Assembly: GCA_037951105.1 (NCBI GenBank)
Contig: JBAMJV010007664.1
Span: 47,752-111,751 of the forward strand
Reading direction: 5' to 3'
DNA: 64,000 nt
Source: Echinarachnius parma
Taxonomy: Eukaryota > Echinodermata > Echinoidea > Clypeasteroida > Echinarachniidae
A model generated the notes under the pieces. The model was not told where the DNA came from, did no database searches, and worked only from the letters and a program-made list of their open reading frames with translations. Made by a program: the position numbers and the translations under genes. Every line of letters starts with the position of its first letter. The stretch's first letter is position 1. Positions 1 to 64,000 of the stretch are shown here, in pieces.

Positions 1-169
1 TGATGTGCCTGAATCCACTGGAAGGACTTTGACTTGCACTGGCCTCTTTTCATACATCCAGGACTAGGGAGGCATTTATGAAATATGCAATTCTAGAAGC
101 AAGTTAAACCGTTTACTTCGAGATTCTAAAATCCCCATATACTTTGTACATAGCTGACTCAGTTCCCGA
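1..169. other. Window edge, no feature identified
   Basis: No supportable gene. A short open frame over the first 70 bases has no splice context to judge. Confidence 0.3.
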
Positions 170-350
170 AAGCAACGGGTTAAAAAAAAATAATAAAAAA
201 TTTTTAAAAATCACTTTTTTTGGGGGACTACTTTTCCAGCTTGCCTGCATGAAATTATTTCTTCCTCTTAAATTTGTTTTGCATTGAACCTCAGATGCGA
301 ATTTATGGGGGCTCATTTTGGCATTTGGGGGTGGGGGGGGGGGGGGTGGC
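170..350 (-). repeat. Repeat family H, copy 1
   Basis: About 170 bases read on the - strand as an AGCCCC...AAATTTG...TGCAGGCAAGCTGGAAAAGTAGCCCCC-type unit. The same unit recurs at 7055, 19140, 60870 and 61175. It ends in a G-run here (330-346). Confidence 0.65.
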
Positions 351-473
351 TAAATAGCACATTGCCCCTGTGCATTTTTCCATGGTACTAGGGATTTATG
401 AAATGTGAATTCTAGTAGCTCTTGATGTGCCAGGAGCTACAGATTCAATCCCTAGGTGTGCGACACAACATGC

Positions 474-690
474 AATCAAACCTGTCTTTATAGCAGTCAC
501 CTTTCTGTAGCAACGAACTTGCCTACAGTGACCACTAAAAATGATCCCTTGCAGAGAAAAAACAATGTTGTGGAACCTGTCTATAGCAGCCACTCTGCCT
601 ATAGCGGCCACTAAAAGTGATCCCCTGCAGAGTAAAACAATGTTATGGAGCCTGTCTATAGAGGTCACTGTACACAGGTTTGACTGCGCA
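474..690 (+). mobile_element. MITE family G, copy 1 (AATCAAACCTG ends)
   Basis: Ends CAATCAAACCTGTC and CAGGTTTGACTG are inverted. The interior repeats TATAGC(G/A)GCCACT and CAGAG(A)AAAACAATGTT. Other copies are at 13188 and 17617. Confidence 0.65.
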
Positions 691-899
691 GGTATTACGT
701 ATGATGACTATTGTAGTTTGTACTTTAAAACTTTGTACTTATACATTTAAATTGTAAGGTATTAAACAAACTATATGCATATTTAAAAATACTAGGTATT
801 GAAAATAATTTAGATACGGTCTTACTTTTTATGTGTACTGTATCCTTGCCAAAATAAGTATATTAAATTTTGTATTCTAATTGGTTCAACCTTGTAGCT

Positions 900-998
900 T
901 CAGGATTATGACCAAGGGTAATAATGAGCCTCTGAATAGGCAACTAGATAGATGGCGCTCTATAAAAGCTATATATTATTATTATTATTATAGAACTC
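900..998 (+). mobile_element. SINE/LINE 3' tail with ATT repeats
   Basis: GGCGCTCTATAAAAGCTATA followed by (TTA)n is a 3' tail type common to SINEs and L2/CR1-like LINEs. Similar tails occur near 3095, 7300 and 22000. Confidence 0.55.
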
Positions 999-999
999 T

Positions 1000-1384
1000 T
1001 TAAAGGGACTTAGTAACATTGTCCAAATCCTCAAAATAAAATTTTAATTCTAGCGGTTCCCTTATACCTTGTTGTATTCGTATTAACAATAAAATCATGG
1101 GACAGGTTTCGGTTTTTCAAATTTCCCTTTCGTTACAAAGATATGTATGATTGAAGTATTCAGATAAGAAAAACTCCGGGCGAGTTTTTCTTCCGTGTTC
1201 AAAGTGAGTGCAGTGAGTTACTGAATATCACTTTGCATTTTCGCTCATTACTTGGCCATACAATGTCCATTTGACTTGAAATTTTCACACAATACCCTGT
1301 GGACATATGAGATAACAACAATATACGTTGCATCAACCATTCATCACTTTCTGCACATGTCAACAAAGTTACTAGATCCCTTTA
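1000..1384 (-). mobile_element. MITE family A, copy 1
   Basis: 385 bp bounded by TTAAAGGGACTTAGTAAC and the inverse of TTAAAGGGATCTAGTAAC. Non-autonomous, no ORF. Seven copies lie in the window (8108, ~14440, 47059, 52721, 55628 and 59482). Confidence 0.85.
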
Positions 1385-1979
1385 ACTGTTCACAACATGG
1401 AGAGATGTGTGTGTTGTATCATGACCATGAACATGCGGCATTAATCAACAATGTCACTTTGCGTTAGAAATTGCTCCATTTGAAATTTCTCTTTGCCGCT
1501 GTTACATAATCTCATTATCGTGTTAAATGATAGGTGGTATAAAATATACATGTACTTTCGAGCCCCATGTGGCGTGAAGTCTGTCTCAATTAGCGTGTAT
1601 TGATTGGTTTTGATGGTTCTTCACACTTTTTCCACAAGTCTCTTGACTATGCAGATCATGTAAATGCGTCGGTTAATAATACGCTCGATGAAGATACATT
1701 GTACATGTACTGTATTCCAGGGTTTAATTAATTTCTGTTAAGTTTATTGATTTTAATTAAGCAGCCATTTTCTCCATTATATAGAATATCGCTACTTGCA
1801 AAAAAACAAAGCAAACAAATGGTATAGAAGAAAGAATGGCACAAATATCTACTTAGGTTACCCTAAAATGCCTGGCTTAGGGAACATAAAGCATAAAAAT
1901 GCAAATAAAATGTGGGTTTAGACTTTAAAAAAGGGTGTGCAAAGTATGAATGGATAGCTTTTTTCCATTCCAGACTATT
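1385..1979. other. Unique AT-rich sequence
   Basis: No gene, RNA or repeat structure recognised. Confidence 0.4.
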
Positions 1980-4900
1980 TGATTTCACCTAGTACCCAGG
2001 GGGCAAAGGGGGTTTAGCAGCTTTTGCCTGTTGTAAAAGGTTGGTCACCAGAAATGGCTTCTAGGACCCTCTAGGATCACAACTTAGGTGGACAACCTCG
2101 CGAACTAGCTACTGGAAGTCCACAGGATGAGTTTCAAGAAAATCACACCTATAATACACTAAATAGTGTGTTTTAGCCTTAGGGGTCATGAATACCCAGT
2201 CACACATCTTGCACAATTACACCACAATGCACTGCTGATTCCAGATTGTTTTTATAATGGAGGTCTTTCCTAAAGTCCTGCGCATCGTTTGATACCAAAT
2301 TTGAGCATATTGCATCTTTGGTTACTGCGTCACACGTCGTTACAACGTGATACATCACATACGGACGTGAAATTCGTATACAACGCGTATGTACAGTATA
2401 AAAAGACAACTAAATTCTTAAAAATGAAAAATAGGCTATATTTCGATCTTTAAACATGTAATCCAATTTCAGATATCTATTTAGAGCATTATATAATGAA
2501 ACTAAGCATGTACATTAATAAACAATCAAACACATACGCATTCAAAACAATGAAATACATAAGAATATGAGTTGTTAATGTTATAATTTGTTTAGATGTG
2601 GTTAAATTACTATAATCAAATGATACAAAATATATCCACAAAATTACATGATGCTTATCCCGTGAATGAGGGAAGGAGGGAAGGGGGTGGTCAAAGACCA
2701 GCCTTTCAGCAATGGACTCCAAACATAACTATAATCGAGGTCTAGCACCCAGTTTGGTGTGTCTGTAGTGTATCAGTAGGCTTACATGACACGTTTGAGG
2801 GCAATTTTAATTCTAGGTCTAAATGAGATATATCGTTAAAGATATATTATGTTAAAGATTGGCCCACATACATGTCTCATATGACCGTTCTACAAACACA
2901 ACCTATAGTTGGACTATCTGCTGGAAGTCCACATGAAGCGAAACTTGAAAAGCATCTACAAAAACCCCCATAAAGGCAGCCATCTGAAACGTATGCTCCC
3001 TCTATGCTGCATCTCCATTCATCCATGCCACACCATACATCTGGTCAGAATCGTGTCATCAGGGATAAAGAGACATGCAATTTTGCTTACCTATGTGTTA
3101 TGCGCTATATAGAAATATTTAATTATTATTATTGAAGAGGTTGTAGTCAAAGTCAATGACAACCAAACTGTAAAAGGACAGTGGTTGTTCTATTGCTGGA
3201 AGAGTTTCCTTTCTGTACTGATATCATACATCTTTGTTGAACGTACAGTTAGGCCAGCCTGAACTCTGCTGAACAGGAACAGAGGTGTGCCCTATACAAA
3301 ATGAACCAAACTCTATGAAGTCAGTGGGAAACGTGCAGCTCCTGATCCACATGAGTTGTTCACTATATCAAGCTACCAAAACACACATTTTGAGCTTACC
3401 CTGTGAAAGGTGGTGAGATTATGGACAGCTTGAACCTTAGCTTGGTCAAAGCCATCTGCACATTGGTGGTAGATAGAAAGAAAAGAGTATTGTTCTCACA
3501 GTGGGGTCTGCTATGGAGGTTCCTATCGGCTTGGATCTACACAACAGGCATGATCGATGAAGAGGCTGTTACAAGGGTCTTACTTTATACATTCTACAAC
3601 AGAATTCACAGAGTCGACAGAGTAGTTATTCATGCCAATGACACGGATGTCACAAGCAAGTCTCACTGATCTCTCACAGCTGTAGGTGAGGACAGCCCAG
3701 AATCGGCACATATCGACACTGCTGGTAAAACAAACCTGCCAATGCTTTAACATATGACATTATTCCCTGAACACAAGAACTTGCAATGGATGTGTACATC
3801 ACCAAGCAGACCAGTAAAAGGATTCCGATTTGGGAAATTTGATAGCTTAACAGTTTTTGAACAACGAGTCAACTCTCTTGAAGCTACTGCCTCCTAGTGA
3901 GGACGCTTTTCTCCTTTGTCTCAAACGAGCTTCTCACGTCATCGTTGATAAGAATGCGCACATTCCCAAGACAAACATTCCATCATGTATAGAGTTCGGA
4001 TAGTCCCTCAGTGATGGAAGTTCTAGTGTCAACTACACAGCAAGCCTGGGCAAGACAATAATCATGTTGATGGGTGCCATAATAACTGTTCCTATACATG
4101 AAGAAAGCGGTTCCATACTTTGGAATTGCTTAAAATGTTTCACCTTTATGAAAGGACCACTGCTGTTCTTTCTGTTATCCGAAGGCAACTCAGAAAAATT
4201 TGGTTTGGTACTAAGAGGAAACCAGTCTTCCTACCACTTCACATATTGCCGGGTTCCTTGAACAGAGTAGGTGAAATATATCACTGAACCCATGCTTGTT
4301 CATGAAGTCATACATGTCAAGCTGTCTACCAGAAGCAAAAATCATAGTCATGCGCAGAACTTCATCGCTCTTGCCTGCATTGCGGCTGTTTTCCTCTTTT
4401 CTTCTTGAGATTTGTCTTGTTAGGGTGTACAAGGTGTTGAGCGTCATAAGTCTTGTTTTCCAGTGCTGCCATGACCTTGTCTACAGCTCTTTATCCACGG
4501 TGACACGTGGTTTGGTGTAGACGTGTTTTTTTTCAGTTTACGCTTGACGTGGACTTTCAGCAGATAGTCAACAAGGTTTTGCACACAGTTTGTGATCCTA
4601 TCTAGAAGGCCCTATACGCCAATTCTATAGGTCAATCCTTAACAACAGTACCCCCTTCCAAGCTTCATAATGTACCTCCTTTTTAATATCTAGTAAGAGA
4701 CTCTGCTTTAAACTTGTCATGTAAGCCTTCACTCACACTTCGTCCATTCAGGGTGAGTATAGTCCTCGCTTATAATTATTGTTGGAGTCCACTGATGGTC
4801 TTGTGACCCCCTCCACCCCCCCCCCCCCCCACATAAATACACAGACACAGACACACACACACTCACACACACACCTCTGTATCTGATTCAAATGATGAAA

Positions 4901-5565
4901 AGTTATGATGTTTCAGATGGATTTTGTATCATTTTATCGCAATCTAAACAAATTAATACATTTACAACTCATATTCTTATGTATTTGTTTGTTTTTTATT
5001 GGCTTTGTTTTGTATTGAATTATTAATTTACATAATTGGTGTCTTTGTATGATGCTCTTTATAGGTATTTAAAATGGAATTAAGTATTTAAAGATTAAGA
5101 TATAGCCTATTATTAACTCTTTAAAAAGTTATTTGCATTTCATACATAAGCGCTTTATTCGAAATTTCACGTCCATGTGTGACGCATCACGATGTAACGA
5201 CGTGTGACACAGTAACCAAAAATTCAATATGCTCACATTTGATATCAAACGATGCGCAGGACTTTAGGGAAGACCTTCATGAAAAAAAATCTGGAATAAG
5301 CTGTGCATTGTGGTGTAAATGTGCAAGATGTGTGACTGGGTATTCATGACCCCTAAGGCTAAAACACACTATTTAGTGCATTAGGTGTGGTTTTCTTGAA
5401 ACTCATTCTGTGGACTTCCAGTAGCTAGTTCGCGAGGTTGTCCACCTAGGTTGTGATCCTAGAAGGTCGTAGAAGTCATTTCTGGTGGCCAACCTTTTAC
5501 AACAGGCAAAAGCTGAAAACCTAAAAAAATGGGTGTTTGCCCCCTGGGTATAGGTAAATCCTGCT
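1980..5565 (+). mobile_element. Long-TIR DNA transposon K, decayed
   Basis: 1980-2755 and 4745-5565 are inverted copies of one ~0.8 kb sequence. Both contain TGGACTTCCAGTAGCTAG, ACACACTATTTAGTG, CGATGCGCAGGACTTTAGG and TATACCCAGGG-like ends. They enclose 2 kb with remnants of one coding region. The arms have diverged by indels, so the insertion is old. A 19-base poly-C run and a CA repeat sit beside the right arm at 4810-4870. Confidence 0.85.
3403..4003 (+). pseudogene. Decayed ORF of transposon K
   Basis: 3403-3669 reads through EEAVTRVLLYTFYN and VDRVVIHANDTDV, and 3878-4005 (another frame) reads LLPPSEDAFLLCLKRASHVI and ends at a stop. By recall both match successive parts of a widespread, functionally uncharacterised family of transposon-borne proteins in cnidarians and echinoderms with EADTR, SPDTDV and LPPxxDA..LHxxRA motifs. 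Frameshifts and stops separate the pieces, and no intact product is possible. Confidence 0.6.
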
Positions 5566-6469
5566 GACATGCATTAATTAGTAAAGTGATCCACAAACTT
5601 GATTTAATTAATTTTTTTCCTGAAAGTGGTATTTGAGATTTCAATCATATGCCAATATGATTGTTAAGTTCCTCATAGTTTCATTGAAAAAGAACAATGT
5701 GAAAGAACCTCGTGAAAAAGGGGGAAATTGATGTCAGATTTTATCACCTATTGCTCATTGATTATGACTGACTACAATGGAAAAGCATTCCAGAATGCTT
5801 TTCAATTCAATCATAAATATTTCCATAATAAGGGAAATAAATTTGAAAAAATCATCATCGTTTTGTTTCATCACACAACTTCCTGGTAATGACGGGGAAA
5901 GAGGAGTCTGGAAGGTCCAAATTATTGTCAGTTGAATTTGACAAAGTTCATGGATCGATTAAAGTTACATTTTATTCGATGTGGGAAGTACTTATGAAGC
6001 GAATGCTGAATTATACACTTTATAGCCTTACGTGTTATTTTGTTACTAGTCCTGGGCTCGGTAGCATAAAGCTTTGTTTGATTAATTAATTAATCATACA
6101 ATTAATCATAAAACTACGTTACAGGGCCCTGGACAGATTTATCAATGTGCCAAAAGCCAACATTGATCTTCTTGTACAATGAACATGTATGTACACTCTT
6201 GTACTTCTCTGGTATACTTGTACCTGACGATTGACAGTCAACCTGTTTTAAACGTTGAGCCCCTGCTACCACCCCGATCTCCCTCTTTACAATGACTCAT
6301 GTACCTGCATTCTTTAGTTCTTTTTTCAGAAGTACAGATTTGAGAATAACAATCCTTTCCAGAACTACCACCGTCCTTTTAAGACTGCCCAAGAAAGAAT
6401 AACAACAGTCCTTCTCGGGACCCCCCACCCCTCCCTTATTACATGGTGCAACTGCAAGCCTACACTAGC
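5566..6469. other. Unique sequence, no gene
   Basis: AT-rich. A short inverted pair (AAAAGCATTCC/GGAATGCTTTT at about 5780) is the only structure seen. Confidence 0.4.
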
Positions 6470-6700
6470 ACTTGCCTACTTGTCCGGGGCAAGTAAAAAT
6501 TGGTGTCATTGGGCAAGAAAAATGTCATAAATTATGTAGTTTGCTTGCCCGTTCTGGCAACTAAATAAATGTTCAGCTACGAGATAACAATTTAGTTTTA
6601 TTTGTGTGAATCTCTTCTAGAAGTAAGAGGGCCAGTAAATGTTATATTGGGGCAAGTAAAATTCAAAATTTATGATTTTACTTCCCTGATTGGGCTAGTA
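6470..6700 (+). repeat. GGGCAAGTAAAA-type dispersed repeat
   Basis: Repeats GGGCAAGTAAAA (6487, 6651) and related TTGCCC pieces. Loosely related to the GGCCAGTAAAAT repeats at 15190, 22862, 49911 and 52640. Confidence 0.45.
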
Positions 6701-7054
6701 CAGAAAACAAAGTTAGTGTGGAGGCTTGCGTACCGTATTCTGTGCATGATGGTCCATATGCACGTGAGTGGCTCTCCAAAATCCCAGATATCGACAAGCG
6801 ATATATATATGTCACCCCCACAGGAAGCAATTACTCTTAGTACTAACTATCTTGTATCGTCCACAAGGTTATCCAAGGGTAGGGTTAGGGTATCTCTTGT
6901 GGTCAATTATACGATGAAAGATGTATCACGCGTCAACAAAGCGTGTCATTGAATCTTTGGGAGTGTTTTTTTAAGTCAGTCCCTGATTTTTGTTTGTTCT
7001 CTTGCTCATCATAATTGGTTATTTACATGTATGTTCTCCCTTTTTTCAGTGAAA

Positions 7055-7345
7055 AAAATACACGGGAGGTCGGGCGAATTTGCCCCTGAAATGCCAAAAA
7101 GAGCCCCCGAAAATCATAAAAGAGCCCCCCTAAATTTGCATAGAGTTCAATGCAAAACAAATTTGAGAGTGTTATTTCATGCAGGCAAGCTTGATAAGTA
7201 GCCCCCGAAAAATAAATATGAATTTTTCCCTGCCTCTTTTCATCATTGTTTTGTTTTGTTTAGATAGTTATTTAAGCGCAGTAGAGTATATATTTATAGT
7301 AGCTGCGCTATATAAATGTTCATATTATTATTATTATTATTGAAT
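7055..7345 (+). repeat. Repeat family H copy 2 followed by SINE-type tail
   Basis: 7055-7225 carries CCCTGAAATGCCAAAAAGAG, TTTGCATAGAGTTCAATGC and GCAGGCAAGCTTGA. 7270-7345 is a GCGCTATATAAATG tail with (ATT)n. Confidence 0.65.
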
Positions 7346-8074
7346 TGAATGTTGTTACACATTATCAACAGATAGACATACTGCATATCATATCATCAAT
7401 ATTTCTCTTTTTAAAATTGTTTTGATATTCCATCTCTTCATTTTTTTCTGCAGTCTCTAAACTACCCTCTTAATCATCTTACATTATGCTCCTACTTTTC
7501 TCTTTGCGATGCATTCTCATCATGCTATAATTCATATTGAAGTCCCTAAGTTGTCTCTCTCTCTTTTTTATTTCACCATCATTTTCTCCAACTTTATTTT
7601 ATTTTTTTTCAAATGTTGTTCCTTTCTTTTATCGTCCCGGTAACTTTATTCCCTAAGTGATACTTATCTTCCTATTTTATAAAGTTCTCTTTTTTTTTCT
7701 TCTTCTTCTTACCCATGTTCGATTTCTTCTTCATATCTTTTCCAACCCTCAAACATGTATTATCTATTAACTGTTGTCTATTTTCTCGCATTTTCCTTGT
7801 TAATATGCTTTTGATGTCTCGTTAGTTCACTATAATTTGTCTCTATTCTGGTGCGTGAGAGACCAATAACCGTCTAATGACCCTCCAATAACAATTGCTA
7901 CGTGCTATTAAACCAAAGGCTTTTATCACCAGTAAGATTGAGACATGTTGTTTTCTTCGAACAAAAATTATCCTCGCTAACGTTTTGTTCCTTGTGAGAA
8001 TTAATTTCTCAATTAATTGAAGACCCAATGATTAAAGGCTTTTCTACCTTGGCTGTGAACAGTGTTTTTGCATA
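7346..8074. other. T-rich unique sequence, no gene
   Basis: Pyrimidine-rich on the + strand (many TCTTCT runs, 7430-7800). No ORF or RNA gene recognised. Confidence 0.4.
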
Positions 8075-8110
8075 TTAAAGATATACTTGAGTACTGGTCG
8101 AGGTTTGTTA
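8075..8110 (+). mobile_element. Isolated 5' end of element B
   Basis: Holds TTAAAGATATACTTGAGTAC and TGGTCGAGGTTTG, the first ~33 bases of element B, placed just before MITE A2. The same bases begin the full element B right after A2. Confidence 0.8.
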
Positions 8111-8499
8111 AAGGGATCTAGTAACTTTGTTGACATACATGCAAAAAGTGATGAATGGTTGATGCAATGTATATTGTTGTTAGCTCATATGTCCACAGGG
8201 TATTGTGTGACAATTTCAAGTCAAATGGACATTGCATGGCCAAGTAATGAGCGAAAATGCAAAGTGATATTCACTAAATCACTGCACTCACTTTGTACAC
8301 GGTTTCAAAACTCCACCCGAGTTTTTCTTATCTGAATACTTTGATCATACATATCTTTTTAATGAAAGGGAAATTGGAAAAACCGAAAACCTGTCCCGTG
8401 ATTTTATTGTTAATTATACGAATACAACAAGGTATGAGGGAACCGCTAGAATTAAAATTTTATTTTGAGGATTTGGACAATGTTACTAAGTCCCTTTAA
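8108..8499 (+). mobile_element. MITE family A, copy 2
   Basis: TTAAAGGGATCTAGTAAC to GTTACTAAGTCCCTTTAA, 392 bp, sandwiched between two copies of the start of element B. Confidence 0.85.
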
Positions 8500-9038
8500 A
8501 GATATACTTGAGTACTGGTCAAGGTTTGTTAATTTGAAAAAAACATGCTGTACATCCTTAAAGATGAATTGATATTGTTGGAATATCAAATGAAACCGTT
8601 ATAATATAGTTACTTGATTCAGTCTAAATATTTGTCAAAATTGAAAATAATCGCGAGCAAATGAACATTTCTTGGCAGTGAAAAATATCTTGCATTCACC
8701 CCATACTTGCCCGGACGATCGCAGGCACATTATCGCTCATGCGCAATGTTAGCTGCTTTTAGGAGTACGGTGCACTGTACCATGTGTTATTCAATTGCAA
8801 TGCGTTTCAATCTGTGTGTGATAGATATCAGAGCTCGGAGTAAGATCGTCAGCTATCCTGGCGACGGAAGGACAAAAACATTTTGAAATCAAATTTCACA
8901 AGTATGCGAGCACTTGGAGCGGAATCATTCATATTTGGAAGTCTTTTAAAAATGTACTTCCAAATGGATTACAAACCAAACCAAAACCTCACAACAAAAT
9001 TTTTTTTAGAAAGAACCAATACTCAAGTATATCTTTAA
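8496..9038 (+). mobile_element. Element B, ~540 bp MITE
   Basis: Ends TTAAAGATATACTTGAGTA and TACTCAAGTATATCTTTAA are a perfect inverted pair, bounded by TTAA. No ORF. Confidence 0.85.
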
Positions 9039-9169
9039 GTAATAGTAATGATATTAATAATAGTATTTGTATAGCCCGCTACAAGCTAGCACTACATGTG
9101 AATGAGTTGAATTGCGCACTTACATTTTCTACAAAACAGCAGTTAAATTTAGCCCTGTCCACTTCTATG

Positions 9170-9540
9170 CAACCAAAAAAATACTTTTTTTTTCACGAGG
9201 GCGATTTTGAAAATTTTGAGGGAGTAAAACGCCCTCGTGAAATTATTCACGAGGTCTATTTTGGGGCTCACGGGGCTCTTTTTTGTTTTACATCGTTTTC
9301 ACTGCTCAAGGGTCTAATAAATGATTATCATGATGTGATCTATCCGATTATGCCATGTTTGGTACGTTTCTGGCGCTTTCCGATCATGCAAAAAGATGTT
9401 AAAAAAAATATTTTAAAAAACTTTTATTTTTTTTTTTTTTTTTCTGCCCCCTGTGCCGTGGCTCACGGGGGCGATTTCAAAGGTATCGGGGGCGAATCGC
9501 CCGTCGCCCCCGTGTATTTTTTTGGTTGCTTCTATGTGTA
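9170..9540 (+). repeat. Repeat family I, copy 1
   Basis: Shares CGTTTTCACTGCTCAAGGGT, GATTATCATGATGTGATCTA, CGTTTCTGGCGCTTTCCGAT and GGGGGCGAATCGCCC with 19905-20130. The ends are CACGGGGGC(GA)-type. A related fragment is at 57570-57650. Confidence 0.7.
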
Positions 9541-9639
9541 TACACTTTTCCATTTATGAACAAACCTGTTATACATGTAACATCACCACATTACTGTCCA
9601 CATAGTCGTGGCCTAATGTGTCAGATGAAACCTGTAAAT

Positions 9640-9860
9640 GGGTATGGTGTGTCACGATGGGATGGACACTTTACTTTAAGTCTATAGGTCTTGTGTTCAA
9701 ACCCGGTCAATGTCCCATCATTAATATCCCTTAGCAAGACATTTAATCCATATTGCTGCTCTCTACCCAGGAGTATTATAAGGTACCTGGTCGGATGTTA
9801 ATTGGCCTGGACGCTATCATGTGGCTGCTCTTGGCTGGTATGTTCCCCGGGGAGTTGAGA
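9640..9860 (+). mobile_element. tRNA-derived SINE
   Basis: B-box-like TGTTCAAACCCGGTC at about 9692, then AGCAAGACATTTAATCC, TTGCTGCTCTCTACCCAG and GGTACCTGGTCGGATG, the order seen in invertebrate tRNA-derived SINEs. The 5' A-box is not clear. Confidence 0.65.
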
Positions 9861-10004
9861 TGGTGCACAAGATAATTGTGTAGGTTTGAACTGTACCAGT
9901 AACGACTAGGGTAATGATCAGAGTGCATAAGGATACATACATTCGCAATGTGTTATTTTTATTATTGTTATAAAAAGCAAAGATTATCTTCTTTTTTCCT
10001 CCAG

Positions 10005-10133
10005 ATAATGGACATGACATTCAGATGGAATTACTGTCTCACAAAGAGGGGGTCATGGCGGAACCCTTCACGCTTCAGTGCCTCGACAACACAGAGCAGA
10101 AGGTGACGGTCATCGTACGAGCAAGAATACTAG
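10005..10133 (+). CDS. ADISSP: Internal exon of ADISSP (C20orf27, DUF4517) homologue
   Basis: The exon lies between a good acceptor (CTTTTTTCCTCCAG) and the donor CTAG|GTAAGA. It carries 43 codons, is entered after one base of a codon and is left after one base (phase 1 at both ends). The peptide runs NGHDIQMELLSHKEGV... and ends VTVIVRARILG. By recall it matches the C-terminal third of vertebrate C20orf27/ADISSP, around its SAHKEGVLKEE and VRVTVQARVM segments. That protein was renamed adipose-secreted signaling protein in mammals; its role in an invertebrate is unknown. Earlier exons (the conserved HVHFDEKLHDS region) were not found in 1-10,004 and probably lie upstream of the window. Family assignment is confident; function here is not shown by the sequence. 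Confidence 0.85.
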
Positions 10134-10460
10134 GTAAGACCACTGATCTACAAACAAAGATCTGGATGGATTAAGCCCCAAGTGTTGGATATGACTGTCT
10201 GGGTAATAAAGCCACTGATTTACAAACAAAAGCTGGATGGGTAATCTTTATATGAGCAAGAATACTAGGTAAAACCACTGATCTACAAACAAGATCTGGA
10301 TGGATTAAGCCCCAAGTGTTGGATATGACTGTCTGGGTAATAAATCCACTGATTTACAAACAAAAGCTGGATGGGTAATCTTTATATGAGCAAGAATACT
10401 AGGTAAAACCACTGATCTACAAACAAGATCTGGATGGATTAAGCCCCAAGTGTTGGATGT
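10115..10460 (+). repeat. Tandem repeat copying the ADISSP exon end and donor (~134 bp x 2.5)
   Basis: The unit starts inside the coding exon (GAGCAAGAATACTAG), includes the donor and about 115 bases of intron, and is repeated at about 10253 and 10387. Donor-like CTAG|GTAAAA therefore recurs at 10269 and 10403 after the genuine GTAAGA at 10134. Units are nearly identical, so the expansion is recent. Confidence 0.85.
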
Positions 10461-10479
10461 GACTGTATGGGTTCTCCTC

Positions 10480-11790
10480 GATATTCAAATCAATCCTCCA
10501 ACTCACACCATGTTTCTCTTTCTGAAAGTTTCCCCACTATCTCTTCACACGCTTGGGTCCTTTATATGACTGCAGCATTGTTGAATATATTGCCCTCTGT
10601 CCCAGCCTCCTTTATATGAACATCAATCTTCTAACTCACACTTTTTTCCGCTTTCCAATCATTTCCCACTACTATCCTTTTGAATGTTGTGTCGCAGTGT
10701 TAACTATATATCCCACCTCCTTACCTCCCCCGCCTTCTCGATATAAAAATCACTCACTTTTTTCCACTTTCCAAGTATTCCCCCCCCCCCCCCCAACTAA
10801 CCTCTTGATGAGCCTAGGTCAGTTTGTCTGTTACAATGTTACATAAACCTCCCACCCCGCCCCCGCCTCCTTGATATATGAAAAATCAATCTTCTAAAGT
10901 CTCACACTTTTTCCCACTTTACAGTCCTTTTCTCCCACTATCCTCTTGAAAAGGACTATTTGGGTCATGTTTGATTGTCGCAGTGTTATCACGTTTTTCC
11001 ACTTTCCAACCATTTCCCCTCCACTATCCCCTTGATGAGCCTATGTCATTTTACCCCACCACGATGTTGAATAACCCCTCTTCCCCTGACCTCGTTCCTC
11101 CCCCCCCCCCCCGACCCCCGCCTCCTTGATATATGAAACTCAATATTCTAACCTATACGTTTTTCAACTCTCCAAGTGTCCCCCCCCCCCAACTAACCTC
11201 TTGATGAGCTTTGGTCATTTTGACAGCCACATGTTTTTCCACCCTCCGAGGGTGTTTCCCTCGCTATCCTCTTGAGCCTCGGTCATTTTGACCCCCCCCC
11301 CCCCCCCCACCCCGCCTCCTTTATATGAAACTCAATCTCCTAACCCACATGTTTTTCCACCCTCCCAAGTGTTCCCCCGCTATCCTCTTGAGCCTAGGTC
11401 ATTTTGACTGTCACATTGTTAAATACCGAGCCCCCGCCCTCCCTCCTTGATTTGAAAATCAATCTTCTAACTCACATTCTTTCCACTTTCCAAGCATTTT
11501 CCCCCCACTTTACTTTCGGGAAGCTTTGTCATTTTGACTGTCACATTGTTAAATATATGAAAAATCGATCTTCAAACTCTCACTTATTTCCAATTTCATT
11601 TCCAACCCCACTTTCCTCGCGACAAGTTAATTCATTTGGACCTTCACAAGGTTGAATAAAATCAATGCCCCCGCCTCTGTGATATATATAAAAAAATGAA
11701 AAAGAAAAGAAAGATAAATCTTCTAACCCACACTTTTTTTCCACTTTCCAAGCGTTTTTCTCACTTTCCTCTTGACACACTCAAGTATGT
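10480..11790 (+). repeat. Degenerate tandem array in ADISSP intron, with C-runs
   Basis: About ten diverged units of roughly 120-150 bases. Each carries a TATATGAAAATCAATCTTCT-like piece, ACTCACAC, TTTTTCCACTTTCCAAG, a C-rich block and CTCTTGATGAGCCTAGGTCA. Several units hold runs of ten or more C (near 10780, 11100, 11180 and 11290). The pyrimidine-rich TTTTTCCACTTTCCAAG in each unit resembles a splice acceptor. No coding potential seen. Confidence 0.8.
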
Positions 11791-12221
11791 TGTGGCGTCT
11801 TGTCGAGTGTCGTCTTTGAGGAAGCCTTTCAATGAGACATCCCATTCAAATGACAAAGTCAGGGAGCCTCTGTTTGTACAGCCTCTCAGCAACAGAGGGC
11901 AGCAGACATACTATTCAAGGGTGCATTTATCAATTGATGGCTGTATTTTTGTCAATACTAGTTTTTGATCGTGATATCAGTTGAATTTATAGCGAGAGGT
12001 GTAGCATGGTCTGGCTAATTTTTTTTTTTTTGAGGGGGTGGCATGTTAATTTATGGGGGGCACATTCTACGTATTTCTTCATTTTAACAAAACAAAATAT
12101 AGATTTTTACCTTCAGGTTTCTATTGTTTTTGTCAAATAATATGATTTATTAATTTCACAACCTGAACAAAAAGGGGAAAACATCTAATTTTGAGGAATC
12201 TTTCCTTCTCTTCCTTCATAG

Positions 12222-12367
12222 GTACGGATCAGGGAAAGCTGATGCTGAAAGAAGACATACAAGTAGTCAACATGGGGCTTGAGGTGGAGGACCCTTCAAA
12301 AAGGGAGAGGCTTCTAAAACAAATTAAATCTTTAATCCACAATCTCCAAATAACATGTCTTATTTGA
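12222..12367 (+). CDS. ADISSP: ADISSP terminal exon, copy 1 (alternative or decaying)
   Basis: First of three tandem terminal exons. The acceptor is CTTCCTTCATAG. Joined to the exon ending at 10133, the frame stays open as GTDQGKLMLKEDIQVVNMGLE..., then runs on into KRERLLKQIK and stops at TGA 12365-12367, about 47 residues in all. Relative to copy 3 it has GTACGG instead of GTAAGG at the start, K for R and P changes near the front (GKLMLKED for GRPMLREG) and one extra codon. It lacks the acidic DSSDEESDQD tail. It is either an alternative last exon or a copy losing constraint. Copies 1 and 2 share the ERERLLK-type tail, so that tail belongs to the duplicated unit. Confidence 0.6.
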
Positions 12368-12397
12368 TTAAATATTTTCTTCTCTCTTCCTTCATAG

Positions 12398-12540
12398 GTA
12401 AGGATCAGGGAAGGCCGATGCTGAGGGAAGGCATAGTCAACATGGGGCTTGAATCAGAGGGTAGTTTAATAGAACGGGAGAGACTTCTTAAACCAATTAA
12501 TCTTCATTTCCCAATCTCCAAAAAACATGTCTTTTTCTGA
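12398..12540 (+). CDS. ADISSP: ADISSP terminal exon, copy 2 (alternative)
   Basis: Second tandem terminal exon, 176 bases after copy 1. The acceptor TTCCTTCATAG is followed at once by GTAAGGATCAGG. In frame it reads GKDQGRPMLREGIVNMGLE, nearly identical to copy 3 over the conserved segment, then SEGSLIERERLLKPIN and a stop at 12538-12540. The conserved part (GRPML, GIxNMGLE) corresponds to the GTPMLLDGVKCVGAELE segment of the vertebrate protein. Close identity to copy 3 in the codons used and in the upstream pyrimidine tract implies recent duplication. Use as an alternative last exon is possible but cannot be shown from sequence. Confidence 0.65.
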
Positions 12541-12570
12541 TGAAATCTTTTCTTCTTTCTTCCTTCATAG

Positions 12571-12674
12571 GTAAGGATCAGGGAAGGCCTATGCTGAGGG
12601 AAGGCATAATCAACATGGGGCTTGAGGCGGCGGACAGTTCGGACGAGGAGAGTGATCAGGATCATCACAATTAA
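12571..12674 (+). CDS. ADISSP: ADISSP terminal exon, copy 3 (probable canonical C-terminus)
   Basis: Third tandem terminal exon, 173 bases after copy 2. The acceptor is TCTTCCTTCATAG. It continues the frame of the exon ending at 10133 as GKDQGRPMLREGIINMGLE, then an acidic tail AADSSDEESDQDHHN and stop TAA at 12672-12674. The acidic, Asp/Ser-rich, His-containing end resembles the vertebrate C-terminus (EYDSEHSDWHGFD), which is why I take this copy as canonical. The intron from 10134 is about 2.4 kb if spliced here directly and is filled with tandem repeats. GTAAGG directly after the acceptor doubles as a donor-like sequence. Confidence 0.8.
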
Positions 12675-13187
12675 TTCATCCTCATCTCACGTCCTCCAAG
12701 ATTTTATTGAAACCAGTGCTGTAACCACCACAACCCCTCCAGCATCCAGCCAAGATATAGATCAGGACCATTCTTAGTTAAGACTTCAAATGAGGTCCTA
12801 GTCTCGATTTTGAGATCGTTGGACCTCTTTTTGATAATCAAGGACAGGTCTCGAGTCTTGGTGCAAGATCTTGGTCTACCACTAGGTCTTGGAACTCTCT
12901 AAATTAAGGACAATGTTCGACAAAAAGCAAGTCTTGGTATTGAATATATGAATAGATGTGACGTCACACACGGGTACTCTATTAAGTCAGCTGAAACTGT
13001 GTATCTGAGGAAACATTATCTATCCACATGTTTGTAGTTCAGTGGTCTCTCCGCACCATTGGTATGGATCTACACCACTGCCATCAATTTATGACTGAGA
13101 GAAGGTAAAGGAGGAAGAGGAGAAACAGGATGAAGTGACAGTAGAAGAAGAGGAAGATGAGATGGGAAGATGGGATTTTGTTTACAA
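12675..13187 (+). other. Probable 3' UTR and flank of ADISSP
   Basis: Follows the copy-3 stop. It contains no credible ORF. 12780-12905 has GA/TC-rich pieces built around GGTCTCGAGTCTTGG, and 13090-13180 is purine-rich (GAGGAAGAGGAG-like). The real polyadenylation site could not be fixed. Confidence 0.4.
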
Positions 13188-13700
13188 ATACAGTCAAACC
13201 TGTGTATAGTGTCTACCTAGTATGAAGGGAAACAAGCAATGTGGCCACTGAAGACAGGTGACCTCTACACACAGGTTCCATAACACTGTATTATTTCTCT
13301 GCAGGGGAACACTTTTTGTGGCCACTATAGGCAGGTTGGCTGCTGTAGACAGGTTTAGCAGTACAATACAAACACTGTCGAACTTGTGTATAGTGACCAC
13401 CCTCTGGGAACAAGGAAAGTGGTCACTATAGACAGGTGACCGCTATATCACCGCTTTCTCTGCAAGGGGTGAGTTGTCAGTGACCGATATAGGCAGATGG
13501 CTGCTATAGAGAGGTGGTCACTATGACAGGGTTGAGTGTACAGTCAAACCTGTCTTAGTGGCCACCTGTCTATAGCAGCCATCCTGTCTATAGTGGCTAC
13601 TAAACATGATCCCTTGTAGAAAAAAAAACAATGAAAATGAGCCCGTCTATAATAGAGGTCACCTGTTTACAGTGGTCACTATACACAGGTTTGACTGTAA
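13188..13700 (+). mobile_element. MITE family G, composite of repeated units
   Basis: Several ACAGTCAAACCTGT-type units in both orientations (13191, 13373, 13539, and inverse at 13683) around TATAGTGACCACC/GGTGGTCACTATA. It folds into a long hairpin. No coding. Confidence 0.7.
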
Positions 13701-14439
13701 CTGGTTTTTAGTTGCACAGAGTGAATAATCCTCAAAAGGACTATTGCTATTTCTGTATTTGATGGCTTGGAAAATACTGTTGCAGTATTGTTTGTTAGAA
13801 AGAAAAGAGACAAATTTGTAACATGAAATGGAAAGAAAGTGGCAAGTATTTTCTTTAGATAAACTGTTGGTTGTATGATTTCAAAAATATTACATCTAAT
13901 TGAAAATATTATACATTTCCGGTCAGTTTCCTTACGTTTTAAATAATGCGCCTACTCTGACATCTATTTAGTCCCTACAGAAACCAAAGTCCTAGGTAGA
14001 TTTTAACAAAATCTATAAAAGACAGTATAAATTTGATTTCTTGTCCTTTCGAGTAGTGAAGAGTCGGTTTGGAGTCATAACTCTATGCACTGTTACGCTT
14101 GAACGCTTGAATGTACACAAAAGCATGGGCTCATTGATAGCAAATGTAAATGTTTTTATATAATGCAGGTCATTGATACTTCCGCTTTCAAACATTTGTA
14201 TATCTGTCAAATTCTACATATTAGTAATGATTCAAATACTTGGATATAAATATTGTGTACACAGCTCGATATGCTTACACTACGCAAATATGTTTGTTTG
14301 TTTGTTTCTGTTAAGTGGTAAAAATATGTAACGTGGATCTCTTCACCATACAAATGAATATCTTTGAAAACAGAATTCTATGAAGAGTTTATTCTTGCCA
14401 TTTCAATTCATTTGCAAACCTCATATATAGTTTTCCTCA
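13701..14439. other. Unique AT-rich sequence
   Basis: No gene or repeat recognised. Confidence 0.4.
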
Positions 14440-14842
14440 GAAATGAAATTTCTGACTATTACCCCCAAAAAGATCATTATTTCCAAAAGTTTTCTTTCTA
14501 GTAATGAATGTTCTAAAAACTATCAGTCCACTGAGTGATGTGTGAAAATAACATTGTAAAGGAATATCATATGACCGAGTAATGAGCAAAAATGTAAATA
14601 GGTATTCGCTTAATAAATCATGCACCAACTTTGTACAAAGTTGAAATTCTCCACTAGAGATTTTCAAATCAGAACACTTCAATTATACATATCTTTATAA
14701 TGAAAGAGAAATTTGAAGAAAAAAAAAAACCTGTTCCATGCTTCTACTGGTAATGGGAATACAACGAGGTACATATGTGAGGACTGCTAGAGTTCTAAGT
14801 AAGTTTTGTGGATTTTGACAACGTTACCAAATCCCTTTGATT
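14440..14842 (+). mobile_element. MITE family A, diverged copy 3
   Basis: Recognised by GACCGAGTAATGAGCAAAAA, CACTTTG-type blocks, ATACATATCTTTATAATGAA and a GGATTTTGACAACGTTACCA end. The terminal TTAA has been lost. Confidence 0.6.
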
Positions 14843-15189
14843 TTAGATGTACTATGTATATTCTTCATATTGGTTGTGCGTGGTTACAGCACGTCTTTGC
14901 ACTTATTTTTTTAAGGTTGAAAGTTAGCCTATAATGCCATGTACGTGTAAAATGTAAATATTTTTGTAAGCACTATTCGTACGTAATCAAGATGTAGATA
15001 AAGTATGGAGATTTTAAAAATACAAACATAGTGTACAGACAGTATATTGATTATATTTGTTTGAATATGTTGGATAATTTGTTTTTAAATGGCACTGAGT
15101 GTAGTAACAGTAAGATTAAATATGCGGGATGAAACTACTGTCATAGTCATTGAAGTCATACAAAAACGGTATATTATGTTGGACTTGAC
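14843..15189. other. Unique AT-rich sequence
   Basis: Nothing recognised. Confidence 0.35.
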
Positions 15190-15610
15190 ACTACCACTTG
15201 CCCCATGGCCTTGGGCCAGTAAAATTTAATATTTAAGTAAAATTTTAGCGGCCCGGTTAAACTGACAAACACAGAATGAGAAATTCTTGTATACTTTTGA
15301 TGTCAAGCCTCATGTTTTGACCAATATACATGTAGTTTATTTCACGACAATTTTTTTTTTTTTTTAGTAGACAGATAGAAAAAATAATGTTATTTTCACA
15401 CAATCAACGTACAATTTTTGACTTGATGTTTCAAACATCTCCAATGTCCAAGCATATTCTTTCTCAGAAGTTGTACTGAATCTGATCGCTGTAATCAAAG
15501 ATTTATAGCAGAAAGTTTATAAATAATATGATATTTTGGGTTTCGGGCCATCAACCATTAAAGGAAAATTATTTTACTTGGCCGACAGGGCCACTAGCGT
15601 GAAAAGTTTG
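15190..15610. repeat. GGGCCAGTAAAAT-type repeat with inverted ends
   Basis: Left part CTTGCCCC..GGGCCAGTAAAATTT and right part TTTTACTTGGCCGACAGGGC are inverted around AT-rich DNA. Confidence 0.5.
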
Positions 15611-16245
15611 TGTTGAGTTCAGGTATATGGCAGCTAATGTTACAAAGTTTGCTGGGCGATTTGTGTTTTTTACAAATGTATATTTAGGATAAAATCAGGA
15701 AAAAAGAAGAGGTTTTAATTGAAGTATTCAGGTCAATTTTCATTTTCCACAACATTAATAAATACATACATATTAAAGGTGCTAGTAAACAAATGTGATC
15801 ATGCCCATGTGTGATACTCCTCTTTGTTATTCTTGAGGTTGGTATTAAATTCAAGCAGCAAAGTAAGTCTGTAAAATGTAGTAAGGTTTTTAACATATTT
15901 GGAAAATGTGTGCGCTGCCAGTGTATGAACCTTTTGAATTATGAACTACAATTGCATTTGTTTGATGTACGAGTCTTGTTGCATTTTCATATCAACATAT
16001 ACATGTATCATCAAATATTTGGATTGACAAATCTTTCTGAATAACTACTGTGTAATTACTCCATATATTTTGTATGCATTTTTTTTTTTTCATAGTGTAG
16101 GCAATTATTCCCTTATATTCTAATTATTCCCTATCCAATTAAGGAAGGTTATATAATGCAGTTTTCCCAATTTAGAAAAATTATTGAAGATAATCAAGAT
16201 ATTGATCAAAATTATGCACCTGTAGATTGAAGCCAGAATTTAGAT
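15611..16245. other. Unique AT-rich sequence
   Basis: Nothing recognised. Confidence 0.35.
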
Positions 16246-16472
16246 CTGGGGGTGTTGCATAAAGAGTTGCGTTCAATCGCAAAGTCGCGAATAAACGCAG
16301 GTCTGAAAATGCGCCTAAATGTGCACATCTTATTGGCTCAAATGTACACATCTTATTGGCTCAAATGTGCACATCTTATTGGCTCAAATGTGTTTCTTTT
16401 TTTGTTTTTTACTGATTTGCATTTGATAGCAACTTTGATATTGACTGCACCTCTTTTATGCAACATCCTTCA
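16246..16472 (+). mobile_element. MITE (TGTTGCATAAAGAGTTGCG ends)
   Basis: Left GTTGCATAAAGAGTTGCG and right CTCTTTTATGCAACATCC form inverted ends. A 24-bp unit CACATCTTATTGGCTCAAAT is repeated three times at 16323-16392. A related element is at 29158-29391. Confidence 0.7.
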
Positions 16473-17616
16473 GAATAATTAGCATTATCTGATAGATGTA
16501 CACTAACATGTTTCTATTTAACGAGTATTTTATTAAGGAAATGTATCATTTACAGGAATGCCAGTTATGTACAAGACACAAGCCTGAAAACCAGAGCCGT
16601 TACATCTTATTTTTGTGGATTTTTTTTTAGAGTGAGTCTCTATTTTGGGTTGACCATATTAGCTTGAGTTCAGGCTTTTGCCTGAGAACTGGTTGATCCT
16701 GTATCTAAAGTGTTTTTGCAAAGAGAGTAGCATGTTTTCTGACCAGGGCCTAAATTAATAAGAATATGAATGAACATACATTCAAATATAAATGATCTTG
16801 TTCTTTTATGGTTTTTAAGTGAGCTCGACATGAAATTGAATGAGAAGAAAATTTGTTTAAAAGTGTGTTTCTTGTTTGAATTACATTTTAAATAGTATTC
16901 AATCTAAACAAGTTGACCTATGATATGTATTCACAATCCCCAAAGATAACTAACTTTTCTGTTTGATTTCTAGCTTTTGCTAGTATTTAATTTGTATAAT
17001 GTACATGTAAGTGGTATTTTCTCATGTACATTTTGTGATAGTATGGTAGTAACAAAGTTATGCAATACATACAACATATTTGATTTTTAACCTGCTCCCT
17101 TCGGGATTCTGAGCTCCCCATTGACTTTGTACATAGCCCATCCAGTTCCCGTAAGCAATGGGTCAAGTAACATGATCATGAATTCATTGATTTGGAGTCT
17201 GTTAATCATTCACTCGAGATATTTAAATCATTTCAAATTTCATTCAAATAGACATTAATGGAAAAGGTCCTCAGGACCAAACTTGTTTTTACTCAGAAAT
17301 GCTCACTTAAGCTGTATATATTGTTTGTAGGCTTCTTGAATTGGCATTATGTTGAAGTTTTATCCAGATTATACATTTGTTTGTACATATTAACTTCTAA
17401 GACTAAGACAATCTCTATTACAACTATTTTGTATTTTAAACAAAATGCACAAGAAATCACTATAACACATCATTATTTTTCTATGAAAATAATTGCCTAT
17501 TGTTTGAGTTTTACCTCTATTAAAAGTCTGTGAAGTATATAATCAGGTATAGTCTTGCAGTACTGTTGATAGTCTATTAAGCAGTCTTAACATTCCACTA
17601 GAAAATACAATGGAAT
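16473..17616. other. Unique AT-rich sequence
   Basis: No supportable gene. 17090-17165 has a short piece like the start of the H repeats (CATTGACTTTGTACATAGC, also near 137). Confidence 0.4.
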
Positions 17617-18010
17617 TACAGTCAAACCTGTTTATGGTGACCACCTAAGGGAAGAGAGATGAGTGACCACTCTAGGTAGGTGACCTCTATGGACAGGTTC
17701 CATTACACTGTTTTTCTCTGTGGGGGTATCACTTGTGATGGCCACTATGGGCAGGTTGGCTGCTATAGACAGGTGGCCACTATGCCAGGTTTGACTGTAT
17801 ATAGGGCTCTCTGGTCTTACAAAGTAATTTTGCTGCTACAAGCTTTATTCTTCTCTTTTGTTTACCCTTTTATAACAAGAACTCTGATACAGCAATTTAA
17901 TTTCCATGTTCCCAAGCTCATTTCAATGAGGTTCCGCTGTATAAATGATTTTTCGATCACACAAGCTTCTCGTTATAATGAGGTTCCACGGTATAAGGGA
18001 CTTTTTTATC
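17617..18010. mobile_element. MITE family G copy 3 and related CTATAACA/TTATAACG repeat
   Basis: 17617-17800 is bounded by TACAGTCAAACCTG and CAGGTTTGACTGTA (perfect inverted ends). It is followed by a GTTATAATGAGGTTCC-type unit (17920-18000), related in style to 21640-21975. Confidence 0.7.
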
Positions 18011-18294
18011 ACACGTCGAACTGTTACTACGTGGATGGAGGCGAGAGCATATTGACATGGGAGGACTTTATACCACCAATACCATGGTCAATATGTTAGT
18101 CCGTTTGGCATCTCACTTCTTGATATTTTCACAAATCATGGTTGTGATTTCAATTTGTGTTTACCGGTATATTTTTGTTTATGTTTATGTACATTTAGTT
18201 AGTTGGCTAGCTGATGTAGTCAAGCTAGTAAATGATTTATGAATCGTTTATTCACAAAGAAAATTCATTAGCTCTTGCATTTATAAATTTAAGT

Positions 18295-18495
18295 TTTTTA
18301 TTTATATAATTTGAAATATATTATTTGAAGAAATGATTGAATCATAAATTCCTGAAATCAATTTATTTGCGCATAAAATTAGTTAGCTTTGCATTTTCAA
18401 ACAGATCATTTTAAGTTTTTTGTATAATTTGAAATATATTATTTGAAGAAATTATTGAATCATAAAATACTGAAATAGATTTATTTGTGCATTAA
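18295..18495 (+). repeat. ~118-bp tandem duplication, AT-rich
   Basis: TTTGAAATATATTATTTGAA, GATTGAATCATAAA and GAAATxxATTTATTTG occur in the same order at 18308 and 18428. Confidence 0.7.
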
Positions 18496-19082
18496 AAAAA
18501 CAAATAATAATTTGCTTATGAAGTTTTAGCCACGCATCTCATATTCTAATGTGAAGAAATTATATTGAAAGGTTATTATGAGAGAGAACAAAGTGTATTA
18601 CTACTTGTGAAATAATAATACATTTTGTATGAAGGACATTTCTTATAGTAAAGAGCCGTTCAGACTGAGGGTGTTTGTTTATGAAACAGAATTAGAAAAT
18701 ATGGTGTATCATTATACAAATTTATTTTGAAAAAATACTTCTACAATGTACATGCTGTATGTCATAACAAATTGTTTATACATGTATATTGAAAGTTTTT
18801 TGTAAGACAGTGTATCATGATTCAAACCAGCTCTATTAAATAGTCACATTTCCTGATTGGCACGTAGCAATGGTTGTAACGTAGCAATGGTTGTATCCAA
18901 TTCTCGTAGAGATTGTATTTTTTCTTTGTGTTTGTGTTTTTTAAAAGCTGCATCACTTGGGTTGATCCCTTGCACTTATATCTTAAAAGTTAATTTTTGT
19001 TGATTTGTGTTCAGGTTTACATAGCTTCTGACCATAACGAGCATTGGAAATGGTTTCTGGGACGTACAGTACTGCCATCATA
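18496..19082. other. Unique AT-rich sequence
   Basis: Nothing recognised apart from a short direct duplication of CGTAGCAATGGTTGTA at 18862-18895. Confidence 0.4.
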
Positions 19083-19275
19083 CAAGCTTTGTAGCTCAGT
19101 GGTTAAACACTGGTCTAGCAATCCAGGGGTCTTGGGTTTGATTCGCCCCTGAAATGCCCAAAAGAGCCTCTGAAAATTGTAGATTTGCATAGAGTTCAAT
19201 GCAAAGCAAATTTTTGAGGGTGTACACATACGTGTACTTAAAAAGTATCCCCCGTAAAAATGAATTTTAATTTAT
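19083..19275 (+). mobile_element. tRNA-derived SINE head fused to repeat H copy 3
   Basis: 19083-19145 has the Pol III boxes of a tRNA: A-box TAGCTCAGTGG and B-box GGTTTGATTCG, 40 bases apart. From 19144 the sequence is repeat H (CCCCTGAAATGCCCAAAAGA). It lacks the paired stems needed for a real tRNA gene. Confidence 0.65.
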
Positions 19276-19904
19276 CCCTGCTGTGAAGCACGTCTTTGCT
19301 CGTTTCCATTTTAAACTTGTAATTGGTGATTAAAAGGGTTATGTGCCCATAAGTAATTTAACATTTTTTTTCCTTGCCAATTGATGTTTTATTTCCTATT
19401 TCCAACAAAGAATAACTGCACATGCATAACATGAACAACGCTCACTTCTATAAATATTTAAGATCTATAAATGGTTTGCATTGCCCATTAAATGGGTACA
19501 TTTTGTCCCTTTCTGCAAATGGTCTTGTCCTATTTGGAACAAAATATGATTGCACATGTAAACCAGTTTGTGTCCATGATTAAAAGGGGCTCAATGCCTT
19601 TAAACCATTTTGAACATGGATGGAATGTTGATTATTTTTTTAGCAAAGTGTGTGTAAATTGTATTTTCTTGCAATGAATGATCCCTATTTTATTGCATGC
19701 CCATGCGTGGATTACATCATGCAATCTCTCTCAACACTTCAAGATTGGTGGTCTTATATATTGTGATATGTACGAGTATAAAAAATGGATTTCATTATGC
19801 AAGTTGAAATTTGATTAAAATTTGCCATTATGTGCATTCCACTCCCGTGTCGATTGTCGTAAATGTTTGAATGTTTTATCTCGACCTCTAATCAATACCT
19901 ACCA
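19276..19904. other. Unique AT-rich sequence
   Basis: Two loose copies of a GCATTGCCCATTAAATGGGT / TGCCTTTAAACCATTTTG motif; otherwise nothing. Confidence 0.35.
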
Positions 19905-20130
19905 ACCCAAAAAATTTGGGGCTCACGGGGGCTCTTTTTTTTTTGACATCGTTTTCACTGCTCAAGGGTCTAATAAATGATTATCATGATGTGATCTATC
20001 TGATTATGCCATGTTTGGTACGTTTCTGGCGCTTTCCGATCATGCCGTGGCTCACGGGGGCGATTTTAAAGGTATCGGGGGCGAATCGCCCTTTGCCCCC
20101 GTGTATTTTTTTGGTTGATACCTACATGTA
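19905..20130 (+). repeat. Repeat family I, copy 2
   Basis: Near-identical to 9260-9540, but lacks the poly-A/T stretch and the ACGAGGGCG duplication found there. Confidence 0.75.
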
Positions 20131-21057
20131 TTCCCAATCTGGCTCACAGTAATTTAGGTGTAATATCACAACATTCATACTAACACATTGCCCACACAGA
20201 TGCAGAAATTGATATTTGAACCCATTCAGGACCGATTGATTTTGCCATAACATGCACCCTAGCCCGATTATTTTAGGGACCAGTCCTGAATGAGTTAAGA
20301 AGTTGGTCGAGGTGAGAAATAAGATTATTTTTAATTAAATTACATTAAATACATTAATTTGCAGGCAATTGTGGGCGAATCCAGCACTTTTTTTTTTCGT
20401 TGAATGAAACTTACGTTGACATAGAATTTATGCACAAACATAAACTCACATATTAACACACCCTATAAACCCAAGGCAGACACAGCTAGCAAAGGACGAT
20501 TCCAAAGACACCGATGTAAAGATACCTAGTTTTTATTACAAGCGAGTTCTACACTCTACACGAGAGCAACACTGAAGATTATGACGTGAACCAAAAAAAA
20601 AGTGATTTTCAATTTTCAAAATTGATATCCGATACCACTGCACAGATGTTAAAAAGAAAAATGCTTTAATATGCATGGAGCTCAAACTGATTGCCAACAA
20701 TCCCTCATTCTGTGTTACCATGAGAACAAAATCCTTTTACATGTATATCCATAAATCGCACGTTTCATACTTGTTCCTCAAATACATGAAAATACACACC
20801 CGCATAGACAAACAAAAATCCTCCACATCATAAATCCACAATACTTTTTTTCGCCCGATTTGTTTTTCTCACTTTCTATGGAAGCCATCAAAAATACATT
20901 GTACATAAAGTTAAAGACTCTATTCTGGACAAAAGGACGGCTGACAAAAAAATGCTTAAAAACGGCCTGCGTAGTATTTAAAATGAGAGTCAATATGATC
21001 CTGAGCTTTCATCTCGATGTCTCATTAGAATTTGGGCCATTCAAGTTTCTTGAATAA
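20131..21057. other. Mostly unique sequence
   Basis: 20218-20300 has short inverted ends CCATTCAGGAC / GTCCTGAATG. The remainder shows no feature. Confidence 0.4.
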
Positions 21058-21248
21058 TGGCCTAGTACCACTGCACCGTTTCTCCTTCAGTTTCCTATCG
21101 GACCAAAATGTGGCGAAATGGTCAGTATCTATCTAGCTGAACCGAACTTGGTCCGCATCATTTCATTTCCTGCTAGTTTAAGTTAGTACCTTCCGAATGT
21201 CAAACGGATAGGAAACGGAAGGACAAACGGTGCGGTGGGACTAGGCCA
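21058..21248. mobile_element. Short MITE V (TGGCCTAGT ends)
   Basis: Left TGGCCTAGTACCACTGCACC and the inverse of TGGCCTAGTCCCACCGCACC, extending to ~40 bp with GTTTxTCCTTCxGTTTCC. 191 bp, no ORF. Confidence 0.85.
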
Positions 21249-21639
21249 TAAGACCGATTTTTACAACAGATCGTTTGGAAGTCATAATAATTAACTGCGC
21301 AACAAATCTTAAACATAATTCAGCCTGGCTAATGTGCTGAACAATGTATGACATTGCTTTATAATAAAACTATTTAATGTTTATGGCACAAGTTATAAAT
21401 CGGATCAACTATTAAATTGTGCAGTCGACGCAGGTCTAATACTTTAAGGAAATGTCTAATTGCATAGATATTTCTCAACAAAAAAATGAAAACATTGTTT
21501 GAAGTTTGAACAATGCTATGTAGGTTGAGTCTAAAGAGGTTATATTTAATACATGTATAATTTCCCTGTATCCAGTCTACTACCATTACACATTTGTTGT
21601 TGGTTTTTTTTTGGGGGGGGGGAGGGGGGTCAAATACTG

Positions 21640-21975
21640 TAAAATCTTGTTACCAACGAGCTCTGATATAACAAAACCATCTTATAACAGGGTCATTTTG
21701 CCAGGTTCTTTATAGTCTCATGTGTGTTTTATCCTGATATAACAAGATACCTGACATGGGGCCCGTTACAGAAAGAGATACAATCGATTGTAAGTTACCA
21801 TTAATTGTACATGTAAATCAGATCACGTGTCCTGAATGCGCAAATCTGATTGGTTGAATCGCGCAAACTTTCTGACTTATAATTAATTGTAACTTACAAT
21901 CGATTGTATCTCTTTCTGCAACGGGGCCAAGGTAGTTTTCATGGCCCAAAGCTCCTTGCTATAACAAAATCCCAC
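21640..21975. mobile_element. CTATAACA-type repeat split by MITE U
   Basis: Outer parts carry GATATAACAAAAC, GATATAACAAG and GCTATAACAAAATCCCACTG. Together they form a unit interrupted at 21758-21928. Confidence 0.6.
21758..21928. mobile_element. MITE U, 171 bp with ~35-bp inverted ends
   Basis: GTTACAGAAAGAGATACAAT continuing to CGATTGTAA is the inverse of the right end (TGTATCTCTTTCTGCAAC), apart from one or two mismatches. The whole element is nearly a hairpin, with TGATTGGTTGAATC in the loop. Confidence 0.85.
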
Positions 21976-21979
21976 TGTA

Positions 21980-22055
21980 TATAATGTAAAGCGCTTAGAG
22001 ATGATTATCAATCATATTAGGCGCTATATAAATCGCAAACATTATTATTACTATT
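21980..22055 (+). mobile_element. SINE/LINE tail
   Basis: AAAGCGCTTAGAGATGATTA, GGCGCTATATAAAT and ATTATTATTAC form the standard order of this tail type. Confidence 0.65.
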
Positions 22056-22861
22056 TCCTTAATGCTCAATTTATCCAATTTTCATCACATTATCAAGACG
22101 ATTCACTACATGTGAAACTTCCAACACAATAAATTCAGCCTATTCTTTAAATAATACTTAACATATTCTTTCTCAATTTAACCGCACGAGAAGCATTCCA
22201 ACACCAAAAAACATTGCATAATGATCAATATCGCCAGAAATCAAAAGTTCATTTCTGCTTTCTACCACCAACAGGAAGCTGCCATTTCATATTTATAAAC
22301 TACACTCAATCGCTACTATTTCACAGCAAATAAGCCTATATCTACAAATCCTTTTTTTTTTCTTTCCATTTAAAATTCATGATTGTTTTATCTCCACATG
22401 ATTGGGTTCAATTTGATCACAAGTAGTAATATTATTCAACATAAAACATAGATAGTGCATTAAAAGCTACACACTTTAAACTACAGTATTTACAGTGAGA
22501 ACGTCCTAATAATGTACATGATATTTAAGTATTCAATTGGATCCCATTACATGATACAGAGTATTAAAAATATGAAAGAAGCAAAAGCAATACAAATCAA
22601 AATTGGTATGATAAGGAGGCACTCAAAACATGTCAACAGATATCTATCATGAATTAATTGTATTATTTTGTTCTCTCTAATTCAATCACTCTGACCTGTG
22701 AGTGCATGTTTCAGAGATGACCCCATATGGCATTGTTCATCAAACTAAACTACCCAAATCATACAATGTACAATACAAAGTATGTAAATGGTGTTTGAAC
22801 AGATCTTGCAATGAAATTAATGAAAACAATAAGGTACAACTGCTGTAAATCCAATATATGC
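22056..22861. other. Unique AT-rich sequence
   Basis: No feature recognised. Confidence 0.4.
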
Positions 22862-23104
22862 AATGCTAGAAATTAACTGTTTTGCCGTGTGGCCCAGTCG
22901 GCAAGTAAAAAACAGATTTTTTACCATTCTTGTAGCCCGAAACCTGAATCTGGTGGCCCAAAACAAGAGAAATACATTACAATTTGGTTTGTATTCTACA
23001 TGTATGTTGCCTATTCGGGCATCAATGAAATTTGGTGGCCCGAAGCTAGTTTTTAGTGGCCCAGGCCCAGTGGGCCAGGGCATGTGCTAATTTTGAGCAT
23101 TGAC
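22862..23104 (+). mobile_element. Element J, compact copy
   Basis: Ends CAATGCTAGAAATTAAC (from 22860) and GCTAATTTTGAGCATTG are inverted. The interior has repeated GTGGCCC(A/G) and GTAAAAAACAG blocks. A related, much enlarged copy spans 49911-52719. Confidence 0.65.
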
Positions 23105-23359
23105 ATATGTACCTACATGTAGTACCTTTCAAACCAAATGAAATGAATTTAGTTGCTGATGAAGGCTAAAGTAGAACGTGGCGCATTTAGCAATAACAAC
23201 AAACATCAAGAAACGTGTAAATTGGAAATAGTTCACTTAATTTTGTTCATAATTATTAACCACACAGAGGGCAAAAGAAGGAATTGCTCTTGGTTGGTCC
23301 GACATTCCACAATACATACACTGTACATCATATAAAGGTGACAAGATACATTCATAGAA

Positions 23360-23660
23360 TGAAACGGTGTTAACATTGGTGTAAAACTTTCATTGGATGT
23401 ATCCCCAAAAGTAACAAGAAACTTACACAGAATGACTCAGGTGTTAACATTGGTGTAAAACTTTCATAGGATGTATCCCCAAAAGTAACAAGAAACTTAC
23501 ACAGAATGACTCGGTGTTTGGTGTAAAACTTCCATAGGATGTATCCCACAAAGTAACAAGAAACTTACACAGAATGACTCGGTGTTAACATTGGTGTAAA
23601 ACTTTCATAGGATGTATCCCACAAAGTAACAAAGAAACCTACACAGAATGACTTAAGTGT
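23360..23660 (-). repeat. ~72-bp minisatellite, 4 units
   Basis: Units contain GGTGTAAAACTTTCATAGGA, TGTATCCCC/ACAAAAGTAAC and AACTTACACAGAATGACT. They are nearly identical. Lies downstream of the gamma-subunit gene and could be within its 3' UTR. Confidence 0.85.
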
Positions 23661-24239
23661 TTTCAACAATAAATGAATGAATCTAAAATCTAAATCAAAA
23701 TATGGAAGAGTAGTCTTCTATAACATCCAGTAAAGTAAAATCCTTTTAAATTACAAATCTTGTTTCTCTTTGAGAAAGAGTAACAACAGCCTCCAACTCT
23801 ATTTCTTGAGTAACATTTCAGAGAAGCAACAAACTTAATAAAACTACACAAATAAAATCATACATGTATTTTCCTACACACACAAAAAAAAAGTTATAAC
23901 TTAAACCTACAAATGCAAAGAAAACGTGAAACGGGTAAATACAAAATAAATAGGCTGTATGCTCTTAATTTACCTACAAATGACATATGCTTCAACCAAA
24001 CTACATTTAATGCTGTTATTTTATTTCTGGTGGTAAACATGTAGTTGTGGTGTATATGTTACAAATGTACACAGCATTTTAGAATATGTCATACATTTTC
24101 TGTCGTTTTTGTTGATCATATTTTCTCTTTCATTGTAAGTAAATTGCCTAAGTAGGAAGGATAAAAATTCACCATACCACTTAATACGAAACAAGGAATA
24201 CTATCAATCTGGACAAATCACAATAATGTGACTGTACAG
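23661..24239. other. Flank of gamma-subunit locus
   Basis: AT-rich, no coding sequence; possible 3' UTR on the - strand, not proven. Confidence 0.35.
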
Positions 24240-24535
24240 TTTTGTTTTCTTTGAAAGAAACTGCCAAAGGTCGTAGAAAGAAAGAAAAAACGACTGAAAT
24301 CAATGAAAGCAAGCAGAAAAATAATGAAGACAAAAATTGAGGAAAATCAAAATAGCCAATCGATAACAGGCAAGTGTTCATTCGGATCCCTGAACATATC
24401 TGAACACACCCCCTCCCCCCTAAAAAAAAAAAACACCTAAAAGACAAAGAAATGAGAGTGCTTACAGTAGTAAGCGCTTGACCTCTTCTTTGTAGGCGGT
24501 TTCCCCGGTGGGCGACACACTGCCAAACGTCGTAG
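24240..24535 (-). pseudogene. Decayed duplicate of the gamma-subunit C-terminus and 3' flank
   Basis: Downstream of the gene, 24462-24520 reads VSPTGETAYKEEVKRLLL and stop, aligned to LSPTGENPYKDKAKCSLL. The prenylated Cys codon TGC is CGC (Arg), and NPY has become TAY. The flank shows the same duplication: 24290-24460 and 24525-24665 share GTGTTCATT, TCTGAACACxCxCCCTCCC and AAAGAAATGAGA. The upstream part of this copy does not preserve the rest of the protein. Confidence 0.7.
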
Positions 24536-24674
24536 ACAAAATATGACAAAATGAAGGAAAAAATTGATATGGCCAATGGCTAGGCGGCTAGTGTTCATTA
24601 CCAGCCCTGAAAATGTCTGAACACGCACCCTCCCCTCAAAAAATACAAATACAAATACAAAGAAATGAGACTGC

Positions 24675-24885
24675 TTAGAGTAGTGAGCACTTTGCCTTGT
24701 CCTTGTAAGGGTTCTCCCCGGTGGGTGAGAGGCCCGTGAGGAGCATGTCGGAGGAGTGGTGCTTCTCGCAGTAATCCTTGAGGCTCTGGGACGCCTGCGA
24801 CACCAGCATCGGCTTCACCTCCGCCTCCATCTTCAGCTGCTCCACGACCTTGCGCATGTTCTGGTGGGACGACATTCTGCTCTGC
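24675..24885 (-). CDS. G protein gamma subunit (GNG5/GNG10-like), coding exon
   Basis: Heterotrimeric G protein gamma subunit, which binds G-beta through an N-terminal helix and anchors the dimer to membrane by a C-terminal prenyl group. The ORF is 24675-24875 (ATG at 24875-24873, stop 24677-24675), 66 residues, within the family's usual 65-75. Visible features are the first helix MSSHQNMRKVVEQLKMEA, then VSQASQSLKDYC, LLTG, ENPYKDK (the family's NPF/NPY motif) and the CAAX box CSLL, whose final Leu predicts geranylgeranylation. It is closest by eye to the GNG5/GNG10 type. The exon begins at 24885 after the acceptor CTTACAG, so a 5' non-coding exon lies upstream and was not found. The coding region is uninterrupted, whereas vertebrate gamma genes generally have a coding intron. 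Flanked by an array of partial copies upstream and a decayed C-terminal copy downstream. Confidence 0.9.
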
Positions 24886-24974
24886 CTGTAAGTAGAAGGT
24901 ATTAAGAAGAGAAAAACGGTAAGTACATGTAGTTGAACGAATAAAAAGTTTGAATAGATTGAACATTACAAGCT

Positions 24975-25071
24975 TTAGGTTTGGGACACCAGCATCGGCT
25001 TCACCTCAGCCTCCATCTTCAGCTGCTCCACGACCTTGCGCATGTTCTGATGGGACGACATCCTGCTCTGC
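24975..25071 (-). pseudogene. Gamma-subunit partial exon, array copy 2
   Basis: Starts at 25071 directly after an intact acceptor CTTACAG. ATG is at 25061. It reads MSSHQNMRKVVEQLKMEA EVKPMLVSQT and stops at TAA 24977-24975 (28 residues). Identity with the complete gene ends inside the VSQ codons, after which the sequence becomes CAAACCTAAAGCTTG. If spliced in, it would give only the N-terminal helix, without the C-terminal half or CAAX box. Confidence 0.8.
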
Positions 25072-25158
25072 CTGTAAGTAGAACGTATTAAGAAGAGAAA
25101 AAGTACATGTAGTTGAATGAATAAAGTTTAAGTTTGAACAGATTGAACATTACAAGCT

Positions 25159-25255
25159 TTAGGTTTGGGACACCAGCATCAGCTTCACCTCAGCCTCCAT
25201 CTTCAGCTGCTCCACGACCTTGCGCATGTTCTGGTGGGACGACATTCTGCTCTGC
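25159..25255 (-). pseudogene. Gamma-subunit partial exon, array copy 3
   Basis: Same structure as copy 2, with ATG at 25245 and stop at 25161-25159. One visible replacement is P to L (EVKLMLVSQT). Its acceptor, leader and upstream intron match the complete copy 1 better than its neighbours 2 and 4, showing that the array grew as a two-unit block. Confidence 0.8.
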
Positions 25256-25344
25256 CTGTAAGTAGAAGGTATTAAGAAGAGAAAAACGGTAAGTACATGT
25301 AGTTGAACGAATAAAAAGTTTGAATAGATTGAACATTACAAGCT

Positions 25345-25441
25345 TTAGGTTTGGGACACCAGCATCGGCTTCACCTCAGCCTCCATCTTCAGCTGCTCCA
25401 CGACCTTGCGCATGTTCTGATGGGACGACATCCTGCTCTGC
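25345..25441 (-). pseudogene. Gamma-subunit partial exon, array copy 4
   Basis: Same structure, with ATG at 25431, stop at 25347-25345 and acceptor at 25442. It shares with copy 2 the variants CTGATGGGACG, CATCCTGC and the shortened intron GAGAAAAAGTACATG. This makes 2+4 one type and 1+3 the other. Confidence 0.8.
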
Positions 25442-25552
25442 CTGTAAGTAGAACGTATTAAGAAGAGAAAAAGTACATGTAGTTGAATGAATAAAGTTTA
25501 AGTTTGAACAGATTGAACATTACAAGCTTTAGGTTTGGGACACCAGCATCGA

Positions 25553-25635
25553 CTTCAGAAGTTTGACTTCATCCTTGATCTTTAACCTGCTCCACCATCC
25601 TGTGCATGTTGTGATGGGATGACATTCTGCTATTC
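25553..25635 (-). pseudogene. Gamma-subunit partial exon, array copy 5 (oldest, frameshifted)
   Basis: Diverged copy with ATG at 25625 and CTGTTTACAG-like acceptor preserved as ATTTACAG. It reads MSSHHNMHRMVEQ and then shifts frame to a stop. An insertion encoding CTTCTGAAG-like sequence separates it from the shared ATGCTGGTGTCCC end. Probably the ancestral end of the array, no longer coding. Confidence 0.65.
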
Positions 25636-25639
25636 CTGT

Positions 25640-26941
25640 AAATAGGACGTAAAGATACAAAAAAGGAGTACATTATTGAATGAATCTAGGTAAATCTTGA
25701 ACAGATTGAAGATATATTATCAACAGCTTTAAATATCATGGTTAGTCATTATAACACAATGTAATTAGTCTGAATATATTATACGTATCTTAAGCACACA
25801 AAACTTTTTAAAAGACCTACAAAACGTATTTGTTTAAATAAAAAAAGACAAAAAGACCTTCAAACCTCTGTACAATATATCTTCAGGCTTTTAAAGCCAA
25901 ATGACAGTACTGGGAAATGCCCCACCCACAACAAATGAAAAAAATATGTTTTTTTCACCAACCATGTGAACAAATATACCATAACGTATCTGTTAATGTA
26001 AAGATTTGGACACTATCTGCATTGAAATTGAATATTATAGCAATAAAATGTTCAAAATTAAAACTACCAGTGCTGACAGAATAAAGTTCTTTTCGGTAAT
26101 TTTCCCAAAACAAACACTTGGCTTAAAATTACTCAGTTCTATAGACACAAAAAAGTGCAGACATGAATTAACTTTTCCTGGTTCCTATTGTTTCAATATG
26201 ACAAACTCTGGACCATTGCACTTCCTTTATGCTTCACAAAAGAGTTTACTTCCTTTTATGAAAAAGAAAACAAAAATTGCCCTTGCACCTTTTAACCATA
26301 ATGTCAATGATGTATTACACAAATGGAGAACATATTACATTGCTACAGAGTACAGACATGTACATGTAGTGTGTATCAAAACATTGTTCACAATGTGTGT
26401 TCTGTAGTGTATACATGTTTATTACAGAGATACATTCACTGTTCACTGAATTCCAATCTGTTTTTTAATATCATGCAAGCTAGCTATCTGCAAAGAAAGA
26501 AAGTGCAAATGCACACTGTATCTATTATGATAAATTCTCCAACTAACTCATACATACATGTACATTGATGTTAGTCATCATGGCAGCTCAGCTATAAAGC
26601 CAAAGTAATATGTGACCGGCTATAGATAAACCCTGCACTTGTTGGTAAAAATAAAAATAAAGATTTTCATACCATTAGAAAGGCCTCACCACAAGCTTTC
26701 ATTTGATACTTTGTTCTAACAAATTGGTAAATAATTAGCAAAGATATGATTAATAGTAAATATATAATCCATTGCGGATATAGTATCGGAAATAATATCG
26801 CTAATGATATTCGTTTGTCTCGCAATGTCAAACTAGGAATCTAAACGATCATGACGTTTCGTATGCTACTGCAATACTTTGTCAAATGATATGATTGTTT
26901 CATTTTTACAATCATAAGTCTTTTACACACATTATGTGAAC
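25640..26941. other. Upstream of gamma-subunit array
   Basis: AT-rich. An upstream non-coding exon of the gamma-subunit gene should lie here or beyond, but no site could be chosen. Confidence 0.35.
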
Positions 26942-28147
26942 TTAAAGAGATAGTTGAGTTTTGGTAGAGGGCACTGCACAAAATATTTTTTGGTGAGATA
27001 ATGAAAAACTGAGTGTCAAATTTGAAAGAGCATACAATTTTAATGGCAGAATAAACTTTATTTGATCAAAATCGGTTCAGAAATGGCTGAAATATCCATA
27101 AACATAGCCATTTGTAATAAATGTGGGCCCCACAAGTATTCGATAATTTTGAACCAGCCGTTAAAATTTGTTTTAAAATGCTTCCTCTTTTCAAAAATTG
27201 TCAAAAGAGGTTTTTAGATAGTTGTTGATTATCTCTCTATCTAATCACTATTTCAACAAAACATCACATGCACAATATTTTATTTTAAATGGTTTAAACA
27301 AATGCGTTTTTTTAAAGCGCTCTCTTTAGTTTAAACTAGTGCTGTAACTGACCTTGATGATCGGATCGTTTGATCGGATCAGCAAAATTTGATCGATGAA
27401 AATCGGATCGCAGCAATTGGATCGGATGGGTAAAAAATGATCCCTAAAAACATATTTTGGGAATATAAATTAATATCAAAGCAACATATATCCATATTAT
27501 TAAGCCCAAGGTAATCTTGTACGGGTATGCTTTCATTTCAAACTGATTACCCCTTCCTTTACAAAATTAATCACGCCGATTCTGAGCTTAGTCCCATGTG
27601 ATCAATTTGGCGTAACCTTTCAGAATCTCATGGGACTAAGCTCAGAATCGGCGCGAAATTTTGTGAAAGGAGAGGTAATCAGTTTTAAATGAAAGCATAG
27701 CCATACAAGATTACCTTGGGCTTATTCATATGGATATAATATGTTGCTTTGGTATTAATTTATATTCCCAAAATATGTTTTTTGCGGATCATTTTTCAAA
27801 GAAAAAAAAAGATTATTTGTATTTATTTTGTATTTATTTATTTATTTTTTTTTTTTTTCCGATCCGATTTTTTCTGCATGATCGGAAATCGGCAAAAATG
27901 ATCTGATCAACCATGATCGGATCGGGATCGGCATGCCGATCCGATGATCGGTTACAGCATTAGTTTAAACAGCTCTTTTTGAATGATAACAGGCTTTTTA
28001 CTTAGTCGTTTGTAATTTGTGTATTTCCTTTTGAGCATGGTGGAGTTATAACTATTAGTTTGTAATGTAATGGTGCAGGTTTTACTTACTAAAATTTAGT
28101 TTGACTAAAACATGTATCCCTCTACCAGAACTCAACTATCCCTTTAA
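26942..28147 (+). mobile_element. MITE family C copy 1, interrupted by hAT-like D1
   Basis: Outer ends TTAAAGAGATAGTTGAGTTT and AGAACTCAACTATCCCTTTAA (inverse) define a ~570-bp element once the 626-bp D1 insertion is removed. Internal landmarks are GATCAAAATCGGTTCAGAAA, AAATATCCATAAA and TTAGTCGTTTGTAAT. Confidence 0.85.
27337..27962. mobile_element. hAT-like hairpin element D1 with 8-bp target duplication
   Basis: Ends TAGTGCTGTAAC and GTTACAGCATTA; flanked on both sides by GTTTAAAC (27329-27336 and 27963-27970). Inside, two ~250-bp arms are inverted (GCCCAAGGTAATCTTGTA, GACTAAGCTCAGAATCGG) and there are many GATCGGATCGG motifs near the ends. 8-bp duplication with T(A)GTG-type ends is the hAT signature. 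No transposase. Confidence 0.9.
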
Positions 28148-28285
28148 AATGCTAATTTCTTCAAAACATGAATTACTGGTTTTGCCATAGCCGGTCACAT
28201 ATATTCTAAGAGCGCTTAAATAGACTAACTATTTTTATGCATGAAATTAATCAATTTTTTAGTTAGACCTGTGCTATCTCGTATG

Positions 28286-29090
28286 ACAATTCGTCGCTGG
28301 GCAATTAAAAGGGCAAATTGGCCGATATTATCGTTAAATATCGATTTTGTTTTATTTTATTTTCAGATAGAGTACTTTAATACCTATCCGATGATATATT
28401 TAGAATCTCCATATATGCCCTACTTTTTGAGAAAATCAAAAATAACAAAAGGACAAAATGAAATAATTGCGCGTATTTGGGCAACAAAAAGGACAATAAC
28501 GTTTTTCACGAACTGCCGAGCGGGGTTATTTAGATAAGAATAAATACACTTATAACGAATGAAGTGTGTTATTTGACTACTTGTCCGTAAAAACATAGTA
28601 TTGGTTACAATATCTGCACATACGTAAGGCCACAAGTTTAGCCAATTTTAATTGAAGCGGCGACGAAATTACCCTTTTGCATGTTTGGCATACACGACTC
28701 AACGCGCACCTCGTGCGCGTATTTGCCCTTTTTGTTGCCCATTATCGCGCCAAGTCGCGCGCATTGGCTGTGCATTATCAATGCGCGTAAAAGGGCAATT
28801 GTATTATTGTCCTTTTTGCGTGCACGATATCGGCGCATCATATCGCGTGTAATAAGGACAATATAAGAAATGCGTAATAACTCCGTTAAAAAGAACTGAG
28901 CATACGCCAAATTAACCGACTTGGTAGCTAAATAAAGCCTACATAACCTTTTCACTAAACATAGTTACTGAATTTGGCATTTAAAGAAAATAATTGCCCA
29001 AAATGTTGTTTCTTCAAAAAAAGTATGTATCGTTTTTTGCTATCGATACCGTCAATTTGTCCTTTTAATTGCCCATCGACGAATTGTAAT
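28286..29090. mobile_element. ~805-bp element T1 with inverted ends
   Basis: Left ACAATTCGTCGCTGGGCAAT and the inverse of the right end (ACAATTCGTCGATGGGCAAT), continuing as TAAAAGGxCAAATTG. The centre is rich in GCGCG and AAAGGGCAA/TTGCCCTTTT motifs. Short open frames on both strands are by-products of the inverted structure. Confidence 0.8.
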
Positions 29091-29157
29091 TTGCTTGTTC
29101 AAACCAAAGTATTTAGTACTCTCATGAACCATTTGCACATCACAAAGTCAGTTGCAT

Positions 29158-29391
29158 TTCCAGGGGGATGTTTGCATACGATTTTGATCAATCACAAATT
29201 TGGAATTAAATGCAATTTTGCAATTGATCGCAACCTTCCATTGCATAAAGAGAAGTTGAGTTTGATTTCCAAATGCCACTTTTCGCTAGCTAATGGATCA
29301 AACGCAACTTGTGTTTGACTGTAATTTAATGGAAAGTTGCGGTTGATTTGAGGGGTTGTTTCTCATCGCAACTCTTTATGCAACCCCCCTG
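29158..29391. mobile_element. MITE related to 16246 element
   Basis: Ends CCAGGGGGATGTTTGCAT and TTTATGCAACCCCCCTGG are inverted. Interior AAACGCAACTTG/TTGCGGTTGA blocks. Confidence 0.7.
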
Positions 29392-29804
29392 GCCTTGGTA
29401 TAACCAGGGTTAAAGCGATCCATTATTTTACAAATTTATAAAATTTGTTCCTAAAGTGATATTTGAGACTTCAATCATACATAATACATATTCATTGTAA
29501 TATGAATCTTCTGAATGATATGAGATATTTTCATAGAAAAAGAACAATGTTTACCTAGTGAAAATCTATGTCAGGTTATTCAAACTCAGGTACTATGAAT
29601 GATTGAAATATCCAAAGTTTGATACTTTTGACTAAAATCAAAAAGCGTTTTCAATTCAATCTTAAAGATAAATAACAGTTTTGGGAAAGTTACCGAAAAC
29701 CTCTATAGTGGCCAAACTAATTGCATTATCTATATTATAATAAGAGGACGGTGTTTTTGTCTGTCGCCAATATTTTTCCGTCGCCAAAATGTTTCGGTCG
29801 CCAA

Positions 29805-30045
29805 GATGTGTCCAGAATGCAGTTTTCAAGCCGCGTCTGGGCAATAAAATCGCGATGCAGCTTCTATACTGACGTAATGTGCGTGCGAAAAAAAACCCCT
29901 TGATGCGTTTTACTAACCAAAGTGATGTGTCCAGAATGCAGTTTTCAAGCTGCGTCTGGGCAATAAAATCGCGATGCAGGTTCTACTTACGAAATGTGCG
30001 TGCGAAAAACAAACCCGTAGTGCGTTTTATAACCAAAGTGAAACC
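29805..30045 (+). repeat. ~118-bp tandem duplication
   Basis: GTGTCCAGAATGCAGTTTTC, GCGTCTGGGCAATAAAATCG, GCGATGCAG and ATGTGCGTGCGAAAAA appear in order twice (from 29808 and 29926). Confidence 0.85.
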
Positions 30046-30964
30046 TCAAACATTGAACAAATTACTACCGGTCAGACGGGGAGCGTGATTCTGCGATAAG
30101 CTTTCGTCTGGAGCACCTCAGTTGTTTACGAGTTGACCGCTATTGAAGTGCCTTGGAAAAACTGCCGTATCTCTCTTGAAACCTTACCAAAATTCATATT
30201 TCATATACCAAATGAAAGAAGAATAACCTATTTTTACTGATAAATATAATATTCGAACAAAATAATGTGAGAAAATATTAAAAAATAGGCATGATCCCAC
30301 CACAAAACAAAAATAATTTAAGCTTCAGAAAAGTAGAAAATTTCATTATTTATCACCCTTGGGCAAAGCCGAAACTTAAATATATGATTAATCATACATT
30401 TATAAGACTTAACACCAAATACCCTGTCAATTTGTTTTATTTTAAAGCTAGAGTCATGTCGGGGAAAATCCCCAAACAATGTCGATTACGATCGGACCTG
30501 CGATTGTCTCGCGCTACGAGAGTGCATGGCAGTCCCAACAGTACATTTTCGTGTAGTGTGTTGTGCGGTACTGGTAGTCCGCCGGTAGTTCACACACTGC
30601 AAAACGAGTGTCAATTTCCAACTCTGGAAAGTCAATTAAATCGTTCTTTTTGTGATGTCTGGAGTCATTTCTGTGCTGCATGAGTGAATGACTGAATCAA
30701 TTATGATCAGAACGTGCTTTTTTTGTTGTATATGCCGATGTTTGGTGCGTGATGGAGATATATAAGACAAAAACAAATTTCTCAAAATTTGAAGAAAAAA
30801 AACAGGGGATCCTTTCGTGAAGGGCTACCGAAATATGTTGTTCACTTGCATTTTAAATGCTTTTTGTAAATGTCTACTCGAAGTGATACGTATTTGATTT
30901 TGCACTTAAGCAGTGGCATACCCAGGATCTTTTGAACGGGCGCTTTTAGTCAGCGGGCCGGGGT
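30046..30964. other. No gene; GC-richer patch
   Basis: 30460-30640 is CG-rich relative to its surroundings (CGATTACGATCGGACC, TCTCGCGCTACGAGAG). A 130-codon open frame covers it but has no family resemblance or splice support. Confidence 0.4.
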
Positions 30965-31870
30965 AGTCGTAGACAAATTTCAAAGCCGACATCAACACTT
31001 TTTGACATTTTCAAAACCGAGGTCATGGTTTTTCAACATTTTCGAGGCCGGGATCACGGTTTTTCGACATTTTCAAGGCCGAGACCACGGTTTTTCGACA
31101 TTTCGAGGCCAAGACTACGGTTTTCGCACTTTTCGAGGCCGAGACCATGAAGCGTACAAAGATTTAAAAGCCGAGACCAACAATTTTCGACATTTTCAAG
31201 GCCGAGGTCACGGTTTTTCAAAATTTTCGAGGCCGGGATCACAGTTTGTCAACATTTTTGAGTCCGAGACACCAGTTTGTCGACATTTGCGAGGCCGAGA
31301 CTACGGTTTTCTCAGTTTTCGAGGCCGAGACCAACAATTTTTGACATTTTCAAAACCGAGGTCACGGTTTTTCGCCATTTTCAAGGCCGAGACCACGTTT
31401 TTCGACATTTTCAAGGCCGAGACCACGGTTTTTCGACATTTTCGAGGCCGAGACTACGGTTTTCGCACTTTTTGAGGCCGAGACCATGAAACGTAAAAAA
31501 ATTCAAAAGCCGAGACCAACAATTTTCGACATTTTCAAGGCCGAGATCACGGTTTTTCAACATTTTCGAGGCCGGGATCACAGTTTGTCAACATTTTAGA
31601 GTCCGAGACACCAGTTTGACGACATTTTCGAGGCCGAGACTACGGTTTTCTCAGTTTTCGAGGCCGAGACCAACAATTTTCGACATTTTCAAGGCCAAGG
31701 TTACGGTTTTTCGACATTTTCGAGGCCGGGATCACGGTTTTTCGACATTTTCGAGGCTGAAACAATGGTTTGTTGACATTTTCGAGGCCCGAGACTACGG
31801 TTTTCGCAGTTTTCGAGCCAGAGATCATGAAAAATGACAGTCGAGACCGCTTAAATTTGGTATTGAGACC
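30965..31870 (+). repeat. 36-bp minisatellite with higher-order structure
   Basis: About 24 units of GAGGCCGAGACCACGGTTTT / TCGACATTTTC. Open on both strands because the unit is a multiple of three (peptides like TFSRPRPRF, RHFQGRDHGF). A 355-bp block containing the variants ACCATGAAxCGT, ACCAACAATTT, AGTCCGAGACACCAGTTTG and TTCTCAGTTTTCG is itself repeated (31140-31335 and 31490-31690). Confidence 0.9.
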
Positions 31871-32190
31871 GCTTAAATTTGGTCTCGATACCGCTAAAAT
31901 GTGGTTTCGAGACCAGTTAAGATTTGAAATGGGGGGGGGGGAGTTCAACCCCCCCCCCCCCCAAACAGACATTTTTTTTTGTTTTACTACTACTATACTA
32001 CTACTGATGCTACTACTATTATATCTACCACTACTACTACTAACAACAATAATACTTCTACAGCTACTACTACTTAACCATGTTTACTGTTTTGTTGTTG
32101 TTGAAGAAACTGAACACTATTTGTATTATTTTATCTAATACGTCCAGTACCCATCACCCCTCACTTACTAACACTACCCCCCCCCCCCCC
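31871..32190. repeat. Low-complexity: G/C runs and CTA/ACT repeats
   Basis: G-run at 31931, C-run at 31950, a (TACTAC)n-like tract at 31985-32075, and another C-run at 32166-32190. Confidence 0.8.
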
Positions 32191-34350
32191 CTTGCTCACT
32201 GCCTGCATGCTGCCCAGTATTATGAATTTGTATACTATACGTATGTTTAGTGACTGGTGCTGAACTTGACGAAATGCTGACCACTGATACGCTCTCATAA
32301 CTTATTTAACTAACAATAATTTTAGAATCCATTACTAAACCAAATGTGTTTTTTTACACTAGGACATATAAAAAAAAAAAATTTACAAAAATACAACATT
32401 CAACATATCTCACTCAAAGATCTGGTGACGGGTAATTTGCTAGTAAGTATTTAAAAAGGGCTTGTGTGGTAAAATCCGAACCTAAGCATAGTTAAATGCA
32501 GAAATATCAGAAGAAATCCAATGGCCGCCCGTGAAATTTATAAATCCACCACACCTGTCCGCGCCGCTAGCGCTGGGCTGGAGATATCGACAAGCCCGCA
32601 TACCAGATAGCACATGGGAACCATGTGGTCTTTTGCAAGTAGCGTATGCGCGATTCCTCGTCGGCGATATCGATTTGCGGCAAATCAGTTTTATAATTTT
32701 GCAAATATTTCAATTAGTAGGCGGTCTCCTGGCCAAATTTGTATAATCCCATATTAGTGAAATTATATTCTTTCACATGGTTGGTAAAAAGAGCGTACAT
32801 TTAATTTTTTGTGTGTGGGGCGCTTCCCACTACTGTCAATCCAATCAACAAGGTACAAGAGAAATGTGAAAGATCCTAGTGATTTTGGTTGAACTTGACA
32901 AAGTTAATTAATGGATCACTTTAATCTGCTATCTAACTCACCAGTCTCTGGTCGTGCAGTCATAGTTCTGATAACTGGGGTAACTCATGGTCACACAATG
33001 TAATCACGCTAGATTATATACCAATCCTTTTAAACAGTTTCAGGCTCCTATCACTGGAGATAATGTCAATCCTGATAATAAAAAAAACTATCGAATACGA
33101 TGTTCATGTAGTAGGTTCCAGCAAAGCATTTTCTAACTTGTTTTAAGTAAAAATACAAGTTAATCTGCTGTTTATGATTATCGCTCCAGAACACTTCGGT
33201 GGTGAAATTCTTGCATGACATTTCCGTCCTCGGCACAATCAGTTAGTGGTTCCTGTTTTACCTCACACCGCAAGTTCATTCTGGAATAAAGTCTTCCCAC
33301 GAAACATGATTTGACCCGTAAATTTGAGACATTCGTAAACAATTTCACATCAACAAGCATGTAGTTGATGTCATGTGTTCAAAACGTGGTAACCAATGCA
33401 CTAAGGTAAATTAGATCCAACTGGCGGTCTGCATGTATTGTATGTATGTGAGGTATACTGTAGGTAGACAGGACATGGTTTTTGGCCTGTATATAAGGGC
33501 AATACGCAAATTAATCTGTCGTTTATCACTCTTGAATGCTTTGGTCGCAGGAAGTTGGGAGGGAAGTAGGGCTTGCCTGTATTAGTAGTGACTGTCAATA
33601 CTTTAGCAAGCCATACAGAACCCTTTCACATCTGGAGTTGAACCTTTCCTGGAACTGTCCAGCAACTGTCTACATAACATGGTAGTGCTTTCAAATATAT
33701 CAAGCCATACCTACCCCTTTCACACCTAGAGAGTTAAACCATTTCGGGAACTGTCCATAATCAGTCTACAATACCTTGTGCAAAGACTTGAACGTTATTT
33801 AAGCAAACTGGTCTGAACTAAGAGTAAGACTGGTCTAACATAAGACTGATCTTGAGTGTGACTGGGGCACGGGTCTGCTGGGTAACTTAAAGGTGTGAAA
33901 GGGAAAATTAGTTGTACCCGTCTTAAGTCGGTGAACCATGACCGAGAACCTATGAAACAAGTGTGACTGATCTTTTGCATATTTATGATTCAAGGGCTTT
34001 TATTATTATTATTTATATTCTGACAACTAAAACGGACAAAATACATATATTTTAAGACAAGTTGCTTGTCTGGGCACATTTATAAATTGGAAAGTGGAAC
34101 AATGCGGACAATGTGAACCAGGAGGCTTTTTAGAAATCTAGCTTCTGTAAAGGTCTAAATGTTGAAGCTTGAAGTGAAAAGGGTAAGGAGACACCTTCCT
34201 TTGCACTGTTTGCAGTACATGTTGATGAGGGTTACGTTTCAGTGAATATTGGGCACATCACAGGAAGGTGTACAGTATAATGTATAGGTAATGACATCAT
34301 GCTTGATAGAGCATCTTTAATAGAGGTAATGTGGTGTACTTGGAGAAAAC
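32191..34350. other. Mostly unique sequence, no supportable gene
   Basis: Several short open frames without splice or family support. 33605-33680 and 33703-33770 share CAAGCCATAC, CCCTTTCACA, GAGTT(G/A)AACC and GAACTGTCCA (a diverged ~100-bp tandem duplication). Confidence 0.4.
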
Positions 34351-34782
34351 TTTAAGGGGACCACCAGGCAAAGAACAACACATAATTATATGTTTTGGTA
34401 CCGTTTTGTGATATCGAATAGATACCCAACATTTTGCAAGGGGTTGTGTAATTCATAAACAATGCAATTAATTACCACCAAAAGTTTATGGAACCATTAT
34501 TATTTCATGGTTCCGTATGCACCAAACATTTGTGGGTGCCCCAATTCTATTCAGGAGACAATAGAATCCCGGACGATTTGTTCGCTCTGGACAAAGTAGT
34601 CTTCGTACATGCAGACCCATGAACGCATGCTTTAGAATGGTGATGCGTTTTCCAATATTTTTTTTTTTTGATGGAAACATATTTTTCTGAACTTGTTAAT
34701 GGAATGGACTACTAAAGATGTTACCTTTTATTTAATAATATTAATATATAATAATATTATTTTTGGGTGGTGGTACCCTTTA
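34351..34782 (+). mobile_element. TTAA-type MITE family R, copy a
   Basis: TTAAGGGGACCACCAGGCAA to GGGTGGTGGTACCCTTTAA, 432 bp. Copies b (35056) and c (38956) share ACAACACATAATTATATGTT-like and TTCTATTCxxGxGACAATxGAAT pieces. Confidence 0.8.
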
Positions 34783-35170
34783 ATTCAGATAGAAATGTCT
34801 TCAAAATCATAATTATTGCCAATATCAGTAGAACATTCTTAATATAATAAAATCACTATAACAAAATTTAAAAAACAAATTTGGAAGGCAATGATTTTTG
34901 GGTTATTACCTACTTTACATGAATGCCAATACAACTAGATAGCTTAGTATATTTGTAGACTTGTTTATAAATTTGTATGTACACATTGTACACGAACAAT
35001 CAAAAGGAAAGAATCATGTATCACAACATTTTGTAACCAGGATTCAAGATTATCTTTAAAGGGAACACCACCAAAATATTATATTCTTATACATGAAATG
35101 CAATTTAGTTTTAGTAGTCCATTCTACCGACAAGTTCAGAAAATTGGTTTCCAGACAAATTATGTACCGT

Positions 35171-36349
35171 ATTTGTCGGTGTATTACCCGCACCTTTTTT
35201 CTCCAAAAAAAGGTCCAAAATGGGGGGAGCGGTTAATACACGGAGATAGGAAAATTGTACACGCAAATTGCCTAGCCAGCGCCGGGCCCTAATACGATGC
35301 GGTTAATACACAGAGATAAGATTCACAAGTGACCAAAGTCCACCTCAGCAAGGCATTGATACTCATACAATGCACGGAAAATACAAGCATATTCCCCCCA
35401 AAACAAGTCATGCAGTGTCTTTTATGTTTCTCTTTTACCTCTTCCTAAATATTGCTCGTTGTTGCTGCGAAAGCGGCTTGGAAGATTCACGATCATTGCT
35501 TCGATCTTAGTACGAATCCTAACATGCACCCACGCGACTGGCCGAGCAGGCGGGGATTCTCTTTCCCGACAAGACCCCCCGGCTGCCGATGCTCCGATAC
35601 AGCCCGCCATATCACTCGTATACTTTGCGTGCAGGTTATCGGGTCTATTTTGTTACGCGAGATCCATCCGCCGGGGAATTCCCCAATTCCCGGCGGATGG
35701 ATCTCGCGTAACAAAATAGACCCATAACCTTCACGCAAAGTATATGAGTGATATGGCGGGCTGTATCTGAGCATTAGTTTAGTACCGATAGAGGGCGGAC
35801 TGGATGTCAACGTTTAAGAATCGTTTCATCCATGTGCAGTATTACGTACATGTGTAGTATGGGGTAGCTACGACGATCGTATGCCATATTACTCGCTATT
35901 ATTACTTACTATTTCTGAAACAGTTTTCAAGAGTAGATTCAACATAATTTGAACTAGAAAGAAGGAATAACATTAAGGTACAGTTTTTTTTGAATCTCCG
36001 ATCTGATTGTTTTATTGGTGAAATCTTTGTTTTGTTGTCTAACGTTTTATGTAGTCCCATGTGTAGTGATCCGTGTGGCAAATTCAACAGAAGTTATAGA
36101 TTCTTCTGCTGTGAAGAAGGCCTGATAATTTTCTTTATTTACTTCGGAGACTTCAGTAAATAAAACAAAATTCATAGGCAAAAATTCTCTGATAGATAAG
36201 CTATTTTTGGTACCTTTCCTAAGAAAATGCTGACCATCTAAAGACTAAAAATCAAGAATTATACTATCAAATTTTTTTTTTTTTCATGGAAAAACGGCCA
36301 AAGTTGGGGGTGCGGTTAATACATCGGAGCGGGTAATACACCGACAAAT
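35171..36349. mobile_element. Element P (ATTTGTCGGTGTATTACCCGC ends)
   Basis: Left ATTTGTCGGTGTATTACCCG, inverse right CGGGTAATACACCGACAAAT. Inner flanks repeat GCGGTTAATACA(C/T) on both sides. A 183-bp near-perfect palindrome sits in the middle. No transposase. Confidence 0.8.
35591..35773. repeat. 183-bp near-perfect palindrome inside P
   Basis: Arms GATACAGCCCGCCATATCAC and inverse, then TTTTGTTACGCGAGATCCAT, meet at GGGGAATTCCCC-like centre near 35682. Only a few mismatches. Confidence 0.9.
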
Positions 36350-36674
36350 ATGTTAATTTGAAAATCCATCACGATACTATAGTAATTGTTCACTGGTATG
36401 CAGACAAAGACTAGTCCATTGTCTAGGACGTACGCTTCTACTGTGCTTCTATTGTCTCCAAATGTACGCGGGTATACTATAGAATTGGCGCACTCGTAAA
36501 CATTTGGCGCTTACTAACTATCAGCCCTGTTGGTTCCGTGAATATTGGTCATTAATTGCATCTAGTTTATGAATTAGACAACCCTTTGCTAAGTGTTGGA
36601 CAACTATTTAATATCAAACAACTGTACCAAAACATATAACCCTGTGTTGTTCTTTGCATGGTGGTCCCCTTTAA

Positions 36675-37289
36675 CCGATATCAATTTCATGTCATGGATG
36701 GGTAATATGTAAATCATATTTGAGCATGTATGAGTCTATAGATTATAATAATTTATAGTTAGTAGTGGAGTCTTATTACATGCCCATGTCTGTAACAATA
36801 TGACACTCCTGGCATAAATTATACATCAGTTTAACTTTAGATGGCTATGCTTGTAAGATAGTCTGTGAAAATATCATGGTACTCAGACAAAGTTCATATA
36901 TTTAAAAATGCAGAACAAAAAAGACACATGCTTAATAAGACACTAGATGGTCTATATGATTTTGGTAGAGCATATGTGCATGTAGTTAACTGTTCTATGT
37001 GAATGAGAAAAAAAAACAGCTCGGCAACAGAATGCTTTAACCAATTTAATTTTGAGTTTATTATAATAATTTCTAAACAGTAATAGATTGAACATATAGT
37101 GCTGAATACATCAGTTTCGAAATGATGTAGAGACAGGACATCTATTACCCTTGGTGACTGGGTATTGTGCATAATAGTTCACAATTTCAACTCCCCAGAG
37201 AGCATACTTGATAAAAAAGTACATATAAATTATGTGTACAAACCTTGTATTTTACTGAGTGACAGTACCACTAGTGTAGGACGACCGGC
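36675..37289. other. Unique sequence
   Basis: No feature recognised; AT-rich. Confidence 0.35.
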
Positions 37290-37905
37290 TCGCTAGAAGA
37301 TTCCCTCTACAATCTCAGCCAAAGCTCTGCTAGAGCAGTACTACCAAGATATGGTGCTCCTCGATGAACCTGCAAAATATTGACAACAATTTACACAAAT
37401 TTACAAATAGTTTCTCTAGTCAAATTCGCACAAGTTGGTAATATAATAGCTGTTTGACGGAGACTGCTTTGGTAGGGCAGCACTGCAGAAATGTGGTGCT
37501 ACTCTATGAACCTGCAAAATATTGACACATATTTCCAAACATTTAAAATAGTTTCTCTCTCTAAATACATTTAAGTGTAAAATGTGCACATTTTATGCCA
37601 TTGATGATGGGCTTTTGAAGGGAACTGCTTTGTAGAGCAGCACTGTAGGCTGCTCCTTAATGAACCTGAAAAAAAAAATGCAAAAATGTACACAAATTGT
37701 AAATACTTTCTCTCTCTGGATGCATTTAATTGTAAAACTTGCATGTTATGCTGTCGGTAATAGCATTATGAAGGCTCAGACTGTTTTGGTAGGGCAGCAC
37801 TGCAGAAATGTGGTGACTATATTTTCTATATGGAAATGTAAAATTTTCACATGTTATGCTGCTTGTAAAATTAGCCTTTGGACTTATACTGTTTAACCAA
37901 CATTA
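37290..37905 (-). repeat. ~160-bp exon-like tandem array, four units
   Basis: Units at about 37300, 37465, 37625 and 37785 share (G/A)CAGCACTGCAGAAATGTGGT-like cores and TGAACCTGCAAAATATTGAC. Read on the - strand, the first three units have an acceptor-like TATTTTGCAG or TTTTTTCAG followed by GTTCAT. The 37.3 kb unit then reads VHRGAPYLGSTALAELWLRL and a stop. On the + strand two units alternatively read ALxxQxxxxxVLLxEPAKY and stop. I cannot tell which strand, if either, is coding, nor name a gene. Confidence 0.5.
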
Positions 37906-38689
37906 TTTTGAGTACACGAAAAGGAGGTTTAAAGCCCTTTTTTTCTTTTCAGGCAAGCTCTTCGATGGCATTTTCTTTCATATAAGACAATAATCTTTCA
38001 ACATTTGAAATGTTGCCAGCAAAATGTGGACAGGATCTTTAAATGGGGCTTGTTTATGATTTTAAAGTTTATTGAAGGACAAGCTGATGGTAATGAAATT
38101 TAATTTGATTGTTTCCCTTTGATACCCTTGATTTTATTACGGCATTCCAGGGAAGAACTTTGAAATGGTTTTTATGTTGGGAGTTATTTTGAAATTGAGT
38201 ACAATTTGTCAAAAAAGGCAATAAAAAATATTATTCAGAAAGTACATGCACATGTAATATGTGAATCTCCGGGCCAGTGCTAATGTCGAGTCCTGATATG
38301 AAATGGCCTTCACTCAACACCGAGGAAAACAGGTTCCCATATCACAGGAATTTTCACCCAAGAAAAGTTTGCACAGTGAATGGATTAAATATCAAAATTG
38401 TCAATAATGTGGCATTTTATGTGTAAAAATGTCACCTTGTCAAATATTTACTATATTTTCAGGATGTTCAAATGTACATGATTACAATAATTATGACAAT
38501 GTAAGCAAATAACACTTGAACTTTTAGTTCATTACTCTGCAATATGACAATAATTTTTTGTTAGCAAATTATCATCTTCGGAGATTTATCAAGCATGGTG
38601 TTGGACTACAAATATGGAATAATATTCCCCTTGAATTCAAGTCTCTAGCCTAGAGTCAATCTGTTTATATTCAATTACAATTATGCAGG
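37906..38689. other. Unique AT-rich sequence
   Basis: No feature recognised. Confidence 0.35.
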
Positions 38690-38842
38690 CCTGTAGCCAG
38701 GGGGGGTTCGTTGGGTGGGTATCCCCACCCCCCCCCCCCCCCCCCCCAATTTAGAAAGGTCCACTTTCATCGGACTTGCCACGATCGGTATCGGGCCACT
38801 TTTGTAAATTACGCACCCCCCTCCTCCTGGCTACGGGCCTGA
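38690..38842. mobile_element. Short C-rich MITE
   Basis: Ends CAGGCCTGTAGCCAGG and CCTGGCTACGGGCCTG are inverted, and ATTATG occurs immediately outside on both sides. It contains a ~22-base C-run. Confidence 0.7.
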
Positions 38843-38955
38843 TTATGTTTTTATATCATGTCATTAATATAACCTATGTTTTGTTTTTTATATCAATGAT
38901 AATAATCTTTATAATTTATGTACTTTATGTATTTGATGTATGTTATAATGAGTGT

Positions 38956-39295
38956 TAAAGAGGGCCACCAGGCAAAGAACAACACATAATTATATGTTTC
39001 GGTACCGTGGTGTGACATCAAATAGATGCCCAACATTTTTGCAAAGGGTTGTGTAATTCATAAACAATGCAATTAATTACCACTACCTACGGAACCATTG
39101 TGGCCTTATGGTTCCGAATTGGCCCAAACGTTTGCGAGTGCGGCAATTCTATTCAAGCGTACGTTTGGAGACAATGGAATCACTGACGATACGTTTGTCC
39201 TAGACAAAAGGAAGTCTTTGTATGCAGACCCATAAACACATATTGGTCTTTTTGTTTTTGTGCACCACTGTTGTGGAACAATATGCCCTTTAACC
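38956..39295 (+). mobile_element. MITE family R, copy c
   Basis: TTAAAGAGGGCCACCAGGCA to ATATGCCCTTTAA. The left ~300 bp matches copy a closely; the right end is shortened. Confidence 0.75.
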
Positions 39296-39662
39296 CTAGG
39301 TGTTCATTTGAATAGTTTAACTAGATTGACGGTGCACAATAAGTGCTATAGCAGCTATGTTATTATTATTATTTTTAAATTTTTAAAATGTAATGATATC
39401 ATGTCACTTTGGTCTAGAGTTACAACCATGTAGCATGTCAAGTTTTGACTGCTGAATATTTGTTTTACTATAATTTATTGTTCAGATCTGTCAATAAATT
39501 TTGCTCTAAAATAGTTTAAATATTAATACAACAGTTTTGCAGAAAAAATAATGCCCATTGGTTATAGGCAAAGGACAATTGTTTTATTTACTAGGTAATC
39601 TTTATACTGCATGATACAGCAACTCTTGCCCGTAACCAAACTTCTATGGACTGCAATCATTT

Positions 39663-40391
39663 TTAACCCTAACCAGGCCGACTTTTCGCGCGATAATTCC
39701 GCGACGCGCGCAGGTATTGCCGCGCGACTTCATGAGTTTTTTCATTGAAGTCTTGCGCAACTTTTGAGACCAAATTTGCGACGACCGGGTATACCGTTCT
39801 AAAGTCACGTGACCTTTTGTAAGTGAGCGTCGGCCCGAAAATCGCTTAATTATGTGATTTGTGTACAAATCCTATGGAAGTTTATTATTTCATAGAATAG
39901 ACAAAACCTTCATTATTTTTCATTCTAATCACTGCAATCATTTAATTTTGGGCTAAAAATTGTTGGATAATGGTCAATAATTTATTCCATGAAAAAAACA
40001 ATAAAAAACAAAAGTAAAAAAACAAAGAAATACATAAGAAATTCCAAAAACAAAGAAATACATAAGAAAAATTTTGGCTGTCGCAATTTTTAATGTTCAA
40101 AACCTGTTAATTAAGTCATAAAGAATATTCATGCACAAAATTAGCATATTCTGAGCAATGTTTAGTGATTTACAGACAAAAAGGGGATTTTTGCATAAAT
40201 TTGCATAATTAGTTAAAATTTGATTATTTTCAAAAAAATAATGATGCAATCTTGTAGATTATGTTGCAAGCTATCTGCGTGCCAAATTGTGTGGCGGCCG
40301 CGCGTTCGACGGCGAGATCTCAGGGGGGTTGGAATCCACCACCCCCCCCGGCCAGAGCATAGCCAAAATAACCCGGCCTGGTTAGGGTTAA
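39663..40391. mobile_element. TTAACCC-type element W (piggyBac-like ends)
   Basis: TTAACCCTAACCAGGCC and GGCCTGGTTAGGGTTAA are perfect inverted ends with TTAA target. TTAA|CCC is the piggyBac arrangement. 729 bp, with subterminal CGCGCG-rich blocks at both ends, no transposase. Confidence 0.75.
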
Positions 40392-41259
40392 GCACATTCT
40401 GAGGGACCATTTTCTATCTAGATCCATCTATCAGGCCATAGTTCATCCAGAAGTTGGACAAAGCCCTCCTCATGACATTTCCATTCTCTTCTTTCTCTAC
40501 CTATCCTGGGCCATGTAGCCGTTCCCATGTACATGTATGATGTTATTTCATCTCTCCATCTTTCCTTTTGCCTTCCTCTTCTTCTCTTTCCCTTCCTTGG
40601 TTGCCATTCTGTAAAACAATATGTCCATCTATTATCCCGAAGTCTTGCCACATGCCCAGCCCATCTCAATTTTGATTCTCTTACTTTCTCCATAATGTCT
40701 TTAACCTTTGTTTTCTGTCTTATGACTTTGTGATTAATTTGTCTCTCAAGGATAAATGCAAAATTTTTCTCTGATGCTGTAACCGATCATCGGATCGGCA
40801 TGCCGATCCCGATCCGATCATGGTTGATCGGCTCGTTTTTGCCGATTTCCGATCATGCAGAAAAAATCGGAAGATCAGAAAGAAAAAAAAGAAAGAAACA
40901 AAATTTTTTTTTTTATTTTCTTTGGAAAATAATCCCAAAAAACATATTTCGGGAAAATAAATGAATACCAAACCAACATATGCATATGAATAAGCCAAGG
41001 TTATCTTGTATGTGTATGCTTTCATTTCAAACTGATTACCTCTCCTTTTACAAAATTACTCGCTGCGATTCTGAAAGGTTACGCCAAATTAATCACATGG
41101 GACTAAGCTCAGAATCGCCGCGAGTAATTTTGTAAAAGAAGAGGTAATCAGTTTGAAATGAAAGCATACCCATACAAGATAACCTTGGGCTTATTCGTAT
41201 GGATATATGTTGCTTTGGTATTCATTTATATTCCCAAAATATGTTTTTGGGGATCATTT

Positions 41260-41291
<32 letters not shown>

Positions 41292-41440
41292 TACCGATCC
41301 GTTCCGATTTTCATCGATCGATTCTTACCGATCAGATCAAACGATCCGATCATCAAGGTCAGTTACAGCACTATTTTTCTCTCCATAGCTCGTTGAGTTG
41401 TCACAAGCTTCATTTTAGTTTCTACTAATACTACCGCTTG
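40392..41440 (-). pseudogene. LINE reverse-transcriptase C-terminus, split by D2
   Basis: On the - strand, 40418-40760 encodes INHKVIRQKTKVKDIMEKVR, SKLRWAGHVARLRDNRW, TEWQPRKGKRRRGRQKERWR and an EWKCHEEGFVQ end. Across D2, 41382-41430 supplies ETKMKLVTTQRAMERKI. This is the well-known tail of RTE-type endonuclease/reverse-transcriptase ORFs. 5'-truncated; the upstream part does not continue past about 41440. Confidence 0.85.
40772..41373. mobile_element. hAT-like hairpin element D2 with 8-bp target duplication
   Basis: Second copy of D: ends TGATGCTGTAAC and GTTACAGCACTA, flanked by TTTTTCTC at 40764-40771 and 41374-41381. The inverted arms match D1 (GACTAAGCTCAGAATC, GTAATCAGTTTGAAATGAAA). 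Inserted in the LINE fragment. Confidence 0.9.
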
Positions 41441-41756
41441 TAAGCTGAATTTCCCATCTTCCTTTCTTCTGACATTGCTACTTTGACTATACAGTTTGAG
41501 TTTTACATTTCAAGGGTTAATGTGAGTCATGTTAAATACATTGCATTTTTAGTACACTGTAAGGACAGGCGATTGGTGCATAGAATGAGTTTTTTTTTCT
41601 AGTCTGAAAAGTTTGTGCTTGTATCGGAACATTTGTAACTTTGTATGGTGTGTAAACAAATATGTCTGAATGATAAATGTTACACGTCTCATACAAATTA
41701 CAAAATCAAAAGAGATGATTATAAATGATTTTTTTACTTGCCGCATGTATGATCAG

Positions 41757-43120
41757 GCTACCAAATATGGCCCGTGCTGTAATATGGCCCCCCCCCCCAC
41801 ACCCCCCCCCCCACACCCCCCACACCCCCCCCCCCCCCCCACACCCCCCCCCCCCCCCCGTTTATCAGCTGATTAAGCGCATTAACAAAGAAAATTTCGC
41901 TCAGTGAACTTCATTTGCTTATCTATTTTTCTTTGTGGTAAGCGCAATAAGACTCATCGCGCAAGCAAAAAATCATCTTCTGCGCGCTCATAGTCAAGAG
42001 TGTAGGCCTACAAATGAATGGGAATTTGTTTGCACAGGGGAATAAATGACATGGTTTCAGAATTGGCTCAGATTTGGCAGATTTATCACGTTGATACAAA
42101 TGTTTTGTGGATAAATTAAATCTTCAGGATTTTAAGAACACTTTGATGGCACTTTCATTGGAAAAAGTTTTTTTTTTTTCAAAGAAAACAGACTTTAAAA
42201 AGGGGGGCCATATTACAGCAACCTCTTTCAATGTGATTTTTTTTGCGCAATGAAATGAAAATCGCCATTACGGGACAATTACTACCGCAGTCGGCAGATA
42301 AGGTATGGCATTATTTTCATATTCATTTGAAGTTCATTCTTTACGAATTTTGTGTTTTTTACTAACTTAGCACATAGCCAGCGAGCGGTACCTTTCGCGA
42401 ACGATAATGTATGCATGACGTCATTGATCGCGTGCGCACGCATCTCATTACGAGACTTGGCTGGCTTCTGGGTCGATTATGCATGCCATGAAAATGTGGT
42501 ATCGGAGCGGTATCGGACTGGACATAGCACAGGGTTTACCCTTTTCGCTGCATTCTCTTCCCACAATTCATTTCGATGCTTACGTCATTGGCTTTCTGAA
42601 CGCCCATTCTACACGTTGATACCAAATTCGATACGCGACTCTTTGGACAAAATCTTGTGAAAGAAGGTCTTTTTCACCTGCTGTTTTTCGCCAAAATGGA
42701 TTTTGAGCTATTCGGGATGCCGTTTATAAGGTAAGTTTTTGATATTTCGAAAATTTTGTATGTGAATGATGATAATTTATCTGAATTCTACATACTTTTA
42801 TCGATCGTTTCATACCTTTTTTCTTGTGTGCGAGTGTTGATAAAGTTGTTGACATGGACATTATGCATGGTTTTGCAGTCCCGATATACATTAGCTATCG
42901 TCGTACTTTTTTGTGCATGCACAGTGGAGCGCTCTGGCACGTGTGCGTGGGGCGAGCCTCATAAATATTCATATGATTTTCATGCGCAAGCGCACTTCGG
43001 CTGTACCGGCGCTCGGCGAAGCGATATAATGGGAATACACGATGAATGGGACAGCGGGCTATGTGCTTAGTTTTTCAGATATCGGTTGTTAAAAATTAGG
43101 GGGGCCATATTCGGACACCG
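41757..43120. mobile_element. Candidate element S bounded by ATATGGCCC motifs
   Basis: AATATGGCCC occurs at 41764 and 41781 and the inverse GGGGGGCCATATT at 42205 and 43098, around GC-richer DNA. 41789-41862 is almost pure C with isolated A (CACACCCCC). A 102-codon open frame at 42352 has no family resemblance. Confidence 0.4.
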
Positions 43121-44298
43121 CATCATACATGTGACCCGACGCTTTTTCTATTCAATGCCAGGCAATGGAATGGGTCGCCGTCACAGAGAAACACCGATGT
43201 TCGTAGTTAGTAAATAATAAACTTTTCAAAAGGGAATATTCTTTCTCATGTGCATTTCCTTGTATTTGTATCCCCATGTTTCCTCGTGGATAAAAAAAAG
43301 TTTCACAGCACACGTCTTCATCCCAAAATGTAATCATTTTAACTTTAAGGATATCAAAAAGTGCAGAATTAAAGTAAATTGTAATATTACTAGTTTGGGT
43401 CCTCCTGTATGCAGCATAAAATAAATGAAAATTAATTTTAAATGCACATAATCGCGTGACATGCAGATCAATTGGTGAACCATCAATCACACAGCACAGT
43501 TTGCACATCTCACTACGAAACCGTGTCGGAATTCGAATACGGCTCCAAACAGTTTTCAGTCCGTAGCCAAGGGAATCTTATTTAAGCTTGAGATAGCAAC
43601 ATTAAATCAAAACAAATTTTAAAATGTAACAGTTCGTGCATTTTCTAAACATTTAATGGAACATAAAATACAAAGCGTGGTGATTACCTCTGAAAGTCCG
43701 CAGAATATTGGTGACTTTTTCGTCGAGGACCAATGGATTCAGTCGCAGGAGGAACCTAACCGGAAGTGAATGCAATGACTAACATATTTTCAGTGACTTA
43801 GGCGTTCTATATAAAGTAAACTTCAGATACCAAATAGTCGTAAATACATTTTTTTTTTAAAGGGGCTTTATCGGCCAATTGGTCATCTTTGACATTGTTT
43901 TAAAAATGATGTGTCATCAATATTACCCAAATTACTTCACGCATTCGTGACCATGACGCCACTTTGGAAGGCATGTCAAAAATGCCAGTTTCCAAGTTGG
44001 ACTCAACTCACCCATGTTATTTTTTGTTTTGTTTATTATAATGCATCAATAATCTTCTTAACGGAGAAGACATTACCTACGAAACATCCCCATCCACCAG
44101 AACTAAGGAGAAGCTAAGTTCAAAGACTAGACCCCCGTCACACATTTAAACAAGTTTGCCCCTTGCCCCATATAGACATACGGCTCTGGCCCCTTGATTC
44201 CCCGGTTCCCCCGCCTCAGCTCCCAATGCCCCTCCGATCCCCATCCTATTTAGATAAAAATGTAGTCACGAACTCTGTCTGCAAGATTCGCCAAATTT
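43121..44298. other. No gene seen
   Basis: Mixed unique sequence. Open frames of ~120 codons on the - strand at 43150-43510 show no homology I recognise. Confidence 0.35.
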
Positions 44299-44300
44299 TT

Positions 44301-44372
44301 ATTAATTTAATCACGATGAGAAGAATATAATGAATACGGATATTATATTCTTCTCATCGTGATTAAATTAAT
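44301..44372. repeat. Perfect 30-bp inverted repeat
   Basis: ATTAATTTAATCACGATGAG and continuation are exactly inverted about a 12-base loop at 44331-44342. Confidence 0.9.
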
Positions 44373-44564
44373 AACTTCCTTTATCACTACCCTTAACCGT
44401 AAAAGAAAAACACTCTCAGACCGCATCGGCTCATTTAGCTCATTAAAAAAAAGGCAATTACTACAGTATCTCTCATAAAGAATGGTATATACAGTCAGGA
44501 GAAAAATTATTAAAATATGAAAGTATGAACAAATTTTACCGGGTTATTTGGTGTCATATATTAT

Positions 44565-44690
44565 GATCCGCTGAAGGAAAAAGGGCCAAACAAATGGCAT
44601 CTGAAAGCACAACTCTTCCCTTTAATATATTAAAGGGAAGAGTTGTGCTTTCAGATGCCATTTGTTTGGCCCTTTTCCCTTCAGCGGATC
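44565..44690. repeat. 126-bp near-perfect palindrome
   Basis: Arms GATCCGCTGAAGG..GGCCAAACAAATGGCATC..CACAACTCTTCCC meet at TTTAATATATTAAA. It ends five bases before MITE C2. Confidence 0.9.
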
Positions 44691-44695
44691 TTGAC

Positions 44696-45400
44696 TTAAA
44701 GGTAGTGTTGAGTTTTTTTTTGTGAGATAATAAAAAACTGACTGTCAAATTAGAAAGAACATGCAATTTTAATGACAGAATAAACTTTATTTGATCAAAA
44801 TCGGTTCAGAAACGGCTGAAATATCCATAAATATATTTTTATTCAAAATTTTCTTCACCGGCAACCACCGGGCGATATTTAGACTTTTTAGAAAAATTTC
44901 AAAAAATGCTCGAAGACTATTTTGAAAAAAATCAGAATAGGTTTTTAAAAAGTCGTTGATGATATCTCTTATCAGTGGCGTAGCGTGGTCGGACTGATTG
45001 GGGGGGCACACAAATTATTGGGGGGGGGGGGGGGGGCACACCTTATGTATTTCTTTGTTTTTTCAAAAAATGGCCCCTTATGTTTTCTATTGTTTTTTCG
45101 AAATTATTGGGGGGGCACGTGCCCCCCGTGCCCCCCCGTAGATACGCCACTGTCTCTTATGGAATCATTATTTTAACAAACATTAAATGCACACTTTTGT
45201 ATATGAAAAAATGCTAAAACCAATGATTTGTTTTTAAATAGCGCTCTCTTGAGTTGTAACGGCTCTTTTTTTTTATGATAACAGGGGTTTTACGGTAGTC
45301 GTTTGTAATTGTGTATACTTTTCGAGCATGGAAGTCATAAGCTATTACTTTGTACCGTAATGTTGCAAGTTTTGGTTACAATACTCATCTATCCCTTCAA
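44696..45400 (+). mobile_element. MITE family C copy 2, interrupted by E
   Basis: TTAAAGGTAGTGTTGAG start, ATCTATCCCTTCAA end, with the family landmarks. It abuts copy 3 directly. Confidence 0.8.
44973..45152. mobile_element. hAT-type MITE E with 8-bp target duplication
   Basis: 180 bp, CAGTGGCGTAGC to GATACGCCACTG, flanked by TCTCTTAT on both sides (44965-44972, 45153-45160). CAGTG ends plus 8-bp duplication are the hAT signature. The interior is nearly all TTGGGGGGGCAC-type repeats. Degraded relatives appear near 12005 and 53265. Confidence 0.9.
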
Positions 45401-45885
45401 TGGGGTAGTAATCGGTAAGGCTGAGCTTTAGTAAGAAATACCTGCACAATAACATTTCAAACTAATAGTTATCCCGAAATGTATAGAAAATTACAAACGA
45501 CTAAGTAAAAAGCCTGTTATCATTCAAAAAGAGCCATTCAAAGACAAGAGGGCGCTCACTAAAAAAACATTAGTTTCAACCATTTTCATATAAAAGTATG
45601 CATGTGAGGTTTTGTTAAAATAATGATTAAATAGAGAGATCATCAACAATGAAAAAAATTTAGATTTAAAACAAATTATCGAATAAATCTGGCGCCCAGA
45701 TTTATTCCGATTGGATATATTTATTGATATTTCAGCCGTTTCTGAACCGATTTTGATCAAATAAAGTTTATTCTGTCATTAAAATTGTATGCTCTTTCAA
45801 ATTTGACACTCAGTCTTTCATTATCTCACTAACAATTATCTCATGCAGCGCCCTCTATACCAAAACTGAACTATGCCTGTAAAGT
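45398..45885 (-). mobile_element. MITE family C copy 3
   Basis: Shares the GGTAAGGCTGAxCTTTAGTA start and ACCGATTTTGATCAAATAAA with copy 5; the ends are worn. Confidence 0.75.
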
Positions 45886-45958
45886 GTCTAACTCCACGAA
45901 AATTACTTGGAGCTTCCTCGTTTCTCTTCATACCGTGTTGTTTAGCTTATGGTAAAGG

Positions 45959-46505
45959 TGGTATCTTACCGGGCTGGAGACTAGTTGGCGACTAGTTGGC
46001 GACTCAGTCTCCGCTGGTCGCGGAGACGTCTCCGCGACGTCGCCGCGACGTCTCCTGGAGACTAGCCGGGTCTCCGGGGAGTCGCGGGAAAATCAAACAT
46101 GTTCGATTTTTTTTGAGACTTTTTCAGTCTCCAGCAGGTCTCGGAGGCGTCTCCGCGACGTCTCCATCAGTCGCGGAGACTAATTTTGTCTGCGACTGGG
46201 GAGACGTCGCCGCGGTCGACGTCGCCGCGACCTACTGGAGACCAAGGCGACTGAGAGGAGACGTTGCGGAGACGTCTCCGCGACACTACTTGACGTTGCT
46301 TGACCCACTTTAGAGACCACGTGACTGAGTTCTTTATCATTTGGTACGGTTTGTTCCTGCTCCCATGGATATGTCGCGGAGACGTCTCCGAGATAGCTTC
46401 GCCTTGGTGAGATTGCAAACCATTTTCGGGTCTCCCGAGTCGCCGCGACCGCGACTGATCAGTCGCGGCAGTCGCGGCGACGTCTCCGCCGGTGAGATAC
46501 GCACT
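45959..46505. mobile_element. GC-rich element M built of GTCTCC/GGAGAC and GTCGCGG motifs
   Basis: Left GTGGTATCTTACCGG and inverse right GTGCGTATCTCACCGG bracket 547 bp packed with GTCTCCGCGAC, GTCGCCGCGAC, their inverses and GGAGACTAG. It includes a perfect 22-bp palindrome near 46017-46038. No ORF is consistent with coding. Confidence 0.75.
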
Positions 46506-47058
46506 TAAGAGAAGAATAAAATAGGGTTAGATTTTTTTCAAATGCCCCTTTAATATGACGATATCTATCATTCAGCTCAAGAGCGTCATACAGTAATTCG
46601 TTGTAAAAGCTGACGCATATTTTCGCTTTTTTGACTAGTGAAAGCAGTGTTCTTTTTCAATGAAACTTTCACACATCATTCGGACATATCTTACAATGAT
46701 TTTGGTACAGGATTAAAGGTGCACATGATGCTTAAAGGTGCACCTTTAAGCATCATAATTTAGCCAACTGATTTACCTAATACATATCTACCCTGTTTTG
46801 CTCTGAAAAATATTACGTTTTGGTCAGTCATTGAATTCAATTGGCACAAATTGGATTTCGATGTACTGCAAACAAATGACCATATCCGACTGAAAACCCC
46901 AATTAAGATGAAATAAAAAATCAACTGGAAGCCTGATTATTTGTCTTTAATATGACACCAAATATGTATGTTTTTAAAATAAGCTTTATACCTTTATAAT
47001 TGTTTTCTGATTGTACCATTCTTTTTTAGACATACTCATCAGAGTGTTTGGGGTTCAT
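46506..47058. other. Unique sequence
   Basis: A short inverted pair TTAAAGGTGCAC / GTGCACCTTTAA at 46713-46747; nothing else. Confidence 0.4.
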
Positions 47059-47432
47059 TTAAAGGGATCTATGTTAAAAAAGTGATTAGTGGTTGATACA
47101 AAATACAATTGTTGTTTTCTGATATGTCCACTGGGTGTTGTGTGAACATGTCTAGTTAAATAGACGTATATGGCCGAGTAATGAGCACAAATGCAAAATG
47201 ATATTCACGTACTCATTGTACTCACTTTCTACACGGTTTTCGCGGTCCAGTGGATAATTTAACATCTGAACACTTCAATCGTAAATATTTTTAACGAAAG
47301 GGAAATTTGAAAAAACGAAACCTGTCCCATGCTTTTATTGTTAACACGAATACAACAAGGTATTCATGAGGGAACCGTTAGAATTCCAATTGGATGTTGA
47401 GGGTTTGGACTATGTTACTTAAGTCACTTTAA
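47059..47432 (+). mobile_element. MITE family A, copy 4
   Basis: TTAAAGGGATCTATG to GTTACTTAAGTCACTTTAA; diverged interior. Confidence 0.8.
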
Positions 47433-48830
47433 TAGACATTGATCTAGCGCCATCTTGTGATAAATTAATGACAGATTAGAGTAATTCCTCAAAAGTAACC
47501 ACCCTACTATACACACCGACTCTATAGGGGCAAACAAAAAGAAGACAAACGGGGGGGGGGGGGGGGGGGGCAATACAGCTCACATGGGGAGGGGTGGGGG
47601 GTTCTCTATAAGTGCAGGTTTGCAGATCTTAGTTCTGGTCCCAATAAACGTCACGTACACATGTGGGGTCAGAGTCAGACTCAGGGTCGACTGCCTCACC
47701 TATCTCCATACTTTTAATTATACAATTTGTATACAATTGTTTAAATTTATGACCCCTTCGTGGCTTTCAAAAAAGCAAACAGCCCGAATTACAGCTTTTA
47801 TCGATGCTTCTCCCTCTGGGATGAAGGAGGGGAATCTCCCGTTTGCAGCATAGAGTGTTTCCATGACAACATGTCCGTCTTCTTTGTGTTAACTTATACC
47901 CTGTCGTACTTGTACCATTCTCTTTATGGAAGAGGACTGGTATATTTGATGACAGTCTATTCTTTTGTCAAATATAATGTCACAATGGAATTTAGTCATG
48001 AAACGGGTCTGAAACAAGTACAATATTCTACAGTACTATCAATCCTGCCTCCATAGAACTAGAACAGGGGTGAAATAAAATGGTTTTGTTATCATGTGTA
48101 CCCATGCTCGCTGATGCATGCAGTCAAAGCAGAGAGGCCCGCTACGTGTGCCGTTGTTCCCATTGGTATACAGCACAGGCCATGCACGTACGATCCGTGC
48201 GACAGAAAACATACCTGTTGATATATCCGCGATTGGTACTGGTATAGTCGAGATAAACACTTTACGAATCAGGAAATCGAAGGTGAATTGAGACGTTTTA
48301 TGGACTTGATATATTGTTGATGTGGAGGGACCAATTCCTGAAGGATATAAAGACATCAAAACTTATTTTCTACAGTGAAGGTATGTTTATCTCTATCTGT
48401 TTATCAACATAATCACGTTGCTCTTTGATTAATATTCCCATGAGATTTGTAACTTCATTTCCTATGCACGGATGATCGGAGGGGGAGCGGAAGAGAGGTA
48501 TGTATGTGGCCGTGGGCGCAGTAAAGCCTCTTGACTTGCAGGGGTGCGGGTATGGCATGTTCCTCCTGCAAATCATTTTGGCTTTTGCCAACATTTGCTA
48601 CATCATTCCGAGATGTACAGTTCTATATAGTTTGGATGTAATGTTTGTGATAGAAAAATCATTTAGAGATAAAATCCTACATAACTGCAATGCAGTTTGT
48701 TATGATTGCGATTGAGACTATTCAATCATTTCAATGTGTTTTACTTGATTGTGCAATATAATTATAATAATTATAAATCATGATTTAATAAAAAATAAAT
48801 AGAAAAAATAACGTAACAATATAAATAAAA
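47433..48830. other. No supportable gene
   Basis: G-run at 47552-47570. Open frames up to 106 codons (48039-48359, - strand) have no recognised family or splice context. Confidence 0.35.
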
Positions 48831-48839
48831 TGAATGGCA

Positions 48840-48982
48840 ATAATGAGAATGACAATGATGATGATGACGGTGAGTCGGTGACGTTGATGATGATGTTAAT
48901 TGATGAAAATAATAGCACAATTAGTATACTAATAATAGATTATTGATAATAATGATAATGATGATGATATTGATGCCAATGG

Positions 48983-49018
<36 letters not shown>

Positions 49019-49110
49019 CGATGATGGTGATGATTAGGATGATGATGGTGATGATGTGATGGTGATGATGAGGATGATGATGATGATGAGGGTGATGATG
49101 ATCGATGCTG
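48840..49110 (+). repeat. (GAT)n microsatellite
   Basis: Long, interrupted GAT/GGT-GAT tract. On the - strand it reads as poly-His/Ser, which is an artefact of the repeat. Confidence 0.9.
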
Positions 49111-49910
49111 AACTACAACTACAACTGTACTACAATTACACGATACGAGCAGAGCAATTCCACCCACCACCATCGATGTACCACCGCCACCACCACTACA
49201 TGTACCACCACCCCTGCAAATCAAGGGGCTTACTGCACTGCATACATTCTAAGCGCTACCACTACCACCACAGCCATTACACCACTTTCCATCACAACCA
49301 CTCAACCTTTTCAACACCACTGCTAGTAGCCTTGCCCAGTGGGGCAGCATTATTATATTGATAAGGGACACATCAATTATTTGGGTCACCCTCTTTATTT
49401 TCCTTTAAAGGGATAGTTGAGTTCTGGTAGAGAGAGTACAGTTTTAGTCAAACTGAATTTTAGTAACCAAAACATGCACCATTACATTACAAACTGAATT
49501 TTAGTAACCAAAACATGCACCATTACATTACAAACTAATAATTATAACTCCATCATGCTCAAAAGGAATACAACAATTACAAACGACTAAGTAAAAAGCA
49601 TGTTATCATTCAAAAAGAGCTACTTAAACTAAAGAGGGCGCTTTCAAAAAATGCATTTGTTTAAACCATTTTAAATAACATATTGTGCATGATGTTTTGT
49701 TTAAATAGTGATTTGATAGAGAGATAATCAACAACTATCTAAAAACCTCTTTTGAAAAGAGGAAGCATTTTAAAACGAATTTCAACGGCTGGTTCAAAAT
49801 TCTCTAATAAACCTGGGGCCCCAGCTTTATTACAAATTGTTATATTTATGGATATTTCAGCCGTCTCTGAACCGATTTTGATCAAACAAAGATGATTTTA
49901 TTATTTAAAG

Positions 49911-52719
49911 CAATGCTCGAAATTAACTTTTTTTGCTGGTGGCCCGGTCGGGCCAGTAAAATTAGTATTTTTCCAATTTTGGTGGCCCGAAACCAAAATC
50001 TACTGGCCCGAAAAAAAATAATGAAAAACAAAAGTAAAATTAATACAATAACCATATTCATAGTTTCAGGGTACTGGGCAATGTTTAGCCTTCATTTGTT
50101 ATTCCAATGCTCGAAATTATCTTTTTTTTTCTGGTGGCCCGAAATTTTTTTTTACAAACAAAGAAAAAAGAAAAACATCATGAGTCATGACTACTCGGTC
50201 ATTAATTGTGAAATTATGGAAGTTATGTGTTAAAATTACCACCATCATTAAAGAAATCCATCAGTGAATAAACAAAACCTAATCTAGAATCGAGCAGTTT
50301 CATCTAAGAGTCATCAACTGATGAAACTAAGCCCTTTTCCATGTACGATTTTATAGTCCATAAAATCACCAACACAAAAAAGCACACATGGGACTGAGCA
50401 TAGCTAAGATAAATTGGCAAATCAAGAAATGAAATCACCTAAATCTTTGTTATTTTAAAACCTTAAATAGTTCGAAGTAGCCACAAGTCTCTACCTTGTA
50501 AACATGATTCCTTCTAATACCTTCAAAAAAATGAATAATGATCCGAAAGATGAAATTATTCCCCTTTATTGATGGTATCGCGGACGATATCGCAAATCAC
50601 ACTGCACTTTGCAATATGAATGAATGTGAAAAGCTAGACATGTGTTTTGATAGTTCTTAGCATGCATGTGCACACTCCCTCTGTGGATTGGTTGATCTAT
50701 GTTTATATTCTACATGTTGCAAAGGTTTCCAGGGGGTGTGTGTGAAATTAAGAAAACTGCATAAGCATGCTTTTGCTTTTAGTGATTACACACCTCTGGA
50801 AGTTGTTTAAGTTTACCATGATTTATCATGCAAGAAGTAGATAATTCAAGGGAGATAGTATATCCCCTAATGTAGTATGAATAAATGTTGTGAAATTTTT
50901 TGCTATAATCTTGGAAACAGTTTTTAATTTGGTCTAAATACATTACTGATGAGAAAAAGTGATGTTTCCATTTTTTATTTTTGGTCCCAGGGTGCATTTT
51001 GGCGATTTTAAAGATAATTAGCCAGTTTGCATATTTGTGAAATAAGGTCAGGGGTCATTTTCCATCTAGGGATAATTTTCTATCTAGGGATAGTACAATA
51101 TTGATAAAAACTAGTATTCTAGGGTATTTTGAGGCAAGGATTCCATTTCCGGTGCTCGTTTGTAAGTGCTGTATGGGAAACACTCTGAAATCCAAGATGG
51201 CTTCCCCTAATTTGCATATTTATGAATATTATTGATTTTCAGTGGCTACAGCCCCTAATAAGCAATAATTCCGGATTATTATTTGTCAGTTATTTTCTAA
51301 GTATGTATTTATGATATCAAAGATGAGTTGCCATCGTGGCAACCTCTAGCAATGCATATTATTTGCATAATTATGTATTTTACCTAATTTGCATATTCCC
51401 CCAAATCGAGTATATTGGGAACCCGGCAAGTAAAGAAGACAAGTAATACCACTTTTCCAAGGTTTTAGGGGGCAACGAATCCATTCATGATACTTATTTA
51501 CCTGTATCACCATTGGCATCCATCTCAAATCCAAGATGACTGCTCCCTAAATTACACATGTTATGATACACGACTATATTATTTCGGTTATATTAGATTG
51601 ATATTATAATGTTTTGACTTGTAATTATTGGAATGAGCAAAAACAATACTTGAATCACAATGTAGTTGTTTGCTTACAGTAAGCAAATCATACTTTTATA
51701 AATTAAATGGCATTAAAGAAGCAAATAGCATTATTTATTTTAAAATGACAAATGCGGCCATCTTGGATTTATGTGGGTTGCCGAGGTGATACAGGTAAAT
51801 AAGTATCATGAATGGATTCGTTGCTCCCTAAAACCTTGGAAAAGTGGTATTACTTGTCTTTTTTACTTGCTGGGTTCCCAATATACTCGATTTGGGGGAA
51901 TATGCAAATTAGGTAAAATACATAATTATGCAAATAATATGCATTGCTAGCGGTTGCCACGATGGCAATTCATCTTTGATATCTTAAATACATACGTAGA
52001 ACATAACTGACAAATAATAATCCAGAATTATTGCTTATTAGGGGCTGTAGCCACTGAAAATCAATAATATTCATAAATATGCAAATTAGGGGAAGCCATC
52101 TTGGATTTTAGAGTGTTTCCCATACAGCACTTACAAACGTGCACCGGAAATGGAATCCTTGCCTCAAAATACCCTAGAATACTATTTTTTTATCAATATT
52201 GTACTATTCCTAGATAGAAAATGACCCCTGACCTTATTTCACAAATATGCAAATTAGCTAATTATCTTTAAAATCGCCAAAATGCACCCTGGGACCAAAA
52301 ATAAAAAATGGAAACATCACTTTTTCTCATCAGTAATGTATTTATACCAAATTAAAAACTGTTTCCAAGATTATAGCAAAAAAAATTGCTACTTTACATA
52401 ACCTGATAGACTAAGAGTGTTCATATGAGGAAATAGCACATATTTGTAGGCATAAGTAAGGATTCATTCAACTAGCGCAAGTCGCTTGCGACTTTTTATG
52501 TCCCTCCTTTTCATTTCTTGCAAATATTTCAATCACAATTAAAGTGTTTTTAAGAGGTGTCAAACTTGCGATTTATATTCCTTGATGTTGTCTTCTTATG
52601 GTTTAAACATTTGGTGTCCCGATCGGGTCACCAAACTTTGGCATTTTCATGTTTTTACTGGCCCGACCACAACTTTTACTGGCCCCGGGCCATCGGGCCT
52701 ACGCCAATTTTGAGCGTTG
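49911..52719. mobile_element. Element J, enlarged copy carrying hairpin L
   Basis: CAATGCTCGAAATTAAC start and CCAATTTTGAGCGTTG end match the compact copy at 22862. GGTGGCCCG and GGGCCAGTAAAA blocks lie at both ends. A second CAATGCTCGAAATTATC start at 50105 suggests J within J. Confidence 0.55.
50898..52387. mobile_element. 1.5-kb foldback element L
   Basis: 50898-51541 and 51757-52387 are inverted copies (TTGCTATAATCTTGGAAACA, GGTCCCAGGGTGCATTTTGG, CAGTGGCTACAGCCCCTAAT, CCAAGATG) around a ~215-bp AT-rich loop. It contains repeated ATTTGCATA/TATGCAAAT octamers. No ORF. Confidence 0.9.
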
Positions 52720-52720
52720 T

Positions 52721-53107
52721 TTAAAGGGATCTAGTAACTTTGTTGACCTGTGCAAAAAGTGATGAATGGTTGATGCAATGTATATTGTTGTTATCTCATA
52801 TGTCCAAAGGGTATTGTGTGAAAATTTCAAGTCAAATGGACATTGCATGGCCAAGTAATGAGCGAAAATGCAAAGTGATAGTCACTTACTCACTGCACTC
52901 ACTTTGTACACGGTAAGAAAAACTCCGGGGGAGTTTTTCTTATCTGAATACTTCGATCGTACATATCTTTGTAACGAAAGGGAAATTTGAAAAACCAAAA
53001 CCTGTCCCATGATTTTATTGGTAATACGAATACAACAAGGTATGAGGGAAGCGCTAGAATTAAAATTTTATTTTGAGGATTTGGACAATGTTACTAAGTC
53101 CCTTTAA
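52721..53107 (+). mobile_element. MITE family A, copy 5
   Basis: TTAAAGGGATCTAGTAAC to GTTACTAAGTCCCTTTAA, 387 bp, immediately after element J and inside C4. Confidence 0.85.
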
Positions 53108-53205
53108 ATATTATGCTCTTTCAAATTTTACACTCAGTTTTTCATTACCTCACAAAAAAAAAGTAGTCTACGCCCTCTCTACCAAAACTCAACTATCCCT
53201 TTAAA

Positions 53206-53541
53206 TATATTTTACCCTTATGTGTGTTTGGTAAAAATGAGGAGGGGGGGGAAGGGGGGGGGGGCGTGTGCCCAAATACATGTACGCCACTGACAACCTC
53301 TCCACCAGTCTACTATTACAGCCAGTATCCCTGCCAGTCTGCCACCATTTTCAACAATATCCCACCACTATCATGCAAGAGTTCTCTTCATGTGTAAGAC
53401 CTTTCTAATAACAGAATATACATACAAGTAACAACTATTTCAGTTCGTAAGCATTTTTTCTGATGATGTGTTCTGATTGGTTCACTTTGTAGTATTGAAA
53501 TCATTAAATAACATTTTCCTAACAATTTTCTTTCCCTGCAG
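53206..53541. other. Sequence upstream of the unrecognised gene's long exon
   Basis: G-rich stretch 53240-53265, then ordinary sequence leading to the acceptor. No promoter element could be identified. Confidence 0.4.
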
Positions 53542-54764
53542 AAATGAGGTGACACCGTCTACAATGGCATCTGTAGCCTCGGCGCCCAGTAGCATGGGCA
53601 TCGGGCCCCGTCAGCGTCGGACCAAGCGAAGAGCACCTGCACCTGCCAATGCCGCTGGACCTTGGCGCGACTCGTCCTGGGTCCAGAGCTTTTCTTCGCA
53701 GGGCCCCAGTCCTCTCGGCAATCCTCAAGAACTGACCCCGGCTTTTGCTCTGAGGAAGGTGGTTCTCCTCTTGGAGAAGGAGAAGTTCATCGATGTCTCA
53801 CAACTCATCAACCAGCTCAACAATGTCATCCTCAAGTCCATCCTGCATGAGCTTCCCATCGGAACGTTCATAGACAACATCCCAGATTCCCTTGTGGCTC
53901 TAGAGAGTCTCTACTCCAAGCTCTTCATATTGGATCCAGAGAACTTTCCAGTGGAAAAACTTGCTGTCGAAGGAGTCGTCTTTCACATTGTACGTCATCT
54001 GTCCATGTTGAACTCCATGTTGGATAAGGGTTTGGGCTCAGCAGATGAAGACTCCATGAAGTCAATTACTAATATCCTCCGCATTGTGCTCTTTGTGAAG
54101 CCGGACATAGCAACAGTTGTCCACGCACGCCGGAAGATGATAAATAATGCTCTCCAGGGGATAGGGGAGCACAGTCTGGTGAAAGTGACTGGCTCATTGA
54201 TGAACCTCCATGATGGTCTCAAGATAGAATTTGAAAAGACCGCTGCGTCATACAAGACAGCCATCCAACAACTTGAACTGCTATGCCTCTCCAACTCTAA
54301 ACCCATCACCCTAAAGTCCTTCGCGCATCGATCACTGCCTTCGGCAAATCACCAGATGCTGATGACCTACACTGAGGCAGAGATCCAGGATAGACTGTTC
54401 AAGAACAAGACCGTGCTCAATGCGGTAGAGTCCAACATGACCAATCAGCTGCCGTCCCTGATTCAGACGCTCAAGGAGCGGATCGAAAACGACAAGAATG
54501 CGCTGCTGGCATTTGGACGGCTCCGTCGGGAGATCAAGGGGATATCGGGCGATGCCAAAGTGGCACCGGTCCTCACCCAATACTCCAAGAGCCTGAAGTC
54601 TGTTCTGGATATCTTCCAGGTGATCCTAGATGAGCAGTACCCTGACAGGAAGTCCAAAGACTTCACCTTCCTGGAGCAAGATGACCAGGTGCTGAAGCTG
54701 GAGGAGGTCGATGGAGCAGGGGAAGCAGCGAAGATCAGTTCTTCAGACAGCGGCCTATACAGTG
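53542..54764 (+). CDS. Unrecognised helical protein, long exon with probable start
   Basis: A 1.2 kb exon between the acceptor TTCTTTCCCTGCAG and the donor AGTG|GTAAGT. The start is set at ATG 53564 (ACAATGG, good context: A at -3, G at +4). The frame is also open upstream to the acceptor, so an internal exon cannot be excluded. From 53564 it gives 400 codons plus one base. Residues 1-50 are basic and low-complexity (RQRRTKRRAP, APANAAGPWRD). About residues 60-370 look wholly alpha-helical with regular Leu/Ile spacing (ALRKVVLLLEKEKFIDVSQL, LLAFGRLRREIKG), suggestive of an armadillo/HEAT-like or helical-bundle fold. There is then an acidic linker and SSSDSGLYSG. No catalytic motif, signal peptide or membrane segment seen. 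I do not recognise the family, but length, composition and clean splicing make it certainly a gene. Confidence 0.9.
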
Positions 54765-55627
54765 GTAAGTGTTTGCAGGATTCATTTTAATTGGGACTTT
54801 TTGATCACACATCAAGTATGTGAAACTGAGATTTGCATGATGTCAGGTTTTAAGCTGGTGTGCAGGCAACATAGGTCATATTTCGTGCCAAAGTGTCCAT
54901 TGCCTGATTAGGGAACTTTAATCCACAGTTTGGGGCATATTTTCAAGATCATTCAGGTATTGGTAAAAAAATTATACTAGAAAAATGCACTGGTTAGTGG
55001 CTTACAGAATGATGTCTGTAGAACTTCTCTTTCCACATTGTCATTTTGCGATTGTGACGTCCCTTATAAATGGATTTATCAAAGTATGTTTGTAAGACCC
55101 GTAATAAAGTGTCATCCAGACAAATATTGATTATTACTCCCAGGGCTGGTATACCAGGCAAACTCTTCCAAGCTTGTAACATACATTTTGAGCAGGACAG
55201 AGCTTACGTAGCAATTAGCATGGCCACCGTACCCGGCATTATAGCATTTACTTTAGCCCCCTACCGCGTCATTTATAACTATGTACATACCATACACTCG
55301 GGTTATTTTGATTTTCCTCTTGTTTTAGAATTTTGTATGGTTTATGGGTGCCATTTAAATTTCATCTAAACTTATAATGACCTGCCACAGGCCACAGTTC
55401 TTTGAAAATCTGAGGATTACAAATTGCACAATTTTCCCTTCAGTTTGAATCTCAAGCTCGAAATCTTCTATTGAAAGAGTCCTTTTCTTTCCCCAGTTTG
55501 CTAGGAGTGTGTTACATGTAGTGCCCACTTTAAGCTGCTTTGGTTTGTCCAGGGATAATCTCCCTGCTGTTGAGAGCTTAAATTCTAAGACTTCGCACTA
55601 CAGGTTAAGGTGTATATGCTTTGATGC

Positions 55628-56009
55628 TTAAAGGGACTAAGTAACATTGTCCAAATCCTCAAAATAAAATTGTTATTCTAGCGGTTCCCTCATACCTTGT
55701 TGTATTCGTATTAACAATAAAATCATGAGACCGGTTTCGGTTTTTCAAATTTCCCTTTCGTTACAAAGATATGTACGATCAAAGTATTCAGATAAGAAAA
55801 ACTCTGGTGGAGTTTTGAAACCGTGTACAAAGTGAGTGCAGTGAGTAAATATCACTTTGCATTTTAGCTCATTACTTGGCCATGCAATGTCCATTTGACT
55901 TGAAATTTTCACACAATGCCCTGTGGACATATGAGATAAGAACAATATACATTGCATCAACCCTTCATCACTTTTTGCACATGTCAACAAAGTTACTAGA
56001 TCCCTTTAA
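55628..56009 (-). mobile_element. MITE family A, copy 6
   Basis: Inverted relative to copies 2, 4, 5 and 7; TTAAAGGGACTAAGTAAC to TTACTAGATCCCTTTAA. Confidence 0.85.
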
Positions 56010-57569
56010 CCTTCTTGGTACAACCTTCTTGGTACAAAATTAGGAAATGTTTATAGAGTTAATCACACTTTGAATGTGTGGAAAAAGCAGTCAGAGGGTT
56101 AAAATCTAAAGTCTAATGACCTCCACTGGCTGATGGAGATTTAAATTCCTTTGAGTATGTGTCATTTTCTAACTGAATACCCCTAAAAAGGTATTGATAT
56201 TTTTTGGAAGTTCATTCTAAAGATCTCTATAGATACATTGTAGCATACATGTGTTAGATGTTTTGAAATTCCAATATTTGTTGATCTCTTTTATATTTTA
56301 ACTAGTATTTGGTATAGTTTCTTATAATTGTCTTTAGTTTTAGATAATAAAAATGAATGCAAAAATCAATGCATCAATGCAGTATTATTTCAGTACTGAA
56401 AATTGTTTGGTACATGTATACGATTTTATAAATCCTTTATTATGGAGAATTGAAATGCGTTAAACAATTACCAATCAAAGTTCTTCCTTTGATTTAAAAA
56501 AGTAAATATTTCCTGAACTCAAAATTGGGCCAGTGCATACAATTTACAAATAAAAATTAAAGCACCCATCATACTTAGTTTGTACAAACTATGAAATAAG
56601 AAAAGAGTAACAATAACAAGGGCTGTTTTATCAGACAGGACTTGCAAACAAAAATATTGTGACTCACATTTTAAAGAAAGAAATTGTTTTGGAGACTTGT
56701 AGCACTTGTTACTTGATGAATTTATGTTTTTCTACAAATTTGTGATTTCACATATATAATTTGTATTCTGATGTGCACAGGAAGCCACCATAATACACCA
56801 TTGTAATTTGAAATATTCTCCATTTGTATACTAGCCCGTATTCAACTGTGCGACTGTGACAATACAGTCAATACGTGACCCTATAATATAGAACAAAAAT
56901 TAGTCCTAGTTGGAACAGGGTTCATTTAACAGGAGAGATACTGAACCATCTTGATCATTAGACTCAACTTTGTGTTTGAAATACAGTCAAGTGTTTGCTA
57001 AAGTTCTTTGCTGTATTTTGGGACCAGGAACATTGCAACATGTATGGTGTTTAAATGTAATGTTATGTTATTGTAGTCGGTACAATGCATCTCTTATAAC
57101 TTAAAACTTAACGTTATAACGTAGACAAGAAACTAGTTAGACTTACAATCTAGTCCTGGGAACATTTTCCGTATTCAGTATTCATCGCAAGAGATACTCT
57201 GCATTGCTCTGCATTGTCTCCCTGTTTGCCGAATGACCTCACTTGTTTGGGCGCAAACACAATAGAAGACCATAGACATACAAAAGGCTTTACAGAAGTC
57301 TGCCAATGGATAATCAATGGATTCATTGTCTGTTCCTTCTTTAAGTTTTCTCTCCCAACTACAGCGTTCAATATGTAGCTAAAACTGTTGGAGCGTCACT
57401 CATATTGTGTTGCAACAGTAACTTTTGTAGTTGGAGTTGTCATTATGGTAGTATTGGTACTTAGTCTTTTGACTGGAAGCTTTATTGAGACATTAATTAA
57501 CTCTTTCCATGTATTGGCACATCTGTTGATGGCCTGTCACACTTTAAAAATGAATCTATTATTACGATG

Positions 57570-57720
57570 GGGTCCGCGAAAAATACACAGGGGCAAAGGG
57601 CGATTTGCCCCCTGAACATTTGAAATCGCCCCCGTGAGCCATTGAACCATAGTACACGTAGATTGAACCAATGGGCGAACAAAATTTAATTTGTTAAACA
57701 AAATTGCCCTCGCTGTGGAT
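57570..57720 (-). repeat. Repeat family I, fragment
   Basis: AAAATACACAGGGGCAAAGG, CGATTTGCCCCCTGA and AAATCGCCCCCGTGAGCC match the end of copies 1 and 2 inverted. Confidence 0.6.
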
Positions 57721-58630
57721 ATCACATTTTGTTAGTCCCATGCATGCAAACATTTTGTTTTATTTGACTGAGAATGCCTGTATTGGACGGGTATATAAGA
57801 TTAAAATGAAAACAAATACAAAACTAAAAAGCCCAAAACAGCCCTTGTGATTTTTATTTCTAAAGTGAAAAAATAGCCCTTGTGAAATAAAAAGTATTTC
57901 TTACCCATTATGGGGTTCTAAATTAAGAAAAAGTAGTTTATCTTTGGGTAATATGTATACATAAATATTTTACTTCAGAAAAATTACATTTATTGATTCT
58001 GGATAGATATGTTTCTAACTCTTTGATTTATTCTCTGAAAAACAGTAGGTTCTTTGATTTTGACATTGATAAGTATTTTTTATACAGAACATTCTAACAT
58101 GCTATGATATGAATTGCCTGATCAGACTGATAAATATTACCTGCTAGCATTTCCATAAATGTATAAAGTTTATGTATTCATAATTAATTTTTTTGTCAGC
58201 ACATTATCAGCAAGGAATGTTTTTGTAGGCAGACTTTGATTGCCTTTGTACGGTTTGCCTTCACAATGCTATTAGACCATGATATATGGCCATCTTTGTG
58301 AGATATTTGAGGCACTGGCGCGCAACTTAAGCCTTTTCCCACGCTCCTTCCAAAACGTGTCCTGTACACTGATCCAACAAAGAAAAAGCAAGGTTGGTAC
58401 ATGTTGATGTCCTGTACAGCGCGCCCTAGCAGTGCAACCATTTGACACAGATTGAAACAAACTGTTAAGAAGTCTGATTGTTTGGTTCTACTTGGGTGCT
58501 CATGTGGTAGATGAAGTCTGAGGGTTAACCCATTCATGGCTGGTCCTGAAAATATTCAGGCTTGGTCTTGGGTCTAGATGGAGAATATATACACGTTACT
58601 AAAATCAAGGAGTTTTTACTTTTGAACGAG

Positions 58631-59175
58631 TTAAAGGGGTAGTACAGTTTTGGTAAGGCTGAACTTTAGTAACCAAACCTGGACAGTAACATTATAAACT
58701 AATAGTTATAACTCTACCATGCTCGAAAGGTATACAAAATTACAAACGACTGAGTAAAAAGCCTGTTATCATTCAAAAAGAGCCATTAAAACACAAGAGG
58801 GTGCTTTCTAAAAAGGCATTGGTTTCAACCATTTTCATACAAAATTGTGCATGTGATGTTTTATTGAAATAATTATTAAATAGAGAGATCATCAACAACT
58901 ATTTAAAAAATTCTTTTGAAAATTTTTTAAAAAGTGCAAGCATTTAAAAAAAAATTTGAAAAAATCATCTAATTATTTGGGACCCAAATAATTATAAGAT
59001 CAGATATATTGATTGATATTTCAGCCATTTCTGGGTCGATATTTTTGACCAAATAAAGTTTATTCTGCCATTAAATTTGCATGTTCTCTCAAATTCAACA
59101 CTCAGTTTTTCATTACCTCACAAAAAAATTGTGATGTGCAGTGCCCTCTCTACCAAAACTAAACTACCCCTTTAG
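58631..59175 (-). mobile_element. MITE family C copy 5
   Basis: TTAAAGGGGTAGTACAG to AAACTACCCCTTTAG, 545 bp uninterrupted; serves as the reference for the split copies. Confidence 0.85.
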
Positions 59176-59481
59176 TTTAACCCTTTTAGGCTGGGAAATA
59201 AAATATATGTACTATACATGGAAGTACCATATCTATGATGGAAGAGCTTAATTTAGCTTTGTCATGGGGAATGTGTTACTAATCATAAAAGTTCATGCAC
59301 TGTATATTCAATTATCACACTGTACCAAAAATAACCTGCTTATGTAGGCCTACACTGTTTTTTTTAGGGCAAATATTCTTGTTGGTAGTCAATATTCCCT
59401 TTCTGCTCATTGATATGATATTAGAATCAATATCCTGTATGTAGAGTACTAAAGTCCAGAACAGGTGAAATTTAATTTACA

Positions 59482-59868
59482 TTAAAGGGATCTAGTAACT
59501 TTGTTGACATGTGCAAAAAGTGATGAATGGTTGATTCAATGTATATTGTTAAAATCTGATATGTCCATTGGGTATTTTGTGAAAATTTCAAGTTAAATGG
59601 ATGTTACATGGCCGAATAACGAGCAAAAATGCAACGTGATGTTCACTAACTCATTGCACTGACTTTGTACACGGTTTCGACGATCCGTTGGATAATTTGA
59701 CATCTGAACATTTCAATCGTAAATATCTTTTTAACGAAAGGGAAATTTGAAAAACTGAAACCAGTCCCATGCTTTTTTTTTTCAATAAAAACACAACAAG
59801 GTATGAGAGAACCGCTAGAATTCCAATTGGATTTTGAGGATTTGGACAATGTTACTAAGTCCTTTTAA
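59482..59868 (+). mobile_element. MITE family A, copy 7
   Basis: ATTAAAGGGATCTAGTAAC to GTTACTAAGTCCTTTTAA. Confidence 0.85.
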
Positions 59869-60165
59869 CCGTTTGAAAACAGTGTGCTCTTAATATAATG
59901 AAAATAAGAGAGTGCATATATACATGTATACGTCAAGTATGATGGGGCAAAAGTGTTGTATTTTAGCCTAGGTTTGTTTACATCTGGGCAAGACTTATAT
60001 TCCATTCCTAACTTCCTATTTCAGTTATTAAAATGGATTAATTGATATTTATGAAATTGTGACCTGGGAGGAGTGGGCAAAAGCAGATTTTGTGCCTTTT
60101 TAAAACCATTCGGGGTTGGTCCAGAAAAACACTTTTAACATTTAACTTTTGCCATCTGCTTGCAG

Positions 60166-60531
60166 GGATATCTGATGTCGACATACCACCGCCACCAGCC
60201 CATTCCCCTCCACCGATCCCTTCCAGCATTGCCTCTCCACAATCAGAGCATGGCGAGAGTCATCCCTCCCCTCAGGCTCAGGCTCAGGCTCAGATGCAGC
60301 AGCAACACCAACAACTACAACATAAGCAAGAACAAAACCAGAAACAACAGCATCATGATACGTTCAGGGGCCGGTCCCGCTCGCGGAGGAAAAAGGGCAC
60401 CAAGTCGCGGGCCACCTCGCTGGACCGGAGCCAGCTGATCATCTCCAGGCCGGAGAGGGAGAGCGTGGAGGACAACCGTGATTTCCAGACGATGATGAAA
60501 CGCATCAACTCTGTCTCGGCATCGTCGCCAG
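60166..60531 (+). CDS. Same gene, exon 2: Pro/Gln-rich and Arg/Ser-rich segment
   Basis: Acceptor TTTGCCATCTGCTTGCAG; donor CCAG|GTAAAT. It is entered and left in phase 1, so it keeps frame with the exon ending at 54764 (intron of 5.4 kb). It encodes GISDVDIPPPPAHSPPPIP, an Ala/Gln/His-rich tract (QAQAQAQMQQQHQQ), a basic RS-like stretch (RGRSRSRRKKGTKS), then SRPERESVEDNRDFQTMMKR. The Pro-rich part could bind SH3/WW domains and the RS-like part could be a phosphorylation or nuclear-targeting region; both are inference. The Gln tract comes from a short CAGGCT/CAACAA repeat. Confidence 0.85.
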
Positions 60532-63131
60532 GTAAATGATAAAAGAGTGTTTACCGTTTTTGTTTATCACTTGACCATCTTTTTCCCCCCTTTCTTTTGT
60601 AATTCCTGTTGTTATAGCCTTGTTTTAATTGAACTGGTGAAGAACAAGCCTGATTTTCCAGATGCTGATGAAGTCCATCAGCTCTGCATCCGAGTCCTCT
60701 CACCATGGAGTGTCAGGGCCAGTTTATTAGTTCTTCGTCTTTCATCGCAAAGGTCAGGGAATCAGCTAGATACTTTATCCTGTTAAATTGCTGCTCTCTA
60801 CCCAGAGGTGTAGCAAATGGCTACATTGCAGTGAATCTATTCTTTGTAATTATGATGCAGCTTACCAAACAATTTGCAACAATTTTCGGGGGCTACTTTT
60901 CAAGTTCGCCTGCATTAAAATAGCACTCTGAAATAAGTTTTGCATTGAATTTTTCAGGGGCTCTTTTTGGCATTTGGGGGGCTTAATCGCCGCAAGCCCC
61001 CGTGTATTTTTGTCACTGGCACCTAATTTTCTTGGCAGATGGGTTTTAGCCAGAGTAATAATAATACATGGTACATACTGAACATGAACTACATGTACAT
61101 ACATTATGCATGTTATAGTATGATTTGAGGATTTTTTTTTTTCTGTAGATCTTTGATTTTGGCACTGTCCTTTGTAGTGAAAAATATACACGGAGGCTCA
61201 GGGCGATTTAGCCCCAGAAATGCCCAAAAGTGCTCCCGAAAATCATAAAGGAGCCCACAGAAATTTGCATCTAGAGTTAAATGCGAAACAAATTTTAGAA
61301 TACTATTTTCATGCAGGTGAGCTTGAAAAGTAGCCCCCAAAATGTTTTTTTTCCCCTTGGTCCGATCCTTTTAGCAAATTGTTCACAGTTGAATGCAACT
61401 TTGAATTCATTAATCATTTTAAACTCTTCCACAGCTCTAGGAGTCAACTTTGTTATAGAATATAAAGGACAATTTCATATTCATTTGTATTTGTTACCCA
61501 TTCAACCATGGGGGATCAAGTCCGGTTTGTGATAAAAAATGAATTAATTCAGTTATGAAAATAACTATTTTATGTTTGTTGTGGAGATGAAAGCTTTACA
61601 AACATGCCATTTTTGTTTATTATGACAGATACTGATACCATCATAGTTTTATGCACCTTTTCTGACCCCCTTAAAGCATGTAGCAAAGCATTGCATCTCG
61701 AACAAAGAATATTTGCACTTCTTTTCATCTGGCCACACAGAAGTTTAATGCCTGACATGTTAGTTGATTTGTAAACAAGATTTTTGTAGCGCTAAGTAAA
61801 CAAAGCGTGTCAAGGACATGCTAGTTTGCAGTGGGGCAGTCTAGTGTATGTGATGGGAAAAAAGACAAATAATTGTTTTTTTAACCAATAAATCCTCCCA
61901 ACATTTGTTTTGTCTTGTTTTCGATGGAAGGCCACAGATTTATCTGTTTGATGGCGTATTTAGTGGGGGGACAATGAGGATTATCTTACTTAGGGAGATT
62001 AAATCTGTTTGTAAGAATGCTGTGAATACAAAGAGCTGCCAATGTTTGAATTGACTACTTTTGTTGTGACTGGAGCGAAAATTTTTTCTTCAAAACTTGA
62101 AACTATGGTACTTTGGAACTCTTTTCTACTTCAGTGCAAACATGAGACTAAAACAGTATTTAGTGGTTAAGAGATTAGACTTTATGTTTTTTTATGAACA
62201 TCATATATCATATTCTATTTGCATTGTCATCAACAGGCGACACTATACAATTTTGTACTATAGATACAGATCATTTAGCAGTGTCTCATGTGGGGGTGCC
62301 GCTGCTACTGTGTATATATTGATTGAATAGACAGATATTCGCATTAATAAATCACTTTATATATTACAATATGTTTTATGACGCTGGTATTTTTATTGAT
62401 TTTTTTTATCACAACCAGCTGATGATAAGCACTAGATTTTCTTTATCCTACCAATTGTGCCAATGTGGTAATAATGCGCTCTGCTTAAAACAAGGCTGCA
62501 CTGAACTGTGTTTGTCTGTGCTACAATGACTTTGTAAATTTATATTGATTGAATAGCCACACAATGCATTTATGGTTATCGCTTCTGAATAGAAGTCCTT
62601 AGACCATACTGCAGGCTCTATGGTAATCGTGTCCTTGACCAAAATTGCTTGTCACCTGGTGTGTACTGTGGCTTACATGCAGCAGACACATTTGAGAATT
62701 GTGACATTTTACATAATTAGGTATTATTTCATCAAAGGGTATTTGGTAATTGATTCACATATAACCTCTATTTTGCATGTTAATTGTTTTCCATCAAGTA
62801 TCAGTTTTGCATGTGAACGATTTTCTACCCAATCACTGTTTTTCATGTCAATTATTGTCCATAAAATCATCTGTTTTTCATATGAATGATTTTCCATCAA
62901 ATCGGAGCTGTTTTGCATGTAAATTATTGTCCACATGTCTGTCATTTTCCACCTAATATCTGTTATGCATGCGAGTGATTTTCCACCAAATTTTCTGTAT
63001 TGCATGTCAATTATTATCCACTTTTAATAATTATTTCCCACCAAATATTTGTATTGCATGTCACCCATCTATTTTATTACTTTCTTGCATGTCAACCCTT
63101 TCCAACACCAACATTCATGTAAACTGTACAG
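60532..63131 (+). other. Intron 2 of the unrecognised gene
   Basis: Contains a SINE-like fragment (60765-60830, TTGCTGCTCTCTACCCAG), two copies of a GCCCCCGAAAATCATAAA-type repeat in opposite orientation (60870-61020 and 61175-61350) and a minisatellite at 62765-63110. 61350-62765 is AT-rich with nothing identifiable. Confidence 0.6.
62765..63110 (+). repeat. ~40-bp minisatellite upstream of exon 3
   Basis: About nine diverged units combining TTTGCATGT(C/G)AA, (T)TATTGTCCA or GATTTTCCA, and CAAATxTCTG. It ends only about 20 bases before the acceptor of exon 3. No ORF is conserved through it. Confidence 0.8.
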
Positions 63132-63269
63132 CCGTAGGTCGACGCGGGCTTGAAAAGCGAGGAATCAGCCCGAGTGGTCGCTTGACGTCCAGGACAACTT
63201 CGCTGTCGCCGACCACCTTCCGAAGACAGTTGCTGGGAGAAAATGAGCAGCTCACTCAGTTGTCCCATA
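63132..63269 (+). CDS. Same gene, exon 3: Arg/Ser/Thr-rich segment
   Basis: Acceptor AAACTGTACAG, entered in phase 1 and consistent with exon 2. It reads VGRRGLEKRGISPSGRLTSR, then TTSLSPTTFRRQLLGENEQL and TQLSH. The most likely donor is CATA|GTGAGA at 63270, again phase 1, so all three introns are phase 1 and exons 2 and 3 are symmetrical cassettes. If the donor is not used the frame reaches a stop at 63317-63319. SPxGR and SLSP are candidate proline-directed phosphosites. The continuation lies beyond the window or was missed. Confidence 0.75.
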
Positions 63270-63510
63270 GTGAGATCTTACTTCCTTTTTCATCTGGTCC
63301 TATCACCTCACTGCTCTAGATGGTCTAGCTGCTCTGTACTAACTAGCCCTGCCTTCTGTATTAGCTAGATGCTTGTCTTAAAGTTAGGTCACTCAGTTGT
63401 CTTATATTATAATGAGATCTCACTGATCTGATGATCTAGCTGCTTTGTATAATTATAAACTAGCCATCTGTACTTTAGCTGCGGGCCTAATATTCTTGTC
63501 TCAGTGAAAT
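63250..63510 (+). repeat. Imperfect tandem duplication of exon 3 end and donor
   Basis: 63250-63385 and 63388-63510 both start with CACTCAGTTGTC and continue to GAGATCT, TCACTG, a GATCTAGCTGCT-like block (GGTCTAGCTGCT in unit 1), then ACTAGCC. The second unit has ATGAGA where the first has the donor GTGAGA. Confidence 0.65.
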
Positions 63511-64000
63511 TTTGGTTCTATTTGCCTTGCATTATTCAATCCTCGTCTACTCGGGCTGCTCTATATATAACACTGTCTATTACCTAGCTATATGCCAATC
63601 TATATCAATTTAACCTTCACATTACTAAAAATATCATCTGCATTACTGACTAGATTTGGACAGATTACATCTATAAAAACCCTCTTTGTTTCATAGCATA
63701 ATCTCGGTTCTGTTTTCCTCTCGTAATGAAATCCTGAATTAGTACATGTATGTAGAATATCCCTCTGTCTATTACGTTGCTGTATCCTAATAATTCTTAT
63801 GGCAGTCGTATACAGCCTAGCTTTCAATCCTAGCAGGATCTTTGTTAGAGCAAATGACAGTAACTACATAAAGACAACAGAATATATACCAACACGAAAC
63901 ATACGGTATACACATGTATGGATGGGGGAGGAGGAAAGGAGGCGGAGACACAAAACAATGAAAGCAACTGTGAGTGGGTGAGTGTCAGGACTGTTAGACC
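63511..64000 (+). other. Downstream sequence, no feature identified
   Basis: AT-rich with a purine-rich patch at 63920-63950 (GGAGGAGGAAAGGAGGCGG). No convincing exon found, although the preceding exon needs one. Confidence 0.4.

Follow-up and report, generated by a model that had tools for sequence, protein, structure and literature searches.

Three tandem terminal-exon units in an ADISSP/DUF4517-like gene of Echinarachnius parma: a probable young duplication with one working copy and two decaying ones

Tandem exon duplications, including mutually exclusive terminal exons such as those of Drosophila pip, are described in an excerpt of PMC9013439, and excerpts of PMC8184009 and PMC8605326 deal with recursive splice sites, or ratchet points, in which a pyrimidine tract and AG are followed directly by GTAAG. 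Herein, an array of three terminal-exon-like units in the window, the whole 64,000-nucleotide stretch of Echinarachnius parma DNA that was analysed, is compared with both. As in the pip-type exons, so far as the excerpt of PMC9013439 describes them, homologous copies stand next to one another where the gene ends, and their acceptors here share one phase, as in functional alternative or mutually exclusive terminal exons. The array, known here from sequence alone, differs in that the upstream copies lose their open frames when two versions of the locus are compared, copies 1 and 2 being cut or frameshifted in the second version, so that an open frame and its ending are not kept by each copy. The likeness to the ratchet points of the excerpted PMC8184009 and PMC8605326 lies in the sequence motif, whereas here that motif comes from copied coding exon starts only a few hundred bases apart. 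The array looks like a young, mostly decayed case of tandem exon duplication. Among the papers listed on duplicated terminal or recursive exons, on the exon junction complex and on C20orf27, no title or abstract opening names a tandem terminal-exon array in C20orf27/ADISSP.

The three units lie on the plus strand, with first exon bases at 12222, 12398 and 12571 (spacings 176 and 173), and each consists of a CT-rich pyrimidine tract, a CATAG acceptor and an open frame with its own stop. Copy 1 comprises the tract and acceptor at 12187..12221 and the frame at 12222..12367; copy 2, those at 12363..12397 and 12398..12540; and copy 3, those at 12536..12570 and 12571..12674, the last position of each frame being the end of its stop. 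Since the upstream exon ends in CTAG/GTAAGA at 10133, every unit completes the split Gly codon in the right phase, giving frames of 48, 47 and 34 residues (split Gly included) for copies 1, 2 and 3, respectively. Tandem Repeats Finder reports an array at 12190-12640 with a period of 173, 2.6 copies and a score of 535, which excludes a chance resemblance of the units. The initial annotation, which had described three tandem units with tract, CATAG acceptor, correct joining to 10133 and separate stops, is thus confirmed on each of these points. With regard to the nature of the array, when 12150-12750 was searched as DNA against the whole assembly, at least two regions were returned, the locus itself and one on a second contig (C2726). 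A dispersed repeat is unlikely, two being the number (a lower bound) of regions among the matches listed, and a non-coding RNA was rejected, no Rfam family reaching its gathering score within the window.

The match on C2726 provides a second version of the region. In this assembly of 1.2 Gb in 14790 contigs, C2726 and about 81 kb of the window's own contig (C7653) are joined by 38 collinear segments, which amount to 64.8 kb of alignment at a weighted identity of 94.3% (chain of plus-strand hits above 150 bits, with C2726 examined over 231001 to 331000) and range individually from 75.9 to 99.5%. Most likely, this version is the second haplotype of an animal with very high heterozygosity, the alternative being a recent duplication. 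The chain also holds a 21-kb stretch (window 29591-50855) that is 99.5% identical between the contigs, where earlier chained window segments show about 83-95% and later ones 94.5-99.3%; one reading is a recently shared block. All three acceptors are intact in C2726, as they are in the window. It is very improbable that the array arose in part through misassembly of a genome that is heterozygous and rich in repeats: the two versions do sit in separate contigs, and a neighbouring array differs in copy number between them, but three acceptor units are present on both contigs, with substitutions that distinguish the copies.

The penultimate coding exon of the gene (10005..10133, plus strand; donor CTAG/GTAAGA, U1 pairing -9.4 kcal/mol) scores 31.7 bits by itself against Pfam PF15006 (DUF4517), and 70.9 bits when joined to copy 3, where the curated cut-off is 27 bits. 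We take this family to be that of ADISSP/C20orf27. When joined to the other window copies, the exon reaches 62.1 bits with copy 2 and 49.1 bits with copy 1, and the C2726 copies give 56.5 (copy 2) and 47.2 bits (copy 1). Copy 3 is the best and also the longest match of the three, extending to position 147 of the 151-position profile as compared with 141 and 139 for copies 1 and 2; the likeness of its acidic tail to that of vertebrates, put forward in the initial annotation, was gauged through this profile alone. In both versions, the N-terminal part of the domain (profile 1-50) lies some 26 kb upstream, with matches that also run across stops into the intron, and the piece 51-76 was not located. 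The joined peptide of exon and copy 3 retrieved no PDB chain up to an E value of 10. A 134-nt tandem repeat of 2.6 copies (10119..10472, plus strand) was also observed, in which the last 15 bases of the penultimate exon and its donor are repeated into the intron, so that donor-like copies can be read within it.

Comparison of the two versions separates copy 3 from the copies upstream of it. The copy 3 protein is identical in C2726, with one synonymous and no non-synonymous difference in 35 codons (stop included). Copy 1 of C2726 is ended by an in-frame TAG after 23 codons. Copy 2 carries a one-base insertion, which could be an assembly error; it shifts the frame after 12 shared residues to a new ending, GSSQHGA*, and the frame closes after 18 residues, counting the split Gly. 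The basic RERLLK tail, which the initial annotation had noted as common to copies 1 and 2, is indeed present in both in the window, but is absent from both in C2726. The proposed working system of three C-termini therefore finds no support in the second version, with copy 1 cut by the TAG, copy 2 frameshifted and the basic tail gone. It had been stated beforehand that variation of copies 1 and 2 between individuals would speak against such a system; as far as two versions show, they do vary, by the stop, the insertion and the lost tail, although their heads vary little.

Substitution counts add to this picture. Between versions, the penultimate exon shows two synonymous and no non-synonymous differences in 42 codons, and together with copy 3, three and none in 77 codons. 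Over the corresponding 230 bases, three differences stand against 9.1 expected at the flank rate (Poisson P 0.02), the latter being 35/885 in nine 100-base bins of 11781-13180, with the five array bins (12181-12680) left out. Copy 3 alone, with one difference against 4.1 expected (P 0.08), is not significantly slow, and the 3'UTR directly after it is also nearly unchanged. In the heads, 2 of 53 positions are substituted in copy 1, none of 56 in copy 2 and 1 of 56 in copy 3, and there are two insertions, one of 6 nt and one of 1 nt, one each in copies 1 and 2. The first two heads thus vary no more than that of copy 3, and no faster decay is visible there. Whole-frame counts (22/139 for copy 1, 19/129 for copy 2) were not taken as evidence of rate, since the tails look swapped between copies (by eye) and the alignment may join non-equivalent pieces. 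Together with an extra stretch of 78 nt in C2726, which contains a headless tail fragment, such swapped-looking tails are as expected of an unstable array. The intron ends differ at 1 of 35 positions before copy 1, 8 of 33 before copy 2 and 10 of 32 before copy 3, the tract and CATAG being retained in the last two. Between copies, the comparison suggested at the outset shows that, in the window, copy 1 is changed relative to copy 3, with six non-synonymous and no synonymous differences in 19 core codons (6-nt insert left out; six and one in C2726), and that the head of copy 2 is little changed, with two synonymous differences and one non-synonymous (Val/Ile) in 19 codons.

Altogether, we consider it quite probable that copy 3 serves as the working last exon, and that copies 1 and 2 are young pseudo-exons in decay, their acceptors still intact, lying ahead of a single common 3' end. 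The decay reading draws on the in-frame TAG of copy 1, the frameshift of copy 2, the loss of the basic tails and the changes of copy 1 relative to copy 3; against it stand the acceptors, intact in all three units of each version, and the heads of both upstream copies, which are nearly unchanged. The data do support a young tandem duplication of the ADISSP/DUF4517 terminal exon, with acceptors intact and copy 3 as the family-like one. In the proposed course of events, a segment of about 175 bp, which runs from the end of the last intron and its acceptor through the terminal coding exon into the beginning of the 3'UTR, would have been duplicated in tandem; 8 nt would then have been lost from the tail of one duplicate, and further copies would have been made of this damaged form, leaving the 3'-most copy (12571-12674) as the only one to keep the original coding sequence, stop and 3'UTR. 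Copies 1 and 2 would presumably be without function, and their acceptors, if used, would yield minor mRNAs with degenerate C-termini; such minor splicing is possible. As to the fate of these mRNAs, the idea that they escape nonsense-mediated decay was dropped on the strength of PMC8184009, an excerpt of which states that in invertebrates this decay does without the exon junction complex. If this reading holds, an early stage of tandem terminal-exon duplication has been caught, with two diverged versions available for comparison, and the retention of stop and 3'UTR by the 3'-most copy alone suggests why the upstream copies decay.

The origin of the basic tail is consistent with this order. In the alignment with copy 3, an 8-nt gap is common to all five upstream tails, namely those of window copies 1 and 2 and three tails of C2726, a count that includes the headless fragment. 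The acidic stretch is altered by substitutions in the upstream tails, and the frame shifts behind the gap. The first two window copies have the old TAA out of frame, and their reading continues into bases aligned with the 3'UTR of copy 3. Because the shared gap puts the old stop out of frame, the basic tail amounts to a shifted reading into the old 3'UTR, copy 3 being taken as the ancestral form on account of its Pfam match. Most likely, RERLLK is a by-product inherited through the copying of one damaged duplicate, and we infer the order of duplication, 8-nt loss and further copying.

The alternative that these are young regulated C-termini, with splicing choosing among three acceptors and giving acidic- or basic-tailed ADISSP, appears quite unlikely. 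It would account for the intact acceptors and phases in both versions, the window's two upstream frames, open for 48 and 47 residues, and the little-varied heads of copies 1 and 2, and tandem terminal exons such as those of pip are on record in the excerpt of PMC9013439. The C2726 copies weigh against it, one cut, one frameshifted and both without basic tails, as do the weaker Pfam matches of both upstream copies. The distribution of poly(A) signals, scanned for the two hexamers AATAAA and ATTAAA, points in the same direction. Over 12200-15500 of the window, AATAAA occurs once (14612) and ATTAAA at 12323, 12367 and 15115; over 266420-269500 of C2726, AATAAA occurs once (269410) and ATTAAA at 267365 and 268133. 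The window hexamers at 12323 and 12367 precede copy 2, while C2726 has neither hexamer between its copies, and none lies between copies 2 and 3 in either version. Since no hexamer between copies is common to both versions, transcripts spliced to copy 1 or 2 would probably reach the 3' end of copy 3, and the copies fit better as candidate tandem acceptors of one terminal exon than as separate last exons.

The bases that follow the acceptors raise a further possibility. Directly after the AG, copies 2 and 3 read GTAAGG, which together with the tract forms a recursive-splice-like site (pyrimidine tract plus YAG/GTRAG), and copy 1 reads GTACGG, which does not. The copies could then act as recursive splice sites used one after another: early splicing to copy 2 would rebuild a donor, CTAG/GTAAGG, and splicing from there to copy 3 would correct the first event, the duplicate erasing itself from the mRNA. 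We regard this ratchet-like removal as unlikely. Copies 2 and 3 are the sole sites of this pattern on the plus strand of the window, which has none on the minus strand, and again the sole sites on both strands of 100 kb of C2726, and 25.8 kb of C7653 upstream contain none; when the window is shuffled by mononucleotides, 0.14 sites per strand are obtained. The pattern was drawn up after the copies had been seen, however, and its rarity is descriptive. The predicted U1 pairing of the rebuilt donor is -9.9 kcal/mol, against -9.4 for the authentic donor; of 5000 random GT-centred 11-mers, 2.9% attain -7. According to an excerpt of PMC8605326, activation of ratchet donors may be the default for recursive exons without regulatory elements. 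On the other hand, the motif of copy 3 may simply follow from its coding content, a split Gly and then Lys, and have been copied along with the exon, copy 1 has the weaker GTACGG (-5.7 kcal/mol), and the exon junction complex is reported, in the excerpted part of PMC8184009, to repress rebuilt donors. If recursive splicing did operate, the first codons of the exon would themselves make duplicates harmless, allowing them to persist as raw material for new C-termini, and would yield a rule, readable from sequence, as to which duplicated exons can be tolerated.

Another tandem array occurs elsewhere in the window. At 24799-25625 on the minus strand, a gene that we presume to be G-protein gamma-like contains repeated units of an acceptor and an ATG exon. 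As in the ADISSP array, acceptor and exon are copied in tandem and only the 3'-most unit is complete, the others being frames of 18 or 28 residues. Unlike there, the duplicates are cut inside the coding frame, and five units in the window correspond to three in C2726, as counted by the pattern used. Furthermore, dispersed repeats built around CTATAGACAGGT / TGGCCACTATAG are present in both orientations at 473-668, 13189-13680 and 17614-17802 of the window.
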